58,389 bases of DNA from Thermoanaerobaculia bacterium (lineage in GTDB: Bacteria > Acidobacteriota > Thermoanaerobaculia > UBA5066), in NCBI GenBank assembly GCA_022071945.1, contig JAJVIN010000033.1, positions 1-58,389 on the forward strand, in the 5' to 3' direction. Below are positions 1 through 58,389 of the stretch, piece after piece. The notes under the pieces are model-generated. The model was given only the letters and a program-made list of their open reading frames with translations. It was not told the origin of the DNA and ran no database searches. Made by a program: the position numbers and the translations under genes. Position 1 is the first letter of the stretch; the number at the start of each line of letters is the position of its first letter.

Positions 1-118
1 CGGGCCCTCAGGCCCGGGAGGGGTCAGCGCCCCCTCCTTCGATTGGCCCGCTCCTTCCGGCTGACCCCCGTGGACCCCTCCGGCGCTCACGCGCCACCTC
101 CCCTTCGCAAGGGGAGGC
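1..118 (-). repeat. Composite intergenic palindromic repeat, copy A (cut by window edge)
   Basis: This is a reverse-strand copy of the element also seen at 5592-5732, 8490-8632 and 22722-22864. One boundary palindrome, CTCCCCTTCGCAAGGGGAG, lies at about 98-116. The inner palindrome GGGCCTGAGGGCCC, read on the minus strand, is at the window start. Between them are the conserved blocks GCGCCGGAGGGGTCCACGG and GCGCTGACCCCTCCCGGGCC. The second boundary palindrome would lie outside the window. The rest of the gap up to base 229 shows no gene. Confidence 0.8.
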
Positions 119-229
119 GTGGGCGGGCTGTTCTTCACAGACAGAGTCGATACGTACCAGGACCGCGATGGCCGCGCCGGCACCCCCGGGTTCTCGGTGG
201 ATCGCCCGCCGCATCCGGTGCGATCGCGG

Positions 230-2023
230 CTACCGGCGTCCTTGCTCGTGAAGCGCGAGCGCGCGATTCAGGTTGTCCCGGGCCGGCGTGTAGTCCGGAT
301 TGGCAACGAGAGCGCGCTTGAACTGCTCCGCCGCCTCGAGGTAGCGGCCCTTTCCCGCGAGAGCCGCCCCGAGGCCGTTGTAGGCGAGGTGGATGTCCGG
401 CAAGGAGTGCTCGAGGGCCTTTTCATACTGGACGATGGCCTCGTCGAACCGCCCGGCCTTCGTGTTCATGGCGGCCAGGTTCATCAGGGCGATGGGGTGG
501 ACAGGATCCAGCCGCAGAGCCGCCTCGAGCCAGTCCGCCGCTGCATCGAACCGCTCGCGGAGCTCCTCGACCCGGGCGAGGTTCAGATACGTCTTGACGT
601 CGCGCCTGAGGCGGAGGGATGCCTGGAAATGAGAGAAGGCATCGTCCAGGTTGCCTCGGGCCATCAACGAACTCCCGTAGTTCGTGTGACACATGAAGCA
701 GCCCGGGTTCACCGCCAGAGTGTGCCGCCAGAGAGTGTCCTCGTCCGCGTAGGCCCGGCCCTGATGGAACGTCAGGACACCGAGAATGGCGAAAACGACG
801 AGGACCAGAGCCGTTGCCGCTCGCCGGAGAGCCAAGCTGAGCGGTTCGAGGGCGGCGGCAATGGGGCACGCGACGGCGGCGGCGAAGATCGCGACGGCCT
901 GATAGGCGAAGTGGTCCGCGACGTACGAGTAGCGCATCGCATAGACGTTGAAGAAGCCCATCGCGGGGAAGATGACGCCCCCCAGAAGGAGAAGAACGGT
1001 CAACGGACCCCGGCCCACGCGCTCTCTCAGAATCCAGGCGAGCGTGAGGAGCGCGAGCGCGGCAATAGTCGGGAGCCACTGCCACCAGACGGAGGCGTCG
1101 ATCTCCCAGCGCGGATAGATGAAGGCGAGGTTCGTCGGGAGGAGCATCTTGCCGAGGTAGAACGCGAAGACCCTCCCTGCAAGAACGACCCGGCCGAGGA
1201 AGCTCAGCGACCACTCCTCCCCGGTGGCCAGGACCATCGTGCGCTCGAACCATGCCGTGTGGAAGGCGAGGCCGATGCCGGCGGCGAAGAAGGGGAGGAG
1301 AGGGATGACGTCCTTGCCGTCGATCCGGCCCCTCTTCCACCAGATCAGGACGAGGAGCACGGCGGGAACGACACTGGCCGTCGTCTTGGCGAAGAGCGCG
1401 AGCGTGAGTGAGAGGAGGGCGGCGGCGTAGAGGAATCCGGGTTTCCGCCACCACGGTACGGGAGCGGCCACGGCCCGCTTCTTCTTCCTGGGCTGGGGTT
1501 GCGCGCCAACTGCCGTTGGCGCGCCAACTGCGGTTGGCGCGGGAGCCGCCTTGCGCGTGGCAAGAAACGACCAGTAGGCGAGCATCGCGAGGAGAGAGAG
1601 GAAAAGGGAGAGCGTGTTCTTCCGCTCGGTCACCCAGGCGACCGACTCGACCGAGACCGGGTGGAGGGCGAACAGCATCGCCGCGAAGAACCCGCCCCTG
1701 AGCTTCAGCCGGGTGAGAAAGTGCCAGAGCAAGAGAGCCGACCCGGCGTGCAAGAGCACATTGACGAGGTGGTAACCGAAGGGGCGGAGTCCCCACAGCT
1801 GCTTCTCGATCCAGAAGGTCGTGAAGACCAGCGGGTAGTACTGCTCGCTGGCGCGAGGCTCGGTCCAGATGAGACTCAGGGCATCCGGCCGGTCGAGAAC
1901 CGGGTTCTCCGTGAGGTAGGTGTCGTCGTTCCAGACGAAACCGGCCTGGAGCGCCGGCCGGTAGGCCGCCAGGACGGAAACGAGAATGAGAAATGAAAGT
2001 CCGAAAAGCGTTCCTCGCCGCAC
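230..2023 (-). CDS. Membrane TPR protein, TMTC/GT-C-like glycosyltransferase
   Basis: This 597-residue protein has an N-terminal membrane helix, then a lumenal/periplasmic-type loop with the acidic WNDDTYLTENP motif typical of TMTC-like GT-C enzymes. About ten further hydrophobic segments follow to roughly residue 420, and TPR repeats fill residues 430-597 (for example ARGNLDDAFSHFQASLRL and AKGRYLEAAEQFKRALVANP). Family members are thought to transfer lipid-linked sugars to proteins on the outer face of the membrane, with the TPR part binding the partner; the substrate here is unknown. The start is GTG at 2021-2023 with a purine run almost touching it, so it is uncertain. An 18-bp tandem repeat adds TAVGAPTAVGA to a cytoplasmic loop at about residues 160-175. 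Confidence 0.8.
   Translation of the reverse strand: MRRGTLFGLSFLILVSVLAAYRPALQAGFVWNDDTYLTENPVLDRPDALSLIWTEPRASEQYYPLVFTTFWIEKQLWGLRPFGYHLVNVLLHAGSALLLWHFLTRLKLRGGFFAAMLFALHPVSVESVAWVTERKNTLSLFLSLLAMLAYWSFLATRKAAPAPTAVGAPTAVGAQPQPRKKKRAVAAPVPWWRKPGFLYAAALLSLTLALFAKTTASVVPAVLLVLIWWKRGRIDGKDVIPLLPFFAAGIGLAFHTAWFERTMVLATGEEWSLSFLGRVVLAGRVFAFYLGKMLLPTNLAFIYPRWEIDASVWWQWLPTIAALALLTLAWILRERVGRGPLTVLLLLGGVIFPAMGFFNVYAMRYSYVADHFAYQAVAIFAAAVACPIAAALEPLSLALRRAATALVLVVFAILGVLTFHQGRAYADEDTLWRHTLAVNPGCFMCHTNYGSSLMARGNLDDAFSHFQASLRLRRDVKTYLNLARVEELRERFDAAADWLEAALRLDPVHPIALMNLAAMNTKAGRFDEAIVQYEKALEHSLPDIHLAYNGLGAALAGKGRYLEAAEQFKRALVANPDYTPARDNLNRALALHEQGRR
1497..1541. repeat. In-frame 18-bp tandem repeat with GGCGCGCC core
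   Basis: About two and a half units of an 18-bp repeat lie inside the TMTC-like gene. The best unit is GTTGGCGCGCCAACTGCG at 1515-1532, and its core TTGGCGCGCCAA is a perfect palindrome. The period is a multiple of three, so the reading frame is preserved and the protein gains a six-residue repeat (TAVGAP/TAVGAQ). The same core and period recur in the slt gene at 33405-33458. Confidence 0.8.
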
Positions 2024-2123
2024 CCCTCGACTATAGAGGACGGGGATGGCAAGGGTCCGCCGACGGGGGAGAGATCCGCCGCACCGAGGACTCTCTTGGT
2101 GCTAGGTTGAAAAGAGAGCTGCC

Positions 2124-2264
2124 ATGAGTTCAGCCGTGGTCCCCGACTACCCGCCGCGCACTCCACCGGGTGCGAAAGATCCCCCTACGACGACGGAGAG
2201 CCGATGGACCGCCGCCCTCGCGGCCGAACTCGCGGAGTACCGGAAGCGCTCCGGGTCCACGTAA
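2124..2264 (+). CDS. Possible small protein of 46 residues
   Basis: A short open frame starts with ATG at 2124 and ends with TAA at 2262-2264. It would encode a Pro/Thr-rich N-terminus followed by a short amphipathic helix (WTAALAAELAEYRKRSGS). A purine-rich AAAAGAGAG lies 5-13 bases upstream of the start, and a divergent position to the TMTC-like gene gives room for a promoter. No family is recognised. It could be a chance frame in an otherwise empty intergenic region of about 400 bp. Confidence 0.3.
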   Translation: MSSAVVPDYPPRTPPGAKDPPTTTESRWTAALAAELAEYRKRSGST

Positions 2265-2295
2265 TTCCAAGAAGCCTTCGAGATGAGCCGATCTC

Positions 2296-2358
2296 TCCTC
2301 TCCCTGCCCTCGCCCCGCGTGAGCGGGTACAGGGTGGCCGTGAGGCCGGGTGAGGGGC
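2296..2358. repeat. Nested hairpin sequence in the gap before glgX
   Basis: The remainder of the 2265-2429 gap holds GC-rich inverted repeats: CCCCGC-gtga-GCGGG inside CCCTG...CAGGG, then GGCC-GTGA-GGCC. The arrangement resembles dispersed intergenic hairpin repeats of high-GC genomes. No T tract follows on either strand, so it is not a clear intrinsic terminator for glgX. No second copy is seen in this window. Confidence 0.45.
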
Positions 2359-2429
2359 GTCCCGTGGACCTCCCTTCGTCCAGTTCGGCTCAACTTGAAA
2401 GCGAATTGGAATAAGGGCGGGACGGGACC

Positions 2430-4502
2430 TCAGGACCGGGTGCGGGCGAAGAGGACGGCCACGGAGCGAGCGGGAAGGTGGTATGTGTGGCTGAGGACGT
2501 GCGGGGCGCTCTCCCACTCGCAGATGTCTCCAGGGGACGGCCGGGCCGTGTCGATCCAGCGCCTCCAGGAAAACGTCAGCTCCTGTGAAAGGGGCGGGAG
2601 CTCGAATTCCAGGGATTCCCAGTAGGCGTTGAGCATCGTGTGGAAGGCAAAGCCGCCCTTCAGGCTGAAGGCCGTGAAGGCGAGGCTGTGCGAGTCGTGG
2701 CTCCAGTCGGGGACGCCCAGCCGCGTGCCGTGCCAGTGAACGCGAGCGAACTTCAGGAGCTGATTCAGCGTCATCCCGTGTTCGTGGAAGCTCTCGTCCC
2801 GCCGGAGGCGGTAGCGGATCAGGTGGGAGACGAACCTCAGGAGCTCCTCTTGGTCCTCGACGCGGTCCCAGTCGAACCAGTTGAGCTCGTTGTCCTGACA
2901 GTACGCGTTGTTGTTGCCGTGCTGGGTGCGGCGCACCTCGTCGCCCATCAGGACCATCGGCGTCCCCAGGGCCAGGAGCGTGATGGAGTAGAAGTTCTTG
3001 ATCTGCCGCTCGCGCAGGGACTCGATGGCGGGATCGTCCGTCGGGCCCTCGACGCCGCAGTTCCAGCTGAAGTTGTCGTTCGTTCCGTCCCGGCTCTCTT
3101 CGAGATTCGCCTCGTTGTGCTTCTCGTTGTACGAGACGAGGTCGTTGAGGGTGAACCCGTCATGGCAGGTGACGAAGTTGACACTCTGTTCCGGTTCGCG
3201 CTCCTCGTGGCCGAAGAGGTCCGGGCTCCCGAGGAGGCGGGCGGCCAGGCGCGAGACGGTTCCCGGGTCGCCCTTCAGGAACGAGCGGACGTCGTCGCGG
3301 AACTTGCCGTTCCACTCCTTCCAGCTGTCCCCGATGAACGAACCGACCTGGTAGAGGCCGGCCGCGTCCCAGGCCTCGGCGATCAGCTTGATCCCCGCCA
3401 TCACGGGGTCCGACTCGATGTCCCAGAGGATCGGAGGGTTCTCCAGCGGCCGCCCCTTCTCGTCTCTGGAGAGGATCGAGGCGAGATCGAACCGGAATCC
3501 GTCGACGTGCATCTCCTCCACCCAGTAGTGGAGACTGTCGAGGATGAGGCGCCTGACGATCGGCTGGTTCGCATTGAGGGTGTTCCCGGTGCCCGAGTAG
3601 TTCGCATAGCTCGACTTGTCACTGTCGAGGATGTAGTAGAGAGAGTTCTCGAGCCCCTTGAAGCAGTTCGTCGTCCCCTTCAGGTCGCCCTCCGCGGTGT
3701 GGTTGAAGACGACGTCGAGGATGACCTCGATCCCGGCTCTATGGAGAGCCTTGACCATGTCGCGGAACTCGTCGAGGGGACCGAGGGGGTCCTTTCTGGA
3801 ACTGTACGCCCGGTGCGGCGCGAAGAACGAGACCGGGGCATAGCCCCAGTAGTTGATGAGGCCCTCCGGACAGTCCCACGGGTCGAACTGGAACACGGGC
3901 AAGAGCTCGATCGCGGTGATGCCCAAATCGACGAGGTACGGGATCTTCTCGACGAGCCCGGCGTACGTCCCTCTCTTCTCGGGCGCGACGCCCGAGTTCG
4001 GGTTCTTCGTGAACCCGCCCACGTGCATCTCGTAGACGACGGATCGTCCAAACGGGCGCCTCAGGGGGGTGTCCCCCTCCCAGTCGTAGCCGCGCCGCTC
4101 CGCCACGATGCTCCGCATCGCGACGGCGCAGTTGTCGCCGGGACGGTTTCCGGCCTTGCGGTCGTAGTTGGCCGGCACGACGACCCCCCGTCCGTAGGGA
4201 TCGAGGAGCACCTTGTCGTGGTCGAAGCGATGGCCCCGGGATGGGTCGTAGGGGCCAGCCACCCGATAGGCGTACACCTGCCCGGGCGCGAGCCCTTCCA
4301 CGAAGACGTGCCAGTAGTGATAGGTCCGGTGCTGTCTCGGGTCAAGAGAGACGATGCGGGAGGGCCGCGGGTCAAAGGCATCCTCGAAAAGGAGCAGGTC
4401 CACCCAGAGGCCGTTCTTGGAAAAGACACTGAAGTTGACGCCGTCGGGGTAGACGGTCGCCCCGAGCGGGTAACTCTTTCCGGGGCGTACGCCTCCAGTC
4501 AT
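2430..4502 (-). CDS. glgX: Glycogen debranching enzyme GlgX (isoamylase type)
   Basis: This 690-residue GH13 enzyme hydrolyses alpha-1,6 branch points of glycogen or limit dextrin in the cytoplasm. An N-terminal CBM48-like domain (about 1-150) precedes the catalytic barrel. The expected catalytic residues are present: nucleophile Asp339 in DGFRFDLAS, acid Glu376 in IAEAWD and Asp448 in TCHDGFTL. The start is the ATG at 4500-4502, preceded by AGGGGG and overlapping the stop of the upstream membrane-protein gene by 4 bp (ATGA), which implies translational coupling. The open frame extends further upstream, but that part reads as a shadow of the neighbour. The length matches bacterial GlgX (about 660-710). 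Confidence 0.95.
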   Translation of the reverse strand: MTGGVRPGKSYPLGATVYPDGVNFSVFSKNGLWVDLLLFEDAFDPRPSRIVSLDPRQHRTYHYWHVFVEGLAPGQVYAYRVAGPYDPSRGHRFDHDKVLLDPYGRGVVVPANYDRKAGNRPGDNCAVAMRSIVAERRGYDWEGDTPLRRPFGRSVVYEMHVGGFTKNPNSGVAPEKRGTYAGLVEKIPYLVDLGITAIELLPVFQFDPWDCPEGLINYWGYAPVSFFAPHRAYSSRKDPLGPLDEFRDMVKALHRAGIEVILDVVFNHTAEGDLKGTTNCFKGLENSLYYILDSDKSSYANYSGTGNTLNANQPIVRRLILDSLHYWVEEMHVDGFRFDLASILSRDEKGRPLENPPILWDIESDPVMAGIKLIAEAWDAAGLYQVGSFIGDSWKEWNGKFRDDVRSFLKGDPGTVSRLAARLLGSPDLFGHEEREPEQSVNFVTCHDGFTLNDLVSYNEKHNEANLEESRDGTNDNFSWNCGVEGPTDDPAIESLRERQIKNFYSITLLALGTPMVLMGDEVRRTQHGNNNAYCQDNELNWFDWDRVEDQEELLRFVSHLIRYRLRRDESFHEHGMTLNQLLKFARVHWHGTRLGVPDWSHDSHSLAFTAFSLKGGFAFHTMLNAYWESLEFELPPLSQELTFSWRRWIDTARPSPGDICEWESAPHVLSHTYHLPARSVAVLFARTRS

Positions 4503-5482
4503 TTGACCCCCTGGCCCCGCGGGCCCGGGGCAGTATAGCCCCCGGGTCGAGCCTCTCCTGTGCCCGAAAGATCCAGGATGAGACCCTCGATCTCGCACTT
4601 CGCGGGGCCGAAACTGGGGGGCGCTCCCTTCGGCGAGTAGGGGATCGTCATCTCGACCTCGCACCGTCCCCGTCCCTTCGGAGAGGCCACCTCGAGCGTG
4701 AAGGACGCCGTCGACTCACCCGGCCCGTAGACGACTCGGTTCTTCGTTCCAGCGAGGGGGGCGATCGCCAGATCCGTCCCGAGTCTTTCCACGAGCGCGG
4801 GCGACGACCTCAAGAACCCCGAGGCCTGTCCGTAATGCGGCGCCAGGTTCTTCTGGGCCCAGGAGTTTCGCCCGGCGATAGAAGCGCTCGCGGGGAACGA
4901 GGGAGAGGACAGGAGTAGCCAGAGCCCCGGAGCGAGGAGAACGAAGGGCAGGAGGACCAGAGAGGCGAGTGCGGCGCCGGAAGCCGGAGGCCGTGCCGGA
5001 AAGCGGCCCAGGACCATTGCTCCGGCAACGGCGCCCGCCAGGACGGCCAGGACGAGCGCGGCGCGGCTGGCGAGCGCGCCCCCGGGGCCCATGCGGCTGA
5101 AGACGAGGGTCGAGAGAAACGCGGAGACGAAGAAACCTCCGATCGCTCCCATGAACGTGCCCGCCGCGAGGAGAGGGGGAGAGGGTCCAACTTCCTCGCG
5201 GACCTTCCGGGAGAGCCAGGGCAAGACCGAACCGGCATGAGCTCCGAGAGCAAACGCCACCGCCGCCGCGGCCATGAGCCTCAGCGTCTGGCCAAACAGA
5301 CCCGAAACCCGAAAGTCCTCCGAGCCGAAGGCAGGAGCCAGGACGACGGTCGTGGCGGAGAGGAGGGCGATCGATGTGCTCAACCAGGCGCGGGGCAAAA
5401 CGGCGGAAGAGGCGACGCTTGAATCCACCAATGGATTCTCAACCGGAAGGCGCGCTCTTCGACGGCGACGAGGCTCCAGCAT
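4499..5482 (-). CDS. Membrane protein of unknown function coupled to glgX
   Basis: This 327-residue protein has five or so hydrophobic segments in its first 190 residues. A soluble C-terminal domain (about 195-327) contains TKNRVVYGPGESTASFTLEV and CEVEMTIPYSPKG. The C-terminal layout weakly recalls Coa1-type domains, but I do not assign a function. Its stop overlaps the glgX start (ATGA), so the two are probably one transcript. The upstream gap holds composite repeat copy B. The start is uncertain, because the Arg-rich N-terminus could instead begin at a later internal codon. Confidence 0.65.
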   Translation of the reverse strand: MLEPRRRRRARLPVENPLVDSSVASSAVLPRAWLSTSIALLSATTVVLAPAFGSEDFRVSGLFGQTLRLMAAAAVAFALGAHAGSVLPWLSRKVREEVGPSPPLLAAGTFMGAIGGFFVSAFLSTLVFSRMGPGGALASRAALVLAVLAGAVAGAMVLGRFPARPPASGAALASLVLLPFVLLAPGLWLLLSSPSFPASASIAGRNSWAQKNLAPHYGQASGFLRSSPALVERLGTDLAIAPLAGTKNRVVYGPGESTASFTLEVASPKGRGRCEVEMTIPYSPKGAPPSFGPAKCEIEGLILDLSGTGEARPGGYTAPGPRGQGVK

Positions 5483-5591
5483 GGGGGATGAAGACGATTC
5501 TCGAGGAGGACATCATCCAGCCCTTCGAACCACGACACACCGCGCCCCATCTCGCATCCCCTTTCGCAGCGAAGAATCCGACGCGCTCCTG

Positions 5592-5732
5592 GCCTCCCCT
5601 TGCGAAGGGGAGGCGACGCGAAGCGGCGGAGGGGTCCACGGGTGGATCAGAAAGGAAAGCTGGTTGTGATTGGGGACTGGCGCGGACCCCACCCGGGCCT
5701 GACGGCCCGGCCTCCCCTTCGTAAGGGGAGGC
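5592..5732 (+). repeat. Composite intergenic palindromic repeat, copy B
   Basis: The element is bounded by GCCTCCCCTTGCGAAGGGGAG at 5592-5612 and the near-identical palindrome GCCTCCCCTTCGTAAGGGGAG at 5710-5730. Inside are the conserved GGCGGAGGGGTCCACGG block and GGGCCTGACGGCCC. The middle (about 5640-5690) is the most diverged of the four copies. It fills most of the 295-bp gap between the membrane protein and dps, and nothing else is seen there. Confidence 0.85.
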
Positions 5733-5777
5733 GAGGCCAGGCGGCGGGAGTCGAACTCGGGTGTGTCCCCCGCGGCC

Positions 5778-6254
5778 TCACTCCGAGAGCGAGGCGCGGA
5801 GGAACCAGCCGTTCTTCTCGAATTCGGTGATGACGCCGGTGAAGAGGTCGACGCTGTCGGTGTCTCCCAGTTTCTCGGCGGCCGAACGCGACTGCCGAAG
5901 GCCCTCGAGGTAGACGTCGATGCGGTCCGCCAGGAGCCTGACGTGCTCCATGTCGCGCGTCGTTTCCTGCGGGTACTCCGCCAGGCGGGACGTCTTCGCC
6001 ACGTGCCGCGCCGTCCCGTAGGCCTTCGCCCCGAGCGTGACCGCCCTTTCGGCGACGGCGTCGTTGAAGTTCGCGAGAGAAACCGCGAATGTCTCGAAGA
6101 GCGGATGCAGCGACGAGAACTGGGGACCCTTGATGTTCCAGTGCGCGACCTTGATCTGGCTGAAAAGGTCGAGCCCATCGGCCAGCCGGGCATTCAGGGC
6201 CTCGGCAACGGACTGACGGGTCTCCTCGGAAAGATGACTCGGACTTCTGTACAT
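5778..6254 (-). CDS. dps: Dps-family ferritin-like DNA-protection protein
   Basis: This 158-residue protein stores iron by oxidising Fe(II) with peroxide and so protects DNA. The ferroxidase signature is complete: His38 (KVAHWNIKGP), His50, Asp65 and Glu69, with the 12/15/4 spacing of characterised Dps proteins. The ATG at 6252-6254 is preceded by AGGGGG and is chosen over an upstream frame extension that overlaps ahpD. It lies 10 bp downstream of ahpD and probably shares the ahpC-ahpD transcript, which fits OxyR control of all three. Confidence 0.93.
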   Translation of the reverse strand: MYRSPSHLSEETRQSVAEALNARLADGLDLFSQIKVAHWNIKGPQFSSLHPLFETFAVSLANFNDAVAERAVTLGAKAYGTARHVAKTSRLAEYPQETTRDMEHVRLLADRIDVYLEGLRQSRSAAEKLGDTDSVDLFTGVITEFEKNGWFLRASLSE

Positions 6255-6264
6255 GAATTTCCCC

Positions 6265-6816
6265 CTAGCTCGCGACTCCGGCTGGCGACACGGCGGCGTG
6301 GAGCTCCAAAGAGACCGCCGCCGCGTGGACCGTGGCCGAGACGCGAATGGCATCGTGGATCTGATCCTCGGTCAGGCCGCCCGCGAGAACGACCTCTTCG
6401 TGAGCCTTCACACACGCCTCACAGCCGGTGATCGCGCTCGCCGCCAGAGAGAAGAGCTCGAAATCGGTCTTGTTCGTCGCCGGCTTGGCGAGCCGCTGCA
6501 TCCGCAGCCGCGCGGGCTTCTCGGAGTACGAGGGCTTGCCGATCATGTGCCGGAACCTGTAATAGATGTTGTTCATCCCCATCAGGGAGGCCGCGGCCAG
6601 GGCGTCGTCGACGATGGCTTCCCCCGCCTCCCGCCGCGCCTCGCTCAGAACCGCGGAGAGCAATTCGGGGTTGCGGGACGCCGCGGCCGAAGCCACGGCG
6701 ACCCCCCAGCGCTGAGCGGGCGACAGCGAGGTCGAGGACGGAACCGTCTGGAGATTCAGCTTGATGTCCCGGGCAAAATCCGGGAGAGAGTTCCTGAGTT
6801 CCTCGAGCGTCGCCAT
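6265..6816 (-). CDS. ahpD: Alkyl hydroperoxidase AhpD
   Basis: This 183-residue cytoplasmic protein reduces AhpC, linking it to the lipoyl/NADH electron source in the mycobacterial scheme. The CxxC motif is Cys132-Glu-Ala-Cys135, with His139 after it and Glu120 before it. These match the catalytic Glu/Cys/Cys/His set of M. tuberculosis AhpD. The ATG at 6814-6816 lies just beyond the ahpC stop; an alternative GTG at 6820-6822 would overlap that stop by 3 bp. Either way ahpC and ahpD are translationally coupled. AhpD paired with a three-Cys AhpC suggests an AhpF-independent system. Confidence 0.94.
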   Translation of the reverse strand: MATLEELRNSLPDFARDIKLNLQTVPSSTSLSPAQRWGVAVASAAASRNPELLSAVLSEARREAGEAIVDDALAAASLMGMNNIYYRFRHMIGKPSYSEKPARLRMQRLAKPATNKTDFELFSLAASAITGCEACVKAHEEVVLAGGLTEDQIHDAIRVSATVHAAAVSLELHAAVSPAGVAS

Positions 6817-6818
6817 GA

Positions 6819-7358
6819 TCACGCCACGACGAGCGTTGGCTCGCCCTTCTTCCAGTTACAGGGGCAGAGCTCGTCGGTCTGCAGGGCATCCAGGACACGC
6901 AGGACCTCGTCCACGTTCCTGCCAACACTCAGGTCGTTCACCGACACGTGCCGGATGATGCCTTCCGGATCGACGATGAACGTGGCCCGCAGGGCGACAC
7001 CATCCGTCTTGTGCAGGATCCCCAGCGCCGTCGAGAGCTCGTGCTTGGTATCCGCCAGCATCGGGAACGGGAGGTTCATGAGCTCGGGGTGGTTCTTTCT
7101 CCAGGCGAGATGAACGAAGTGGGTGTCCGTCGAGGCCCCCAGAACCTGCGCGTCGCGGTCGGCGAAGTCAGAGTTCTTCTTGCCGAACTCGGCGATCTCG
7201 GTCGGACAGATGAATGTGAAGTCCATGGGCCAGAAGAACACGACCTTCCACTTGCCGGCGTAGGTCTGATCCGTGATCTCCTTGAATTCCTTGCCCTTTT
7301 CCAGGCTCACAACCGACTGCAACTTGAACGGGGGGAACGTGTCTCCAACGGTCAACAT
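6819..7358 (-). CDS. ahpC: Peroxiredoxin AhpC (AhpD-dependent type)
   Basis: This 179-residue 2-Cys peroxiredoxin reduces H2O2 and organic peroxides. The peroxidatic Cys51 is in FTFICPTEI, and the C-terminal CPC motif supplies Cys165 and Cys167. The third cysteine is the hallmark of the mycobacterial AhpC that is recycled by AhpD, the next gene. The ATG at 7356-7358 follows GAAGGAGA at a good distance. A longer open frame reaches back towards oxyR but lacks a better ribosome site and would run through the regulatory region. The gene is divergent from oxyR. Confidence 0.95.
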   Translation of the reverse strand: MLTVGDTFPPFKLQSVVSLEKGKEFKEITDQTYAGKWKVVFFWPMDFTFICPTEIAEFGKKNSDFADRDAQVLGASTDTHFVHLAWRKNHPELMNLPFPMLADTKHELSTALGILHKTDGVALRATFIVDPEGIIRHVSVNDLSVGRNVDEVLRVLDALQTDELCPCNWKKGEPTLVVA

Positions 7359-7480
7359 TTCTCTCTTTTCTCCTTCGAGGAGGCTCTGGGCCTCGCGTCT
7401 GACGAGAGGAAAGATGAGGCCTCTTCTTTGATTTGTCCAAGACATCGTTTCTAAGAAAGTGATAGCCTATTGCTATTACC
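7359..7480. promoter_or_regulatory. ahpC-oxyR divergent control region with OxyR half-site
   Basis: The 122-bp gap separates the two divergent starts. It contains ATAG at 7462-7465 and CTAT at 7473-7476 separated by exactly 7 bp, the established OxyR contact pattern. A weaker partner (CTAA at 7451-7454) lies one turn to the left. The strong half-site is immediately upstream of the oxyR ATG, a position suited to autorepression while activating ahpC. The assignment rests on pattern and context only. Confidence 0.65.
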
Positions 7481-8398
7481 ATGGCATCTCCGCCACCGTT
7501 CACGCTTCGTCAGCTTCAGTACTTCATCGCCGTGGCCGAGCTGAAGAGCTTTCGCCGGGCGGCGGAAAGCTGCAATGTCTCCCAGCCCTCCCTGAGTGCC
7601 CAGATCGCGGAGCTGGAGAGAGGTCTGGGCGTGTCCCTGTTCGAGCGGAACACGAGGCGAGTGATTTCGACTCCGGCAGCGGAGACGCTGATTCCCCGGG
7701 CACGGGCGGTCCTGCTCGCCGCGGGGGACCTGAAAGAGACGGCGAGGCGTTTCGTCGACCCCTATTCCGGAACGTTGCGGATCGGGGTCATTCCGACGAT
7801 CGGGCCGTACCTGCTGCCTCGCATCGTCCCGAGGCTGACGGAGGTGTATCCGGCCCTCGGGTTTCTCTGGGTCGAGGAGAAGACCGAAGTCCTGGTGAGG
7901 AGGATCGCGAGAGGGGAACTCGACGGGGCGATCCTGGCGCTGGTGGCGGACCTCGAGGGGCTCGAGGTCGAGGTGCTTTCGGAAGACGAGTTCGTCCTGG
8001 CCCTTCCGGCAACTCACCGCCTGGCGGCCGGAACACAGCCGGTCGGGCTGGACGATCTTTCAGGCGAGCGGATCCTGCTCCTGGATGAAGGGCATTGCTT
8101 TCGCGATCAGGCCCTGGCGTTTTGCGGCCGGGCACGGATCGAAGAACTGGGGTTCAGGGCGACAAGCCTCTCGACCCTCGTTCAGATGGTCTCGGCGGGG
8201 TCGGGGATCACGCTCCTGCCGAAGCTGGCGGTCTCGACCGAGACCGCGCGATCCGGGCTCGCCATTCGCGAGTTCGACCCGCCTCGACCGGCCCGCACCG
8301 TGGTCCTGGCGTGGCGGCGAAAGGCGGCCCTGGAGCCCGCGCTCCGGGGAATCGCAGGGACGATTCGTGCGAGGGCGCTCGTGGAGGACGGGTTCTGA
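7481..8398 (+). CDS. oxyR: Hydrogen-peroxide sensor and LysR-type regulator OxyR
   Basis: This 305-residue regulator has a winged helix-turn-helix at residues 6-65 (LRQLQYFIAVAE..SFRRAAE) and a LysR substrate-binding domain thereafter. The redox pair Cys206 and Cys215 lies in the conserved DEGHCFRDQALAFC context with the nine-residue spacing of E. coli Cys199/Cys208, so it should sense peroxide by disulfide formation. It is divergent from ahpC-ahpD-dps, its expected targets. No good Shine-Dalgarno sequence precedes the ATG. The OxyR half-site occupies that place, so translation may be leaderless or weak. Confidence 0.93.
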   Translation: MASPPPFTLRQLQYFIAVAELKSFRRAAESCNVSQPSLSAQIAELERGLGVSLFERNTRRVISTPAAETLIPRARAVLLAAGDLKETARRFVDPYSGTLRIGVIPTIGPYLLPRIVPRLTEVYPALGFLWVEEKTEVLVRRIARGELDGAILALVADLEGLEVEVLSEDEFVLALPATHRLAAGTQPVGLDDLSGERILLLDEGHCFRDQALAFCGRARIEELGFRATSLSTLVQMVSAGSGITLLPKLAVSTETARSGLAIREFDPPRPARTVVLAWRRKAALEPALRGIAGTIRARALVEDGF

Positions 8399-8432
8399 GA
8401 GCGTCCCACTCTGGAGTCTGGTCTCCAGAAAG

Positions 8433-8632
8433 CCCTCTCCCTCAGGGAGAAAGCCTGGAGTCTCTACATTTTGGTGTCGCCAGGTCCGTGCCTCCCCTTA
8501 CGAAGGGGAGGCAGGCGCGAGAGCGCCGGAGGGGTCCGCGGAGGTACCTCGGATGGCTCGGGCCGACCAACAAGAACCGGCGCTGACCCCTCCCGGGCCT
8601 GACGGCCCGGCCTCCCCTTCGTAAGGGGAGGC
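8433..8632 (+). repeat. Composite intergenic palindromic repeat, copy C (long form)
   Basis: The 143-bp core (8490-8632) is bounded by two copies of the GCCTCCCCTT/AAGGGGAGGC palindrome. A left extension at 8433-8489 includes a CTCCCTCAGGGAG hairpin and CTGGAGTCTCTACATTTTGG. The long form is nearly identical to copy D at 22664-22864 over all 200 bp. It occupies most of the 8399-8737 gap between oxyR and the DinB-like gene; the remaining 100 bp has a small CCCCGGCTGCCCGGGG hairpin and no gene. Confidence 0.9.
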
Positions 8633-8737
8633 GGCCGGGAACGGATGTCCCCGGCTGCCCGGGGATGAATCCCCGGCCCTCTCGCTGAGGCAGAGGGCAT
8701 TCTGGGGTATGGTCTGCAGAAAAAAGGAGCACACGGA

Positions 8738-9349
8738 ATGAAACGGAACTGGACAGCTCTCGCTCTGACCCTTCTCGCCGCGCCTCTTTTCGCCCAGGCC
8801 CCCGCGGCCGCTCAGGCGGCCCCCGCCGCGGCGGCGCCCGCGCTGGGACCCGCGATGACGGGTCTGAAGATGCCCTACATGCGCATCAAGGACATCCTCG
8901 TCCGCGCCGCCGAGAAGATGCCGGAGGAGAGCTACGGCTTCAAGCCGAGCCCCGAGGTCAAGACGTTTGGCGAGTTCGTGGGCCACGTCGCCGATGCCAG
9001 CGCCATGATTTGCGGCATGGCCCTCGGTGAGGACGCCAAGCCGGGGGACAACGAGAAGACCAAGACGGCAAAGGCTGATCTCGTCAAGGCGCTGAAGGAC
9101 TCCTACGGCGTCTGCGACAAGGCGTTTGCGCAGTCCGATGCGGAACTCGCCAAGCCGCTGAAGATCTTCGGAATGGAGACGAACCGGTTCGCCGCCATCG
9201 GTCTCGCGCTCGGTCACAACTGGGAGCACTACGGCAACATGGTGACGTACATGCGGATTCGGGGAATCGTGCCCCCGTCGAGCGAGCCGCGTCCCGCCGC
9301 GCCGCCGGCGGCGAGCCCGGCCGCCGCTCCGGCGGCCCCCAAGAAGTAG
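8738..9349 (+). CDS. Secreted DinB-like four-helix protein
   Basis: This 203-residue protein has a cleavable Sec signal (residues 1-19, ending LFAQA) and an Ala/Pro linker. A DinB/YfiT-like helical bundle (about 40-175) contains His residues in FGEFVGHVADAS and LGHNWEHYGNM that fit the metal-binding triad of the superfamily. The tail is Pro/Ala-rich. DinB-like proteins include thiol transferases and many of unknown function, so the activity is not predicted. AAGGAG lies 9 bases before the ATG. Confidence 0.8.
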   Translation: MKRNWTALALTLLAAPLFAQAPAAAQAAPAAAAPALGPAMTGLKMPYMRIKDILVRAAEKMPEESYGFKPSPEVKTFGEFVGHVADASAMICGMALGEDAKPGDNEKTKTAKADLVKALKDSYGVCDKAFAQSDAELAKPLKIFGMETNRFAAIGLALGHNWEHYGNMVTYMRIRGIVPPSSEPRPAAPPAASPAAAPAAPKK

Positions 9350-9363
9350 CCCTCATCCCCCAA

Positions 9364-9450
9364 CCCCTTCTCCCGCGAGTGCGGGAGAAGGGGCGCTGTA
9401 GTGCCGTTCGTCGTCCATGGGACGCCTTCTCCCACGAGTGCCGGAGAAGG
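9364..9450. repeat. Two tandem hairpins after the DinB-like gene
   Basis: A perfect 13-bp stem, CCCCTTCTCCCGC with loop GAGT, occupies 9364-9393. A diverged second copy with the same GAGT loop (CCTTCTCCCAC/GCCGGAGAAGG) occupies 9425-9450. No T run follows, so these look like dispersed hairpin repeats rather than classic intrinsic terminators. They fill the gap before the S9-type hydrolase. Confidence 0.6.
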
Positions 9451-9523
9451 GGAGCCCGGACAATGTCGGCATGGCGGGGCTAGACTGACTCCCGGGAAGG
9501 CTCTCCTCTCCCGGGAGGTCACG

Positions 9524-10549
9524 ATGCGTCGTCTGGCAGGTCTCGTCGCCCTACTGGTTCTTGCGGCTCCGTTGCTCGCGGGCGACGAGAAGAGCCTCGA
9601 GTCCCGGATCAAGGAGCTGGAATCGGACGTCGAGAAGCTCTCGTTTCAGCTCGACCAGGTGCGGAAGTCTACCGACGATGTTCTCTGGTTCCTGCGGATG
9701 AGCGACGCCGCCGAGGTGGACAAGGTTGCCCTGACGGGGCCGGGGAATCCGCGAGGCACCGAGCGCTACGGGATAGCCAACGACCGGCATCCGTTCCGCA
9801 TCTACCAGTACGTCTTCGTCCCACTGAAGCTGGACAAGTCGAAGAAGCACCCGGTCGTGATCCTGCCTCACGGGGGCGTTCACGGGGATTTCGGCACCTA
9901 CCACGTTCACATCGTGAAGGAGATGCTGGCGAAGGGCTGGATCGTCCTGGCTCCCGAGTACCGCGGGTCGACGGGCTATGGAAAAGACTTCAACAAGGCC
10001 ATCGACTATGGCGGGCTCGAGATCGACGACGTCATCGCGTGCCGCGACTGGGCGATCGAACAGCTCCCCTTCGCCGACGGGAGCCGCGTGGCGATCGCGG
10101 GCTGGAGCCACGGCGGGCTGATCGCGCTCCTTTCGGTGCTCCATCACCCGGAGAAGTTCAAGGTTGCCTACGCGGGGGTTCCGGTGACCGACCTCGTCGC
10201 CCGGCTCGGTTATCACGAGCAATCGTACGAGGACGAGTTCGCCGCGAAGAACCACATCGGAAAGAAGGTCGTCGAGGATGTCGATGAGTACCGAAAGAGG
10301 AGTCCGGTCTTTCACGCGGCGAAGCTGAAGACGCCGCTCCTCGTCCATGCCACGACGAACGACCGGGACGTCCACGTGCTGGAGACGGAGAACCTCGTCG
10401 CCGCCCTGAAGGCGGCCGACCGGCGATTCGAATACAAGATCTACAAGGACGCGCCCGGCGGTCACGGCTTCAACCGGATCGACACCCTCCTCGCTCGGGA
10501 ATCTCGAAGGGAGATCTGGGCGTTTCTCGAGAAGCACCTGGGAAAGTAG
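9524..10549 (+). CDS. Secreted S9-type alpha/beta hydrolase (prolyl oligopeptidase-like)
   Basis: This 341-residue protein has a Sec signal (MRRLAGLVALLVLAAPLLAG), a short coiled coil (about 20-55) and then a peptidase S9-type alpha/beta hydrolase domain. The nucleophile is in GWSHGG, the acid probably in TTNDRDVH and the base in GGHGFNR. S9 domains usually carry a beta-propeller, and here only the catalytic part is present, so an esterase or dipeptidyl hydrolase is equally possible. GGGAGG precedes the ATG by 6 bases, which favours this start over a longer frame through the upstream hairpins. Confidence 0.82.
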   Translation: MRRLAGLVALLVLAAPLLAGDEKSLESRIKELESDVEKLSFQLDQVRKSTDDVLWFLRMSDAAEVDKVALTGPGNPRGTERYGIANDRHPFRIYQYVFVPLKLDKSKKHPVVILPHGGVHGDFGTYHVHIVKEMLAKGWIVLAPEYRGSTGYGKDFNKAIDYGGLEIDDVIACRDWAIEQLPFADGSRVAIAGWSHGGLIALLSVLHHPEKFKVAYAGVPVTDLVARLGYHEQSYEDEFAAKNHIGKKVVEDVDEYRKRSPVFHAAKLKTPLLVHATTNDRDVHVLETENLVAALKAADRRFEYKIYKDAPGGHGFNRIDTLLARESRREIWAFLEKHLGK

Positions 10550-10642
10550 TCGCTCCCCTGTCCGCATGAGGGCAAAGGAGGGCAGGAATCAGGCTTTCCG
10601 TGGACAATAGAACGAACGAGTCGTTTGGAGGCCAACAGAAGA

Positions 10643-13600
10643 ATGCCTGCTGACCGGGAACCGGGAGGACTGAAAGGTCTTTCGGCCGAGGAGCTGAGGG
10701 CGCTCGTGTCGGAGCTCTCCGCCTCGGAGGAGCGGCTTCGAAGAGAGAACCAGCTCCTTACCGCGTGGAAGGAATCGGCGGGCGGGCTTCTCGGGTCGGC
10801 GCCCGTCGGATACCTGGCCCTCGACCAGAACTCGTGGATCCAGGACGCGAATGCGGCGGCGGCCGATCTCCTCGGCCTGGAAAAGCGCGACCTCGTCGGC
10901 CGGGCGTTCACATTGTTCCTCGCGCCGGAGTCCCGGGGGCCGTTCCTGGAATTCCACGGGAACGCCGTCCAGGGCAGGCTCGCGCTGGGGCTCCAGAGCC
11001 GCAACGGAAGGAAGGTCAAGAGCCTTCTGGAATCCGGGCCCGCCCTGCCGAGCCCGGAGCGGGTACGGACCTACTGGATTTCGGCGGTGCCCGACTCCGC
11101 CCCTTCCAGTCTCGTCGGGCAGAGCGCCGGTGTCAGCGAGGAACAGTACGGATTCCTGGCGTCGAACACGAGTGTGGGCGTGATCCGGACGGACCTCGAC
11201 TTCCGGATCCTCTTCGCCAACCGGGCCGCCGCGCGGCTGGCGGGCTACGCCACTCCCGAGGAGTTCCGATCCGGGAGCAGTCAAGGCTTCCATGCGGATC
11301 CTGGCGACCGGGAGAGGCTCGTCTCGGAGCTCCTGAAGAATGGCGCTGTTCGAGGCCGGGAGATCCGCTCGGTTCGTAAGGACGGGACGAGCTACTGGGT
11401 TTCCTTCAGCGCCGTCCTGGTTCGGGACAACGACGGGAAGCCCGAGTCGCTGCTGGCCTTCGTGCGAGACATCTCGGAGTCCAAGCAGGCCGAGGAGGAG
11501 CTCCGGAGAAGCGAGAGCAATTTCAGGGAGGCGATCGAGGGTCTGCCCGTACCGATCGCGCTCGCCACGTCCGAGGGCCGCGTGCTGCACCTCAACCGGG
11601 CCTTCCTCGAGACTTATGGCTACACGATCGCGGACATTCCGACGATCGCTCACTGGTCCCCGATGGCCCATCCGGACCCCGTGTATCGAGAAGAGAGCGT
11701 GCGGACCTGGAATGAGGATGTGGCCGCCGCGCTCGTCAGTGGCCGGTCCACTCCCCCTCGCGAGTACGCGGTCCGGTGCAAGAACGGCGGGGAAAAGGCC
11801 GTCGTCATCTCGCTCCGGCCAGCCGGGGGGCTCCTGATCGGGGCCTTCGAGGACATCACGGAGCGAAAGCGGGCCGAGGGCGATCTCCGAAGGTCGGAGG
11901 AGAGGTTCGCGAAGGCCTTCCACGGGGCCGCGGTCGCGCTGACGCTGTCGAGAAGAGAGCACGGGACCTTCCTCGAGGTGAACGAGCGCTTCGCGGAGCT
12001 TCTCGGGTACAGCCGGGACGAGATCGTCGGCCGCACCTCGGTCGAGATTGGGGTCTACAGGGAACCCGCGGAAAGGGCAGCGGTCGTTCAGCGAATGACG
12101 GCCGAGGGATCGGTGCGCGACCACGAGGTCACGATCCGGACGAAGTCGGGGCTCTCCCGGCGCATCCTGCTCTCCATGGCTCCGATCGAGATCGGGTCCG
12201 AACCCTGCATCCTGGCGAGCTTCCTGGACGTGACGGAGCTCAAGCGCGCCGAGGAAGATCTCATGCGCGTGAACGCCGAGCTGACGTCGGCCGTCGCGCA
12301 GGCCCGCGAAATGGCCTCTCGGGCCAAGCGGGCCGATCGGGCCAAGAGCGAGTTCCTGGCACGGATGAGCCACGAGATCCGCACCCCGATGAACGGCGTG
12401 GTTGCCATGACGAGCGTCCTTCTGGCCTCGGATCTCCTCCCGGAGCAAAGACGGTGTGTCGAGGTCATCCGGACGAGCAGCGAGGCCCTCCTCGACGTCA
12501 TCAGCGACATTCTCGACTTCTCGAAGATCGAGGCGAGAAAGCTCGATCTGACATCCAACACGTTCGACCTGAGGGCGGTCGTCCAGGACGTGTGCGACAT
12601 GCTGGGAGCGCGGGCGGCGGAAAAGAACATCGACCTTTCCGCCGGGATCGACTCGTCCGCCCCGGTTTTCCTCATCGGGGATGACGGACGGCTGCGCCAG
12701 ATTCTGGCGAACCTCTGTGGCAACGCCGTCAAGTTCACCGCCGAGGGGTCCGTCGGCATCCGAGTCACCCTCGACTCGGAAACCGCTTCAGACGCGACCC
12801 TTCGCTTCTCGGTCCGCGACTCAGGAATCGGCATTCCCGAGGACAAGCTCCCGATGCTCTTTCTCCCTTTCAGTCAGGTGGACGGATCCGCGTCTCGCAA
12901 GTTCGGAGGGACGGGTCTGGGACTCGCGATCTCCAAGCAGCTCGTCGAGATGATGAACGGCGAGATCGGAGTCGAAAGTCAGGAGGGAAAGGGGTCCACG
13001 TTCTGGTTCACAGCCGTGCTCCAGAAACAGTCCATGGCGCGAAGAGCGCCTCCTGCGGACGGGGAGGGCATGCCGCGGGAATCCGGGCAGGACGGGACGC
13101 CCCTGCCCACCGTCCCGCCCGAGACGCCGGCTTCTGCGGGACTCCTCCTGAGGTCGCGCGTCCCGACCCCGATCTCGCTGCCCAACCCGGCTCTCTTCCA
13201 TCGAGAGCCCTCGGCCGCCGGAGCCGTCCACGCCGCGGCGAGCAGCGCCCGGCTTCCCGTCCGGATCCTCGTCGCCGAAGACAACCTCATCAACCAGGAG
13301 GCCGCTCTGGCGATCCTGTCGAGACTGGGCATCGACGCCGACACCGTTCCCAACGGTCAGGGAGCCATCGAGGCCCTCACCGCCCACCGCTACGACCTCG
13401 TCTTCATGGACTGCGAGATGCCGGGGATGAGCGGGTTCGAAGCCGCCACCCTCATCCGGAAGGGAGAGGAGTCGAACGGCGGCCGAAAAGTGCCCATCGT
13501 CGCGATGACGGCTCACGCGATGAGGGGCGACCGCGAGCGGTGCCTGGCCTCGGGAATGAGCGATTACCTCGCCAAGCCCGTTCGGCTCGAGGATGTGGCG

Positions 13601-14020
13601 GCCGTTCTCGAGCGGTGGCTCGGGATCACGTGGCCTTCGTTTGTCCCGGGCGTCCCGGAGAACGCGGACCCTTCCACCGAACCCGGAGAGCCCGTGCTCG
13701 ACAGGCAAGTCCTCTATCGCCTCGTCGGGGGCGATGCCGTCTTCAGGGGACGCATCATCAGACGGTTCCTCGCCGACATGCCCGCCAGGGTCGAGGAACT
13801 CCGCGCCGCCATCGCGGACAAGGACGGCGAAAGGGCCGGCAGACTCGCGCACCGGGTCAAGGGAATCGCGGCGACCGTGGGCGGGATCTCGGTCCAGAAA
13901 CTGGCTGAGCAGATGGAGAAGCTCGCCGATCAGAGGCAGCTCGCCCCGCTCTCGTCCCTCCTGGCGAGGCTGGAGACCGAGGTCGAGGACCTGGGCAACG
14001 CCCTCTCGCGAGAGCTCTGA
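10643..14020 (+). CDS. Soluble four-PAS hybrid histidine kinase with receiver and Hpt domains
   Basis: This is a 1125-residue phosphorelay protein without membrane segments. After a short coiled coil come four PAS domains (roughly 40-140, 165-290, 290-415 and 415-545), a coiled coil, HisKA with His577 in MSHEIRTPMNG, and an HATPase domain with the N, G1 (DSGIGIP) and G2 (GGTGLGLAIS) boxes. A receiver domain follows with Asp923 in VFMDCEMPG, then an Hpt domain with His1070 in LAHRVKG. All relay residues are intact, so it should pass phosphate His-Asp-His to an external regulator. No cognate regulator is adjacent. The ATG at 10643 has GGAGG 11 bases upstream; a TTG at 10625 is less likely. Confidence 0.92.
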   Translation: MPADREPGGLKGLSAEELRALVSELSASEERLRRENQLLTAWKESAGGLLGSAPVGYLALDQNSWIQDANAAAADLLGLEKRDLVGRAFTLFLAPESRGPFLEFHGNAVQGRLALGLQSRNGRKVKSLLESGPALPSPERVRTYWISAVPDSAPSSLVGQSAGVSEEQYGFLASNTSVGVIRTDLDFRILFANRAAARLAGYATPEEFRSGSSQGFHADPGDRERLVSELLKNGAVRGREIRSVRKDGTSYWVSFSAVLVRDNDGKPESLLAFVRDISESKQAEEELRRSESNFREAIEGLPVPIALATSEGRVLHLNRAFLETYGYTIADIPTIAHWSPMAHPDPVYREESVRTWNEDVAAALVSGRSTPPREYAVRCKNGGEKAVVISLRPAGGLLIGAFEDITERKRAEGDLRRSEERFAKAFHGAAVALTLSRREHGTFLEVNERFAELLGYSRDEIVGRTSVEIGVYREPAERAAVVQRMTAEGSVRDHEVTIRTKSGLSRRILLSMAPIEIGSEPCILASFLDVTELKRAEEDLMRVNAELTSAVAQAREMASRAKRADRAKSEFLARMSHEIRTPMNGVVAMTSVLLASDLLPEQRRCVEVIRTSSEALLDVISDILDFSKIEARKLDLTSNTFDLRAVVQDVCDMLGARAAEKNIDLSAGIDSSAPVFLIGDDGRLRQILANLCGNAVKFTAEGSVGIRVTLDSETASDATLRFSVRDSGIGIPEDKLPMLFLPFSQVDGSASRKFGGTGLGLAISKQLVEMMNGEIGVESQEGKGSTFWFTAVLQKQSMARRAPPADGEGMPRESGQDGTPLPTVPPETPASAGLLLRSRVPTPISLPNPALFHREPSAAGAVHAAASSARLPVRILVAEDNLINQEAALAILSRLGIDADTVPNGQGAIEALTAHRYDLVFMDCEMPGMSGFEAATLIRKGEESNGGRKVPIVAMTAHAMRGDRERCLASGMSDYLAKPVRLEDVAAVLERWLGITWPSFVPGVPENADPSTEPGEPVLDRQVLYRLVGGDAVFRGRIIRRFLADMPARVEELRAAIADKDGERAGRLAHRVKGIAATVGGISVQKLAEQMEKLADQRQLAPLSSLLARLETEVEDLGNALSREL

Positions 14021-14164
14021 AAGAGAACCGCGCCTCTCACCGCTCACTCCCGACGGTCCTGAGTTGCTTGCCCAGACTGTACGGGAGGATTGACGTCCGG
14101 CGCGGGTGCCCCTAGGGTAGCGGGTGCCGGCCTCCACCCGAGGAACCGGCACGAGGAGCCCTTC

Positions 14165-16591
14165 ATGAGTCCGACCCGGATTCGCCCCGCCGCCCGCCCG
14201 TTGCTCATGCGCCTTTCCGCTGGCGTTCTCCTCACCCTGGTGTTCTTCCTGCCTGCCGGTGGTTTCGCCTCCGGGATTCCGGCCGGAACATCACTCGTGG
14301 CCGTGGAGGCGGCGGCCGGCATCCGGTCGCTCGATCTGCCGGTTTACGCGCACCTCACGGGCAGCGACGGCAAGGAATACGCCCTGTGCCTCGTACAGGC
14401 TTCGGAGGCGGGCAAGCCAGGCCGGACTCTCCTCGCCCGGGAGGCCGGCGGGAAGGAATACCTGATCGCCCTCGCAAGGCGCGCCGGAGCCCGGGAGGCG
14501 GCCCGGCGCCTTTTCGATGTCCTCTGGGACGACGGCCGGCACATCGTCCTGGCCGGGGCTCCCGGCCGTGCGGATGAGCTTTCCGCGATGGGCTTTGACA
14601 TCGACTGGCTTGCGGATTCCCCGATCGACGTGAAGACCGTCCCGGTGCCGCCGGCATCCGGCACACCGGCCTACGACGAGAGGGTCCAGGCCATCGTCGA
14701 CGCGATTCAGGCCCCGCAGATGGACACGATCCTGGCCGGGCTCTCAGGCGACAGCGCCGTGACGATCTCGGGGACGCCCTACACGATCACGACACGCAAC
14801 ACCCGGTCCGGGACGCCCATCCAGAAGGCGACCCAGTACGTCTTCGAGAGGCTGTCATCGCTCGGTCTTTCTGTCAGCTTCCATGACTGGACCTACAGCT
14901 CGACGTCGAACCGCAACGTCATCGCGGAGAAGGCCGGAACGACGCGGTCGAGCGAGATCGTGCTGATCACGGCTCACCTCGACGACATGCCCTCGAGCGG
15001 TCCGGCTCCCGGGGCGGACGACAACGGAAGCGGATCGGCGGCGGTGCTCAGGATCGCCGAGGTCCTCAACGCCCACACCTTCGAGCGGACGATCCGGTTC
15101 GTCCTTTTCACGGGAGAAGAACAGGGTCTCTACGGAAGCCGGGTCTATGCCAATCTGGTGTCGGCCAATCAGGAAAATGTCGTCGCCGTCCTCAACATGG
15201 ACATGATCGCCTGGGACGCCATCGGAGGACCGGTGGTGCAGATCCACACCCGGACCTCCGCAAGCGCGGGGTACACCGCCGACAAGGCCATCTTCGAACT
15301 CTTCGCGGCCGTCGTCAGCCAGTACGGTCTGTCGAGTGTCCTTCAGCCGTCGCTCGCCGCTGACGGCGAGAGTGCGAGCGACCACTCATCCTTCTGGGCG
15401 AAGGGCTACCCCGCTGTTCTCGCGATCGAGGATGACTACGCCGACTTCAATCCCTACTACCACACGTCCAACGACAAGCGGCAGAACACGAACCTCGCCT
15501 ACTTCACGGCCTTCACGAAGGCGGCGGCCGGTACCGCGGCTCTTCTCGGGCTTCCGCAGGCGGTGCCCTGCGCGCAACCCATCGTTCCCGTCCGCTTCGA
15601 GGCCGACGCCGGCGCGACGAGCCTGACGACGGGCGATCTGAACGGGATCATGGAACCCGGCGAGAAAGCTCTCTTCAATCCGTTCTGGATGCTGCCCGAA
15701 TCCTGCACCTCGCGGATGATCACGGGACAGATCACGAGCTTCGGGGGCCCTTCCGGTCAGACCTACACCATCTGGAAGCGGACGGCCGACTACGGCTACA
15801 TGACGCCCGGCGCTGCGGAGAGTCCCTTCGGGAAGTCCGGGGACGCCTATGTCCTGTCGGTCGGAAAGGGGTCGCGCCCGGCGACCCACTGGGACGCCAA
15901 CGTCGTGGAATTGCTCTCCACGGGCGAATCGAAATCCTGGACGGTTCACGTCGGCGGGAGCTTTCTCGACGTCCTGCCGGACAACTGGGCCTACCCGCAC
16001 GTCGAGAGACTCCTCCACAACGGGATCACGGCGGGGATTTCCGCCATCGAGTACTTGCCCCTCGGGACCGTCGACCGCCGGCAGATGGCGATGTTTCTGG
16101 CGCGCGCCATCGCGGGCGGCGAGGCCTCGGTCCCGGTGAGCGGGACGGCAAGAGGGGTGCCTTACGCGTGCACGGCGGGCGGCACATCGCTATTTGCCGA
16201 TGTCGCCCCGGAGGATCCTCACTGCAAGCACGTCCACTACATCTACGGCCGGCGGGTGACGGAAGGGTGCGATCCCGGCTCGCTGGCTTACTGTCCGCTG
16301 TCGCCGGTTTCCCGCTGGCAGATGGCGATGTTCATCTCCCGCGCCGTGGCGGGCGGCGACGAGCTCGTCCCGCTGGAGGATGCCGCCTACAGCTGTGATC
16401 CGGGCGCGCCCCGCCTCCACTTTGGCGACGTTTCAGCCTCGGATCCTTCCTGCCGCCACGTTCACTACCTCTGGAACCGAGGGACGGTTTCGGGGTGCAG
16501 CACCGAGCCTGCGCTTTTCTGTCCGTCGTCCTCGACGAACCGGTCAGAGATGGCGAAGTTCCTCTCGCTCGGTTTCGATCTGGGGCTCTGA
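14165..16591 (+). CDS. Exported M28 zinc aminopeptidase with SLH-like surface repeats
   Basis: This 808-residue protein has a signal sequence (about 1-38, LLTLVFFLPAGGFAS) and an M28 peptidase domain. Two-zinc ligands fit His271 (ITAHLDD), Asp285 (GADDNGSG), Glu319 with catalytic Glu318 (TGEEQG), Asp346 (NMDMIAWD) and His433 (YYHTSND). The C-terminal third carries three S-layer-homology-like repeats, each with an RxxMAxFLxRA helix (DRRQMAMFLARA, SRWQMAMFISRA, NRSEMAKFLSLG) and paired cysteines. It probably acts on peptides at the cell surface. The giant S8 protease at 39-44 kb has the same kind of tail. GAGGAG lies 7 bases before the ATG. Confidence 0.88.
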   Translation: MSPTRIRPAARPLLMRLSAGVLLTLVFFLPAGGFASGIPAGTSLVAVEAAAGIRSLDLPVYAHLTGSDGKEYALCLVQASEAGKPGRTLLAREAGGKEYLIALARRAGAREAARRLFDVLWDDGRHIVLAGAPGRADELSAMGFDIDWLADSPIDVKTVPVPPASGTPAYDERVQAIVDAIQAPQMDTILAGLSGDSAVTISGTPYTITTRNTRSGTPIQKATQYVFERLSSLGLSVSFHDWTYSSTSNRNVIAEKAGTTRSSEIVLITAHLDDMPSSGPAPGADDNGSGSAAVLRIAEVLNAHTFERTIRFVLFTGEEQGLYGSRVYANLVSANQENVVAVLNMDMIAWDAIGGPVVQIHTRTSASAGYTADKAIFELFAAVVSQYGLSSVLQPSLAADGESASDHSSFWAKGYPAVLAIEDDYADFNPYYHTSNDKRQNTNLAYFTAFTKAAAGTAALLGLPQAVPCAQPIVPVRFEADAGATSLTTGDLNGIMEPGEKALFNPFWMLPESCTSRMITGQITSFGGPSGQTYTIWKRTADYGYMTPGAAESPFGKSGDAYVLSVGKGSRPATHWDANVVELLSTGESKSWTVHVGGSFLDVLPDNWAYPHVERLLHNGITAGISAIEYLPLGTVDRRQMAMFLARAIAGGEASVPVSGTARGVPYACTAGGTSLFADVAPEDPHCKHVHYIYGRRVTEGCDPGSLAYCPLSPVSRWQMAMFISRAVAGGDELVPLEDAAYSCDPGAPRLHFGDVSASDPSCRHVHYLWNRGTVSGCSTEPALFCPSSSTNRSEMAKFLSLGFDLGL

Positions 16592-16709
16592 GGGACCGAG
16601 CCCGACGATTCTCGACAGTCTCCGCGCTCGCGGCGTGAGCGGAGGCCGGGCCTGTCGAGAGGCGGGGAGCGCGGCCCCTCCGTCGCGTTCCCCCCATCCG
16701 CCTCCGCGT

Positions 16710-17063
16710 TCAGCCGACTTTTCGTTCGAGACGTGTCAGCCGGTCATCGAGCTGGTTCATCCGGGTCTGGCCAGCAGTCAACAGGCTGTCCCGGATGTCT
16801 TTCATGATGGCCGCGAGCGCGATGACCTCGGTGGTGAGACGCATTTCGACTTCCACGAGCCGGGAACTCATTCCCTCCACTCGCCCCTCGAGACTGGTCA
16901 GACGCTCGTTCGTCGTCGCCTCGAGGCGTTCGAGGCGATCATTTGTCCTGTCGAGGCGCTCGTTGGTCCGGGACAACTCGGTGTTCGTCCGTTCGGCCCT
17001 CGAGTTCAGCGCCTTCATCTCGCCCCAGATCAGCTTCAGCGTTTCGACGACCTCGTCGCTCAC
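16710..17063 (-). CDS. Small coiled-coil protein of unknown function
   Basis: About 117 residues are almost wholly helical, with heptad repeats of the form TNERLDRTNDRLERLE through the middle. There is no signal peptide or enzyme motif. It follows xdhC on the same strand by about 70 bp and may be the last gene of the mocA-xdhC transcript, though nothing ties it to molybdenum metabolism. A GTG at 17061-17063 gives a protein-like start (VSDEVVETLKLIW). The frame stays open to a GTG at 17129, but that extension looks non-coding. Confidence 0.6.
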   Translation of the reverse strand: MSDEVVETLKLIWGEMKALNSRAERTNTELSRTNERLDRTNDRLERLEATTNERLTSLEGRVEGMSSRLVEVEMRLTTEVIALAAIMKDIRDSLLTAGQTRMNQLDDRLTRLERKVG

Positions 17064-17132
17064 GGGAGCGATTCTATGACGATCGGATGGGCAGGCGCGC
17101 GCCTCAGTGCCGGTGAGGCCGCCAGCCACGAT

Positions 17133-17921
17133 TCAGGCCGGCATCGGTTCTCTTCGTCTCTCGATTGCAATCAACTCGGCCAGGATCGAGATCGCGATCT
17201 CTTCCGGAGTCTCGGCACCGATCTCGAGACCGATCGGGCTGTGCACACGCGCGAGTTCCTCGTCCGTGAACCCCTCCTCCCTCAGCTGCTTGAAGAGGGC
17301 GAGCTTCTTGGCCTTGCTCCCGATCATGCCGAGATAGAAGAGAGGGACGCCCCGCAGGGCACGCAGGACGAGGCCGTCGCAGAGGTGGCCGCGCGTGATG
17401 GTGGCAACGGCCGCCTCGGGACCGGGGATCGGGATGTCCGAATAGTCGGGCTTGACGGTCACGAGCTGAGCCCCTTCCGGGAACTCGCGTGGGTCGAGAA
17501 GATCGTTGCGGTCGTCAACGACCACGACGTCGTAGCCGGTTGCCGCCGCGACCCTCGCGAGCGCCTTGCCGCAGTGTCCGGCCCCGGCGATGACGAGCGG
17601 ACGCTTTCTTCCGAGAACCTCGAGGAAGACGGTCGCGACGCCCCCGCAGACGGCGCCGAACGAGCCGGGACCCTCGGGCACGAAAGCGTACTCCCTCAGC
17701 AGGGGCTTCCCATTCGATCGCAGGAGTTCGAGGGCGTCTTGCCGGACGAGATCCTCGAATTTCCCTCCCCCGATCGTCGCGCGCGTCGAGCCGTCCGGCA
17801 GGACCGCCATCCGCGAACCGGGCAGGCGCGGGACCGAGCCCTTGCTCGCGACGATCGTGGCCAGGGCGATCCGGTGATGCTGAGCCACCAGTCCGAGGAT
17901 GTCCGCGAAGATCTCCGTCAT
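17133..17921 (-). CDS. XdhC/PaoD-family molybdenum cofactor chaperone
   Basis: This 262-residue protein contains the XdhC/CoxI N-terminal domain (ATIVASKGSVPRLPGSRMAV, about 20-90) and a C-terminal Rossmann domain starting at VIAGAGHCGKAL. Family members bind the matured molybdenum cofactor, help add the terminal sulfur and insert it into xanthine-oxidase-type enzymes. The start overlaps the mocA stop by 4 bp. The pair diverges from the three structural genes of a PaoABC-like oxidoreductase, which are the obvious clients. Confidence 0.92.
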   Translation of the reverse strand: MTEIFADILGLVAQHHRIALATIVASKGSVPRLPGSRMAVLPDGSTRATIGGGKFEDLVRQDALELLRSNGKPLLREYAFVPEGPGSFGAVCGGVATVFLEVLGRKRPLVIAGAGHCGKALARVAAATGYDVVVVDDRNDLLDPREFPEGAQLVTVKPDYSDIPIPGPEAAVATITRGHLCDGLVLRALRGVPLFYLGMIGSKAKKLALFKQLREEGFTDEELARVHSPIGLEIGAETPEEIAISILAELIAIERRREPMPA

Positions 17922-18517
17922 GTCTCACCCCTCCGTTGGTCGAAGTCCTCTGGCCGGTCCACATCATGCAGGACTTCCGGGCCGAATCCCGTGATGTGAA
18001 CGGCGACGAACGCCCTGTCGGAGAAGACACGGTCGAGCCGTGCCTCCTGGCCCACCCAGGAAGAAACCGCCCAGGCGGCCGGCAAGGAGAGGGCGAGCGG
18101 ATGGCCTCGCCGGCTCCCCGTCGAGGGGACCGCGGCCATGAGCCCGTCCGGCGCCGGCAATTGCTGGACGAAACGAGAGATGACGGCGGCCGAGAGCCCG
18201 GGAATGTCAGCGGGGGAGACGAGAACCCAGTCGTAAGGACCCGCGGCGGCCGCAAGGCCGGCTCTCACCGACGAGAACATCTCGCCCGATTCCCAGTCCT
18301 GGTTGACCACCGTCTCGACTCCGAGGCCCGAGAGAGCGGCCTCGACCTCCTTCGCTCGCGCTCCGAGAACGACCACCGTCCTTGCCGTGCCCGCGTCGAG
18401 AAAGGCCCGCGCCGTTCTCCTCACCATCGGCTCACCGTCGATTTCTGCCAGGAGCTTCGCCCCGCCGAAGCGGCGCGAGGCACCCGCCGCGAGGATTACG
18501 GCCGCTGTTGTGTGCAT
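17918..18517 (-). CDS. mocA: MocA-like molybdenum cofactor cytidylyltransferase
   Basis: This 199-residue nucleotidyltransferase of the MobA superfamily has the N-terminal motif LAAGASRRFGGAKLL and the acidic PADIPGLS motif. MocA enzymes add CMP to molybdopterin to make the dinucleotide cofactor used by xanthine-oxidase-family enzymes. The ATG at 18515-18517 has AGGATGAG just upstream, whereas the long upstream frame extension is a shadow of the divergent promoter region. It overlaps xdhC by ATGA. The neighbourhood favours MocA over MobA, because the adjacent enzyme belongs to the xanthine oxidase family. Confidence 0.88.
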   Translation of the reverse strand: MHTTAAVILAAGASRRFGGAKLLAEIDGEPMVRRTARAFLDAGTARTVVVLGARAKEVEAALSGLGVETVVNQDWESGEMFSSVRAGLAAAAGPYDWVLVSPADIPGLSAAVISRFVQQLPAPDGLMAAVPSTGSRRGHPLALSLPAAWAVSSWVGQEARLDRVFSDRAFVAVHITGFGPEVLHDVDRPEDFDQRRGET

Positions 18518-18737
18518 CTCATCCTGCTGGTGCCCTGTCACGAAGCCCCGGAGGGGGCGTCGCGTCGTGGTCATCCAGATTATCGCCGGACCCTTAGACC
18601 GGTCGCGCTCGGGAATCCCGACGGGAGGGAGTCCTCCCGGCTTTCCGGACGGCGCATTCAGGCCTCTCGGGCGGTAAACTGATCTGTCCGGCCGGGGCGC
18701 TCGCGATGTCCTGAAGCCGCGGCCGGCAGGGGGCACC

Positions 18738-19379
18738 ATGGACGACCACCCGTGCAAGCATGGCGACGGTTGCACCTGCCACTCCGGGGTCAGCCGCCGG
18801 GGATTCCTCGGTTCCATCACCACGGCCGCGGCCGGGATCGCGGCCAGCGGCACCCTCACCGCGGCGCCGGCTCCGCCACCAGAAAAGGCACAACCCGACG
18901 AGCCCGTCAAACTCCAGCTCAGCGTCAACGGACGGACCCACAAGGTCCTCGTCGAGCCTCGCTGGACACTCCTCTACGTCCTTCGGGACCAGCTCGGCCT
19001 GACGGGAACCAAGCCGGGTTGTGAACGGGGAGAGTGCGGGGCGTGCACGGTCCTGATCGACGGCGTTGCCCGCTACTCCTGCCTGACCCTCGCCCTCGAG
19101 GCGAAGGGGAAGGAAGTGACCACGATCGAAGGCCTCATGAAGGGCGAGGAACTCGGAGCCACGCAGCGGGCGTTCGTCGAGGAAGACGGGTACCAGTGCG
19201 GCTACTGCACCCCTGGCCAGGTGATGGCGGCCGAGGGGCTCCTGCGAGTGAACCCCAGGCCGTCGATGGAGGAAATCCGGCATGGGATGAGCGGGAACCT
19301 CTGCCGGTGCGGAGCCTACGTCCACATCTTCAAGTCGGTCGAGAAGGCCGCCGTCCTCTCGGCCTCGGAGAAGAGGTGA
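18738..19379 (+). CDS. PaoA-like 2Fe-2S subunit of an exported molybdenum oxidoreductase
   Basis: This 213-residue small subunit carries a twin-arginine signal (SRRGFLG at 19-25 plus hydrophobic segment). The first iron-sulfur cluster uses Cys95, 100, 103 and 115, and the second Cys154, 157, 189 and 191. The Tat signal implies that the assembled complex is exported folded, as for E. coli PaoABC. Unusually, the region before the twin arginines is rich in metal ligands (HPCKHGDGCTCH). The gene is 3 bp from the molybdenum subunit. The 220-bp gap to mocA upstream is a divergent promoter region with no further gene. Confidence 0.93.
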   Translation: MDDHPCKHGDGCTCHSGVSRRGFLGSITTAAAGIAASGTLTAAPAPPPEKAQPDEPVKLQLSVNGRTHKVLVEPRWTLLYVLRDQLGLTGTKPGCERGECGACTVLIDGVARYSCLTLALEAKGKEVTTIEGLMKGEELGATQRAFVEEDGYQCGYCTPGQVMAAEGLLRVNPRPSMEEIRHGMSGNLCRCGAYVHIFKSVEKAAVLSASEKR

Positions 19380-19382
19380 GTC

Positions 19383-21677
19383 ATGGTGGAACTCTACTGG
19401 CTCCAGGGTGCCGTCCCAGAGACAACCAAACCCAGCCCCGAGATGCCCCCGTGGAAGGAAACGGCCGTTGTCGGCAAGCGCGTCCCCCGCGTCGACGGCT
19501 ATGACCGCGTCAGCGGATCCGCCGTCTACCCCAGGGACATCCTCCTGCCGGACATGCTCCACGCGGCCATCCTTCGATGCCCGCACGCCCACGCGAAAGT
19601 GAAGAAGATCGACGTGAGCGCGGCCGAGAAGATGCCGGGCGTCCGCGCGATCCTCACCGCTCAATCGCCGGGGGCGGACATCCCGTGGTTCCCTCGCCGC
19701 GACAAGCCGTCGACGAGCATCTTCGATCAACACCTCCGCTGCGAGGGAGACGAGGTCGCCGCCGTGGCGGCCGACACGCTCTTGCAGGCGCAGGATGCCC
19801 TGAAGGCGATAAAGGTCCAGTACGAGGAACTCCCCTTTGTCCTGTCGGTCGAGGAGGCCCTGAAGGAGGGCGCCCCCGTCCTGCACGAGGGAGGGAACAG
19901 AGTTGCCCCGCCCGCGGTCTACGAGCGGGGGGATCTGAAGAAGGGCCTATCGGAGGCCGACGCCGTCGTCGAGAGGACCTACACGACGGCGTGCGAGATC
20001 CACGTCCCGATGGAGGTCCACGGCTCGGTCGCGAAGTGGGACGGTAACCGACTGACGGTCTGGGATTCGACTCAGGGCGTCTTTGCCGTTCACGAGACCG
20101 TCGCGGAAGCCCTGAAGATTCCGATGGCCAATGTCCGGGTCATCGGTCACTACATGGGGGGCGGGTTCGGCTCCAAGCTCGAGTGTGGAAAGTACACCAT
20201 CATCGCGGCCCTGCTCGCGAAGGTGACGGCGCGGCCGGTCAAGCTCTTCTTGACGCGCGAGGAGACGTTCACGATGACGGGGAACCGTCCGCCCAACAAG
20301 ATGAGCGTGAGGCTCGGGGCGAAGAAGGACGGCACGCTCACGGCGATCGAGTTCCTGAGCACGGGAACCGGCGGGGCGTATCCGGCCTCGGCGACCACGA
20401 GCTTCATGGCGACGGATCTCTACCTCTGCCCGAACGTCAAGTCCTCGGACGAGAACGTCTTCACGAATGCGGGCCGCGCGCGTCCGTTCCGCGCGCCCGG
20501 ATTCCCACAGTGCGCGTGGGCCCTCGAGCAGGCGATGGACGAACTCGCCGCCAGACTCGGGATGGATCCGGTCGAACTCCGCTTGAAGAACATCCCGAAG
20601 ACGAGCCAGCGGCGCGGGAACCAGCCCTACACGTCGACGGGGCTGGCCGACTGCCTGCGTGAGGGCGCCAAGGCTTTTGGCTGGAACGAGGCCCGGGCGA
20701 GGAAGAAGCCGGACGGACCCGTCAAGAAGGGATTCGGCGTCGCGGCGAGTCTCTGGGGCTACGCGGGCGGGCCGCCCTCGACGGTGATCGTCAAGCTCTT
20801 TTCGGACGGGAGCGTCAACCTGAACATGGGCGCCGCCGATATCGGCACCGGCACCAAGACCTTCATGTCGATGATCGTGTCGGAGGAACTCGGCGTTCCC
20901 CTCGAGAAGATCCAGATCGAACACGCCGACACGGGGACCACGCAGTACACCGCGCCGAGCGGAGGCAGCAAGACCGTCCCCTCCGACGGCCCGGCGGCCC
21001 GCGCGGCGGCCTGGGAGGTCAAGAAGAAGCTCCTCGCTCTGGCCGCGGAGGAGATGAAGCTCCCGGTCGAGGAGTTGATGCTCTCGGGCGCCGAGATCGT
21101 TTCCACGAAGGACAGCACGAAGAAGCTTGCCGTGAAGGCCGTGAAGGGTCTGGAGCGGCAGCAAGTCCTGGTCGGCGTCGGCACACGCGGACCCAACCCC
21201 GAGGGGAAGATCGTGACGCCCTTTGCCGTCCACTTCGCCGAGGTGGAGGTCGACGAGAGGACCGGAGAGGTCCGTGTCACCCGCCTCGTGGCCGCTCAGG
21301 ACAGCGGGCGTCCGATGAACCGGCTCACCTACGACTGCCAGGTCTTCGGGGGTCTCGTCATGGGGATCGGCCTTGCCCGGACCGAGGAGAGGGTGCTCGA
21401 CCGCCAGACGGGCAAGATGGTGAATGCCAACTGGCATGACTACAAGATCCCGACGGCGCTCGACGTTCCGGTGGACCAGAAGGTCGTCGCCGTCGATCCT
21501 GGGGACACCGAGTGCAACGCGACGGGAGCGAAGGGAATCGGCGAGCCCGCCACCATCGCGACCGCCGCCGCCATCGCCAATGCCGTGGCGGATGCGGTCG
21601 GGGTCCGGGTGGTCGACTCTCCCATCACACCGATCCGCATGAGCCAGCTCTTCAGAGAGCGGCAGAAGAAGGGGTGA
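19383..21677 (+). CDS. PaoC-like molybdopterin-binding catalytic subunit
   Basis: This 764-residue xanthine-oxidase-family large subunit carries an aldehyde oxidase a/b hammerhead domain (about 30-150) and the molybdopterin-binding domain. Cofactor-loop motifs such as GGGFGSKLE, RAPGFPQCAWALEQAMDE and IGTGTKTF are visible. The catalytic Glu721 is in GAKGIGEPATIA. It should hydroxylate an aldehyde or N-heterocycle, but the substrate cannot be read from sequence. Its size and partner subunits match the periplasmic aldehyde oxidoreductase PaoABC better than cytoplasmic xanthine dehydrogenase. It lies between the 2Fe-2S and FAD subunit genes with gaps of 3-4 bp. Confidence 0.93.
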   Translation: MVELYWLQGAVPETTKPSPEMPPWKETAVVGKRVPRVDGYDRVSGSAVYPRDILLPDMLHAAILRCPHAHAKVKKIDVSAAEKMPGVRAILTAQSPGADIPWFPRRDKPSTSIFDQHLRCEGDEVAAVAADTLLQAQDALKAIKVQYEELPFVLSVEEALKEGAPVLHEGGNRVAPPAVYERGDLKKGLSEADAVVERTYTTACEIHVPMEVHGSVAKWDGNRLTVWDSTQGVFAVHETVAEALKIPMANVRVIGHYMGGGFGSKLECGKYTIIAALLAKVTARPVKLFLTREETFTMTGNRPPNKMSVRLGAKKDGTLTAIEFLSTGTGGAYPASATTSFMATDLYLCPNVKSSDENVFTNAGRARPFRAPGFPQCAWALEQAMDELAARLGMDPVELRLKNIPKTSQRRGNQPYTSTGLADCLREGAKAFGWNEARARKKPDGPVKKGFGVAASLWGYAGGPPSTVIVKLFSDGSVNLNMGAADIGTGTKTFMSMIVSEELGVPLEKIQIEHADTGTTQYTAPSGGSKTVPSDGPAARAAAWEVKKKLLALAAEEMKLPVEELMLSGAEIVSTKDSTKKLAVKAVKGLERQQVLVGVGTRGPNPEGKIVTPFAVHFAEVEVDERTGEVRVTRLVAAQDSGRPMNRLTYDCQVFGGLVMGIGLARTEERVLDRQTGKMVNANWHDYKIPTALDVPVDQKVVAVDPGDTECNATGAKGIGEPATIATAAAIANAVADAVGVRVVDSPITPIRMSQLFRERQKKG

Positions 21678-21681
21678 GGCG

Positions 21682-22656
21682 ATGCTTCCGAACTTCGCCT
21701 ACGTCCGTCCGTCCACCCTCGTTGACGCGGTCAAGGAACTCGCCAAGCCGGGGGCCGCGGCCCACGCCGGGGGAACCGATCTCATCGGCTGCCTGAGGGA
21801 CGGGGTCTTCGACACGAAGTCCGTCGTCAGCCTGACGGCCCTGAAGGAACTCCATGGGGTGTCGGCCACGCCTGACGGCGGTCTGCGGATCGGGGCCCTC
21901 ACGACACTCGCCGAGATCGCCCGGCATCCCGAAATCGCGAAGCTCTACCCGGCCCTCGCACAGGGGGCCGCCTCGGCGGCGAGTCCACAGTTGCGCAACC
22001 AGGGAACACTGGGAGGGAACATCTGTCAGCGGCCGCGTTGCTGGTACTTCCGCGGCGACTTCGACTGCGCGCGAAAGAACGGGGAGTTCTGCTACGCGGA
22101 GAACGGCGAGAACCGTTACCACGCCATCTTCGGCGGAGAGACGTGCCACATCGTCCACCCCTCCGACACGGCTCCGGCCCTCGTCGCGCTGGAAGCCGTC
22201 GCGACGGTCGCGGGGCCCAACGGCAAGAGGAAAGTCCCCCTCGGGAAGTTCTTCGTCCTGCCCGCCGTCGACCACAAGCGGGAGAACGTGCTCGCGAAAG
22301 GAGAGATCCTGACGGAGGTCGTCTTGCCGAAAGCCCCAGAGGGCGCCAGGGGCGGCTACCGGAAGATGCGGGTGCGCGGGGTCTGGGACTTCGCCCTCGC
22401 CGGGCTGGCGTACTCCGTCGTCGTCAAGGGCGGCAAGGTCGAGAGGGCCAGGCTCGTTCTCTCGGGGGTCGCGCCTATCCCATGGCGCGTAGCCGAGGCG
22501 GAGAAGGTCCTCACCGGCAAGGCTCTGGATGCCGCGACCGTGAAGGCCGCCGTGGAAGCGGCCGTGGCCGGGGCAAAACCTCTCGCCGAGAACGCTTACA
22601 AGATCGATCTCGTCCGGGCCGTGGTGGAGGAAGTGCTGACGGCGATCCCGAAGTGA
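21682..22656 (+). CDS. PaoB-like FAD subunit with probable 4Fe-4S cluster
   Basis: This 324-residue CO-dehydrogenase/xanthine-oxidase FAD subunit has the flavin loops AGGTDLIG and TLGGN. An insertion with Cys115, 120, 129 and 137 (NICQRPRC through GEFCY), plus Cys155, corresponds to the 4Fe-4S insertion of PaoB/YagS. It completes the electron chain from Mo through Fe-S to FAD. It is third in the operon, and composite repeat copy D follows directly after the stop. The E. coli order is small-FAD-Mo, so the last two genes are swapped here. Confidence 0.92.
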   Translation: MLPNFAYVRPSTLVDAVKELAKPGAAAHAGGTDLIGCLRDGVFDTKSVVSLTALKELHGVSATPDGGLRIGALTTLAEIARHPEIAKLYPALAQGAASAASPQLRNQGTLGGNICQRPRCWYFRGDFDCARKNGEFCYAENGENRYHAIFGGETCHIVHPSDTAPALVALEAVATVAGPNGKRKVPLGKFFVLPAVDHKRENVLAKGEILTEVVLPKAPEGARGGYRKMRVRGVWDFALAGLAYSVVVKGGKVERARLVLSGVAPIPWRVAEAEKVLTGKALDAATVKAAVEAAVAGAKPLAENAYKIDLVRAVVEEVLTAIPK

Positions 22657-22663
22657 CGTGCCC

Positions 22664-22864
22664 CCTTCTCCGTCAGGGAGAGGGGCCTGGAGTTTCTACA
22701 TTTGGGTGTCGGTCGGTCCGTGCCTCCCCTCACGAAGGGGAGGCAGGCGCGTGAGCGCCGGAGGGGTCCACGGGGGTACCTCGGATGGCGCGGGCCGGCC
22801 AACAAGAACCGGCGCTGACCCCTCCCGGGCCTGAGGGCCCGGCCTCCCCTTCGTAAGGGGAGGC
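22664..22864 (+). repeat. Composite intergenic palindromic repeat, copy D (long form)
   Basis: This is the best preserved copy. The left extension (22664-22721) includes CTGGAGTTTCTACATTTGGG. The core (22722-22864) is bounded by GCCTCCCCTC/GAAGGGGAGGC and GCCTCCCCTT/AAGGGGAGGC, and the inner stem CCGGGCC-TGAG-GGCCCGG lies at about 22826-22843. It sits between the end of the PaoB-like gene and the end of vapC, so it could also serve as a bidirectional 3-prime-end structure. The rest of the gap to 22927 is GC-rich with no gene. Confidence 0.9.
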
Positions 22865-22927
22865 GGGAGGGCGGCGAATCCTACCCGGGGTCCCGTGACG
22901 GTCACTCCCGGGCCCGGTGGCCTCCCG

Positions 22928-23371
22928 TCACCTGTCGGGCCCGGCCCAATTCTCGAGACGAAACGAATCCGGGAGGTTTTCGAGTGCCCCGTCATTGCTC
23001 ACCAGGACCAGCCCTTCCGCGTGGGCCAGGCACGCGATGACGAGGTCCAGATCCGAGACCGCCACTCCCTTCCTCACGAGCCGCGCCTTTGTCTTTCCGA
23101 AGAGCACCCACACCCTTCGGGAGACCGCAAGCGGTGGGACCGCTTCGAGAAACGCCTCGATCCGCTGCCTGTTCTTCACCGGCTGTTCAGAACGGTCCGC
23201 CCAGAGTACGAGTTCGCCCACGGTGACCTCGCTCGTGAAGACGGGCGACTCCTCTTGCTGAAGCCGTTCGCAGACACGGGCTTCCGCCCTCGTCCGGCGC
23301 GAAGCCTCCTTTCGCAGGCCGTTCATCGCGTAGACGCAGATGTTCGTGTCGAGAAGGTATCCGGCGCTCAT
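22928..23371 (-). CDS. VapC-type PIN-domain ribonuclease toxin
   Basis: This 147-residue PIN protein has the acidic residues expected for metal-dependent RNA cleavage: Asp8 (LLDTNICVYAMNG), Glu53 (TVGELV), Asp107/109 (VSDLDLVIA) and Asp127 (VSNDG). Its start overlaps the stop of the AbrB-type antitoxin gene by 4 bp, the usual arrangement. VapC toxins cut tRNA or rRNA; the target is not known here. No other toxin-antitoxin partner lies nearby. Confidence 0.9.
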   Translation of the reverse strand: MSAGYLLDTNICVYAMNGLRKEASRRTRAEARVCERLQQEESPVFTSEVTVGELVLWADRSEQPVKNRQRIEAFLEAVPPLAVSRRVWVLFGKTKARLVRKGVAVSDLDLVIACLAHAEGLVLVSNDGALENLPDSFRLENWAGPDR

Positions 23372-23673
23372 TCGTCCATCGGCTCGGGAGGCGGTGAAAC
23401 GGTGCGGGAGGCTCGGATCTTCTCCGCGGAGATTTCTGATCCTGGGGCCGGAATCTTCTCGAGCAGTCTGAGACGGTCCTCCCGGCTGCGAGGGGCGATC
23501 GGGCGTTCGATGGGAACGAGGCGCCGGGCTCTCACCACGACATCCGAGCCCTGGACCTCGAATTGAACGTAATCGCCGATCTCGAGTCCGAGGCGTTCGA
23601 ACACGGAAAGCGGGAGCACCACCTGACGGCGCTGGCCGACCTTGGACAAGCAGTCGCTGGATTCCCTGGACAT
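23368..23673 (-). CDS. AbrB/SpoVT-type VapB antitoxin
   Basis: This 101-residue protein has a swapped-hairpin AbrB DNA-binding domain (KVGQRRQVVLPLSVFERLGL and GDYVQFEV, about 10-55) and a C-terminal region likely to wrap the toxin. The ATG at 23671-23673 has AGGAGG upstream. Upstream frame extension is rejected because it runs through the promoter and operator. It should repress its own operon together with VapC. Confidence 0.88.
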   Translation of the reverse strand: MSRESSDCLSKVGQRRQVVLPLSVFERLGLEIGDYVQFEVQGSDVVVRARRLVPIERPIAPRSREDRLRLLEKIPAPGSEISAEKIRASRTVSPPPEPMDE

Positions 23674-23689
23674 CGTATCTTCAGTCCTC

Positions 23690-23708
23690 CTGATAGTCAG
23701 ATAATATG
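23690..23708 (-). promoter_or_regulatory. Probable vapBC operator and -10 region
   Basis: The short palindrome CTGA-TAG-TCAG at 23690-23700 is directly followed, in the upstream direction of vapB, by an AT-rich TATTAT (minus strand, 23701-23706) that can act as a -10 box. The AT-rich patch is unusual for this GC-rich sequence. An operator between -10 and the AbrB antitoxin start is where autoregulation would be expected. The rest of the 23709-23848 gap shows no gene. Confidence 0.45.
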
Positions 23709-23848
23709 ATCCTAGCGGCGGCAGTGAATCAACAGAATCGCTTGGCAACCCGCTCCCGTAGCAGCTTGCGCGGAGACGCAGAGTCACCGGAAAGGTGATT
23801 CCCTCCCACGCGGCGCGGGGGAGGGCTAGGGAGGGGGCACCCGCCCTT

Positions 23849-24223
23849 TCACGGTCCCTTCGCCGGCTCCTGAGGCAGGTCCCACTCGGCGAAGAGCCAG
23901 ATGACGACCCGGTCCTTTTCCCACTTCACCTGATCGATCGAGTTGACCATCGAGACGTTCTTCTGCTGGAGCACCTTTCCCGGAGCTTTCTCGAGCCGGA
24001 CGAACCCCGAGGCGTCCCCTCCCTGGCCAGGCATGACCGGGAGGAGGGAAGGAACCGCGTAGACGACGACCTGAAATCGTCCGTCGGGGCTTTCGAAGCG
24101 CCGGTACTCGGAAGGCGGGTGCCTCAAGCGCCAGACGAGAACGGCCGAGCCCGCGAGAAGGAACGCCACGGCGAGGGTTGCGGCAAGGACCCGAACGAGA
24201 CGCGGGAGCCACTTGGCGTTCAC
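23849..24223 (-). CDS. Small membrane-anchored protein paired with the DUF6402-like gene
   Basis: About 124 residues: one N-terminal transmembrane helix (LVRVLAATLAVAFLLAGSAV) and a C-terminal beta-rich domain beginning SPDGRFQVVVYAVPSL. A MPGQGGDASGFVRL motif and a QVKWEKDRVVIW strand follow. Its start is a few bases after the stop of the DUF6402-like gene, and GAGG precedes the GTG at 24221-24223. From memory, comparable small proteins sit beside putative secreted effectors in Proteobacteria, where an immunity role is plausible; that is inference only. Confidence 0.6.
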   Translation of the reverse strand: MNAKWLPRLVRVLAATLAVAFLLAGSAVLVWRLRHPPSEYRRFESPDGRFQVVVYAVPSLLPVMPGQGGDASGFVRLEKAPGKVLQQKNVSMVNSIDQVKWEKDRVVIWLFAEWDLPQEPAKGP

Positions 24224-24244
24224 GTTCGACCTCGGCTGCACTCG

Positions 24245-25012
24245 TCAGGGGACTTCTGAGGTGAGCGGGTGCGTGAAGGTGTCGGGCGGTCTTCGATCCA
24301 GGATCTTGATATCCGAATAGACGAGGAAGTCCCCCCCTTTCCCGTGAGCTCGGCGCCACGCGGAGTACGAGGAGTTCCAGATGTCCTCGTAGCCCGGCAT
24401 CGGGACGCGGCTCACGTCATCCGGGCACCAGAACCCGAGGAACTGCACTCCGTTGAAGTCGAACGAGTCGAAGATGTAGATGCCGACCTTCTCGATCTGC
24501 ACGGTGTGCTGCGGGATCGATCCGGGGCGAGGTCTCCGGGTCATCGAAGCCCCCGGGGGCATCGGAATCGAGCCCGATGGGATCACGGATCCGGCGACCG
24601 CCACGCGCATGTTGCACCGCCCCAGGGCGGCGTAGAAGTCGTCGAGAGGGTCGGTGATCGAGCCCACGCCGCTCTGGTGGATGTAGTCCGCGTTGATCTC
24701 GGGGACGGTCCGTCCGAGATTGCCGAAGGTCGTCTTCTGGGTCTGGAAGAGGCCCTTTTCCATGAGCCTGTTACAGAGCCAGCGCTTCGATTCGTGGCTC
24801 ATCCAGACCTTTTGCTGGACGATGTTGTTGTAGACCGTGGCGCAGCGCGGGAATGTGAGGGCCCATGCGTCCATCCGGATGGTCGTCGTGTCGGGGACGC
24901 CCTTTGCCGGTTCGGAGTTCGGCCCGCGGGAGAACCAGATCTCCTGGAGGCGTGCCCCGTTCAGCCAGCCCTTCCGGCGCATGATCTTGGGAATCAGGGT
25001 GAGATCGAGCAT
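24245..25012 (-). CDS. DUF6402-like protein
   Basis: This 255-residue protein is soluble, with no signal peptide. The N-terminal IPKIMRRKGWLNGARLQEIW block, the central DPLDDFYAALGRCNMRVAVAG and the later VGIYIFDSFDFNGVQFLGFW together resemble DUF6402 proteins. These are found near type VI secretion or polymorphic toxin genes in Proteobacteria; the family call is from memory and not tested. GAGGTG lies 6 bases before the ATG at 25010-25012. No VgrG, PAAR or Hcp gene is present in the window. The downstream membrane protein is 20 bp away and likely cotranscribed. Confidence 0.6.
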   Translation of the reverse strand: MLDLTLIPKIMRRKGWLNGARLQEIWFSRGPNSEPAKGVPDTTTIRMDAWALTFPRCATVYNNIVQQKVWMSHESKRWLCNRLMEKGLFQTQKTTFGNLGRTVPEINADYIHQSGVGSITDPLDDFYAALGRCNMRVAVAGSVIPSGSIPMPPGASMTRRPRPGSIPQHTVQIEKVGIYIFDSFDFNGVQFLGFWCPDDVSRVPMPGYEDIWNSSYSAWRRAHGKGGDFLVYSDIKILDRRPPDTFTHPLTSEVP

Positions 25013-25218
25013 GGCGCACCTCGCCGCGCCGGCCGCCAACCTGTCGAGTCGACCTTGCGCGCCAGAAAACGCCACGCCCGGACAGGAACGGTCTCCTGCC
25101 CGAGGCAATCTCCGATTCGGCACTCCGGGACCGGCAGCTTTATACACATCCTACACCCGCGGGACGCTGGCGGAGCGGGGGAGCGGTGGCTCCACCTCCC
25201 TGAGAGAATCCCCTGTCC

Positions 25219-25776
25219 ATGCGCGAGATCTACGTCTCCACCGACGTCGAAACCGATGGCCGGATCCCCGGCCCGAACTCGATGCTGAGCTTTGCCTCCG
25301 CGGCCTATTCGGGCGAGAAGAAGCTCCTCTCCACGTTTTCGGCGAATCTCGAGACGCTGCCCGGTGCTTCCGCGCATCCCGACACGGCCGCCTGGTGGGC
25401 GACTCAGCCCGAAGCCTGGGCCGCGTGCCGGAAGGACCTGGAGCCTCCCGAGGCCGTCATGCCCCGCTACGCCGCCTGGTTGAAGTCGCTTCCCGGATCG
25501 CCGGTCTTCGTGGCGTACCCGGCGGGCTTCGACTTCCTCTGGATCTACTGGTACCTGATCCGTTTTGCCGGGGAGAGTCCCTTCAGCCACTCGGCCGTCG
25601 ACATCAAGACGTTCGCGATGGCGATGCTGAAGAAGCCGTTTCGCGACAGCACGAAGCGGAACATGCCGAAGAGGTGGTTCGACCCGCTGCCCCACACACA
25701 CGTGGCGCTCGACGACGCCATCGAGCAGGGTGCCCTCTTCTGCAACATGCTGAAGGAGAACCTCGAACGGGAGTGA
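25219..25776 (+). CDS. DEDD-family 3-prime to 5-prime exonuclease
   Basis: This 185-residue protein resembles RNase T/DnaQ-type exonucleases. Exo I is STDVETDG (Asp and Glu ligands), Exo II falls in [15 protein letters not shown] and Exo III is [11 protein letters not shown] with the His of DEDDh enzymes. No polymerase or helicase domain is attached. It is divergent from the DUF6402-like pair across about 200 bp. The role could be RNA maturation or repair; the sequence does not decide. Confidence 0.82.
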
Positions 25777-25906
25777 GGCCAGAACGGCGGCTCCACGACA
25801 AGACCGTGGCGCCTTCCCCGCGGGGCGCCCGCACCCCGCCCCCGCGGGGGAGAACAGCAAGCGTCTGTACGGTCCGCGTCCTGATGTGAAGCGTGACGGG
25901 CGGGTC

Positions 25907-26020
25907 GGGGGCGTCCTTGATCAGCTCCCTACGAGCGAAGAAGCCCTCTCGCCTTGTCGGGCCGGGGGCGCCGTTGATGAGCCCCTTACGAGCGGAGGAG
26001 ACCTCGTGCCTTCTCGAGCC
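25907..26020. repeat. 57-bp imperfect tandem duplication over a gene end
   Basis: Two head-to-tail units of exactly 57 bp (25907-25963 and 25964-26020) are about 80 percent identical. The right-hand unit contains the last dozen codons and stop of the leftward gene at 25986-26444; the left-hand unit repeats that sequence beyond the stop. The duplication therefore copied a gene terminus. Upstream of it (25777-25906) is a GC-rich gap with a CCCCGCGGGG hairpin and no gene. Confidence 0.7.
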
Positions 26021-26444
26021 GGTTCTCGATCTCTTCCTGCCGCTGGGCCGCGTTCCCGGCGCCGCCGCTGCCTCGGGCCCCCGCCGAGAGTTCGGAGAGC
26101 AGCGTTCGCATCGTTGAGAGAGCCCCTCTCGCCTCCTCGATGGCCGCGCGCTCGTTCTGCGCCGTCCCGCCCGAGCAAGCAGACTCCGCCGAGGAGATCG
26201 CCGAGGACGTTCGTGACTCCGCGTCACGCCAGGCGTTCTGGTCGACCGGCGGGCGCAAGAGCAGCATCCCGGCCGAGTGGAGTTCGCTGTTTGCCGTGTC
26301 TGCCAGCATCAGGCACTGGTGGCCCGCGCCCCCTCCGGAAGGGCCAGAGCCAGAGGACCTCGTTGCGGGTTTGCTGGATCCGCTGTGAGTGTAGAGCCAG
26401 TACGCGACTCCCGCGATCAGGACGAGCCAGACGAGTCTCTTCAT
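25986..26444 (-). CDS. Membrane-anchored protein of unknown function
   Basis: This 152-residue protein has one N-terminal hydrophobic segment (MKRLVWLVLIAGVAYWLY), a Ser/Gly-rich linker and a helical, Ala-rich domain with two cysteines (HQCLMLA and ESACSGG). The last part is coiled-coil-like (RQEEIENRLEKARGLL). No family is recognised. It starts 9 bp after the end of the aminotransferase gene on the same strand, with GGGAGCGG ahead of the ATG. The C-terminal codons belong to a 57-bp tandem duplication. Confidence 0.6.
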   Translation of the reverse strand: MKRLVWLVLIAGVAYWLYTHSGSSKPATRSSGSGPSGGGAGHQCLMLADTANSELHSAGMLLLRPPVDQNAWRDAESRTSSAISSAESACSGGTAQNERAAIEEARGALSTMRTLLSELSAGARGSGGAGNAAQRQEEIENRLEKARGLLRS

Positions 26445-26453
26445 TTCCGCTCC

Positions 26454-27692
26454 CTACCTCTTCCGCCGGGAGAGTTCCACAAGGACCCCCACCAGGCGAT
26501 CGATCTCATCCTCGGTGTTGTAGTGAACCGCGCCCACGCGCACCATGCCGCCCCTGTCCTCCAGGCCCAGCCGTTCGGTGACGCCGAGGGCGTAATAGTT
26601 CCCGTCCCACGCGTAGATTCCCTCCCGGTCGAGTTCCTCGGTGACCTGGCGCGGAGTGTAGCCCTCGAGCGTGAAGGAGAACGTCGGGGCCCGTCCGTCG
26701 ACCTCACGCGGTCCGTAGAGTGTCAGCCCGGGGACCTTTCCGAGACCCGTCAGGAGCGCGCGAGTCAGCGTCTTCTCGTACTCCTGGATCGTGAGCATTC
26801 CGCGGAGGAGGGCGGCCCGGTCCGTGCCTGCCTCTTCGTCTCCCACCCGTGCGATGTGACGGAGGGCTCCCAGCGTGCCGGTAATGGACTCGAAGCTCTG
26901 CGTCCCCGTTTCCCACTTGTCGGGCGCGTGGTTCCCGGAGGGACGCACCTTGTACGCCGGGAGTTCCTCCAGCAGCTCGTGCCGGCCCCAGAGGATTCCG
27001 ATGTGCGGCCCGAAGAACTTGTAGGCGGAGCAGGCGAGAAAGTCGCAGCCGACGTCCTTCACGTCGATCGGGCCGTGAGGTGCGTAGTGGACGGCGTCGA
27101 TGAACGTGAGGGCCCGCCTCCGTGGCGGGGCCCCGGCCTGCCGCGCGAGGCGGACGGCCTCCTTGACCGGGTTGATCGTTCCGAGCGCATTCGAGGCCCA
27201 TCCGAGGGCGACGATCCGGGTCTTTCCGCTCAGTTCCCTGGCGAGGGAGTCGAGATCCCAGCGGCCGGAGTCCGGGTCGAAGTCGACCCATCGGACGACG
27301 GCTCCACGATCCCGGGCGATGAGGGTCCAGGGAGAGACGTTGGCGTCGTGGTCGAGACGTGTGACGACCACCTCGTCTCCGGGCGCGAGCCGGCTGGCCA
27401 GGCTCCGGGAAAGGTGGAACGTCAGGGAGGTCATGTTCTGTCCGAAGACGACCTCGTCCGGGGAGGCGGCATTCAAGAATGAGGCGACCGCCGAGCGTGT
27501 CTCGGCGACGAGGGCGTCGGAGATACGGCTCGTCCGGAAGGCGCCGCCGTGGTTGGCGTTGCACTCGCGGAAGTACCTCGCGATCTCGTCGATGACTCCC
27601 TGGGCGACCTGGGTCCCGCCGGGGTTGTCGAGGAAGATGACACCCGGCGAGAGGGACGGGAACCGGCTCCTGATTCGCGCGACGTCGAACAT
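26454..27692 (-). CDS. Class V aminotransferase, cysteine-desulfurase-like
   Basis: This 412-residue PLP enzyme has the cofactor lysine Lys225 in CSAYKFFGPH and the PLP-contacting Asp199 in FIDAVHYAPHG. Overall it resembles the cysteine desulfurase-like group (TIGR01976 type) rather than IscS or SufS. The catalytic Cys loop of true desulfurases is not obvious, and no Suf or Isc genes adjoin it, so sulfur mobilisation should not be assumed. It is followed by the small membrane protein gene at 9 bp. Confidence 0.85.
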   Translation of the reverse strand: MFDVARIRSRFPSLSPGVIFLDNPGGTQVAQGVIDEIARYFRECNANHGGAFRTSRISDALVAETRSAVASFLNAASPDEVVFGQNMTSLTFHLSRSLASRLAPGDEVVVTRLDHDANVSPWTLIARDRGAVVRWVDFDPDSGRWDLDSLARELSGKTRIVALGWASNALGTINPVKEAVRLARQAGAPPRRRALTFIDAVHYAPHGPIDVKDVGCDFLACSAYKFFGPHIGILWGRHELLEELPAYKVRPSGNHAPDKWETGTQSFESITGTLGALRHIARVGDEEAGTDRAALLRGMLTIQEYEKTLTRALLTGLGKVPGLTLYGPREVDGRAPTFSFTLEGYTPRQVTEELDREGIYAWDGNYYALGVTERLGLEDRGGMVRVGAVHYNTEDEIDRLVGVLVELSRRKR

Positions 27693-27727
27693 CGATGCTG
27701 AGGTTACCTCCGCGGGATCAGAGAAAG

Positions 27728-27755
27728 AAAAAAGGGGCGGGATGGCTCCCGCCCC
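27728..27755 (-). terminator. Intrinsic terminator of fbaB
   Basis: On the minus strand a 9-bp perfect GC stem (GGGGCGGGA/TCCCGCCCC, loop of 4) is followed directly by six T residues. It lies 22 bp downstream of the fbaB stop and before the aminotransferase start. Confidence 0.88.
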
Positions 27756-27777
27756 TCCGTCCTGAAATCTGGGGGGC

Positions 27778-28833
27778 TTATCCGATGGTGACGTCCTTGC
27801 AGAGGTAGACGTCCTGGATGGCCTGGAGGATCTCGATGCCGGTGGCGACCGGCTTCTGGAAGGCCTTGCGGCCGGAGATCAGGCCCATGCCGCCCGCGCG
27901 CTTGTTGATGACGGCCGTGGTGACGGCCTGCGCCAGGTCGTTCTCGCCGCCCGCGGCGCCGCCGGAGTTGATGAGGCCCATGCGGCCCATGTAGCAGTTG
28001 ACGACCTGCCAGCGGGTCCACTCGATCGGGTTGTCCGGGACGAGCTTCTTGTAGGCAGCTTCCTTGGGCCGGTTCTTGTAGTCGAGGGCGAAGTAGCCGC
28101 CGTCGTTCTCGGGCTGCTTCTGCTTGATGATGTCGGCCTGGATCGTCACCCCGAGGTGGTTGGCCTGGGAGGAGAGGTCGGCCGCATTGTGGTAGTCGAC
28201 TCCACCCTTCTTGTACTCGGGGTTCCGCAGGTAGCACCAGAGGATGGTGAACAGTCCGAGTTCGTGCGCGAGCGCGAAGGCCTCGGAGATCTCCATGATC
28301 TGGCGGCGGGACTCCTCCGAGCCGAAGTAGATCGTCGCGCCGATGCCGACCGCGCCCATGTCGAAGGCCTGCTCGACGTTGGCGTAGAGCGTCTGGTCGA
28401 AGATGTTCGGGTAAGACAGCAGCTCGTTGTGGTTGATCTTGACGATGAAGGGGATCTTGTGCGCGTACTTGCGGGAGACAGCACCGAGCACACCGAGCGT
28501 CGAGGCGACGCCGTTGCAGCCGCCGTCGATGGCGAGCTTCACGATGTTCTCGGGGTCGAAGTAGATCGGGTTGGGGGTGAACGAGGCCCCACCCGAGTGC
28601 TCGATTCCCTGGTCGATCGGCAGGATCGAGACGTAGCCCGTGCCCGCCAGACGGCCGGTGTTGTACAGGAGTTGCAGGTTGCGCAGCACGTTCACGGGGC
28701 GGTCGGTCTGGGCCATGACCCGGTCGATGAAGTCGGGACCAGGAAGGTGAAGCATGTCCCTGGAGATGCCCTGAACCTGATAGTCGAGCAGTCCCTTCTT
28801 GTCACCGAGGAGCTGCTGGATCTTGTCGATCAT
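27778..28833 (-). CDS. fbaB: Class I fructose-bisphosphate aldolase (DhnA/FbaB type)
   Basis: This 351-residue enzyme cleaves fructose 1,6-bisphosphate to two triose phosphates through a Schiff base and also works in gluconeogenesis. Family hallmarks are [21 protein letters not shown] and [10 protein letters not shown], the last containing the probable Schiff-base lysine. The glycine-rich phosphate loop region is [11 protein letters not shown]. It is monocistronic, with a strong intrinsic terminator 22 bp after the stop. It is the archaeal-type class I enzyme, not the metal-dependent class II form. Confidence 0.94.
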
Positions 28834-28858
28834 GAATGCCTCCTAGAGGAGATCGATT

Positions 28859-30211
28859 CTACTCGCCCGGCCGGAGAGCCCAGCGGCGGAGCAAGTCACC
28901 GAGAACGGCGAGGGAAACGGGCTTGCCCACGAAATCGTTGAAGCCCTCTATCTGCGCCCGCTCACGCTCCCGCTCGGATGTGAAGGCAGTCAGAGCGACG
29001 ACGGGGAGGTCGCTCCCCCCCGGGAGGGCTCGCAGGTGATGCGCCACCTCGTATCCATCCATGACGGGCAACTGCAGGTCGAGAAGGACGAGGTCGAAGG
29101 TCTCCTTCTGGGCGGCCTCGACAGCCTGCCAGCCCGTGGCGCAGGCGGTGACACGGGCTCCGCGCGTCTTGAGCATGTGCGCCAAGAGGTCCCGGTTCTC
29201 GTCGTTGTCTTCCACGAGAAGCACATGGGGATTCGTCTGGACGAGGGGGATGGGACCCGAGCGGGACGATCCCTTCCGGGCGGCGGCCAGCGCTTCCTTT
29301 GCGCTGTCCCGCTCCTTCTGAAGCCGGCCCCGGCTGGCGCCGTCGACGAGGACCACGTTGAGGACCCCTCCCGCATCCCGGCTGAAGAAGGCGTGCAACG
29401 GGCGGCTCTTGCCGTCCGCCCCGAGGAGATCGAGGCTGGATTCCTGAAGATCGCTCTGCGAACCCGTCTCGCGAGCCGCCCGGTCCAGCACTTCGCGAAA
29501 GGGCGCGGGCAGGATCTCGAACGTGGAGATCTTCATCCCGGTGAAGGAACCGGGGGCCCTTCCGGCCCAGCTCGCGAACGTTCCCGACACGGATTCGATC
29601 AGTCCCGCGCCGTCGATTCGCAGAAGCCCGGCGGGGCACCCCTCGAGGAGCCGGTAGCCCGCTTCCGTTCGCTGGGGACCGCCCTGAGTTTCCAGGAGCA
29701 GAAGCCCCACCTCGCCGGCGGAAGAGGGCAGGGGGAACAGCGTCACGGTGGCTTCCCGGGTGTGTCCCGCTGGGTCCCGAATCAGGCGAGACCTCGCGGG
29801 GAGCGGATGCGAGCTCGAGAGCACGGTCCCGACCTCGGCGAGGAGATCCGAGACTTCGGCCTCGGGGAAGAGCCAGGAGAGATGGGGCTGTCCCGATCCC
29901 TCCCCGCCCTTGAGGATGCGCGTTCCCGCGAGGTTGAGGGGACGGAGCCGTCCGGACGGGTGACAGGCGAGAAGGACGATCTGCGCGGACTCCGACAAGG
30001 CGGTCCGGGGAACCCCGATCGTCTCCTGGCGTCTCCGGGCCCTGTCGGCAAGCAACGCCCCCATCGTCGTCAAGAGGGCGGCCGCCGAGAACGCGGCGGC
30101 GGTGGAAAGTGACAGGAGCTCGGGAACGCGCCCCGCGATGCCGAATCCCGCCGACATGATGCCCGCGGCGGCCAGGGCCAGGCAAAGGGCGAGCCAGCGA
30201 GATGTCTTCAT
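28859..30211 (-). CDS. Membrane-tethered PAS and receiver protein lacking a kinase
   Basis: This roughly 450-residue protein begins with two membrane helices (about 5-60), followed by two PAS-like regions (about 75-180 and 185-300), a short coiled coil and a C-terminal receiver domain. The receiver has acidic residues in LLVEDNDENRD, the phosphoacceptor in LVLLDLQLPVMDG, a conserved Thr in ALTAF and Lys in VGKPVS. No HisKA or HATPase lies between PAS and receiver. It looks like a hybrid kinase that lost its kinase core, possibly a phosphate sink. The ATG at 30209-30211 has a weak ribosome site. It is divergent from prmC. Confidence 0.8.
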   Translation of the reverse strand: MKTSRWLALCLALAAAGIMSAGFGIAGRVPELLSLSTAAAFSAAALLTTMGALLADRARRRQETIGVPRTALSESAQIVLLACHPSGRLRPLNLAGTRILKGGEGSGQPHLSWLFPEAEVSDLLAEVGTVLSSSHPLPARSRLIRDPAGHTREATVTLFPLPSSAGEVGLLLLETQGGPQRTEAGYRLLEGCPAGLLRIDGAGLIESVSGTFASWAGRAPGSFTGMKISTFEILPAPFREVLDRAARETGSQSDLQESSLDLLGADGKSRPLHAFFSRDAGGVLNVVLVDGASRGRLQKERDSAKEALAAARKGSSRSGPIPLVQTNPHVLLVEDNDENRDLLAHMLKTRGARVTACATGWQAVEAAQKETFDLVLLDLQLPVMDGYEVAHHLRALPGGSDLPVVALTAFTSERERERAQIEGFNDFVGKPVSLAVLGDLLRRWALRPGE

Positions 30212-30258
30212 CCCTTGATCATAGGGAAGAGCCGGGCCCGGCAGACTATCCTTCGGCC

Positions 30259-31116
30259 ATGGCAAGGACCGCCGTGACGATCCGGGAGGTGCTTCGCGAG
30301 GGGCGCAAGAGGCTCCCGCCGGGCTCCTTCGCCCCCTTCGAGGCGGAGGAACTCTTCTCCCGGGCCTCCGGAATGCCGCGGGCCAGCTTTCCTGCCCGCT
30401 CCCTCGATCCGTGCCCCGAGGAGATCCAGACGGCCTTTCTCGAGCTCGTGGAGAGAAGGCGCTCGGGGTACCCTCTCCAGTACCTTCTCGGCGAGTGGGA
30501 GTTTCTGGGCAGGACGTTTCGCGTCGACTCGCGGGCCCTGATCCCGCGAGGCGAGACCGAGCGGATCGTCGAGGCCGCGCGCGAGGTGGCCCCTTCCGCC
30601 CTGCGAATCGTGGATGCCGGGACCGGGAGCGGGATCCTCGCCGTCTCCCTTGCCCTCGAGAGGCCGGAGGCGCACTGCACCGCCCTCGACATCTCGCTCG
30701 AGGCCCTCGCCCTGGCCCGCCAGAACTCCCGGCTCCACGGCGTGGCGGACCGGGTCCATCTCCTCGCCTCCGACTGGGTGTGCGCCTTGAGGCCCGAGGC
30801 CGTCTTCGACCTCGCCGTCGCCAACCCTCCCTACGTTCCCCTGGCTGACGCGCCGCACCTCGACAAGACGGTCTCCGAGAACGAGCCGCCGGCCGCCCTC
30901 TACGGAGGTGAGGACGGCCTGGACCCGCTGAGAAGGCTCGCGGGGACCTTGGCTCTCCACCTGCGGCCGAGGTCCTTCTTCCTCTTCGAATTCGGATACG
31001 GGCAGGCGCGGCTCGTCTCCGAGATCTTCGAGAGGACCCCGTGCTGGGAGCTCCTCGACATTCGTCTGGACGCCGCGGGAATTCCCCGTACCGGGGTCGC
31101 GCGGCTCGTGGAATGA
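30259..31116 (+). CDS. prmC: Release-factor glutamine methyltransferase PrmC
   Basis: This 285-residue SAM-dependent enzyme methylates the Gln of the GGQ motif in RF1 and RF2, raising termination efficiency. The N-terminal helical domain (1-90) precedes a Rossmann domain with VDAGTGSGILAVSLA and the substrate-binding NPPY motif at 189-192. The stop overlaps the murA start by ATGA, placing prmC first in a prmC-murA-HIT-slt run. The ATG at 30259 is preferred over an upstream frame that reads into the divergent promoter. Confidence 0.94.
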   Translation: MARTAVTIREVLREGRKRLPPGSFAPFEAEELFSRASGMPRASFPARSLDPCPEEIQTAFLELVERRRSGYPLQYLLGEWEFLGRTFRVDSRALIPRGETERIVEAAREVAPSALRIVDAGTGSGILAVSLALERPEAHCTALDISLEALALARQNSRLHGVADRVHLLASDWVCALRPEAVFDLAVANPPYVPLADAPHLDKTVSENEPPAALYGGEDGLDPLRRLAGTLALHLRPRSFFLFEFGYGQARLVSEIFERTPCWELLDIRLDAAGIPRTGVARLVE

Positions 31117-32435
31117 CCGAGGGGACTCTTCGTCGTACACTCCCGCCCGCCTTGGACGAATTCCTGATAGAGGGGCCCTGCCGGCTGCACGGAAAGGTCG
31201 CCATCAGCGGCGCCAAGAACGCCGCGCTCCCGGCCCTCGCCGCTTCCCTTTTGACGGGTGAGACCGTCACCCTCGCGAACGTCCCCGCCGTCGCCGATAT
31301 CCGGACGATGGGAAAGCTCCTGGCGGGAATGGGGGTCTCCGTGGACAGGCACCCCGATGGGACCGTGGTCCTCTGTGCCTCCGAGCTCTCCTCCACGGAG
31401 GCGAGCTACGACCTCGTCCGGACGATGCGGGCCGCCATCTTGGTCCTCGGACCCCTCCTGACGCGGTTCGGAGAAGCCTGGGTTTCCCTGCCGGGCGGGT
31501 GCGCCATCGGCGTGAGGCCCGTCGACCTGCATCTGAAGGCCTTCGAGGCGATGGGTGCGCGGATTGCCGTCGAGAAGGGCTACATCCACGCGCACATCAG
31601 CCGGGTTGGGCCGCAGGCGGGCCGGCTGAAGGGGGCCACCATCGCGTTTCCGATGCCGACCGTGACGGGGACGGAGAACGTCATGCTCGCGGCCGTTCTG
31701 GCCAGGGGGATCACGCGGATCGAGAACGCGGCGCGCGAGCCCGAGGTCGAGGATCTCGCCAGGCTCCTGACGTCGATGGGGGCCTCGGTCGAGGGTGCCG
31801 GATCCTCGACGATCACGATCGAGGGGGTCGAGTCGCTCTGCGGGACGGCAGAGGCGCACGGCATCATCCCCGACCGGATCGAGGCGGGAACCTACCTGGC
31901 GGCCGCCGCCCTCACGGGGGGCGACGTCACCGCTCTGGACGCGCGCCCCGAGCACCTGGCGGCCTTCCTCAACGCCCTGGCCGAGACCGGCGCGAGCGTG
32001 ACCTCGACGAGCGAGGGGGTGCGAGTCCAGGGGGCAGAGAAGCCCCGGGCTCACGACATCGTCACGGCCCCTCACCCGGGATTCCCGACGGACCTGCAGG
32101 CGCAGTTCATGGCGCTTTCCACGCAGGCGGAAGGAACCTCGCGCATCGTCGAGACCATCTTCGAGAACCGGTATCTCCACGCCATCGAGCTCGCGCGGCT
32201 CGGGGCCGACATCACGATCGACGGCGCCACGGCCATCGTGAGAGGCCCGAGACGGTTGGAGGGCGCCCCGGTGACGGCTTCTGACTTGCGGGCATCCGCC
32301 GCCCTCGTCCTCGCGGGCCTGCGTGCCGAGGGCGAGACCCGGGTCAGGCGGATTTACCACCTCGACCGCGGCTACTCGGGTATGGCCGAGAAGCTCAACG
32401 GGCTCGGGGCGCGGGTCAAGAGGGTTGCCGGATAA
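31113..32435 (+). CDS. murA: UDP-N-acetylglucosamine 1-carboxyvinyltransferase MurA
   Basis: This 440-residue enzyme carries out the first committed step of peptidoglycan synthesis, transferring enolpyruvate from PEP to UDP-GlcNAc. Catalytic Cys130 is present in LPGGCAIGVRPVDLH, so the fosfomycin-sensitive form is expected. The N-terminal GAKNAALP motif and the C-terminal DLRASAALVLAG motif are typical. The start overlaps the prmC stop (ATGA), and HIT and lytic transglycosylase genes follow, tying cell-wall synthesis and turnover together. Confidence 0.96.
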   Translation: MTEGTLRRTLPPALDEFLIEGPCRLHGKVAISGAKNAALPALAASLLTGETVTLANVPAVADIRTMGKLLAGMGVSVDRHPDGTVVLCASELSSTEASYDLVRTMRAAILVLGPLLTRFGEAWVSLPGGCAIGVRPVDLHLKAFEAMGARIAVEKGYIHAHISRVGPQAGRLKGATIAFPMPTVTGTENVMLAAVLARGITRIENAAREPEVEDLARLLTSMGASVEGAGSSTITIEGVESLCGTAEAHGIIPDRIEAGTYLAAAALTGGDVTALDARPEHLAAFLNALAETGASVTSTSEGVRVQGAEKPRAHDIVTAPHPGFPTDLQAQFMALSTQAEGTSRIVETIFENRYLHAIELARLGADITIDGATAIVRGPRRLEGAPVTASDLRASAALVLAGLRAEGETRVRRIYHLDRGYSGMAEKLNGLGARVKRVAG

Positions 32436-32442
32436 TCGAGAC

Positions 32443-32793
32443 GTGACGACAGAATCCGAAAGCTGCCTCTTCTGCAAGATCGCCGCGAAGAAGATCCCGT
32501 CCACGATCGTTCACGAGGACGACGAGCTCGTCGGTTTCCGCGACATCTCGCCGCAGGCGCCCTCTCACGTCCTGTTCATCCCGAAAAAGCACATCTCCGC
32601 CGTCACCGCGATGGAGAGCACGGATGCGGAGCTGGTTGGCAAGTTGATCGCGGCCGCCGGCCGGTTCGCCAGGGAGGGCAACCTGGGTGATTTCCGGCTG
32701 GTGGTGAACAACGGTCCCGGCGCGGGCCAGTCCGTTTTCCACATTCACGTCCACATGATGGCGGGCCGGCCCTTCGCGTGGCCCCCCGGTTGA
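32443..32793 (+). CDS. HIT-family nucleotide hydrolase (HinT-like)
   Basis: This 116-residue protein has the full histidine triad HIHVHMMAG near the C-terminus and the N-terminal CLFCKIAAKKIPS motif of HinT proteins. HinT-like enzymes hydrolyse purine nucleoside phosphoramidates and aminoacyl-adenylates. The start is GTG at 32443, 7 bp after the murA stop, with little Shine-Dalgarno signal, so translation may rely on coupling. Its 3-prime end overlaps the slt start by 16 bp. Confidence 0.92.
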   Translation: MTTESESCLFCKIAAKKIPSTIVHEDDELVGFRDISPQAPSHVLFIPKKHISAVTAMESTDAELVGKLIAAAGRFAREGNLGDFRLVVNNGPGAGQSVFHIHVHMMAGRPFAWPPG

Positions 32794-35162
32794 GGCGCAT
32801 CTCCCTCGCCGTCCTCGTGACGGCCCTTCTCTTCTTTCCCAGTGCTTCCCGGGCGGCGACTCTCGAGGAACAGATTCGCGAGAGCACGCGCCAGGCGAAC
32901 TGGACACGCGTGTTGGAGCTTCTGGTGGTCCTGAGGAACCAGCAGGCGGATGTGTACATCCAGGGCGACTATGACTACCTGACCGGCCGGGCCCTGGCCT
33001 CGCTCGGGAGAGTCGACGAGGCTCTCCCGAGGTTCGAGCGGTTCACTCAGTCGCCTCCGAGCCGGCTGGCCGTGCCCGCGCGCCTGGCCGCGGCAGAGCT
33101 CAGGCTTCAAAAAGGCGAGGGCCGCCGCGCGATGGAACTGCTCTTTCCGCTTCTGGAGAGACAGGACGGCGCCGTCTTGAGAAAGGCGGCCCGTCTGGTC
33201 CTCAACGAGCTCGAGCTCCGCCCGGATCCCGAGGTCCATGGACTTCTCGCGACCGTGAGAAAGAGGCTCGCCACGCGCGAGCGCCGCCGCCTGGATGCGG
33301 TCGAGGTCGACATCCTCGAGCGTTCTGGGCAGGGTCTCAAGGCGGAAGAGAAGCGTCTGTCACTCTGGCGGGAGAACCGGCGCGACGATGCCGCCGCGCT
33401 CCTTCTCGCGCGCCAGCCGTGGTTGGCGCGCCAGCCGTGGTTGGCGCGCCAGCTGGCCGGCAAGAGGATCGAGGATGTGTCCCTGGAGACTCTCGATGAG
33501 CTCGTCGCCACGGCCCGGTCCCAGCGGGATTTCGAGCTGGCCGAGAGGCTCGCCCATGAGAGGCTGGGCAGAACCGCCTCTCTCTCCGAGCCCTGGCCCC
33601 GTCTCACGGCCCTCTTCGAGCTCGGCCGCCTGAACGCGGCGCGCGGTCACTTCCAGGAGTCCGAGGTCGCGTACCGAAAGATCCTGGCGGAAGAGAAGGC
33701 GCACGCGAGGAAGGCCGGAACGAAGGGCGACACGACGGCGGGCACGCCGGGCTTTTATGCCCGCGTTCGATTCAACCTCGCGGCCATCCTCGAACGGGAG
33801 GGCCAGATCGAGGAGGCGATCAAGGAGTTCCGGGCGGTCGAGAGTGTCAAGGAATCCACATCGGGACTCGCCGCGATCCAGAGGGCCCGCATCGAGATCC
33901 GGCGCGGAAACCTCGACCGCGCCGAGTCCATCCTCAAGGAGCCGCTCGTTCTCAGGCAGCCGGGACGGATCGAGAGCCTCTTGCACCTGCTCGTGCGGCG
34001 CTCGGAGGCGTCCGACGCAAAGGGGGCCGCCCGGGTTCTCCTCATCCTCGAGACGATGGCGAAGAGACGCCAGCTTCCCGAGCCCTGGAAGAGCGAGCTC
34101 CCGCTGTGGCGGGGCCGTGTCGCGGAAGCGGGCGGCCAGCTCGGCGCGGCCTTCGCCTCGTATGAGGGCCTTCTCGTCGATTCGCCGTACTCGGCCGCCG
34201 GGGAGGTGATCCGGACCCGCGTGGCGCTCTTCCCCCAGAAACTGAGGGAACAGCTCGCCCTCGAGCGCATCCAGGAAGGGCGGGCCCTGATGGGATCCGC
34301 CCGGGGGCTCGACGCCGCCCGGAAGCGATTCACCGCGGCCGCGATCCTGGGGTATCCGCAGGCGCGGGATCTGCTCAGGGATGTCTACGCGAACTCGCCC
34401 GCCTACGCGCCCCTGCTCGTGGCTCCCGAGTTCCCGGACGGGGAGCTGCCCGGCCTCTGCGGGGATGCCGCTGCCTGCCAGCTGATGCTCTTCGGTCTTC
34501 TGGCCGAGGCCGACCCTCTCGTTCGCGACGCGCGGGATCTGAGCTCGATCGGAGGATGCATCCTGGCGTCGCGCATCGCGGAGGTGGCCGATGCGGGCAC
34601 GTCGGCGCTGGAGGCCTCGGAGGCGCTCGTGCGCCGCGTTCCGCGGGGCTTCTACCGTCCCCTCCTGCCTGCCGGCATTCTGCGGGCGATGGCGCCGCGG
34701 CCGTTTGAGACCGCCGTGTCGGCAACCGCGAGGGAGCTGGGTGTTCCGGGCGAGCTGATCTACGCGGTGATGCGGCAGGAGAGCCGCTTCGATCGTGAGG
34801 CAGTCTCGCCGGCGGCCGCTCGCGGGTTGATGCAGCTGACGATCCCGACTGCGGTGGAGGCCGCCGTTGATCTCAGCGACCCAGCGCCGGCCTACGCCGA
34901 TCTCTACGATCCGCTCAAGTCGATCCGCCTGGGGGCTCAGACCCTCAAGAAGCTCCTCGATCGCTTCAAGGGTGACGTGGCTCCCGCCGCCGCCGCCTAC
35001 AACGCGGGACCGGGGCAGACCCTCCTCTGGTGTGAAGGAGCCTCGTTTCCTCTCGAGACGCTCCTCGCGTCGATCAATTACGCCGAGACGCGCACGTACG
35101 TGAGGCACGTCGTGGCCAACTGGCTCCTTTACAGAAGCGCCGGTTCCGCCTCCCCGCGCTGA
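32778..35162 (+). CDS. slt: Secreted soluble lytic transglycosylase (Slt70-like)
   Basis: This 794-residue protein has a signal sequence (SLAVLVTALLFFPSASRAA), a long helical superhelix (about 30-600) with TPR-like repeats, and a C-terminal SLT domain. The catalytic acid is Glu668 in MRQESRFD, followed by the GLMQL and AAYNAGPG motifs. It cleaves peptidoglycan glycan strands to give anhydromuramic ends. The frame begins at GTG 32778 inside the HIT gene. A three-unit 18-bp repeat adds LARQPWLARQPWLARQ at about 210-227 in the superhelix. It converges on the SurA-like gene 8 bp away. Confidence 0.9.
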   Translation: MAPRLRRISLAVLVTALLFFPSASRAATLEEQIRESTRQANWTRVLELLVVLRNQQADVYIQGDYDYLTGRALASLGRVDEALPRFERFTQSPPSRLAVPARLAAAELRLQKGEGRRAMELLFPLLERQDGAVLRKAARLVLNELELRPDPEVHGLLATVRKRLATRERRRLDAVEVDILERSGQGLKAEEKRLSLWRENRRDDAAALLLARQPWLARQPWLARQLAGKRIEDVSLETLDELVATARSQRDFELAERLAHERLGRTASLSEPWPRLTALFELGRLNAARGHFQESEVAYRKILAEEKAHARKAGTKGDTTAGTPGFYARVRFNLAAILEREGQIEEAIKEFRAVESVKESTSGLAAIQRARIEIRRGNLDRAESILKEPLVLRQPGRIESLLHLLVRRSEASDAKGAARVLLILETMAKRRQLPEPWKSELPLWRGRVAEAGGQLGAAFASYEGLLVDSPYSAAGEVIRTRVALFPQKLREQLALERIQEGRALMGSARGLDAARKRFTAAAILGYPQARDLLRDVYANSPAYAPLLVAPEFPDGELPGLCGDAAACQLMLFGLLAEADPLVRDARDLSSIGGCILASRIAEVADAGTSALEASEALVRRVPRGFYRPLLPAGILRAMAPRPFETAVSATARELGVPGELIYAVMRQESRFDREAVSPAAARGLMQLTIPTAVEAAVDLSDPAPAYADLYDPLKSIRLGAQTLKKLLDRFKGDVAPAAAAYNAGPGQTLLWCEGASFPLETLLASINYAETRTYVRHVVANWLLYRSAGSASPR
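33405..33458. repeat. In-frame 18-bp tandem repeat with GGCGCGCC core in slt
   Basis: Three 18-bp units (33405-33422, 33423-33440, 33441-33458) share the core GGCGCGCCAG; the best is TTGGCGCGCCAGCCGTGG. They encode LARQPW, LARQPW and LARQLA. The core TTGGCGCGCCA and the period match the repeat at 1497-1541 in an unrelated gene, though the two are read in different frames and orientations relative to coding. Confidence 0.85.
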
Positions 35163-35170
35163 CCCCGGGG

Positions 35171-35860
35171 CTATCTCTCCTGTGAGCGGGGCCCCCGGCG
35201 GTAGACCAGGATCCGCGTCTTTTGCCGGAGCTCCTCCGTCCACCGTTCGATCTCGGCGTTCAGACGCCGTTCGCGGACGAGGACGACGAGTTGATCCTGG
35301 ATGGTGTCCAGGGGAGGGACGGCCGTCAGGCCCCGGGCGAGGGCCTCGGTGCGGAAGGGCCCCTCATAGAACTCCTCGATGTCCTTCTGCGTGATGCGGA
35401 TCCTGGGGAGGAGCCGGTCGCGGAGATACGTGTCGAGGGCGAGCGCGCGCTTGACCCAGTTCTTTGCCTCTCCAACCGTGACTCCCGCCGAAAGGAGCAC
35501 CTCCGAATAGGGCTTCCCCTCCCGCGCCTCGACCCGGCGGGCGATCTCCTCGTACTTCTTCTCGACTTCCCTCGGATCGGGTTCGAAGCCTCCGGTCGAT
35601 CGCAGCTCCCTTTCCCGCAGGAGGTCGGTGATGAGTTCGGAGAGGACACGATCGCGGTACTGCGTCAGGGTTTCATCGGATTTCTTGGGGATGATGCGAG
35701 ACCCCGAGAATCGCTCGACTTCACTCTCCAGGATGATCTCGTCTCCGACGACCGCCACGATTCTGTCGAGGATGCGGAACTCCTTCTCGGGACGCGCCTC
35801 TTCCGCTCTGGCCACGAAGGCAAGGGCGAGAAGGAGAGCGAAGAGGCCCGCACGCACCAC
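35171..35860 (-). CDS. SurA N-terminal-domain periplasmic chaperone-like protein
   Basis: About 229 residues: a signal sequence (VRAGLFALLLALAFVARA), a SurA-type N-terminal chaperone domain (ILDRIVAVVGDEIILESEVE) with the characteristic helical region and then a C-terminal helix. No parvulin prolyl-isomerase domain is present, so any role is in chaperoning outer-membrane or secreted proteins. The start is a GTG pair at 35855-35860; a long Arg-rich frame extension upstream is antisense to rsmI and is rejected. It is divergent from rsmI with about 26 bp between the starts. Confidence 0.8.
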   Translation of the reverse strand: MVRAGLFALLLALAFVARAEEARPEKEFRILDRIVAVVGDEIILESEVERFSGSRIIPKKSDETLTQYRDRVLSELITDLLRERELRSTGGFEPDPREVEKKYEEIARRVEAREGKPYSEVLLSAGVTVGEAKNWVKRALALDTYLRDRLLPRIRITQKDIEEFYEGPFRTEALARGLTAVPPLDTIQDQLVVLVRERRLNAEIERWTEELRQKTRILVYRRGPRSQER

Positions 35861-35886
35861 CGGGAGATTCAGGCTACGATCGCGGC

Positions 35887-36603
35887 GTGTCAAACCCGGA
35901 GACGAAGGGGAAGCTCGTCGTCGTCGCGACGCCGATCGGCAACCTCGAGGACATCTCCCCGCGCGCTCTTGCGGTCCTTTCGAGCGCGAGCGTGGTCTTC
36001 TGCGAGGACACGCGCCGGACCTCGAACCTCTTCTCGCGGCACGGGATCGCGACACCCAGAATCTCGTGTCACGAGCACAACGAGTACCGGCGAAGAGGAG
36101 AGATCCTGGCGCGCCTGGAGGCGGGGGAGACCGTCGCCCTCGTCTCGGATGCCGGGACTCCGCTGATTTCCGATCCGGGCGAGCGCGTCGTGGCGTCCGC
36201 CATCGGGGCGGGGCTTCGGGTCGAGCCGGTGCCCGGCCCCTCGGCCGTCACCGCGCTTCTGAGTGTCTGCGGATTCCCGTGCGTCCCCTTCTCGTTTCTC
36301 GGGTTTCCACCTCCCCGGCAGGGCGAGCGGTCTCGCTTCTATGCCTCGTTCGCGTCCCGAGCGGAGACGAGGGTCCTCTTCGAGTCCCCGTTCCGGATCG
36401 TGGAGTCCTTGAAGGCGATGGCCGCCGCCTGGAACGATCCGTTCGTCGCCGTGGGCCGCGAGCTGACGAAGCTCCACGAGGAGATTCTGCGCGGACGCGC
36501 CTCGGCGCTCTCGGAAACCCTGGACGCCCGGACGAGTATCAAGGGGGAGTTCGTGATCGCCGCGGCGCCCCCGGACTTTCCGGGATTCGCCGCGGCGCCC
36601 TGA
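35887..36603 (+). CDS. rsmI: 16S rRNA (cytidine1402-2-prime-O)-methyltransferase RsmI
   Basis: This 238-residue SAM enzyme of the tetrapyrrole-methylase fold methylates the ribose of C1402 in the decoding centre. Motifs seen are ATPIGNLEDISPRAL, EDTRRTSNL, SDAGTPLISDPG and PGPSAVTALL. It is shorter than E. coli RsmI (about 286) because the C-terminal extension is missing, a common variation. It starts with GTG. The ABC transporter operon follows after 7 bp. Confidence 0.94.
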   Translation: MSNPETKGKLVVVATPIGNLEDISPRALAVLSSASVVFCEDTRRTSNLFSRHGIATPRISCHEHNEYRRRGEILARLEAGETVALVSDAGTPLISDPGERVVASAIGAGLRVEPVPGPSAVTALLSVCGFPCVPFSFLGFPPPRQGERSRFYASFASRAETRVLFESPFRIVESLKAMAAAWNDPFVAVGRELTKLHEEILRGRASALSETLDARTSIKGEFVIAAAPPDFPGFAAAP

Positions 36604-36610
36604 AGAAGCG

Positions 36611-37678
36611 ATGACCTCCCCGCTCGTTTTCGTGAAGGATCTCGTCAAGACGTTTGAGGTCCAAAAGAAGGCACCCGGCCTGATGGGGGCCGTCAAGGGT
36701 CTCTTCTCTTCCGAGACGGTCACCCTCACGGCCGTCGACGGCGTGTCGTTTTCCCTCGCCCGCGGCGAAATGGTGGGCTACATCGGGCCCAATGGCGCGG
36801 GGAAGTCGACCACGATCAAGATGTTGACGGGGATCTTGACCCCGACCTCGGGAACTCTCGAGGTGGACGGGATGGTGCCGTTTCGGGACCGCCGGACGTA
36901 CACCCGCCGCATCGGTGTCGTCTTCGGCCAGCGCACACAACTCTGGTGGGACATCGCCGTCGTCGAGAGCTTCCGGCTCCTGAAGGAGATCTACGAGATC
37001 TCCGATCACGACTACGGCCTCCGGATGAAGGAATTCGACGAGCTCTTGGAGATTGGCCGCTACCTGGACCAACCCGTCCGCAAGCTCTCTCTCGGCGAGC
37101 GGATGCGGTGCGATCTGGCGGCCTCGTTGCTCCACGCCCCGCCGCTCCTGTTTCTCGACGAACCGACCATCGGGCTCGACGTGGTGGCGAAGGCGAATGT
37201 CCGGGCGTTTCTGGCGGAGGTGAATCGGACGCTCGAAACGACCGTCATCCTGACGACCCACGATCTCGACGACATCGAGGAGCTGTGTCAGAGGGTCCTC
37301 CTGATCGACCACGGAAAACTCCTCTACGACGGGCCGATCTCGGGGCTGAGGGATCGATACCTCCCGGAGGTGAGAATTCGTTTCGACCTGAAGGACTCCG
37401 CCCTCTCCGGGAAGAGGCTCGAGATCTCGGGGATTGAGGCCGAGAACCTGGGGCAGAACCGGTTCCAGGTCGTCGTCGACCTGCGAAAGATGGCGTCCGC
37501 GGACGTGATCCGCGAGGTGGTCAACCGGTACCCCGTCGTCGACCTGTCGGTCTTTGAGCCCGACATCGAGGAGGTCGTCGGGCGGATCTACAAGGATCAT
37601 GGGCGGGCTCTCCCTGGCGCGCCCGTCTCCGAGAGGCCGGCGACCCAGGTCCGCGCCTCCTCGATCCGGCGAGGCTGA
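36611..37678 (+). CDS. ABC-2 type exporter ATP-binding protein
   Basis: This 355-residue ATPase has Walker A GPNGAGKST, a LSLGERMRCDLA signature, Walker B LLFLDEPTIGLD and a switch His in TTHDLDD. The C-terminal 90 residues form the extra domain of NatA/drug-exporter ATPases. With the two DUF990-like permeases that follow, it forms a complete exporter; the cargo is unknown. The gene lies 7 bp after rsmI and 8 bp before the first permease. Confidence 0.93.
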   Translation: MTSPLVFVKDLVKTFEVQKKAPGLMGAVKGLFSSETVTLTAVDGVSFSLARGEMVGYIGPNGAGKSTTIKMLTGILTPTSGTLEVDGMVPFRDRRTYTRRIGVVFGQRTQLWWDIAVVESFRLLKEIYEISDHDYGLRMKEFDELLEIGRYLDQPVRKLSLGERMRCDLAASLLHAPPLLFLDEPTIGLDVVAKANVRAFLAEVNRTLETTVILTTHDLDDIEELCQRVLLIDHGKLLYDGPISGLRDRYLPEVRIRFDLKDSALSGKRLEISGIEAENLGQNRFQVVVDLRKMASADVIREVVNRYPVVDLSVFEPDIEEVVGRIYKDHGRALPGAPVSERPATQVRASSIRRG

Positions 37679-37686
37679 GGAGCCCC

Positions 37687-38487
37687 GTGCGGCCGTATCT
37701 CGCGTTCGCGCGCGCCTCGTTCCTGAATCTCCTCGCGTACCGGGCCCGCTACTTCGTGGGGATCCTCACCTACTTCTTCAACGTCACGGTCTGGTACTAC
37801 ATCTGGAAGGCGCTCTTTTCGGAGGTTCCGCCCGGTGGAACCCTCGGGGGCTTCACGTTTCCCGAGATGCTGACCTACGTCGCCACTGGCTGGGTCCTCC
37901 GGAGTTTCTACTTCAACGAGATCGACCGCGAGATCGCCGTCCAGGTCCAGGAGGGCCGGATGGCGATGGCCCTCATCAAGCCGGTCGATTACCAGGCGAT
38001 GACGATCGTCCAGTCTCTCGGCGAGAGCGTCTTTCGCGCGGGCTTCTTTGCCGCTCCGATCGCCCTCGTGCTCCTGGCCGTCTATCCTGTGTCACTGCCG
38101 GCCTCGCCCTCGGCCGCTCTCCTGTGCGGCGTGTCGGGGATCCTGTCCGCCCTCCTCGTGGCGGCCATCAACTTCTGCGTCGGGCTGATCGCGATCAGGA
38201 CCTACTCGATCCTCGGGTTCCTCAGGGCCAAGTACATGGTCCTCGAGCTCCTCTCCGGCCTTCTGATCCCGCCGGCGTTCTTTCCGGAAAAGGTGCGTCC
38301 CGTACTCGACTGGCTGCCGTTCCTGCACATGAACTTCACGCCCGGACGGATCTATCTCGGGCTGGTCAGCGGGCGGGCGGCCCTGGAGGTCCTGGCCCTG
38401 CAGGCTTTCTGGGTCGTGGCTCTCCTCTTTCTGGGGCAGGTGCTCTGGAGGCGAACTGCCCGCCACATCGAGTCGATGGGGGGGTGA
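37687..38487 (+). CDS. ABC-2 family permease, first subunit
   Basis: This 266-residue integral membrane protein has six hydrophobic segments and the ABC-2/DUF990 layout (RARYFVGILTYFFNVTVWYYIW at the start, a long cytoplasmic segment, then VLWRRTARHIESMGG at the end). The start is GTG with GAGGAG upstream. It pairs with the next gene to make a heterodimeric transmembrane pore driven by the upstream ATPase. Confidence 0.88.
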   Translation: MRPYLAFARASFLNLLAYRARYFVGILTYFFNVTVWYYIWKALFSEVPPGGTLGGFTFPEMLTYVATGWVLRSFYFNEIDREIAVQVQEGRMAMALIKPVDYQAMTIVQSLGESVFRAGFFAAPIALVLLAVYPVSLPASPSAALLCGVSGILSALLVAAINFCVGLIAIRTYSILGFLRAKYMVLELLSGLLIPPAFFPEKVRPVLDWLPFLHMNFTPGRIYLGLVSGRAALEVLALQAFWVVALLFLGQVLWRRTARHIESMGG

Positions 38488-38488
38488 G

Positions 38489-39286
38489 GTGAAAGAAGTC
38501 CGCCGTCATGCCCGTCTCTTGGGCTTGTACTTTTCGCAGTACGCCAAGGCCCGTCTGGAGCACCGGGTCGACTTCTTCACCTCGGTGTTCGCGTCGTTTG
38601 CGGGAACGGCCGCGTCGTTCTCCGTCGTGTTGCTGCTGTTCTCGCGGTTTCCCCACCTGGGAGGCTGGACCTTTCCCGAGATCGTCTTTCTTTACGGCTT
38701 CTCTCTCGTGCCGTTCGGGCTCTTCAACGTCGTGTCTCCGAACCTGTACGAGTTCTCGGGGCGCTACCTGACCGAGGGGCGCTTCGACCGGATCCTGCTG
38801 CGGCCGGTGTCCCCGCTGTTCCAGATTCTGTTCGAGTCGTTCCGTCTCGAGTCGCTGCAGGAGGTCGTCACCGGGACTCTCGCGGTCGTCTGGGCGGTCC
38901 GGCGGCTTCCGGATGTGTCGATGGCGGGCCTCTGGCTGCTGCCGCTCTGGGCCGTTTTCGGAGCGGTGATCTACGTTTCGATCTTTGCGATCTTAACGGC
39001 CCTCGGGTTCTGGATCGAGGACCGGATCGGCATCGCGCCTCCCGTCTTCAATCTGATGTCGTTCGGGCGGTATCCGCTGACGATCTACGACCTGAAGGTG
39101 AGGGTGCTCCTCTCGAGCGTGATTCCGTTCGCCTTCGCGAGCTTCTACCCGACCGTCCTGGCCCTTCGGAAGGCGGAGTTCATTCCCTTCTTCGCCGTGG
39201 TTCCCTTCGTTTCGGCCGCGAGCCTTCTGCTCGCGGTCTTCCTGTGGAGGGTGGGGGTCCAGAAGTACGGCTCGACGGGGAGCTGA
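38489..39286 (+). CDS. ABC-2 family permease, second subunit
   Basis: This 265-residue paralogue of the preceding permease has six hydrophobic segments and the shared FPEIVFLYGF motif (TFPEMLTYVA in its partner). The GTG start is one base after the upstream stop, so translation is coupled. It is the last gene of the operon and converges on the S8 protease, with a hairpin in the 88-bp gap. Confidence 0.88.
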   Translation: MKEVRRHARLLGLYFSQYAKARLEHRVDFFTSVFASFAGTAASFSVVLLLFSRFPHLGGWTFPEIVFLYGFSLVPFGLFNVVSPNLYEFSGRYLTEGRFDRILLRPVSPLFQILFESFRLESLQEVVTGTLAVVWAVRRLPDVSMAGLWLLPLWAVFGAVIYVSIFAILTALGFWIEDRIGIAPPVFNLMSFGRYPLTIYDLKVRVLLSSVIPFAFASFYPTVLALRKAEFIPFFAVVPFVSAASLLLAVFLWRVGVQKYGSTGS

Positions 39287-39310
39287 CGGGGATCTGGTCC
39301 GGGCCCTTGT

Positions 39311-39349
39311 GGAAGAAAGAAGGAGCCCGCGGGAACTCTCGCGGGCTCC
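39311..39349 (-). terminator. Intrinsic terminator between ABC operon and S8 protease
   Basis: A 10-bp perfect stem, GGAGCCCGCG/CGCGGGCTCC with an 8-base loop, lies at 39322-39349. On the minus strand it is followed by a T-rich TTCTTTCTTCC, so it should end the S8 protease transcript; it could also slow transcription from the ABC side. Confidence 0.75.
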
Positions 39350-39374
39350 TGGACAGGACCGGGGCGAAGGCGGA

Positions 39375-42300
39375 CTACGGATTGGGAACGAGGACGAGCG
39401 TACGGGCGAGGAGCTCGCCGGTCTGTGCCCGGTTGAGGGGGTCGTACACGCACATCGTCAGGTTGTTCCCGGGCGAGCCGCCGCAGCCGACCGTCATCCT
39501 GTCGTTGAAGGCGACGTTGATCTCCCGTCTGGGCCATCCCGCCGTCTTCATCCCGGCGTCGGTCCACCCGCTGCAGGCCGGGTAAGGTTCGGTACAGCCC
39601 GGGTCGATCTCACCGATTCCGGCCAGAAGGGACGGGAGGAGGGTCCCCTGCTTCAGCCTCTGCAGGAAGGTGATGGCCTCCGCGCGGTTGAGCGTCCGTT
39701 CCGGGAGGTAGCAGAGTCCCGGGCCCTCCGGGCACGGCGATCCGACGGTGACGCCCCACGTCTTGATCCAGTGGATGGGGAGCCACAGGGGGTGCGTGCA
39801 GGGGACGTCGGTGAAATCCGTCGAGCCGCCCTGTCCGTCGTCGGTGCATGTGGCGGGCTGCAACGATATGGACCCGGTCCGCCACCACTGGTAGGCACGA
39901 GCGAGATAGAGAGCCATCAGGCCCCGGGTGACGGGGGTGGTGGGCGCGAACTGCGGACCGGCGGCGACAGCGTCGAAGTCGGGCTCGAGGAGTCCCGTGT
40001 CCACCACCTGTGAGGAGGACTCGAAGAAGTACTCGTTCTCGCCGACATCCGTGAAGGCGCGCAGCGCCACGGCGCGGAGGAGCCGGGATTTCTCGACTCC
40101 GTCAATGGAGAGACCCGCGTCGTAGAAGCCGGCGGGCCTAGGGGATGGAGAGTAGAAGTACTGGGTGATCTGGGTCGTCGTGAAGACGGCGTTCTCGAGG
40201 ACGCCGGCCGCCACCCCGCTCCGCTCGATGAACGTCTTGGAGGAGGGCAGGAGGTTGTTGCCGTAGAAGTCGACCAGGGCGGACGAGTACCGCTCGAGCG
40301 TTCCCGGGACGATGGAGAGGACGCTGCCCGAGGCTGCGGCCGTCGAGAACGACTGCTGCAGGGACGTCGCTCCCGGCAGGCTCCCGCAGACGGGGAAGGC
40401 CGTCACGGACCAGTAGTAGGTCGTGCCCGGATTGAGCCGGATCGTCACGGCGGTCGTTCCGGCCGGAACCGTTCGCTGCCGCTTCAGGCCCGTGGCGGTG
40501 ACCCCCAGGGAGATCGCGTAGTACGCCGTGCCGAGAACAGGGGACCACTGCAGCGTGAGCTCGGTTGGCTGAGACGAAGCCCCGGGGGCCGGAGAGACGA
40601 GCGACGGACTGATCGCGGCCCACGGGCAGGTCCCCGTCGTGAAGCTCGCGATCTCGGAGGCCTTGGTCCCGCATCCGCTCAGGGCCTTGACCTGCCAGTA
40701 ATAGGTGGTGCCCGGGAACCAGACAGGGATGTAGGCGGACTTCGCCTGAGTCGTCGTGAGCCGTCTCTGGGGCGGGTTCACCGTGTCGAAGAGAACTTCG
40801 TACAGGTTGGCGTCGGGGTGCGTCCAGGTCAGGGCCCCGCCCGTGAATCCGGTGGCGTCCGGGGCCGGAGAGGTGAGAACCGGAGCGTTGGAAGAGGCCG
40901 CGACGACCTGAATGGTGGCGGACGTCGTCGCCGTGCAGCCGTTCTTCGTTGCCGTCAGCGTCAGGGTCGTCGTTCCGGCCGTGCCCGCGTCGAACGTCAC
41001 GGTCTTGGCCGTCCCGCCGGCGGTGATGGTCCCGTTCGTGATGGCCCAGTTGTAGGTGTCAAAACCGGCGGGGGCGGAAGCCTCGAGATTCTCGGCGCCG
41101 GGGCAGACGAGCTGAGGAGCGGTGATCGCGGCACCGGGGCGCGAGACCACGTTGACCTCTACGGACTTTGAAACCGTGCATCCGGACTTCGCCACGGTGG
41201 CGGAAAGGGCCAAGGTGCCGGGCCCGCCCGCGAGGTAGGTCAGGGTGGGGGTTCCCTGGCCGCCGAGGATCCGGCCGTTGGTGACCGTCCAGAGGTAGGT
41301 GTCGGCTCCTGGCGCGACCGAGGCCACGCCCGAAGGCGAGCCCGCGCAGATCTCGGCCGGAGCCGTGATGTCGGCCGAGGGTGGCGTGGCGTTGATCGAG
41401 ATCGACTTGCTGCTGGCGACGGTGCAGTTGCCCTTCGTCACGGTCAGGCCGAGCTGGATCGTGCCGCTGGTCCCGGCGGTGAAGACGATGGTCTTCGTGC
41501 CGGCTCCGCTGGTGATCGTGCCATTCGTGATCGTCCACATGTAGGAGTCGGCGTCCGGAAGACCCGAGGCGGTGTTGCCGGTCGACTCGGTGCAGACGAT
41601 GGAGGGCGCGGTAATCGCGGCCGAGACGAGCGGGACGCTCTTCGTGGCGGCTCCGCGGCACCCCGCCTTGGTGACCGTGACGGACAGAGAGACCGGGCCG
41701 GTCAGGCCGGCCGTGAAGGTGATGGCCGGCGTGTTGGCGGGTCCCTCTATCGTGCCGTTCGTGATGCTCCAGGAGTAGATGTCGGCCCCCTCGGGGACCG
41801 AGGCGGCGTTCTCGCTCGACCCGGCGCAGACCTGGGCCGGAGCCGTGATCTCGGTGGAAGGGGCGTCACAGGCCTCCCCGTTGTAGACGGCGATCGCGAA
41901 GTCCTGGTCCGTCGTGTCCGCGTTCCCCGGGATCCCGTCGCCGGCGATGTTGGCGGCCTTGACCCTCACGATGTAGGGCCCCGTCGTCCCGGCGGGCAGA
42001 AAGACCGCCTCGACGTTGTTGCGCGTGTCGAACGAGCCGCCCGTGACGGAGACCGCGTTGGCGAAAACGTTTCCCTTGTAGATCTGGGAGTTGACCTCGA
42101 CCTCGAGGTCGAGGTTGTTCACATACGAGGCCGAGGTCGTGCTCCCCGGGGCGTCCGTCCATGTCAGGACGATCCTGAGAGGCTTTGTCGGGTCGGAAAC
42201 CGTTCCCGAGATGCTGAAGGACTCGCCCGTCGCCGCGAGGGTGCGGGCCTGGTCGAAGACGGCGATCGGGGCTCCATCGATGAGGCGGTTGAGGGCCGCC

Positions 42301-44228
42301 GATCCCCACCCCTGGCTTCCGTTCGGCATGTTGCCGCCCGATGTCGGCGAGCTCATGTTGCGAGTCGCCAGGATCAGGAGGGCTTTCAGCATGGCGGGGC
42401 TCGGACGGTTGCCCGGATTGAGGACGAGCTCGTAGCGGCTGTAGAGAAGGGATGCCATCCCGGTGACGGCCGGGGCGGCGTGGCTCGTGCCTGAGGACCA
42501 CGTGTAGAGAGTCTGGCCGGCCGGGAAATAGGGGGCCGAAGGGGAAACGCAGAGGCCGTTGCCCATGAAGGAGGATGTCTGCGAGGCCGGGCCTTGGACG
42601 TGGGTTCCCGGCGCAACCATGTCGGGCTTGGTTCGCAGGTCGGCCGTCGGACCGCGCGAGGAGAAGGAGATGATGTCGTCGGCGTTGTTGGCCGCGGTGA
42701 TGGCGCAGGCGTCCGCGATTCCTTCGGACCGGACGTTCTCCGAGGCACCGACGGTGACGACGTTCTTCGCGGACCCCGGCGAGCCGATGGTCTGGGATCC
42801 AGGGCCGCTGTTGCCCGCCGAGAAGATGTGCAGCATCTCCTGCAGGCCATCCGTTCCGGGCATGGCGTCTCGTGTCAGGGCGTCGTAGGTCTGCGCGAGC
42901 GCGTCATACCCGCCGGACGAGGGGGCTCCCCAGCTGTTGGAGGAGATGGCGGCGCCCTTGTTGTAGCTCGACGCGACGACACCCTGGTAGGTCCCGCCGC
43001 AGGCGGATGTGTTGAGCAGCCCCGAGCTTCGGAAGATCTTGGTCGCCCCGATCCGGCCGTAGGGCGAGACTCCCAGTCCCAGGCGGTATCCCGAGCCGTC
43101 GGTGAATGGGAATCCCATCTGGTTGTTGTAGCCAAAGCCGATGCCGGCGTTGAGGGTGCCGTGCCCTCCGGTGGAAGCGGCGGAGCTGTCGGGGGTGCAG
43201 TTCGTCACCGACACGACTCGGCTGGCGTTGGCGGCGTTCCCGAGCTCGCGAAAGTCCGGGTGCGCGATCGTCGCGGCGCTCCCGTTGTCGAGCCCGTCGT
43301 CCACGAAGTCGACGATGGGGTAAGAGAGCGAAGAGGCCGGGAACTCCTTCAGTCCGACCCAGGTGAGGTACCCCGCCGAGCTCGGGACGATGTTGGCTCC
43401 CGAGGCGGTCACGTTCCCGGCCACGATCTGGGCCTGGATCTCGTCGTTCAGCCTTGGGGAGACGTAGGGCTCGACGTTGTAGACGTCCGGCCATCCCGCG
43501 ATCTCCTGGAGCCTGTCAGCGGGCACCTCGAGAGACACATTCAGGAAGTCGAGGACCTGGTTCGGGGGAACCAGAACGTTGCCGGTCAGCCCCATCAGCT
43601 TCCCGAGTGAGGAAGCCTTCGGTGCGTAGAGCTGGACGGTGATCGCGACTGGGCCGGGAGCGGCCCCTTCGACTGCGTCCAGGGTGGGGTGAAGGCGGTG
43701 GGCGAGGGTGTAGGGTCCGTACCAGTCGAGGATCCCTTCACCATCGGACCCGAGCCCGGAAAGCTCCCGGGAACGGCCCTCCTCGATCCAGACCAGGTAG
43801 CCGTTCTCGGGAATGTAGAGGACGGGGCGTGCTCCGCTGAGGGAGAGCTTCTGGAGCCACGTGTCGCGGACAGGTCCCGGGAAGTGAACGATGTGGAATC
43901 CCGCGCTCGCCGGGGGCACGGGCATGGAGGCACGGGTGTCGAGCTGGCTTCGCCGGAGCTCGAGTGAGGTCGAAGGCGCGGCAAGGCTGACCTCTGGGGA
44001 TGCCAGGAGGTCTTTCGCGACGTGTTCTGGCGCCTTCCAGTACGAGAAGGCGCCGTAGTTCGCCTCCTCGCGAAGGCCCGCGCGCCGGGCGGCCTCGGCG
44101 GCTTCGGGGCGGGTGTTCTCGATCCGCAGGGTGACAACGGCGTCCGCCGACAGGAGAGCGGGGGCCATGACCGAGAGAGCCAGGGGGAGAGCGAGCAGGG
44201 CAGGGAGCGTACGAGTTCTCACGTTCAC
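39375..44228 (-). CDS. Giant exported S8 subtilisin-like protease with Ig-like and SLH-like repeats
   Basis: About 1617 residues. The order is signal sequence, a long propeptide region (to about 270), an S8 catalytic domain, a jelly-roll-like P domain, four Ig/PKD-like repeats, two fibronectin-like modules and SLH-like repeats at the C-terminus. The triad is Asp in IVDFVDDGLDN (near 310), His in GGHGTLNAG (near 357) and Ser in SSGTSHAAPA (near 580). Each Ig-like repeat begins ITAP..VC and holds a cysteine pair. It is probably displayed on the cell surface. The start is uncertain: GTG at 44226-44228 is used, a second GTG lies 6 bases on and no strong ribosome site is seen. Confidence 0.88.
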   Translation of the reverse strand: MNVRTRTLPALLALPLALSVMAPALLSADAVVTLRIENTRPEAAEAARRAGLREEANYGAFSYWKAPEHVAKDLLASPEVSLAAPSTSLELRRSQLDTRASMPVPPASAGFHIVHFPGPVRDTWLQKLSLSGARPVLYIPENGYLVWIEEGRSRELSGLGSDGEGILDWYGPYTLAHRLHPTLDAVEGAAPGPVAITVQLYAPKASSLGKLMGLTGNVLVPPNQVLDFLNVSLEVPADRLQEIAGWPDVYNVEPYVSPRLNDEIQAQIVAGNVTASGANIVPSSAGYLTWVGLKEFPASSLSYPIVDFVDDGLDNGSAATIAHPDFRELGNAANASRVVSVTNCTPDSSAASTGGHGTLNAGIGFGYNNQMGFPFTDGSGYRLGLGVSPYGRIGATKIFRSSGLLNTSACGGTYQGVVASSYNKGAAISSNSWGAPSSGGYDALAQTYDALTRDAMPGTDGLQEMLHIFSAGNSGPGSQTIGSPGSAKNVVTVGASENVRSEGIADACAITAANNADDIISFSSRGPTADLRTKPDMVAPGTHVQGPASQTSSFMGNGLCVSPSAPYFPAGQTLYTWSSGTSHAAPAVTGMASLLYSRYELVLNPGNRPSPAMLKALLILATRNMSSPTSGGNMPNGSQGWGSAALNRLIDGAPIAVFDQARTLAATGESFSISGTVSDPTKPLRIVLTWTDAPGSTTSASYVNNLDLEVEVNSQIYKGNVFANAVSVTGGSFDTRNNVEAVFLPAGTTGPYIVRVKAANIAGDGIPGNADTTDQDFAIAVYNGEACDAPSTEITAPAQVCAGSSENAASVPEGADIYSWSITNGTIEGPANTPAITFTAGLTGPVSLSVTVTKAGCRGAATKSVPLVSAAITAPSIVCTESTGNTASGLPDADSYMWTITNGTITSGAGTKTIVFTAGTSGTIQLGLTVTKGNCTVASSKSISINATPPSADITAPAEICAGSPSGVASVAPGADTYLWTVTNGRILGGQGTPTLTYLAGGPGTLALSATVAKSGCTVSKSVEVNVVSRPGAAITAPQLVCPGAENLEASAPAGFDTYNWAITNGTITAGGTAKTVTFDAGTAGTTTLTLTATKNGCTATTSATIQVVAASSNAPVLTSPAPDATGFTGGALTWTHPDANLYEVLFDTVNPPQRRLTTTQAKSAYIPVWFPGTTYYWQVKALSGCGTKASEIASFTTGTCPWAAISPSLVSPAPGASSQPTELTLQWSPVLGTAYYAISLGVTATGLKRQRTVPAGTTAVTIRLNPGTTYYWSVTAFPVCGSLPGATSLQQSFSTAAASGSVLSIVPGTLERYSSALVDFYGNNLLPSSKTFIERSGVAAGVLENAVFTTTQITQYFYSPSPRPAGFYDAGLSIDGVEKSRLLRAVALRAFTDVGENEYFFESSSQVVDTGLLEPDFDAVAAGPQFAPTTPVTRGLMALYLARAYQWWRTGSISLQPATCTDDGQGGSTDFTDVPCTHPLWLPIHWIKTWGVTVGSPCPEGPGLCYLPERTLNRAEAITFLQRLKQGTLLPSLLAGIGEIDPGCTEPYPACSGWTDAGMKTAGWPRREINVAFNDRMTVGCGGSPGNNLTMCVYDPLNRAQTGELLARTLVLVPNP

Positions 44229-44307
44229 ATCCGAAGTCAAGAGATTCGCAGGGTTTCGTTCTGAAGAAGCGATCCGGTTCTGGGGAGCGTGCCGAGGAGG
44301 CGGCGCG

Positions 44308-45342
44308 TCAAGGAGTGTCGATGGGGACCTGTTTTCCTTCTTTCAGGACGGTTCGAAGGAGAGTCTCCATCGCCTGGACGAGCTGATCGAAGCGAGCCTG
44401 TTTGTCGAGGTGCGTCTTGGCGTCCATGCCCGCGAACTGGCGGGCGTTGACATTCACCGAACGGTTCAGGACGCTGACCTTCAGGTCCGTGTAGGTCTCC
44501 TCGTAGAGGTTCGGCGGGAACTGATCGGGCTGGCTCTGCCGGACCGTCTGCAGGAGTTTCGCCGAGGCCTTGGCGTCGAGCTTCGTCCGGTAGACGGGTC
44601 CCTCGCCCTTGGAGAACGTCCGCTCGGATGCGGAGACCTCGTCTCCCTCGATCCGGATGAGCCAGCCAGCCGCGTCGGAACCCGGTGTCTTCGTCTCGAT
44701 GATGCGGTTCATCAAGAGAAAGAGGGCGCGTCTGGAAAGCCCGCCCTTTTCGATCGCTTCCAGCCCTTCTCCCAGGGTCTTCACGGTCTTCGCGCTCGCG
44801 GCGCTGTCGCGGACGGCCTCGAAAAGGTCACGGCCCAGCTTCATGAAGGGCTCGTGGATCGCGCCCTTGTTGAACTGAGTGACCATCTTGCGCGCCCCGC
44901 CGACCGAGACCTCGACGTTGCAGAGGACTTCCAGGGCCGCCTGCCGTGGGGGCGCCGGCCGCGCCTTGCTATCGGGCTCGGCCCCGGCGGGATCCTTCTT
45001 GGCCGGCTTGCTCCCCGGAGCTCCGTAGTCCTTGGCGAGATCGGCGAACTTCCCGTCGGAGAGCGTCTTCAGGATGGACTTGAGCTGGGCCTTCGTGATC
45101 GCGATCTGCCGCTCCTCGTTGAGGAATCCGGTTCCGTCTCCCCAGACTTGCAGCCTGTAGCCCAGCGAGCTCCTGCAGCCGGTGACGGAAACCGCCAGGG
45201 ACTCGACCGGGATCTTTCCCCCGGTCGCATCCTGGAGGTTCTTCTTGAACGGAGGCGGAGCCGTCGCCGCGGCCGCGGAAAGAGGGGGGGCCGAGACGGC
45301 GAGGCAGAAGAGAGTGGCGGGGATGGTCTTTCTCAGAAACAC
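44308..45342 (-). CDS. Secreted protein of unknown function
   Basis: This 344-residue protein has a signal sequence (FLRKTIPATLFCLAVSAPPLSA) and two similar halves that each read like a small alpha/beta domain (SLGYRLQVWGDGTGFLNEE and AAGWLIRIEGDEVSASERTF). The internal duplication is a visual judgement. The GTG at 45340-45342 has TGGAGG 7 bases upstream and is chosen over an ATG at 45379-45381 that overlaps wecB. No catalytic motif is recognised. It is downstream of wecB on the same strand, 35 bp from its stop. Confidence 0.65.
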   Translation of the reverse strand: MFLRKTIPATLFCLAVSAPPLSAAAATAPPPFKKNLQDATGGKIPVESLAVSVTGCRSSLGYRLQVWGDGTGFLNEERQIAITKAQLKSILKTLSDGKFADLAKDYGAPGSKPAKKDPAGAEPDSKARPAPPRQAALEVLCNVEVSVGGARKMVTQFNKGAIHEPFMKLGRDLFEAVRDSAASAKTVKTLGEGLEAIEKGGLSRRALFLLMNRIIETKTPGSDAAGWLIRIEGDEVSASERTFSKGEGPVYRTKLDAKASAKLLQTVRQSQPDQFPPNLYEETYTDLKVSVLNRSVNVNARQFAGMDAKTHLDKQARFDQLVQAMETLLRTVLKEGKQVPIDTP

Positions 45343-45377
45343 GTGATTCCTCCAGTGAACCCGGGCAATTCCGGCTC

Positions 45378-46487
45378 TCAAGGTCGAGTGGCGAGAAGCT
45401 CGGCGATCCGTTCGCCGCTCTTGCCGTCTCCGAACGGATTGGGGCCCGACGTCATGGCTTTCCAGGCGGTCTCATCGTCCAGGAGCCGGCGGCTCTCGGC
45501 GAGAATGAGATCGGCGTCGGTCCCGACGAGCTTGCCCCAGCCGCTCTCGACGACCTCGGGGCGCTCGGTGACGTCTCGAAGGATCAGGACCGGCACACCG
45601 AGCGAAGGTGCCTCCTCCTGCACGCCTCCCGAATCGCTCAGGACGAGCCTCGCTCGGGAGAAAAGGGCGAGGAAGTCTGGATAGTCGAGGGGCGGATGCA
45701 GGTCGACTCCGGGGACGCCGCCGAGGATCTCGCGGGCCGGACGGTCGACCGAGGGATTCGGGTGGACCGGGTAGACGATCCTCACGCTGCCCTCGCGCTC
45801 CCGGGCCAGCTCGCGGATCGCCTCGAGGACCCGCCGGACGGGCTCGCCGAAGCTCTCTCGTCTGTGGAGGGTCACGAGGACGAGCGTTCTCCCACCGGCC
45901 TCCCCGGAGGGAGTGCCGGCCGCGTGGATCCGGTGGACGGCATCGACGATCGTGTTCCCCACGACGTGAATGCTCTCGTCCGGGGCCCCTTCTGCCAGGA
46001 GGTGCCGCCGGGCGCGCTCGGTCGGCGCGAAGTGCAGGCTGGCGGCCACGGCGACTCCCTTGCGGTTGAACTCCTCGGGGAAGGGAGAGTCCATGCGGCC
46101 GCTCCGGAGTCCGGCCTCGACGTGGGCGACCGGCACGCCGGCGTAGAACGATCCCCACGCGGCGGCGAGGGCCGTCGTCGTGTCGCCCTGGACGACAGTC
46201 CAGGCAGGCCTTTCCCTTTCGAGGTGGGGCTCGAGGCGCCGCAGGACCTCGGCCGCCACGCGGGCGGGGGTCTGGTTGGCCGTCATGACGTCCAGATCGA
46301 TGTCGGGGGTCAGCCCGAAGGGAGCCAGGGCCTGCCGCAGCATCTCGCGGTGCTGGGAGGTGGAGACGAGCAGGGCGGTGAGCGAGCCGTGGCGCCGCGC
46401 CGCTTCCACGGCGGGGGCGAGCTTGATCGCCTCGGGCCGGGTACCCATCACGAAGAAGACTTTCTTGGTCAGGGGAGGCTGGTCCAT
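45378..46487 (-). CDS. wecB: UDP-N-acetylglucosamine 2-epimerase (non-hydrolysing)
   Basis: This 369-residue GT-B-fold enzyme interconverts UDP-GlcNAc and UDP-ManNAc for surface polysaccharide synthesis. Motifs are MGTRPEAIKLAP, VQGDTTTALAAAW, VAHVEAGLRSG and FPEEFNRKG in the N-terminal half, and SDSGGVQEEAPSLGVPVLILRDVTERPE in parts through the nucleotide-binding half. It is divergent from a GT2-like glycosyltransferase, which hints at a glycan function for the neighbourhood, but no WecC dehydrogenase is present here. Confidence 0.94.
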   Translation of the reverse strand: MDQPPLTKKVFFVMGTRPEAIKLAPAVEAARRHGSLTALLVSTSQHREMLRQALAPFGLTPDIDLDVMTANQTPARVAAEVLRRLEPHLERERPAWTVVQGDTTTALAAAWGSFYAGVPVAHVEAGLRSGRMDSPFPEEFNRKGVAVAASLHFAPTERARRHLLAEGAPDESIHVVGNTIVDAVHRIHAAGTPSGEAGGRTLVLVTLHRRESFGEPVRRVLEAIRELAREREGSVRIVYPVHPNPSVDRPAREILGGVPGVDLHPPLDYPDFLALFSRARLVLSDSGGVQEEAPSLGVPVLILRDVTERPEVVESGWGKLVGTDADLILAESRRLLDDETAWKAMTSGPNPFGDGKSGERIAELLATRP

Positions 46488-46589
46488 TCAGCCTGAGGTT
46501 ATCAGCCCTGGCGGACTCTGGGCGCTCGGGGCCGTTGGGGCGAGAATCCGCACGGAGGTCGGACGATTCCAGACATTCTTGCCCTTGCG

Positions 46590-47744
46590 GTGTCGGTACT
46601 CCTGCTCCCGGCGGTCCTCGACTCTGTCTTCACGGTGGTCCTGGCGGTCGCCTCTCTGAGGCGGCGGATGACGTCCGGGCAGGGCCGCGGCGGATTCCGG
46701 TGGCTCGTGCTCGTCCCGGCGAGGAGAGAAGGAGGCCAGGTCGAGCCCGTCCTGGCGGCCGTGACGGGGGCTCCCCGAATCGGGGCCCCCGGGAACGGGG
46801 CCCCCGGGAACGGGGCCTCCTCGGTCCAGGCAGCCTTGATCCTGGACGGACCCGATCCTGAGGCGGAAGCCGTGGCCGGGCGGCTGGGCGTGGCGGTCCA
46901 CGTCAAGACCCCGGAAGGGCCCTCGAAGGCGGCGGTTCTGGCTTGGGCCGCGGAGCGTCTTCGAGGAGAGCTCGAGTCGGCGGATGGCGTCCTCGTCTTG
47001 GACGTTGGCTCCGTGCCCTGCCCGGGTTTCTTCTCGAGCTTCTCGATTCCCGAGGGAAAGGACGCCGTCCAGGCCTTTCTCGGGGGGGCGGCCCGGGGTG
47101 TGGGGGAAGCCATCCGGCACTCCGAGAACTTTGCGCAGAGGGTGGAGGACGCCGGACGCGAAGCCCTGGGCTGGAGTGTGAGGCTGCGGGGAACCGGAAC
47201 CGGGTTTCGGCCGGGTGTCTTTTCGAGGGTGTCGGCCTCGCTGAAGACGCAGGTCGAGGACTTGGAGGCGTCGTTGCTGCTGGCGGCCGCCGGGGGCAGG
47301 GCTGTCATGGGGCCTCCCGAAGCGATCGTTCTGGATGAAAAGCCCGAGGATGTCGAGCGGGCAGCGGTGCAGAGGGCTCGTTGGTTCGTGGGGCGGTGGC
47401 AGCTCCTGGTCCGGCGCCGGGGTGTGTTTCTCCGGCTCCTTCGCCGGCACCCAGTGGAGGGGCTGGCCTTTCTGGTCGAGATCTGGGGCCGGCCGTTTGT
47501 CCTGTCGGTCGCCTTTCGGGTCGCCTGGTCAGTGGTTCTCGGGGGAGGGGTCGCGATGGGTCTTTTCCGCCCGGAGTTCTTCTGGGTTGCGGGGGTTTTC
47601 TTTTCGAGCACGTTCCTGACCGCCGGTGCCGTGCTCGCGACGGGCCGGCCGCCCCTGAGAAGTCTCTCGGCTCTGACCCGTTCGTGGACGCGATCTCTCG
47701 GCAAGGTTCCCGAGGCCGTCGCGGGGTGGCTCCGGGCCCGCTGA
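46590..47744 (+). CDS. GT2-like membrane glycosyltransferase with altered metal motif
   Basis: This 384-residue protein has one N-terminal membrane helix, a GT-A-like domain and two or three C-terminal membrane helices. The later GT2 features are recognisable: VEDLEASLLLAAAGG, then VLDEKPEDVERAAVQRARWFVGRW (the QxxRW region). At the usual DAD metal-binding site the sequence is VLDVGSVPCPGFF, so the second Asp is lost. A 15-bp in-frame repeat adds GAPGNGAPGNGA near residue 64. The start is GTG at 46590 without a good ribosome site. Acceptor and donor are unknown. Confidence 0.7.
   Translation: MSVLLLPAVLDSVFTVVLAVASLRRRMTSGQGRGGFRWLVLVPARREGGQVEPVLAAVTGAPRIGAPGNGAPGNGASSVQAALILDGPDPEAEAVAGRLGVAVHVKTPEGPSKAAVLAWAAERLRGELESADGVLVLDVGSVPCPGFFSSFSIPEGKDAVQAFLGGAARGVGEAIRHSENFAQRVEDAGREALGWSVRLRGTGTGFRPGVFSRVSASLKTQVEDLEASLLLAAAGGRAVMGPPEAIVLDEKPEDVERAAVQRARWFVGRWQLLVRRRGVFLRLLRRHPVEGLAFLVEIWGRPFVLSVAFRVAWSVVLGGGVAMGLFRPEFFWVAGVFFSSTFLTAGAVLATGRPPLRSLSALTRSWTRSLGKVPEAVAGWLRAR
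46767..46826. repeat. In-frame 15-bp tandem repeat in the GT2-like gene
   Basis: Four units of 15 bp start at 46767, 46782, 46797 and 46812. The two central ones are identical (GGGGCCCCCGGGAAC) and the flanking ones diverged. Each encodes GAPxx. The unit is itself a near-palindrome, but shares no sequence with the GGCGCGCC-core repeats. Confidence 0.75.
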
Positions 47745-47788
47745 CGGTCTCGTGGCTTGTGGTACTGTCTGTCGGTTCCGCCTGTCTC

Positions 47789-47872
47789 GCGGGAGTGGCG
47801 GAATGGCAGACGCGCCAGACTTAGGATCTGGTGAGGAAACTCGTGAGGGTTCGATCCCCTCCTCCCGCACCA
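47789..47872 (+). tRNA. tRNA-Leu (anticodon UAG)
   Basis: The acceptor stem GCGGGAG (47789-47795) pairs with CTCCCGC (47862-47868), and the CCA end is encoded (47870-47872). The anticodon arm is CCAGA-CTTAGGA-TCTGG with anticodon TAG at 47822-47824. The long variable arm places it in the class II Leu group. It lies directly upstream of tig. Confidence 0.96.
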
Positions 47873-47893
47873 TCACCCAACGAAAGACTCGCA

Positions 47894-49207
47894 ATGACGA
47901 TGATCACTTCGTATCAAGACGTGTCCCCCACCAAGAAGACCATGGCCTTCGAGGTTCCGGTCGAAGCGGTCGCCAAGGAAACCGAGAAGGCGGTTCGCGA
48001 GCTCTCCCGGTCGATCCAGCTCCCGGGTTTCCGGCCAGGCAAGGCCCCGCTCGACATCATCAAGAAGAGATTCGGCCGCGAGCTGCAGAAGGACGTCGTC
48101 GAGCACTTGATCGAGCACGCGATCATCGACGGCCTGAAGGAAAAGAGCCTCCATCCGATCGGGCAGCCAAAGGTCAGCCAGGTCAGTGTCGAAGAGGGCA
48201 AGCCCCTCACGTTCCAGCTCGAAGTCGAGATCCGTCCCGAAGTGCATCCGAAGGACTACCGGGGCTTGAAGGTCCCGGCGGAGAACGCGACGGTGACAGA
48301 CGAGGAGATCGAGCGCGCTCTCTCGGATCTCAGGGACCGGCAAGCGAGCTATGACCCGATCGAGGACAGGCCCGTCGCGGATGGGGATTTCGTCCTCGTC
48401 GACATCAGCGGGACGTTCCCGTCGGGGGACGGCAAGGACTTCGAGCACAAGAAGGTCCTCGTCGAGGTCGGCGCCGAGCAGACGATGCCGGAGATCACGG
48501 CGAACCTCAGGAACGCGGAGCCCGGCATGCACGTCACCTTCCAGAAGACCTTCCCCGAGAGCGAGGGGAATCCGGAGTTTTCTGGCAAGACGGTCCTTTA
48601 CACCGTGGCGCTCCACGCGATCAAGAGCCGGGTCCTGCCCGAGCTCGACGACGAATTCGCCCGCACGGTCCTGACGCCGCGCGAGGGCGAGGCTCCGGAG
48701 GGGGCGAATCTCGAGATGCTGAAGAACCGCCTCCGCGAGTCGATCGGCCGCGAGAAAGAGAAGGCCGTGCGCCGAAACAAGGAGCGCGCCCTGCTCGACG
48801 GGCTTCTCGCCCTGAACGACGTCGACGCTCCCGAGACGATGATCGAGGCTCAGCTCGATTCCACCCTCAAGGAGTACGCCCGGATGATGAGCCGGGAAGG
48901 CGTCGATCTCGAGAAGGCGAACGTCAACTGGCAGGAGCTGCGCGAGCAGGCCCGGCCGGGCGCGATCCGCAAGGTGAAGGAGTACCTCCTCCTCGACGCG
49001 ATCGGAGACCTCGAGAAGCTCGAGGCGACCGAGACCGAGGTGGACGCGGAGCTGAAGGGCCAGGCCGCGATGATCGGCGCGAAGTGGACGGAGCTGAAGG
49101 CGAGCTACAAGAAGGCCGACCGGCTGGGGGAGGTCTTCGAGGAGATCCGGCTGCGGAAGGTCGTCGACTTCCTGATGGCGGAAGCCATCACGCCCCCGCA
49201 GCCGTAA
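47894..49207 (+). CDS. tig: Trigger factor
   Basis: This 437-residue ribosome-associated chaperone and prolyl isomerase has a ribosome-binding N-terminal domain (FRPGKAPLDIIKKRFG, about 45-60), a central FKBP-like domain (about 150-245) and a C-terminal helical chaperone domain. The ATG at 47894 is 21 bp after the tRNA; a second ATG two codons later is also possible. It heads the classic tig-clpP-clpX-lon proteostasis cluster. Confidence 0.96.
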   Translation: MTMITSYQDVSPTKKTMAFEVPVEAVAKETEKAVRELSRSIQLPGFRPGKAPLDIIKKRFGRELQKDVVEHLIEHAIIDGLKEKSLHPIGQPKVSQVSVEEGKPLTFQLEVEIRPEVHPKDYRGLKVPAENATVTDEEIERALSDLRDRQASYDPIEDRPVADGDFVLVDISGTFPSGDGKDFEHKKVLVEVGAEQTMPEITANLRNAEPGMHVTFQKTFPESEGNPEFSGKTVLYTVALHAIKSRVLPELDDEFARTVLTPREGEAPEGANLEMLKNRLRESIGREKEKAVRRNKERALLDGLLALNDVDAPETMIEAQLDSTLKEYARMMSREGVDLEKANVNWQELREQARPGAIRKVKEYLLLDAIGDLEKLEATETEVDAELKGQAAMIGAKWTELKASYKKADRLGEVFEEIRLRKVVDFLMAEAITPPQP

Positions 49208-49228
49208 GAGGGAAAGGAGGGGTTCACC

Positions 49229-49813
49229 GTGCTCATCCCGATGGTCATCGAACAGACGAACCGGGGGGAACGCGCGTACGACATCTACTCGCGGCTCCTG
49301 AAGGACAACGTCATTTTTCTGGGCTCGTCCATCAACGACGAGGTGGCGAACCTCGTGATTGCCCAGATGCTCTTCCTCGAGGCGGAAAACCCCGAGAAGG
49401 ACATCACCCTCTACATCAACTCCCCGGGCGGCTCGATCACGGCCGGGCTGGCGATCTACGACACGATGCAGTACGTCAAGCCAGACGTGGCCACGTACTG
49501 CGTGGGCCAGGCGGCGTCGATGGGGGCCGTGCTCTTGGCGGGCGGAGCAAAGGGCAAGCGGTTCGCCCTCCCGAACTCGCGGGTCCTGATCCACCAGCCG
49601 CTCGCGTACGGAATGGAAGGGCAGGCCTCGGACATCGAGATTCATGCCCGCGACCTGATCCGCCTGAAGCGCCGGCTGAACGAGATCCTGGCCAATCACT
49701 GCAACCAGCCGCTCGAGCGGGTGGAGCGGGATACGGACCGCGACAACATCTTCGAGGCGGACGCCGCCAAGGACTACGGCCTCATCGACGTCGTCATCCG
49801 CAGGCGCGACTGA
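49229..49813 (+). CDS. clpP: ATP-dependent Clp protease proteolytic subunit
   Basis: This 194-residue serine peptidase has Ser97 (GQAASMGAV), His122 (VLIHQP) and Asp168 (ERDTDRD) at the standard positions. It assembles as a two-ring barrel and works with ClpX, encoded next. The GTG start has GGAGG 9 bases upstream. A hairpin with a T run and an extended -10 box in the gap to clpX suggest that clpX also has its own promoter. Confidence 0.97.
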
Positions 49814-49859
49814 CGGGAAGAAACCAGGGCGGGCCCGGACCGCGGAGGTACCGGGGAGG

Positions 49860-49886
49860 GCCCGGCGCCCGGGCTTTTGCTAATAT
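49860..49886 (+). promoter_or_regulatory. clpP-clpX intergenic terminator and extended -10 box
   Basis: The stem GCCCGG/CCGGGC with a CGC loop (49860-49874) is followed by TTTT, forming a short intrinsic terminator or attenuator. It is immediately followed by TGC-TAATAT (49879-49886 region), an extended -10 promoter element 30 bp before the clpX ATG. No clear -35 box is seen. Confidence 0.5.
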
Positions 49887-49916
49887 GGAATCCGTGGAGG
49901 ACTCGGGAAAGACGTC

Positions 49917-51161
49917 ATGACCAAGAAGATGGGTTCGGGAGATTTGCTTCGTTGCAGTTTCTGCAACAAGTCACAGCGTGACGTCAAGAAACTGATCGCG
50001 GGTCCCACGGTCTATATCTGCGACGAGTGTGTCGACATCTGTCTCGACATCATTGCGGAAGACCGGGTCCTCGATCAGCAGCGTCCGGAAGCGAGGCTTC
50101 CCAAGCCTCGCGAGATCAAGGAGTTCCTCGACGAGTACGTGGTGGGACAAGAGCAGGCCAAGCGCAAGCTGGCCGTGGCGGTCTACAACCACTACAAGAG
50201 GATCGACTACTTCGAAAGGAACCGGAAGCTCGACGTCGAGTTGCAGAAGTCGAACATCCTTCTGATCGGCCCCACCGGGACGGGCAAAACGCTCCTCGCC
50301 CAGACGCTGGCCAAGATGCTCTCGGTGCCGTTCACCATCGCCGACGCGACCACGCTGACCGAGGCGGGCTACGTTGGCGAAGACGTCGAGAACATCATCC
50401 TGAAGCTCTATCAGGCGGCGGGTCAGGACAAGGAGAAGACCGAGCGGGGGATTGTCTACATCGACGAGATCGACAAGATCGCCCGGAAAGGCGAGAACCC
50501 GTCGATCACGCGGGATGTCTCGGGTGAGGGGGTCCAGCAAGCGCTCTTGAAGATCCTCGAGGGGACGGTCACGAACGTGCCGCCCCAGGGCGGGCGCAAG
50601 CACCCGCACCAGGAGTTCATCCAGATCGACACGACGAACATCCTGTTCATTTGCGGCGGGGCCTTCGTCGGGCTCGAGGACATCATCGGCCGCCGGCTCT
50701 CCGAGAAATCGATGGGGTTCGGGGCGAAGATCGCGTCGAGGAAAGAGAAGAGAGCGGGCGAGCTTCTCGAGAAGGTCCATCCGGAAGACCTGATCAAGTT
50801 CGGGATGATCCCCGAGTTCGTGGGCCGGGTCCCCGTCGTGGCCTCCCTGCACGACCTCGATCGCGGGGCGCTCGTCTCGATCCTGAAGGAACCGAAGAAC
50901 TCGCTCATCAAGCAGTACCAGACGCTCCTCGAGTTCGAGAGCGTTGGCCTTCGATTCACGGATGATGCGCTCGAGGCCATCGCCGACGAGGCCATCGCCC
51001 GCAATGTCGGGGCCCGTGGTCTGAAAATCATCCTCGAGGACCTCATGCTCGACGTGATGTACCGTGTCCCGTCGGAAGAGGAGATCGAGGAGTGTGTCAT
51101 CACCCGAGATGCGGTCCTTCACAGGGCCGCGCCGATTCTCTCGCTGAGGAAAGCGGGCTGA
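49917..51161 (+). CDS. clpX: ATP-dependent Clp protease ATP-binding subunit ClpX
   Basis: This 414-residue AAA+ unfoldase delivers substrates to ClpP. The N-terminal C4 zinc-binding domain has Cys13, 16, 35 and 38. The AAA+ module has Walker A GPTGTGKT (118-125), Walker [11 protein letters not shown] and the pore-loop and ClpP-contact regions typical of the family. The length matches E. coli ClpX (424). A clpP-to-clpX gap with terminator and promoter signals separates it from clpP. Confidence 0.97.
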
Positions 51162-51282
51162 CGGCCGTTCACCCGCCCTCCCTTGGAAACGAACGATCTT
51201 TGAGAGCCCGGGACCGCTCCGGCATCCCGGGCACGTTCGTTCTCTCCCACACGCCGTTTACGGCCTTGCCGAGGTGGTTCCC

Positions 51283-53709
51283 ATGAAAGAGCTCGAGTCT
51301 CCAAAACCCGGCGCCCGCTTCCTCCCCCTGGTTCCCCTCAGGGACATGGTCGTTTTCCCGAGGATGATGGCCCCATTTGTCGTCGGGCGGGCCTCGTCCA
51401 TCGGCGCGCTCGAGGCGGCCCTGGCGAATCCCGAAAAGCAGATCTTCCTCTCGGCGCAAAAGGACCCGAAGGTCGACGAGCCCTCGGCTCCCGACATTCA
51501 CGAGCTGGGCGTGGTGGCCGCGGTGGTGCAGTCCCTGAGGCTCCCGAACGGGCACATCAAGGTGATGGTCGAGGGGATCCAGCGGGGCCGGATCCGGGGC
51601 TGGCACTCCGCTCCGGATCACCGGGGCGTCGTGGTCGAGAAGATCGACAGCCCCCCGCTCTCCGCTCCCGCGGGCTCCGAGATCTACGTCTACATGCAGA
51701 AGGTGCTCGGCGTCTTCGAGCAGTTCGCCAAGCTCTCGCACCAGCTGGCGTTCGAGGGGCTCCTCTCGTCGATCAAGCTCGATGACCCCGACACCTTCGC
51801 CGACACGCTCGCCGGGCACCTCCCGACCTCCATCGCGACCGCCGAAAAGCAGGCTCTCCTCGAGACGGTGAATCCGCTCGAGCGCCTCCAGAAGCTGCAG
51901 GACCTCCTCGAGATCGAGATCGAGAAGATCAACATCGACAGGCGCATCAACAACAAGGTCAAAAAGCAGATGGAGCGCGCCCAGAAGGAGTACTACCTCA
52001 ACGAGAAGATCAAGGCGATCCATCAGGAGCTCGGCAAGAAGGACGACAAGTCCGACGAGATCGAGGAGCTGCGCGACAAGATCGAGAAGGCCGGGATGCC
52101 CAAGGAGGTCAAGGAGAAGGCGATGGCCGAGCTCAAGCGGCTCGAGGCCATGCCGAATGTCTCCGCCGAGGCGACCGTCTCCCGCAACTACATCGACTGG
52201 CTCGTCTCCGTTCCCTGGAAGAAGGCGACGAAGGAGATGCGGGACATCAAGCACGCCGAGAGGATCCTCAACGAGGACCACTTCGGCCTCGAGAAGATCA
52301 AGGAGCGCATCCTCGAGTTCCTCGCGGTCCGGCAGCTCGTCACCGAGACGAAGGGGTCGATCCTCTGTTTCGTCGGGCCTCCGGGAGTGGGGAAGACCTC
52401 CCTCGCCAAGAGCATCGCCAAGTCGCTCAATCGCAAGTTCGTGAGGCTCTCGCTCGGCGGCGTAAGAGACGAGGCCGAGATCCGCGGGCACCGCCGGACG
52501 TACATCGGGGCGTTCCCGGGCCAGATCATCCAGCTGATGAAGAAGGCTGGCACGGTCAATCCCGTCTTTCTCCTCGACGAGGTCGACAAGATGTCGATGG
52601 ACTTCCGTGGCGATCCCTCGTCGGCTCTCCTCGAGGTCCTCGACCCCGAGCAGAACAACTCGTTCGTCGACCACTACCTCGACGTCGAGTACGACCTGTC
52701 GAAGGTCATGTTCATCGCCACGGCGAACGTCGTCCACCCGATCCCGCCGGCGCTGAAGGACAGGATGGAGATCATCCAGCTTTCGGGATACACGCCGAAC
52801 GAGAAGCTCGCGATCGCCAAGCAGTTCCTGCTCCCCAAGCAGATGAAGGAGAACGGGCTCGCGGTCGAGCAGGCGACCTTCGACGACGCGGCGATCTATG
52901 GGCTGATCGAGAGCTACACGCGCGAGGCCGGCGTGAGGAACCTCGAGCGCGAGATCGCCTCGGTCTGCCGGAAGATCGCCAGGAAGATCGTCGGAAACGA
53001 TGTCACGGGGCCCGTGAACGTGGTCGGGCCCAAGCTCCACGAGTTCCTGGGCAAGCCGAAATTCAGGCTGAGCCGCAAGGGCGAGAAGGCCGAGACGGGG
53101 CTGGCGACGGGTCTTGCGTGGACGGAAGCGGGCGGCGACGTCTTGCACGTGGAGACCACGTTGATGAGGGGCAAGGGGAACCTGGTCCTCACGGGCCAGC
53201 TGGGCGACGTGATGCAGGAATCCGCCCGCGCGGCGCTCTCTTATGTCCGCACGAGAGCCGAGATCTTCGGGGCCGAGGCCGACTTTTACGAGAAGCAGGA
53301 CATACACGTTCACGTGCCCGAGGGAGCGATTCCGAAAGACGGCCCCTCCGCCGGGATCACGATGGCGACCTCGATCCTGTCCGCGGTGACGAAGTTCCCG
53401 GTGCGCAAGGATGTCGCGATGACGGGGGAGATCACGCTGCGCGGCAAGGTCTTGCCGGTCGGCGGGATCAAGGAGAAGCTCCTGGCCGCCTATCGGGCCG
53501 GGATCACGACGCTCGTGCTGCCGAAGGAAAACGAGAAGGATCTGGATGAGATTCCAGAGGAGATCCGGAACGTCGTCGAGTTCCACCTCGTCGAGGATGT
53601 CGACGAGGTTCTGCGGCTGGCCCTCGAGGGGGTGCCGCAGGTCGCCGTCGCCAAGGAGATCACACCCCCCGATGAAGGGAAGGTCCCTTCCGGAAACATG
53701 GCCCACTGA
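51283..53709 (+). CDS. lon: ATP-dependent protease Lon
   Basis: This 808-residue cytoplasmic protease consists of an N-terminal substrate-binding LON domain (about 1-210), a coiled coil (about 210-280), AAA+ with Walker A GPPGVGKT at 365-372, and a C-terminal Ser/Lys protease domain. The catalytic dyad is Ser689 in DGPSAG and Lys732 in GGIKEK. The ATG at 51283 has GAGGTGG 7 bases upstream, better than the in-frame GTG three codons earlier. A strong GC hairpin follows the stop. Confidence 0.97.
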
Positions 53710-53723
53710 CCCTACGAGGTGGA

Positions 53724-53752
53724 CCCCGGCCTCTGTTGACTTGAGGCCGGGG
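53724..53752. other. Strong hairpin after lon
   Basis: A perfect 10-bp stem CCCCGGCCTC/GAGGCCGGGG with a 9-base loop lies 15 bp after the lon stop. It is followed by AAAAA rather than T residues, so it is not a canonical terminator for lon, though it could still protect or process the mRNA end. Confidence 0.6.
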
Positions 53753-53831
53753 AAAAAGCCCCCCAGATGAGCCGGCCTCCTCCCCCGAGGGACCCCCTCG
53801 CGGGAGAGGCGGGCCGCCAGCCCTGACAAAA

Positions 53832-54533
53832 GTGAAGACACCCTCCCGTCGATCCGTGCCAAAGCCTGGCGACGTCGTCGCACCGACGTCGCGTGCCAGT
53901 CTTCGCCTGCCCGTGCGCTTCGTCCTGCCCGCCCACGAGCCGGGCCAGCGTCCCGTGCCTCCGCTTCCGTTCCTCGCGGTTCTTGGACGTTCCAACGTGG
54001 GGAAGTCGAGCCTGCTGAATGCCGTTCTGGGCGTGAAGGTCGCGAAGGTCTCCCAGAGCCCGGGCCGGACGCAGGCCCTGTACTGGTACAGGGTGGGGGA
54101 GGAATTCGACCTGGTCGACTGTCCGGGCTACGGGTACGCGAAGACGGGCCTGAAAGAGCGGGAAGCCTTCGCGGATCTGATCGAAACGCTCCTCACGGCG
54201 CCGCCGCCCCCCGCGCTGGCCTTGCTCCTCGTGGACGGAAGGCACGAGCCCCAGGCATCCGATCAGTCGATGGCTCTGTTCTTGCGGAACCACGGAATCC
54301 CTGTCGTGGTGGCGGCCACGAAATGGGACGCGGTCAAACCGTCCCTGAGGGTTCGCCAAAAACGAGCCCTCGAGACCGAATACGGTCCCTCCTGTGACGC
54401 TTTCCTTTGTGTTTCGGCGGAAACAGGAGAGAATCTGAAATCCCTTTTGAATCTGATCCGGAGTCGCCTCTCATCTCCGGCGTTCCCTCCCAGGGAAGAG
54501 GACCAGTTCAAGAAGCCAATCCAGGAGTCCTGA
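53832..54533 (+). CDS. engB: Ribosome-assembly GTPase EngB (YsxC/YihA)
   Basis: This 233-residue GTPase is needed for 50S subunit maturation. The G motifs are G1 [10 protein letters not shown]2 region GRTQAL, G3 DCPGYGYA, G4 ATKWD and G5 VSAETGE. There is an N-terminal extension of about 30 residues. The start is GTG at 53832 without a strong ribosome site. Its stop overlaps the rho start by one base (TGATG). Confidence 0.94.
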
Positions 54534-55894
54534 TGCCTCGTCGAAAAGTCCCCGGTGTTGACTATGGCGCCCCCGCGATCGATCCGCGGGAGCTACCGGC
54601 TGATGTGGAAGAGCCCGCCGTGGTAGCGGCTCCGACGGAGCCGATGCTCGATATCCGTACGCTGCACAACCACTCGATGCCCCAGCTTCTGAGGATCGCG
54701 AGCGAGCTCGAGGTGGAAGCCGCCGCATCGCTCAGAAAGCAGGAGTTGATCTTCAAGATCCTGCAGGCTCAGACCGAGCGGCTGGGTCTCATCTTCTCCG
54801 AGGGGGTTCTGGAAGTGCTGCCGGACGGTTTCGGCTTTCTCCGGGCTCCGGAGTACAACTACCTTGCCGGTCCGGACGACATCTACGTGTCGCCCTCCCA
54901 GATCCGGAAGTTTGGCCTCCGAACGGGGGACACGATTTCCGGACAGATCCGGCCCCCGAAGGACGGAGAGCGCTACTTCGCCCTCATAAAGGTCGAGGCG
55001 GTCAATTTCGAGCATCCCGACATCGCGCGGGAGAAGATTCTGTTCGACAACCTGACGCCGCTCTACCCTCAGGAGCGGATCCGGCTCGAGGTGCCCACGA
55101 ATCTTTCGTCGCGAGTCCTCGATCTCGTGGCGCCGATTGGCAAGGGGCAGCGCGGCCTGATCGTGGCGCCTCCGAGAACCGGCAAGACGATGCTCCTGCA
55201 GGCGCTGGCGAACTCGATCACGACGAATCACCCCGAGATCACGCTGATCGTTCTCTTGATCGACGAACGTCCGGAGGAAGTCACGGACATGCAGCGGTCG
55301 GTGAAGGGTGAGGTGATCTCGTCGACGTTCGACGAGCCCGCGACCCGCCACGTCCAGGTGGCCGAGATGGTCATCGAGAAGGCGAAGCGGCTCGTGGAAC
55401 ACAAGCGGGACGTGGTCATCCTTCTCGACTCGATCACGCGCCTGGCGCGGGCGTACAACACGACGTGTCCGCCGTCGGGCAAGGTGCTTTCGGGCGGCGT
55501 CGACGCCAATGCGCTCCAGAAGCCGAAGCGGTTTTTCGGAGCGGCGCGGAACATCGAGGAAGGCGGGTCGTTGACGATCATGGCCACGGCCCTGATCGAC
55601 ACCGGTTCGCGGATGGACGACGTGATCTTCGAGGAGTTCAAGGGAACCGGGAACATGGAAGTCCACCTCGACCGCAAGCTGGTCGACCGGCGCGTTTTCC
55701 CTGCGCTCGACATCAACAAGTCGGGCACGAGAAAAGAAGAGCTTCTGCTCGACAAGGCGGAGCTCAACCGCGTCTGGATTCTCAGGAAGGTGCTGAATCC
55801 GCTGAGCACGGTGGAGGCGATGGAGCTTCTGATCGAGCGTCTCGACCGGACGAAGTCAAACGGCGAGTTCCTGCAGTCGATGAGCGCGGGCTAA
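54533..55894 (+). CDS. rho: Transcription termination factor Rho
   Basis: This 453-residue hexameric RNA-dependent ATPase has a Rho N-terminal helical domain ([15 protein letters not shown]), the OB-fold RNA site ([15 protein letters not shown]) and Walker A APPRTGKT. The Q/R-loop regions ([29 protein letters not shown]) are present. The ATG lies in TGATG, overlapping the engB stop, with AGGAG 7 bases upstream. The longer frame inside engB is rejected. The length is slightly above E. coli Rho (419) because of an N-terminal extension. Confidence 0.97.
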
Positions 55895-55913
55895 CCCAAG
55901 TTCCGCAGTTCGA

Positions 55914-55948
55914 GGGGTGTGGTCATTTGTTTTCAATGACTTCACCCC
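55914..55948. repeat. Stem-loop between rho and the Y1 transposase gene
   Basis: GGGGTG-tg-GTCATT, a 7-base TGTTTTC loop, then AATGAC-tt-CACCCC form a 12-bp stem with a symmetric 2-base internal mismatch. It is 19 bp after the rho stop. It could be the rho 3-prime-end hairpin, but RAYT genes are often flanked by REP-like hairpins, so it may belong to the transposase. It does not resemble the composite repeat. Confidence 0.6.
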
Positions 55949-56018
55949 AGAAGTCGGCACTACATTTCCGGTGAGAGCCCGTTACAGGGACAGGCAATCT
56001 CTATGGTAAGATCCGCTG

Positions 56019-56990
56019 ATGAGAAGGGCGAGGGCGTTCTTGCAGGACGGGTCCCAGGCGGGCTTCTATCACTGCCTGTCCCGGGTCGTCGATCGGAGGT
56101 TCATCATGGGGGACCCCGAGAAAGAGACCTTCCGGAGAATTCTCCGCCAGTGCGAGACCTTTTACGGCCTGAGGGTTTTGACCTACTGCATCATGTCGAA
56201 CCATTTCCACCTGCTGGTGCTGGTTCCGGAGCCGAAGGAACTCGATGAAGGTGAAATCCTCGAGAGGGTTGCCGCACTCTACTCGCCGAAGTTCGTGGCA
56301 GGCCTTCGAAGCGACCTCGACGCCTTCCGGCAGAGAGGCCTGGAAGACTCCGCGCGGGACCTTCTCGCTTCGTTCACCCGAAGGATGTGGAATCTCAGCA
56401 ACTTCATGAAGTCGCTCAAGCAGCGCTTCTCGAGCTTCTACAACCGCAATCACGACAGGTCGGGGACTCTGTGGGAAGAGCGCTTCCGCAGCATCCTCGT
56501 CGAGGGCGAAGACCGCGCCCTCCTCACGATGGCCCTCTACATCGACCTGAATCCGATCCGTGCAGGAATCGTCACCGATCCCGCCGAGTACCGCTTCTGC
56601 GGCTACGGAGAAGCCGTTGGGGGCGGCGAAGCCGCGCGGGAAGGTCTCCGGAGCCTCGTCTCATGGCGGGTGGGATCGTGGAAGACCGTGCAGGCGGAAT
56701 ACCGGCGACTCCTGTACTCAACCGGGGAAGAGACCACGGTTCGACGGGGATTCACGAGGGAGGAAGCCGCCGCCGTGGAGGCTCGAGAAGGTCACCTGCC
56801 TGCTGGCGCGATTCTTCGTCACCGCATCCGCCACTTCTCGGAGGGCGTGATCCTGGGGAGCCGCTCGTTCATCGACGGATGGCTGCAAAGGAATCGCTGG
56901 CGATTCGGCGAGCGCTCGATCTCCAGCGGGTCGGACCGGCGCCTCCCGGATCTCGCCAGACTGGGGCTCTTGCGAGCCGCGCCAGCTTGA
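56019..56990 (+). CDS. REP-associated tyrosine transposase (RAYT, Y1/HUH family)
   Basis: This 323-residue protein has the IS200-type Y1 core: an HUH motif His62-Phe-His64 in SNHFHLLVLV and a probable nucleophile Tyr141 in FSSFYNRNHDRSG. The typical GTLWEERFRS and ALYIDLNPIRAGIV motifs follow. The C-terminal 90 residues form the extra domain often seen in single-copy RAYTs. Such enzymes are usually not within mobile elements but act on REP hairpins scattered in the genome. No terminal repeats are found around it. The ATG is taken from the start of the conserved N-terminus. Confidence 0.88.
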   Translation: MRRARAFLQDGSQAGFYHCLSRVVDRRFIMGDPEKETFRRILRQCETFYGLRVLTYCIMSNHFHLLVLVPEPKELDEGEILERVAALYSPKFVAGLRSDLDAFRQRGLEDSARDLLASFTRRMWNLSNFMKSLKQRFSSFYNRNHDRSGTLWEERFRSILVEGEDRALLTMALYIDLNPIRAGIVTDPAEYRFCGYGEAVGGGEAAREGLRSLVSWRVGSWKTVQAEYRRLLYSTGEETTVRRGFTREEAAAVEAREGHLPAGAILRHRIRHFSEGVILGSRSFIDGWLQRNRWRFGERSISSGSDRRLPDLARLGLLRAAPA

Positions 56991-57125
56991 AGCCGGAGCG
57001 GGATCGTGCTGTGGATCCTGCGTCCCAGGGGGCCTCGTTTCCGGCCTCAACGACTCCCGGGTGCTAGCATTCCGAGTCTCGAACGTGATGATGGAGAAAC
57101 TCGCCCTCCACCAGGAGTACTGACG

Positions 57126-58025
57126 GTGGCCTTTTCCGATCGCGGCACCTACCGCTTGCACTTCGAGACGAGGGGTCCCGCTGACGCCCGTGACCTCCTT
57201 CTCGTGATGGGAATGGGGTTCTCCTCTAGAGCCTGGGCAGGCCTGCCCGACCGCCTGGCGGAGAGGTTCCGGGTCATCACTTTTGACAACCGGGGGACAG
57301 GTCGCTCCACCAGGGGCCGCGGCTCTTTCCGCATCCGAGACCTCGCCGCGGACGCGGCCGCGGTTCTCGACGCCGCCGGTGCCTCCAACGCCCTCGTCTT
57401 TGGTATCTCCATGGGGGGGATGGTCGCCCTCGAGCTCGCGCTCCGACACCCGGAGAAGGTCAACGCCCTCGTTCTCGGGTGCACGTTTGCCGGCTGGCTG
57501 GGCAGCCGGAAGCCGTCACCGGGGGCCTTGCGCGATCTCCTCGTCGCCAACGTCTCGTTCCGGGGAATGAAGGCCCGCTCTCTTGCTCGGCTCCTCGTCT
57601 CCCCGGACTACTATCGGTCCCGGCCCGATGAGTTCGCTGCCTGGCTGAAGACAGTCGAGTACGGCGGTCCCTGGCTTGGAGCTCTCCAGTCCAGGGCGAT
57701 CGCCCTCCACCACACCGACCCGCGCCTGTCGGAGATTCGGGTCCCGACTCTCGTCCTGACTGGGGATCAGGACCAGCTGGTCCCGCCGGAGAACTCCCGC
57801 CGCCTCGTGCGCCGAATTCCCGGAGCAGAGCTCGTCGAGATCACAGGGGCGGGCCATTGTTTCCCCCTCGAGCGTCCAGCGGACACCTTGAAAGTCCTTG
57901 TGGACTTCTTCGATTCCACGGGGACCCAGAGAAGGGCCGGCTCGGAGTCCTCATCGGGGCTCGCCGCTCCATTCTGGGCCCGCGGGCTCAGCCAGGCGGT
58001 CGCTCTTCCGCAGCGAGTCCGGTGA
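57126..58025 (+). CDS. Alpha/beta hydrolase
   Basis: This 299-residue soluble hydrolase has an oxyanion region VMGMGFSSRAW, the nucleophile elbow GISMGGM, the acid in TGDQDQLVP and the base in GAGHCFPLE. The fold is that of the MhpC/BioH-type esterases, and the substrate is not predictable. The GTG at 57126 has AGGAG 9 bases upstream; a frame extension to 57006 has a less protein-like composition. The C-terminal 40 residues after the His are unusual and may be unstructured. Confidence 0.85.
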   Translation: MAFSDRGTYRLHFETRGPADARDLLLVMGMGFSSRAWAGLPDRLAERFRVITFDNRGTGRSTRGRGSFRIRDLAADAAAVLDAAGASNALVFGISMGGMVALELALRHPEKVNALVLGCTFAGWLGSRKPSPGALRDLLVANVSFRGMKARSLARLLVSPDYYRSRPDEFAAWLKTVEYGGPWLGALQSRAIALHHTDPRLSEIRVPTLVLTGDQDQLVPPENSRRLVRRIPGAELVEITGAGHCFPLERPADTLKVLVDFFDSTGTQRRAGSESSSGLAAPFWARGLSQAVALPQRVR

Positions 58026-58389
58026 AGGGAAGCCACCCCGCGCCATTCGCCTGCAGCTCGCGGAGACAAGTTCTTGAATATGAATGACCTCAAGCCGGCC
58101 GGAGTCGTCGGGCAGGGCTTCCTGTGGAGCGAAGCGCGCCTCCATCCCATGCACATCAGCGGGCTGTGGATCCTTCGACCCCCAGCGGGTGAAGAACGAG
58201 AGTGGAGCCACCGCCTGTTCGAATCGTTTTCCCGCTACCGCGAGGCTGTTCCGCCCTTCAATCCTTCAACGCTCGCCAGAAGTGATCCACGTGTGCTCGT
58301 GAGAAGTGATCCACCCGTGTAGAGAGGGTTCTGATCAGCATCATCCGCCGAAGGCGCCTGAGGCGGGTCGACAGGACGGCCAGGGAATC
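58026..58389. other. Non-coding end of window with possible insertion-sequence terminus
   Basis: After the hydrolase stop no convincing gene is seen for 364 bp. Two direct repeats AGAAGTGATCCAC lie at 58278-58290 and 58302-58314, 24 bp apart. This type of repeated GTGATCCAC motif recalls the ends of some IS21-group elements, whose transposase gene would lie beyond the window. The open frame at 58326-58389 is too short to judge. The call is from memory of such ends. Confidence 0.4.

Follow-up and report, generated by a model that had tools for sequence, protein, structure and literature searches.

The question raised by this locus is what kind of element its intergenic palindromic repeats represent and which enzyme, if any, spreads them. 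The window is the whole stretch of DNA that was analysed (G000:C38:1-58389; 58,389 bp). The repeats are traced below from their anatomy to a putative nuclease gene family, DUF559, that carries similar repeats on its flanks in many bacteria.

Organization of the window repeats

The initial annotation described a four-copy repeat, and all four copies are present: copy A at 1-118 (minus strand) and, on the plus strand, copy B at 5592-5733, copy C at 8490-8632 and copy D at 22722-22864. Copy A is incomplete because the window begins at the first base of contig C38; it matches query positions 58-177 (82% identity). Copy B is a diverged REPIN-like element (78% identity to copy C), while copies C and D are near-identical, as had been proposed (93% identity across 187 nt). 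The intergenic location of the copies is likewise confirmed. Copy B adjoins the 3' end of a ferritin-like gene (5778-6353, minus strand), copy C lies between a LysR gene that ends at 8398 and a DinB-like gene that begins at 8738, and copy D follows a CO-dehydrogenase flavoprotein gene that ends at 22656.

The window element is best described as one composite unit present twice, in inverted orientation. In each unit, a C-rich palindrome is followed by a small hairpin and then by a third arm, rich in G, which is a mirror image of the palindrome. The left unit of copy C has the outer palindrome P1 (GCCTCCCCTTACGAAGGGGAGGC, 8490-8512), followed on its 3' side by the inner hairpin (GGCGCGAGAGCGCC, 8514-8527) and the third arm GGAGGGG (8528-8534), which is the mirror of the R arm GGGGAGG. 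After a spacer of approximately 50 bp, the right unit has the third arm CCCCTCC (8587-8593), the inner hairpin (CGGGCCTGACGGCCCG, 8594-8609) and the outer palindrome P1' (GCCTCCCCTTCGTAAGGGGAGGC, 8610-8632); all of these features are given on the plus strand. The loop (TTACGAA/TTCGTAA) and the side on which the third arm lies indicate that the units are inverted relative to each other. A single inner stem had been assigned to the element. This assignment is correct for the right unit (CGGGCC-TGAN-GGCCCG) and not for the left, in which the hairpin is GGCGC-GAGA/GTGA-GCGCC.

A third arm that mirrors the G-rich arm has, judged from its sequence, the geometry of a putative purine-motif intrastrand triplex. 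The third-arm score is 0.89-1.0 on one side in 7/7 palindromes of copies A-D. For the element as single-stranded DNA, the predicted fold is a single long hairpin that bears side hairpins (-63.4 kcal/mol, z = -9). Copies C and D also belong to a young subfamily that has about 35 nt more in common on the left (TGGAGTTTCTACATTTGGGTGTCGG...GTCCGT in copy C). This extension is conserved at 8453-8489 in copy C and, from the alignment of copies, at 22685-22721 in copy D (both plus strand). By eye, it directly follows a terminator-like hairpin in several copies. Because a strict test was positive in only 3/12, this 5' hairpin is not claimed as a constant feature of the subfamily, despite the visual impression given by many copies.

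Genome-wide distribution

The family is not confined to the four copies in the window. BLAST with copy C as query recovers 118 matches from the 6.17-Mb genome, which contains 95 distinct palindromes when no more than one mismatch is allowed. For the palindrome CTCCCCTTNCGNAGGGGAG, the whole-genome count is 88/96 pattern matches, against 4/4 with a reversed control pattern, and thus well above what chance would give. Sixty-six of the 95 palindromes fall in 33 forward-reverse pairs with a spacing that is mostly 116-120 bp (109-120 bp in 31/33), and the remainder occur alone or in other orders. Contigs C17, C20 and C57 have tandem arrays and C4 has a cluster, and several contigs start or stop within BLAST matches of copy C. 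The genome has undergone a recent burst of near-identical copies. The repeat consists of paired inverted units, is found in many intergenic places, has subfamilies of younger and older age and also occurs as solo units and in arrays; it can therefore be classified as a dispersed, non-autonomous, REPIN-like element, as the initial annotation had suggested.

Whether such an element is moved in the manner of a true REPIN is a separate matter. REPINs and their RAYT (Y1) transposases (PMC3116915, PMC8049555) resemble the window family in having inverted palindromic units with a spacer, an intergenic location and a low-copy nuclease gene with the same ends. This likeness, together with ten Y1_Tnp matches in the genome, one of them in the window, would fit repeats that are moved by a RAYT, with DUF559 being incidental. 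The flanks of the ten Y1_Tnp loci contain no convincing copy of the repeat, however, the best candidate being a weak 24-bp match, and no GTAG or CGTC tag was seen by eye at the hairpin foot in 20 copies aligned with their flanks. The REPIN-like architecture therefore stands, and the strict reading as a RAYT-mobilized REPIN does not. The Y1 gene of the window (56019-56990, plus strand) encodes a 323-aa IS200-like, RAYT-type transposase, and the repeat is absent from its flanks. On several other contigs of the genome, Y1_Tnp matches lie in open frames of 326 aa, which may represent a separate multicopy element.

DUF559 genes adjacent to the repeats

A different partner, missed by the initial annotation, is found outside the window. 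The tandem array at C17 holds an open reading frame of the DUF559 family between repeat copies, and a DUF559 gene at C30 lies 58 bp from another copy; the distances between these two genes and the window repeat family are 58-250 bp. Two further DUF559 genes are associated with different palindromes: that at C4 lies inside an array of CCCCCTCTTTACAAAAGAGGGGG, and that at C44 adjoins a third palindrome, CCCCTTCTCCCGCGAGTGCGGGAGAAGGGG. At C4 (approximately 243.6-244.4 kb), the 225-bp unit of the CCCCCTCTTTACAAAAGAGGGGG array repeats the 3' end of the DUF559 gene.

DUF559 proteins are common and have no assigned function. The DUF559 protein matches PF04480 (E-value: 9e-34; 116 bits against a cut-off of 20.6). 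In the family alignment, D41, E52, H58 and D67 are invariant and E12 and D54 nearly so, a set of residues that would fit a nuclease. An AlphaFold2 model of the protein (mean pLDDT 86.7) is most similar to 3hrl, a DUF559 protein of N. gonorrhoeae (Z 14.9), followed by the homing endonuclease I-Bth0305I (Z 11.1) and Vsr (Z 9.5), with weaker similarity to TnsA and Hjc. A profile search of PDB sequences also recovers I-Bth0305I (3r3p; E-value: 1.7e-4); enterotoxin B-chain matches in the same search were dismissed as chance. The modelled structure thus places DUF559 in the PD-(D/E)XK (EDxHD/Vsr) homing-endonuclease fold, in common with I-Bth0305I (3r3p) and Vsr (1cw0, 1vsr). In its PDB entry, I-Bth0305I is described as a mobile intron protein, and Vsr acts in mismatch repair, whereas DUF559 is here a stand-alone domain of about 105 aa. 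To our knowledge, neither I-Bth0305I nor Vsr is flanked by triplex repeats. The partner of the window family also differs from that of a REPIN, being a predicted PD-(D/E)XK Vsr-fold endonuclease rather than an HUH/Y1 enzyme; the absence of GTAG/CGTC tags and the triplex-type third arm are further differences.

Linkage of DUF559 genes and repeats across phyla

The flanks of DUF559 genes were analysed at 80 loci on GTDB contigs from some two dozen phyla. These loci are the best 80 of 522 relatives of the query alignment, and so the sample favours one branch of DUF559. Among these best 80 relatives, the density of palindromes that have a C-rich 5' arm falls from 5.1/kb in the first 150 bp next to the gene to 1.2/kb at 150-300 bp and approximately 0.13/kb beyond 300 bp, so that they are about 40-fold enriched close to the gene. 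No palindrome of the opposite (G-rich) polarity lies within 600 bp of the gene at the 80 loci. The inverted-repeat score between the upstream and downstream flanks exceeds the 95% level of the control in 69% of 74 of these loci. The terminal inverted repeats reach about 60 bp, with long ones in Prevotella, Caulobacter, cyanobacteria, Acidobacteria and others. Where units are found on both sides (47 loci of this best-80 sample), they face inward at 26, and the resulting element measures 428-567 bp (median 488). No recognizable units are found by a strict test at 14/77 DUF559 loci, or at L203, L217 and L218.

In the phylum of the window, such palindromes were present in the flanks of 16/19 full-size DUF559 loci, as against 0/10 weaker partial-domain matches, six of which lie in reading frames of more than 900 aa. 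Two loci from other bacteria are given as individual observations. In Sphingomonas parapaucimobilis, a DUF559 gene that is bordered on either side by inverted C-rich palindromes separates sufB from sufC (L159:2962-3372). In N. gonorrhoeae, the DUF559 gene, apparently NGO0050 (PDB 3hrl), lies between repeats of the CCCTCTCCCTGTGGGAGAG type (L157:2700-3600).

The same ends flank the DUF559 gene in more than 20 bacterial phyla, and DUF559 is for this reason the likely parent that spreads the repeats. The pairs in the window are oriented inward, as are the units at DUF559 elements. As to the MITE-like character raised initially, the repeats have the inverted ends and inward orientation of the DUF559 element; no target-site duplication is obvious in the flanks of 20 aligned copies. 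The best DNA matches in relatives, all from outside the genus, are approximately 75-79% identical, too distant for empty sites to be read at intergenic junctions.

Co-variation and co-occurrence of DUF559 and repeats

The arms of the units co-vary. In a mirror test, used in place of a rigid tail-motif test that gave a weaker picture, the third arm scores 0.961 against its own palindrome and 0.817 against permuted palindromes of other loci (z = 19). The upstream and downstream palindromes belong to the same class in 25/46 loci (10.5 by permutation). Mapped on the DUF559 tree, palindrome class needs 15 changes, compared with a mean of 25.4 and a minimum of 20 after shuffling. Host phylum needs 31 changes on the same tree; because class tracks the tree nonetheless, descent within the host phylum does not by itself account for the pairing.

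Repeat number also follows DUF559. Among 247 genomes of the phylum, a strong DUF559 match is present in 20. Repeat-rich genomes, defined as those with at least nine palindromes of class CCTCCCC or CCCCTCC (a threshold picked after the counts were known), number 13, and 13/13 have strong DUF559 (p = 5e-17). Because the threshold is post hoc and most of the 13 genomes belong to one family (f32), the genus-level figure is safer: 6/6 repeat-rich genera have DUF559 (p = 2e-7). Within one genus (g62), eight DUF559 genomes have 10-89 palindromes each, while G214, which lacks DUF559, has two and G249, with a weak partial match, has six. Y1 (RAYT-like) transposases are found in 159/247 genomes; 139 of these lack strong DUF559, and 0/139 are repeat-rich. 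Mobilization of the window family by a RAYT is thus highly improbable.

The same counts bear on a second alternative, in which DUF559 would parasitize the repeats: as a free-standing homing endonuclease, it would insert itself in or beside triplex repeats, while these spread by some other means such as replication slippage or another transposase. The homing-endonuclease fold is consistent with such behaviour. Some mobile elements, for example ISPpu9, are reported to insert into REPs (PMC8450116), and in one S. meliloti strain homology breaks inside the palindrome, as would be expected of an inserted element. None of the 247 genomes is repeat-rich without DUF559, however, and the two g62 genomes with no or partial DUF559 are repeat-poor. 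Homing into pre-existing repeats leaves a copy number that tracks DUF559 unexplained, and this alternative is considered unlikely. A functional partnership between DUF559 and the repeats is very probable.

Relationship to BoxC/PIT/TM repeats

Triplex repeats of the BoxC type were already known in the 1990s, but no carrier had been assigned to them. The BoxC/PIT/TM_ECO repeats resemble the window units in having a C-rich arm, a G-rich arm and a mirrored G-rich third arm, and in being intergenic, present in tens of copies, sometimes in inverted pairs, and found in many bacteria. The window units differ from them in that a further hairpin separates the R arm from the third arm, and in their regular pairing at 116-120 bp. 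Holder et al. (2015, PMC4666352) recorded TM motifs in over 260 genomes, showed triplex formation in vitro and established that the motifs mark loci that are unstable. The same study found no mobility genes near the motifs and considered the mechanism of instability unclear; DUF559 is identified here as the partner of window-type repeats. The second loop was limited to 1-6 nt in the published TM search (PMC4666352). The second loop of the window units is a hairpin of approximately 15 nt, and that search would therefore probably miss them. From their sequence, the window units are putative triplex-type repeats of BoxC/PIT/TM geometry that lie outside strict TM membership. The suggestion that the repeat is new must be qualified in this light. 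It has no Rfam match at the gathering score (the window gives only a tRNA), but the three-arm geometry of its unit is that of BoxC/PIT/TM.

In E. coli, ycjD belongs to the DUF559 family and has a BoxC-type unit downstream; only one side of ycjD has a clear unit. A partial copy of the ycjD 3' end lies between ycjD and the BoxC-type repeat (L161:2788-2930), an arrangement that resembles the C4 array. One E. coli strain has 27 related matches. Matches are present in 5,375/5,426 genomes at a median of 16 places per genome, and the second loops of these copies (TTA and CCG) are those given for TM_ECO types A and B. E. coli K-12 carries ycjD and roughly 23 BoxC copies.

Repeat sites differ between strains. 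At emrD-tisB (L189-L192), some strains have a BoxC pair, in place of which other strains have a different REP-like sequence; these alleles look as if one repeat had replaced the other. At alx-sstT, the pair has collapsed to a single palindrome in some strains, and at phnP-yjdP both collapsed and absent states occur. No clean insertion was found at these three loci, only polymorphism in which the change could have run in either direction. On pSymB of S. meliloti, alternative or interrupted alleles were found and an empty site was not. The allelic differences in the two species show that the sites are dynamic, without showing the origin of the copies.

The collapsed alleles, which fit processing by a nuclease, and the instability of TM loci in E. 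coli (PMC4666352) could also be explained if the repeats were structures of use to the host (in replication pausing, nucleoid organization or termination) and DUF559 were a host repair nuclease, the linkage reflecting joint function. A DUF559 protein of Caulobacter, VsrA (CCNA_02930), causes a DNA damage response in cells that lack a cytosine methyltransferase; it is DNA-damage induced, tied to cytosine methylation and proposed to be a mismatch-repair enzyme, in a study whose scope did not extend to repeats (PMC12907096). Several features argue against a host function. The repeats are scattered within the phylum, the window genome shows a recent burst of near-identical copies, inverted ends enclose the gene at a fixed size, and one DUF559 gene is located between sufB and sufC; these features look like those of a selfish element. 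In addition, E. coli PIT elements showed no promoter or terminator activity in earlier work, as reported in PMC4666352. This explanation is therefore regarded as improbable, somewhat more so than parasitism of the repeats by DUF559.

Proposed model

The proposed model for the DUF559 element is as follows. The autonomous form, of about 0.45-0.55 kb, consists of a unit, a DUF559 gene and an inverted unit, and the window repeats are likely to be its gene-less derivatives. The DUF559 protein would recognize its cognate unit in hairpin, cruciform or triplex form and would nick or cut either there or at target sites. The element, or a gene-less derivative, may then be copied into a new intergenic site by break repair or template switching, with gene-less pairs, solo units and tandem arrays arising as by-products. 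That DUF559 mobilizes the repeats, which we infer from the linkage and co-occurrence, is probable, if less so than the partnership itself. Neither a clean empty site nor a target duplication was found in the flanks of 20 copies or among the E. coli and S. meliloti alleles.

The broader claim, for which belief and doubt are evenly balanced, is that DUF559 and its triplex-forming ends constitute an unrecognized bacterial mobile element of approximately 0.49 kb, with a homing-type PD-(D/E)XK nuclease as its mover, and that BoxC/TM-type repeats in more than 20 phyla, including those of E. coli, derive from this element. No description of the DUF559-repeat pairing was found in literature naming DUF559, ycjD or COG2852, a search that took in few subscription journals and preprints, and the partnership appears to be undescribed so far.

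Significance

The window repeat has a known structural geometry with a longer second loop and REPIN-like pairing; it is not a RAYT REPIN. Palindromic-pair repeats should thus not be assigned to RAYTs from their shape alone, and DUF559 would represent a second route to REPIN-like repeats through an unrelated enzyme. BoxC-type repeats, which hundreds of genomes contain and which are hot spots of genomic change, are now tied to DUF559, and this partnership offers a testable origin for the BoxC/TM class. The link makes both the gene and the repeats accessible to experiment in E. coli K-12. If the model is correct, DUF559 elements would be among the smallest autonomous mobile elements, with a mover that is not a classical transposase.
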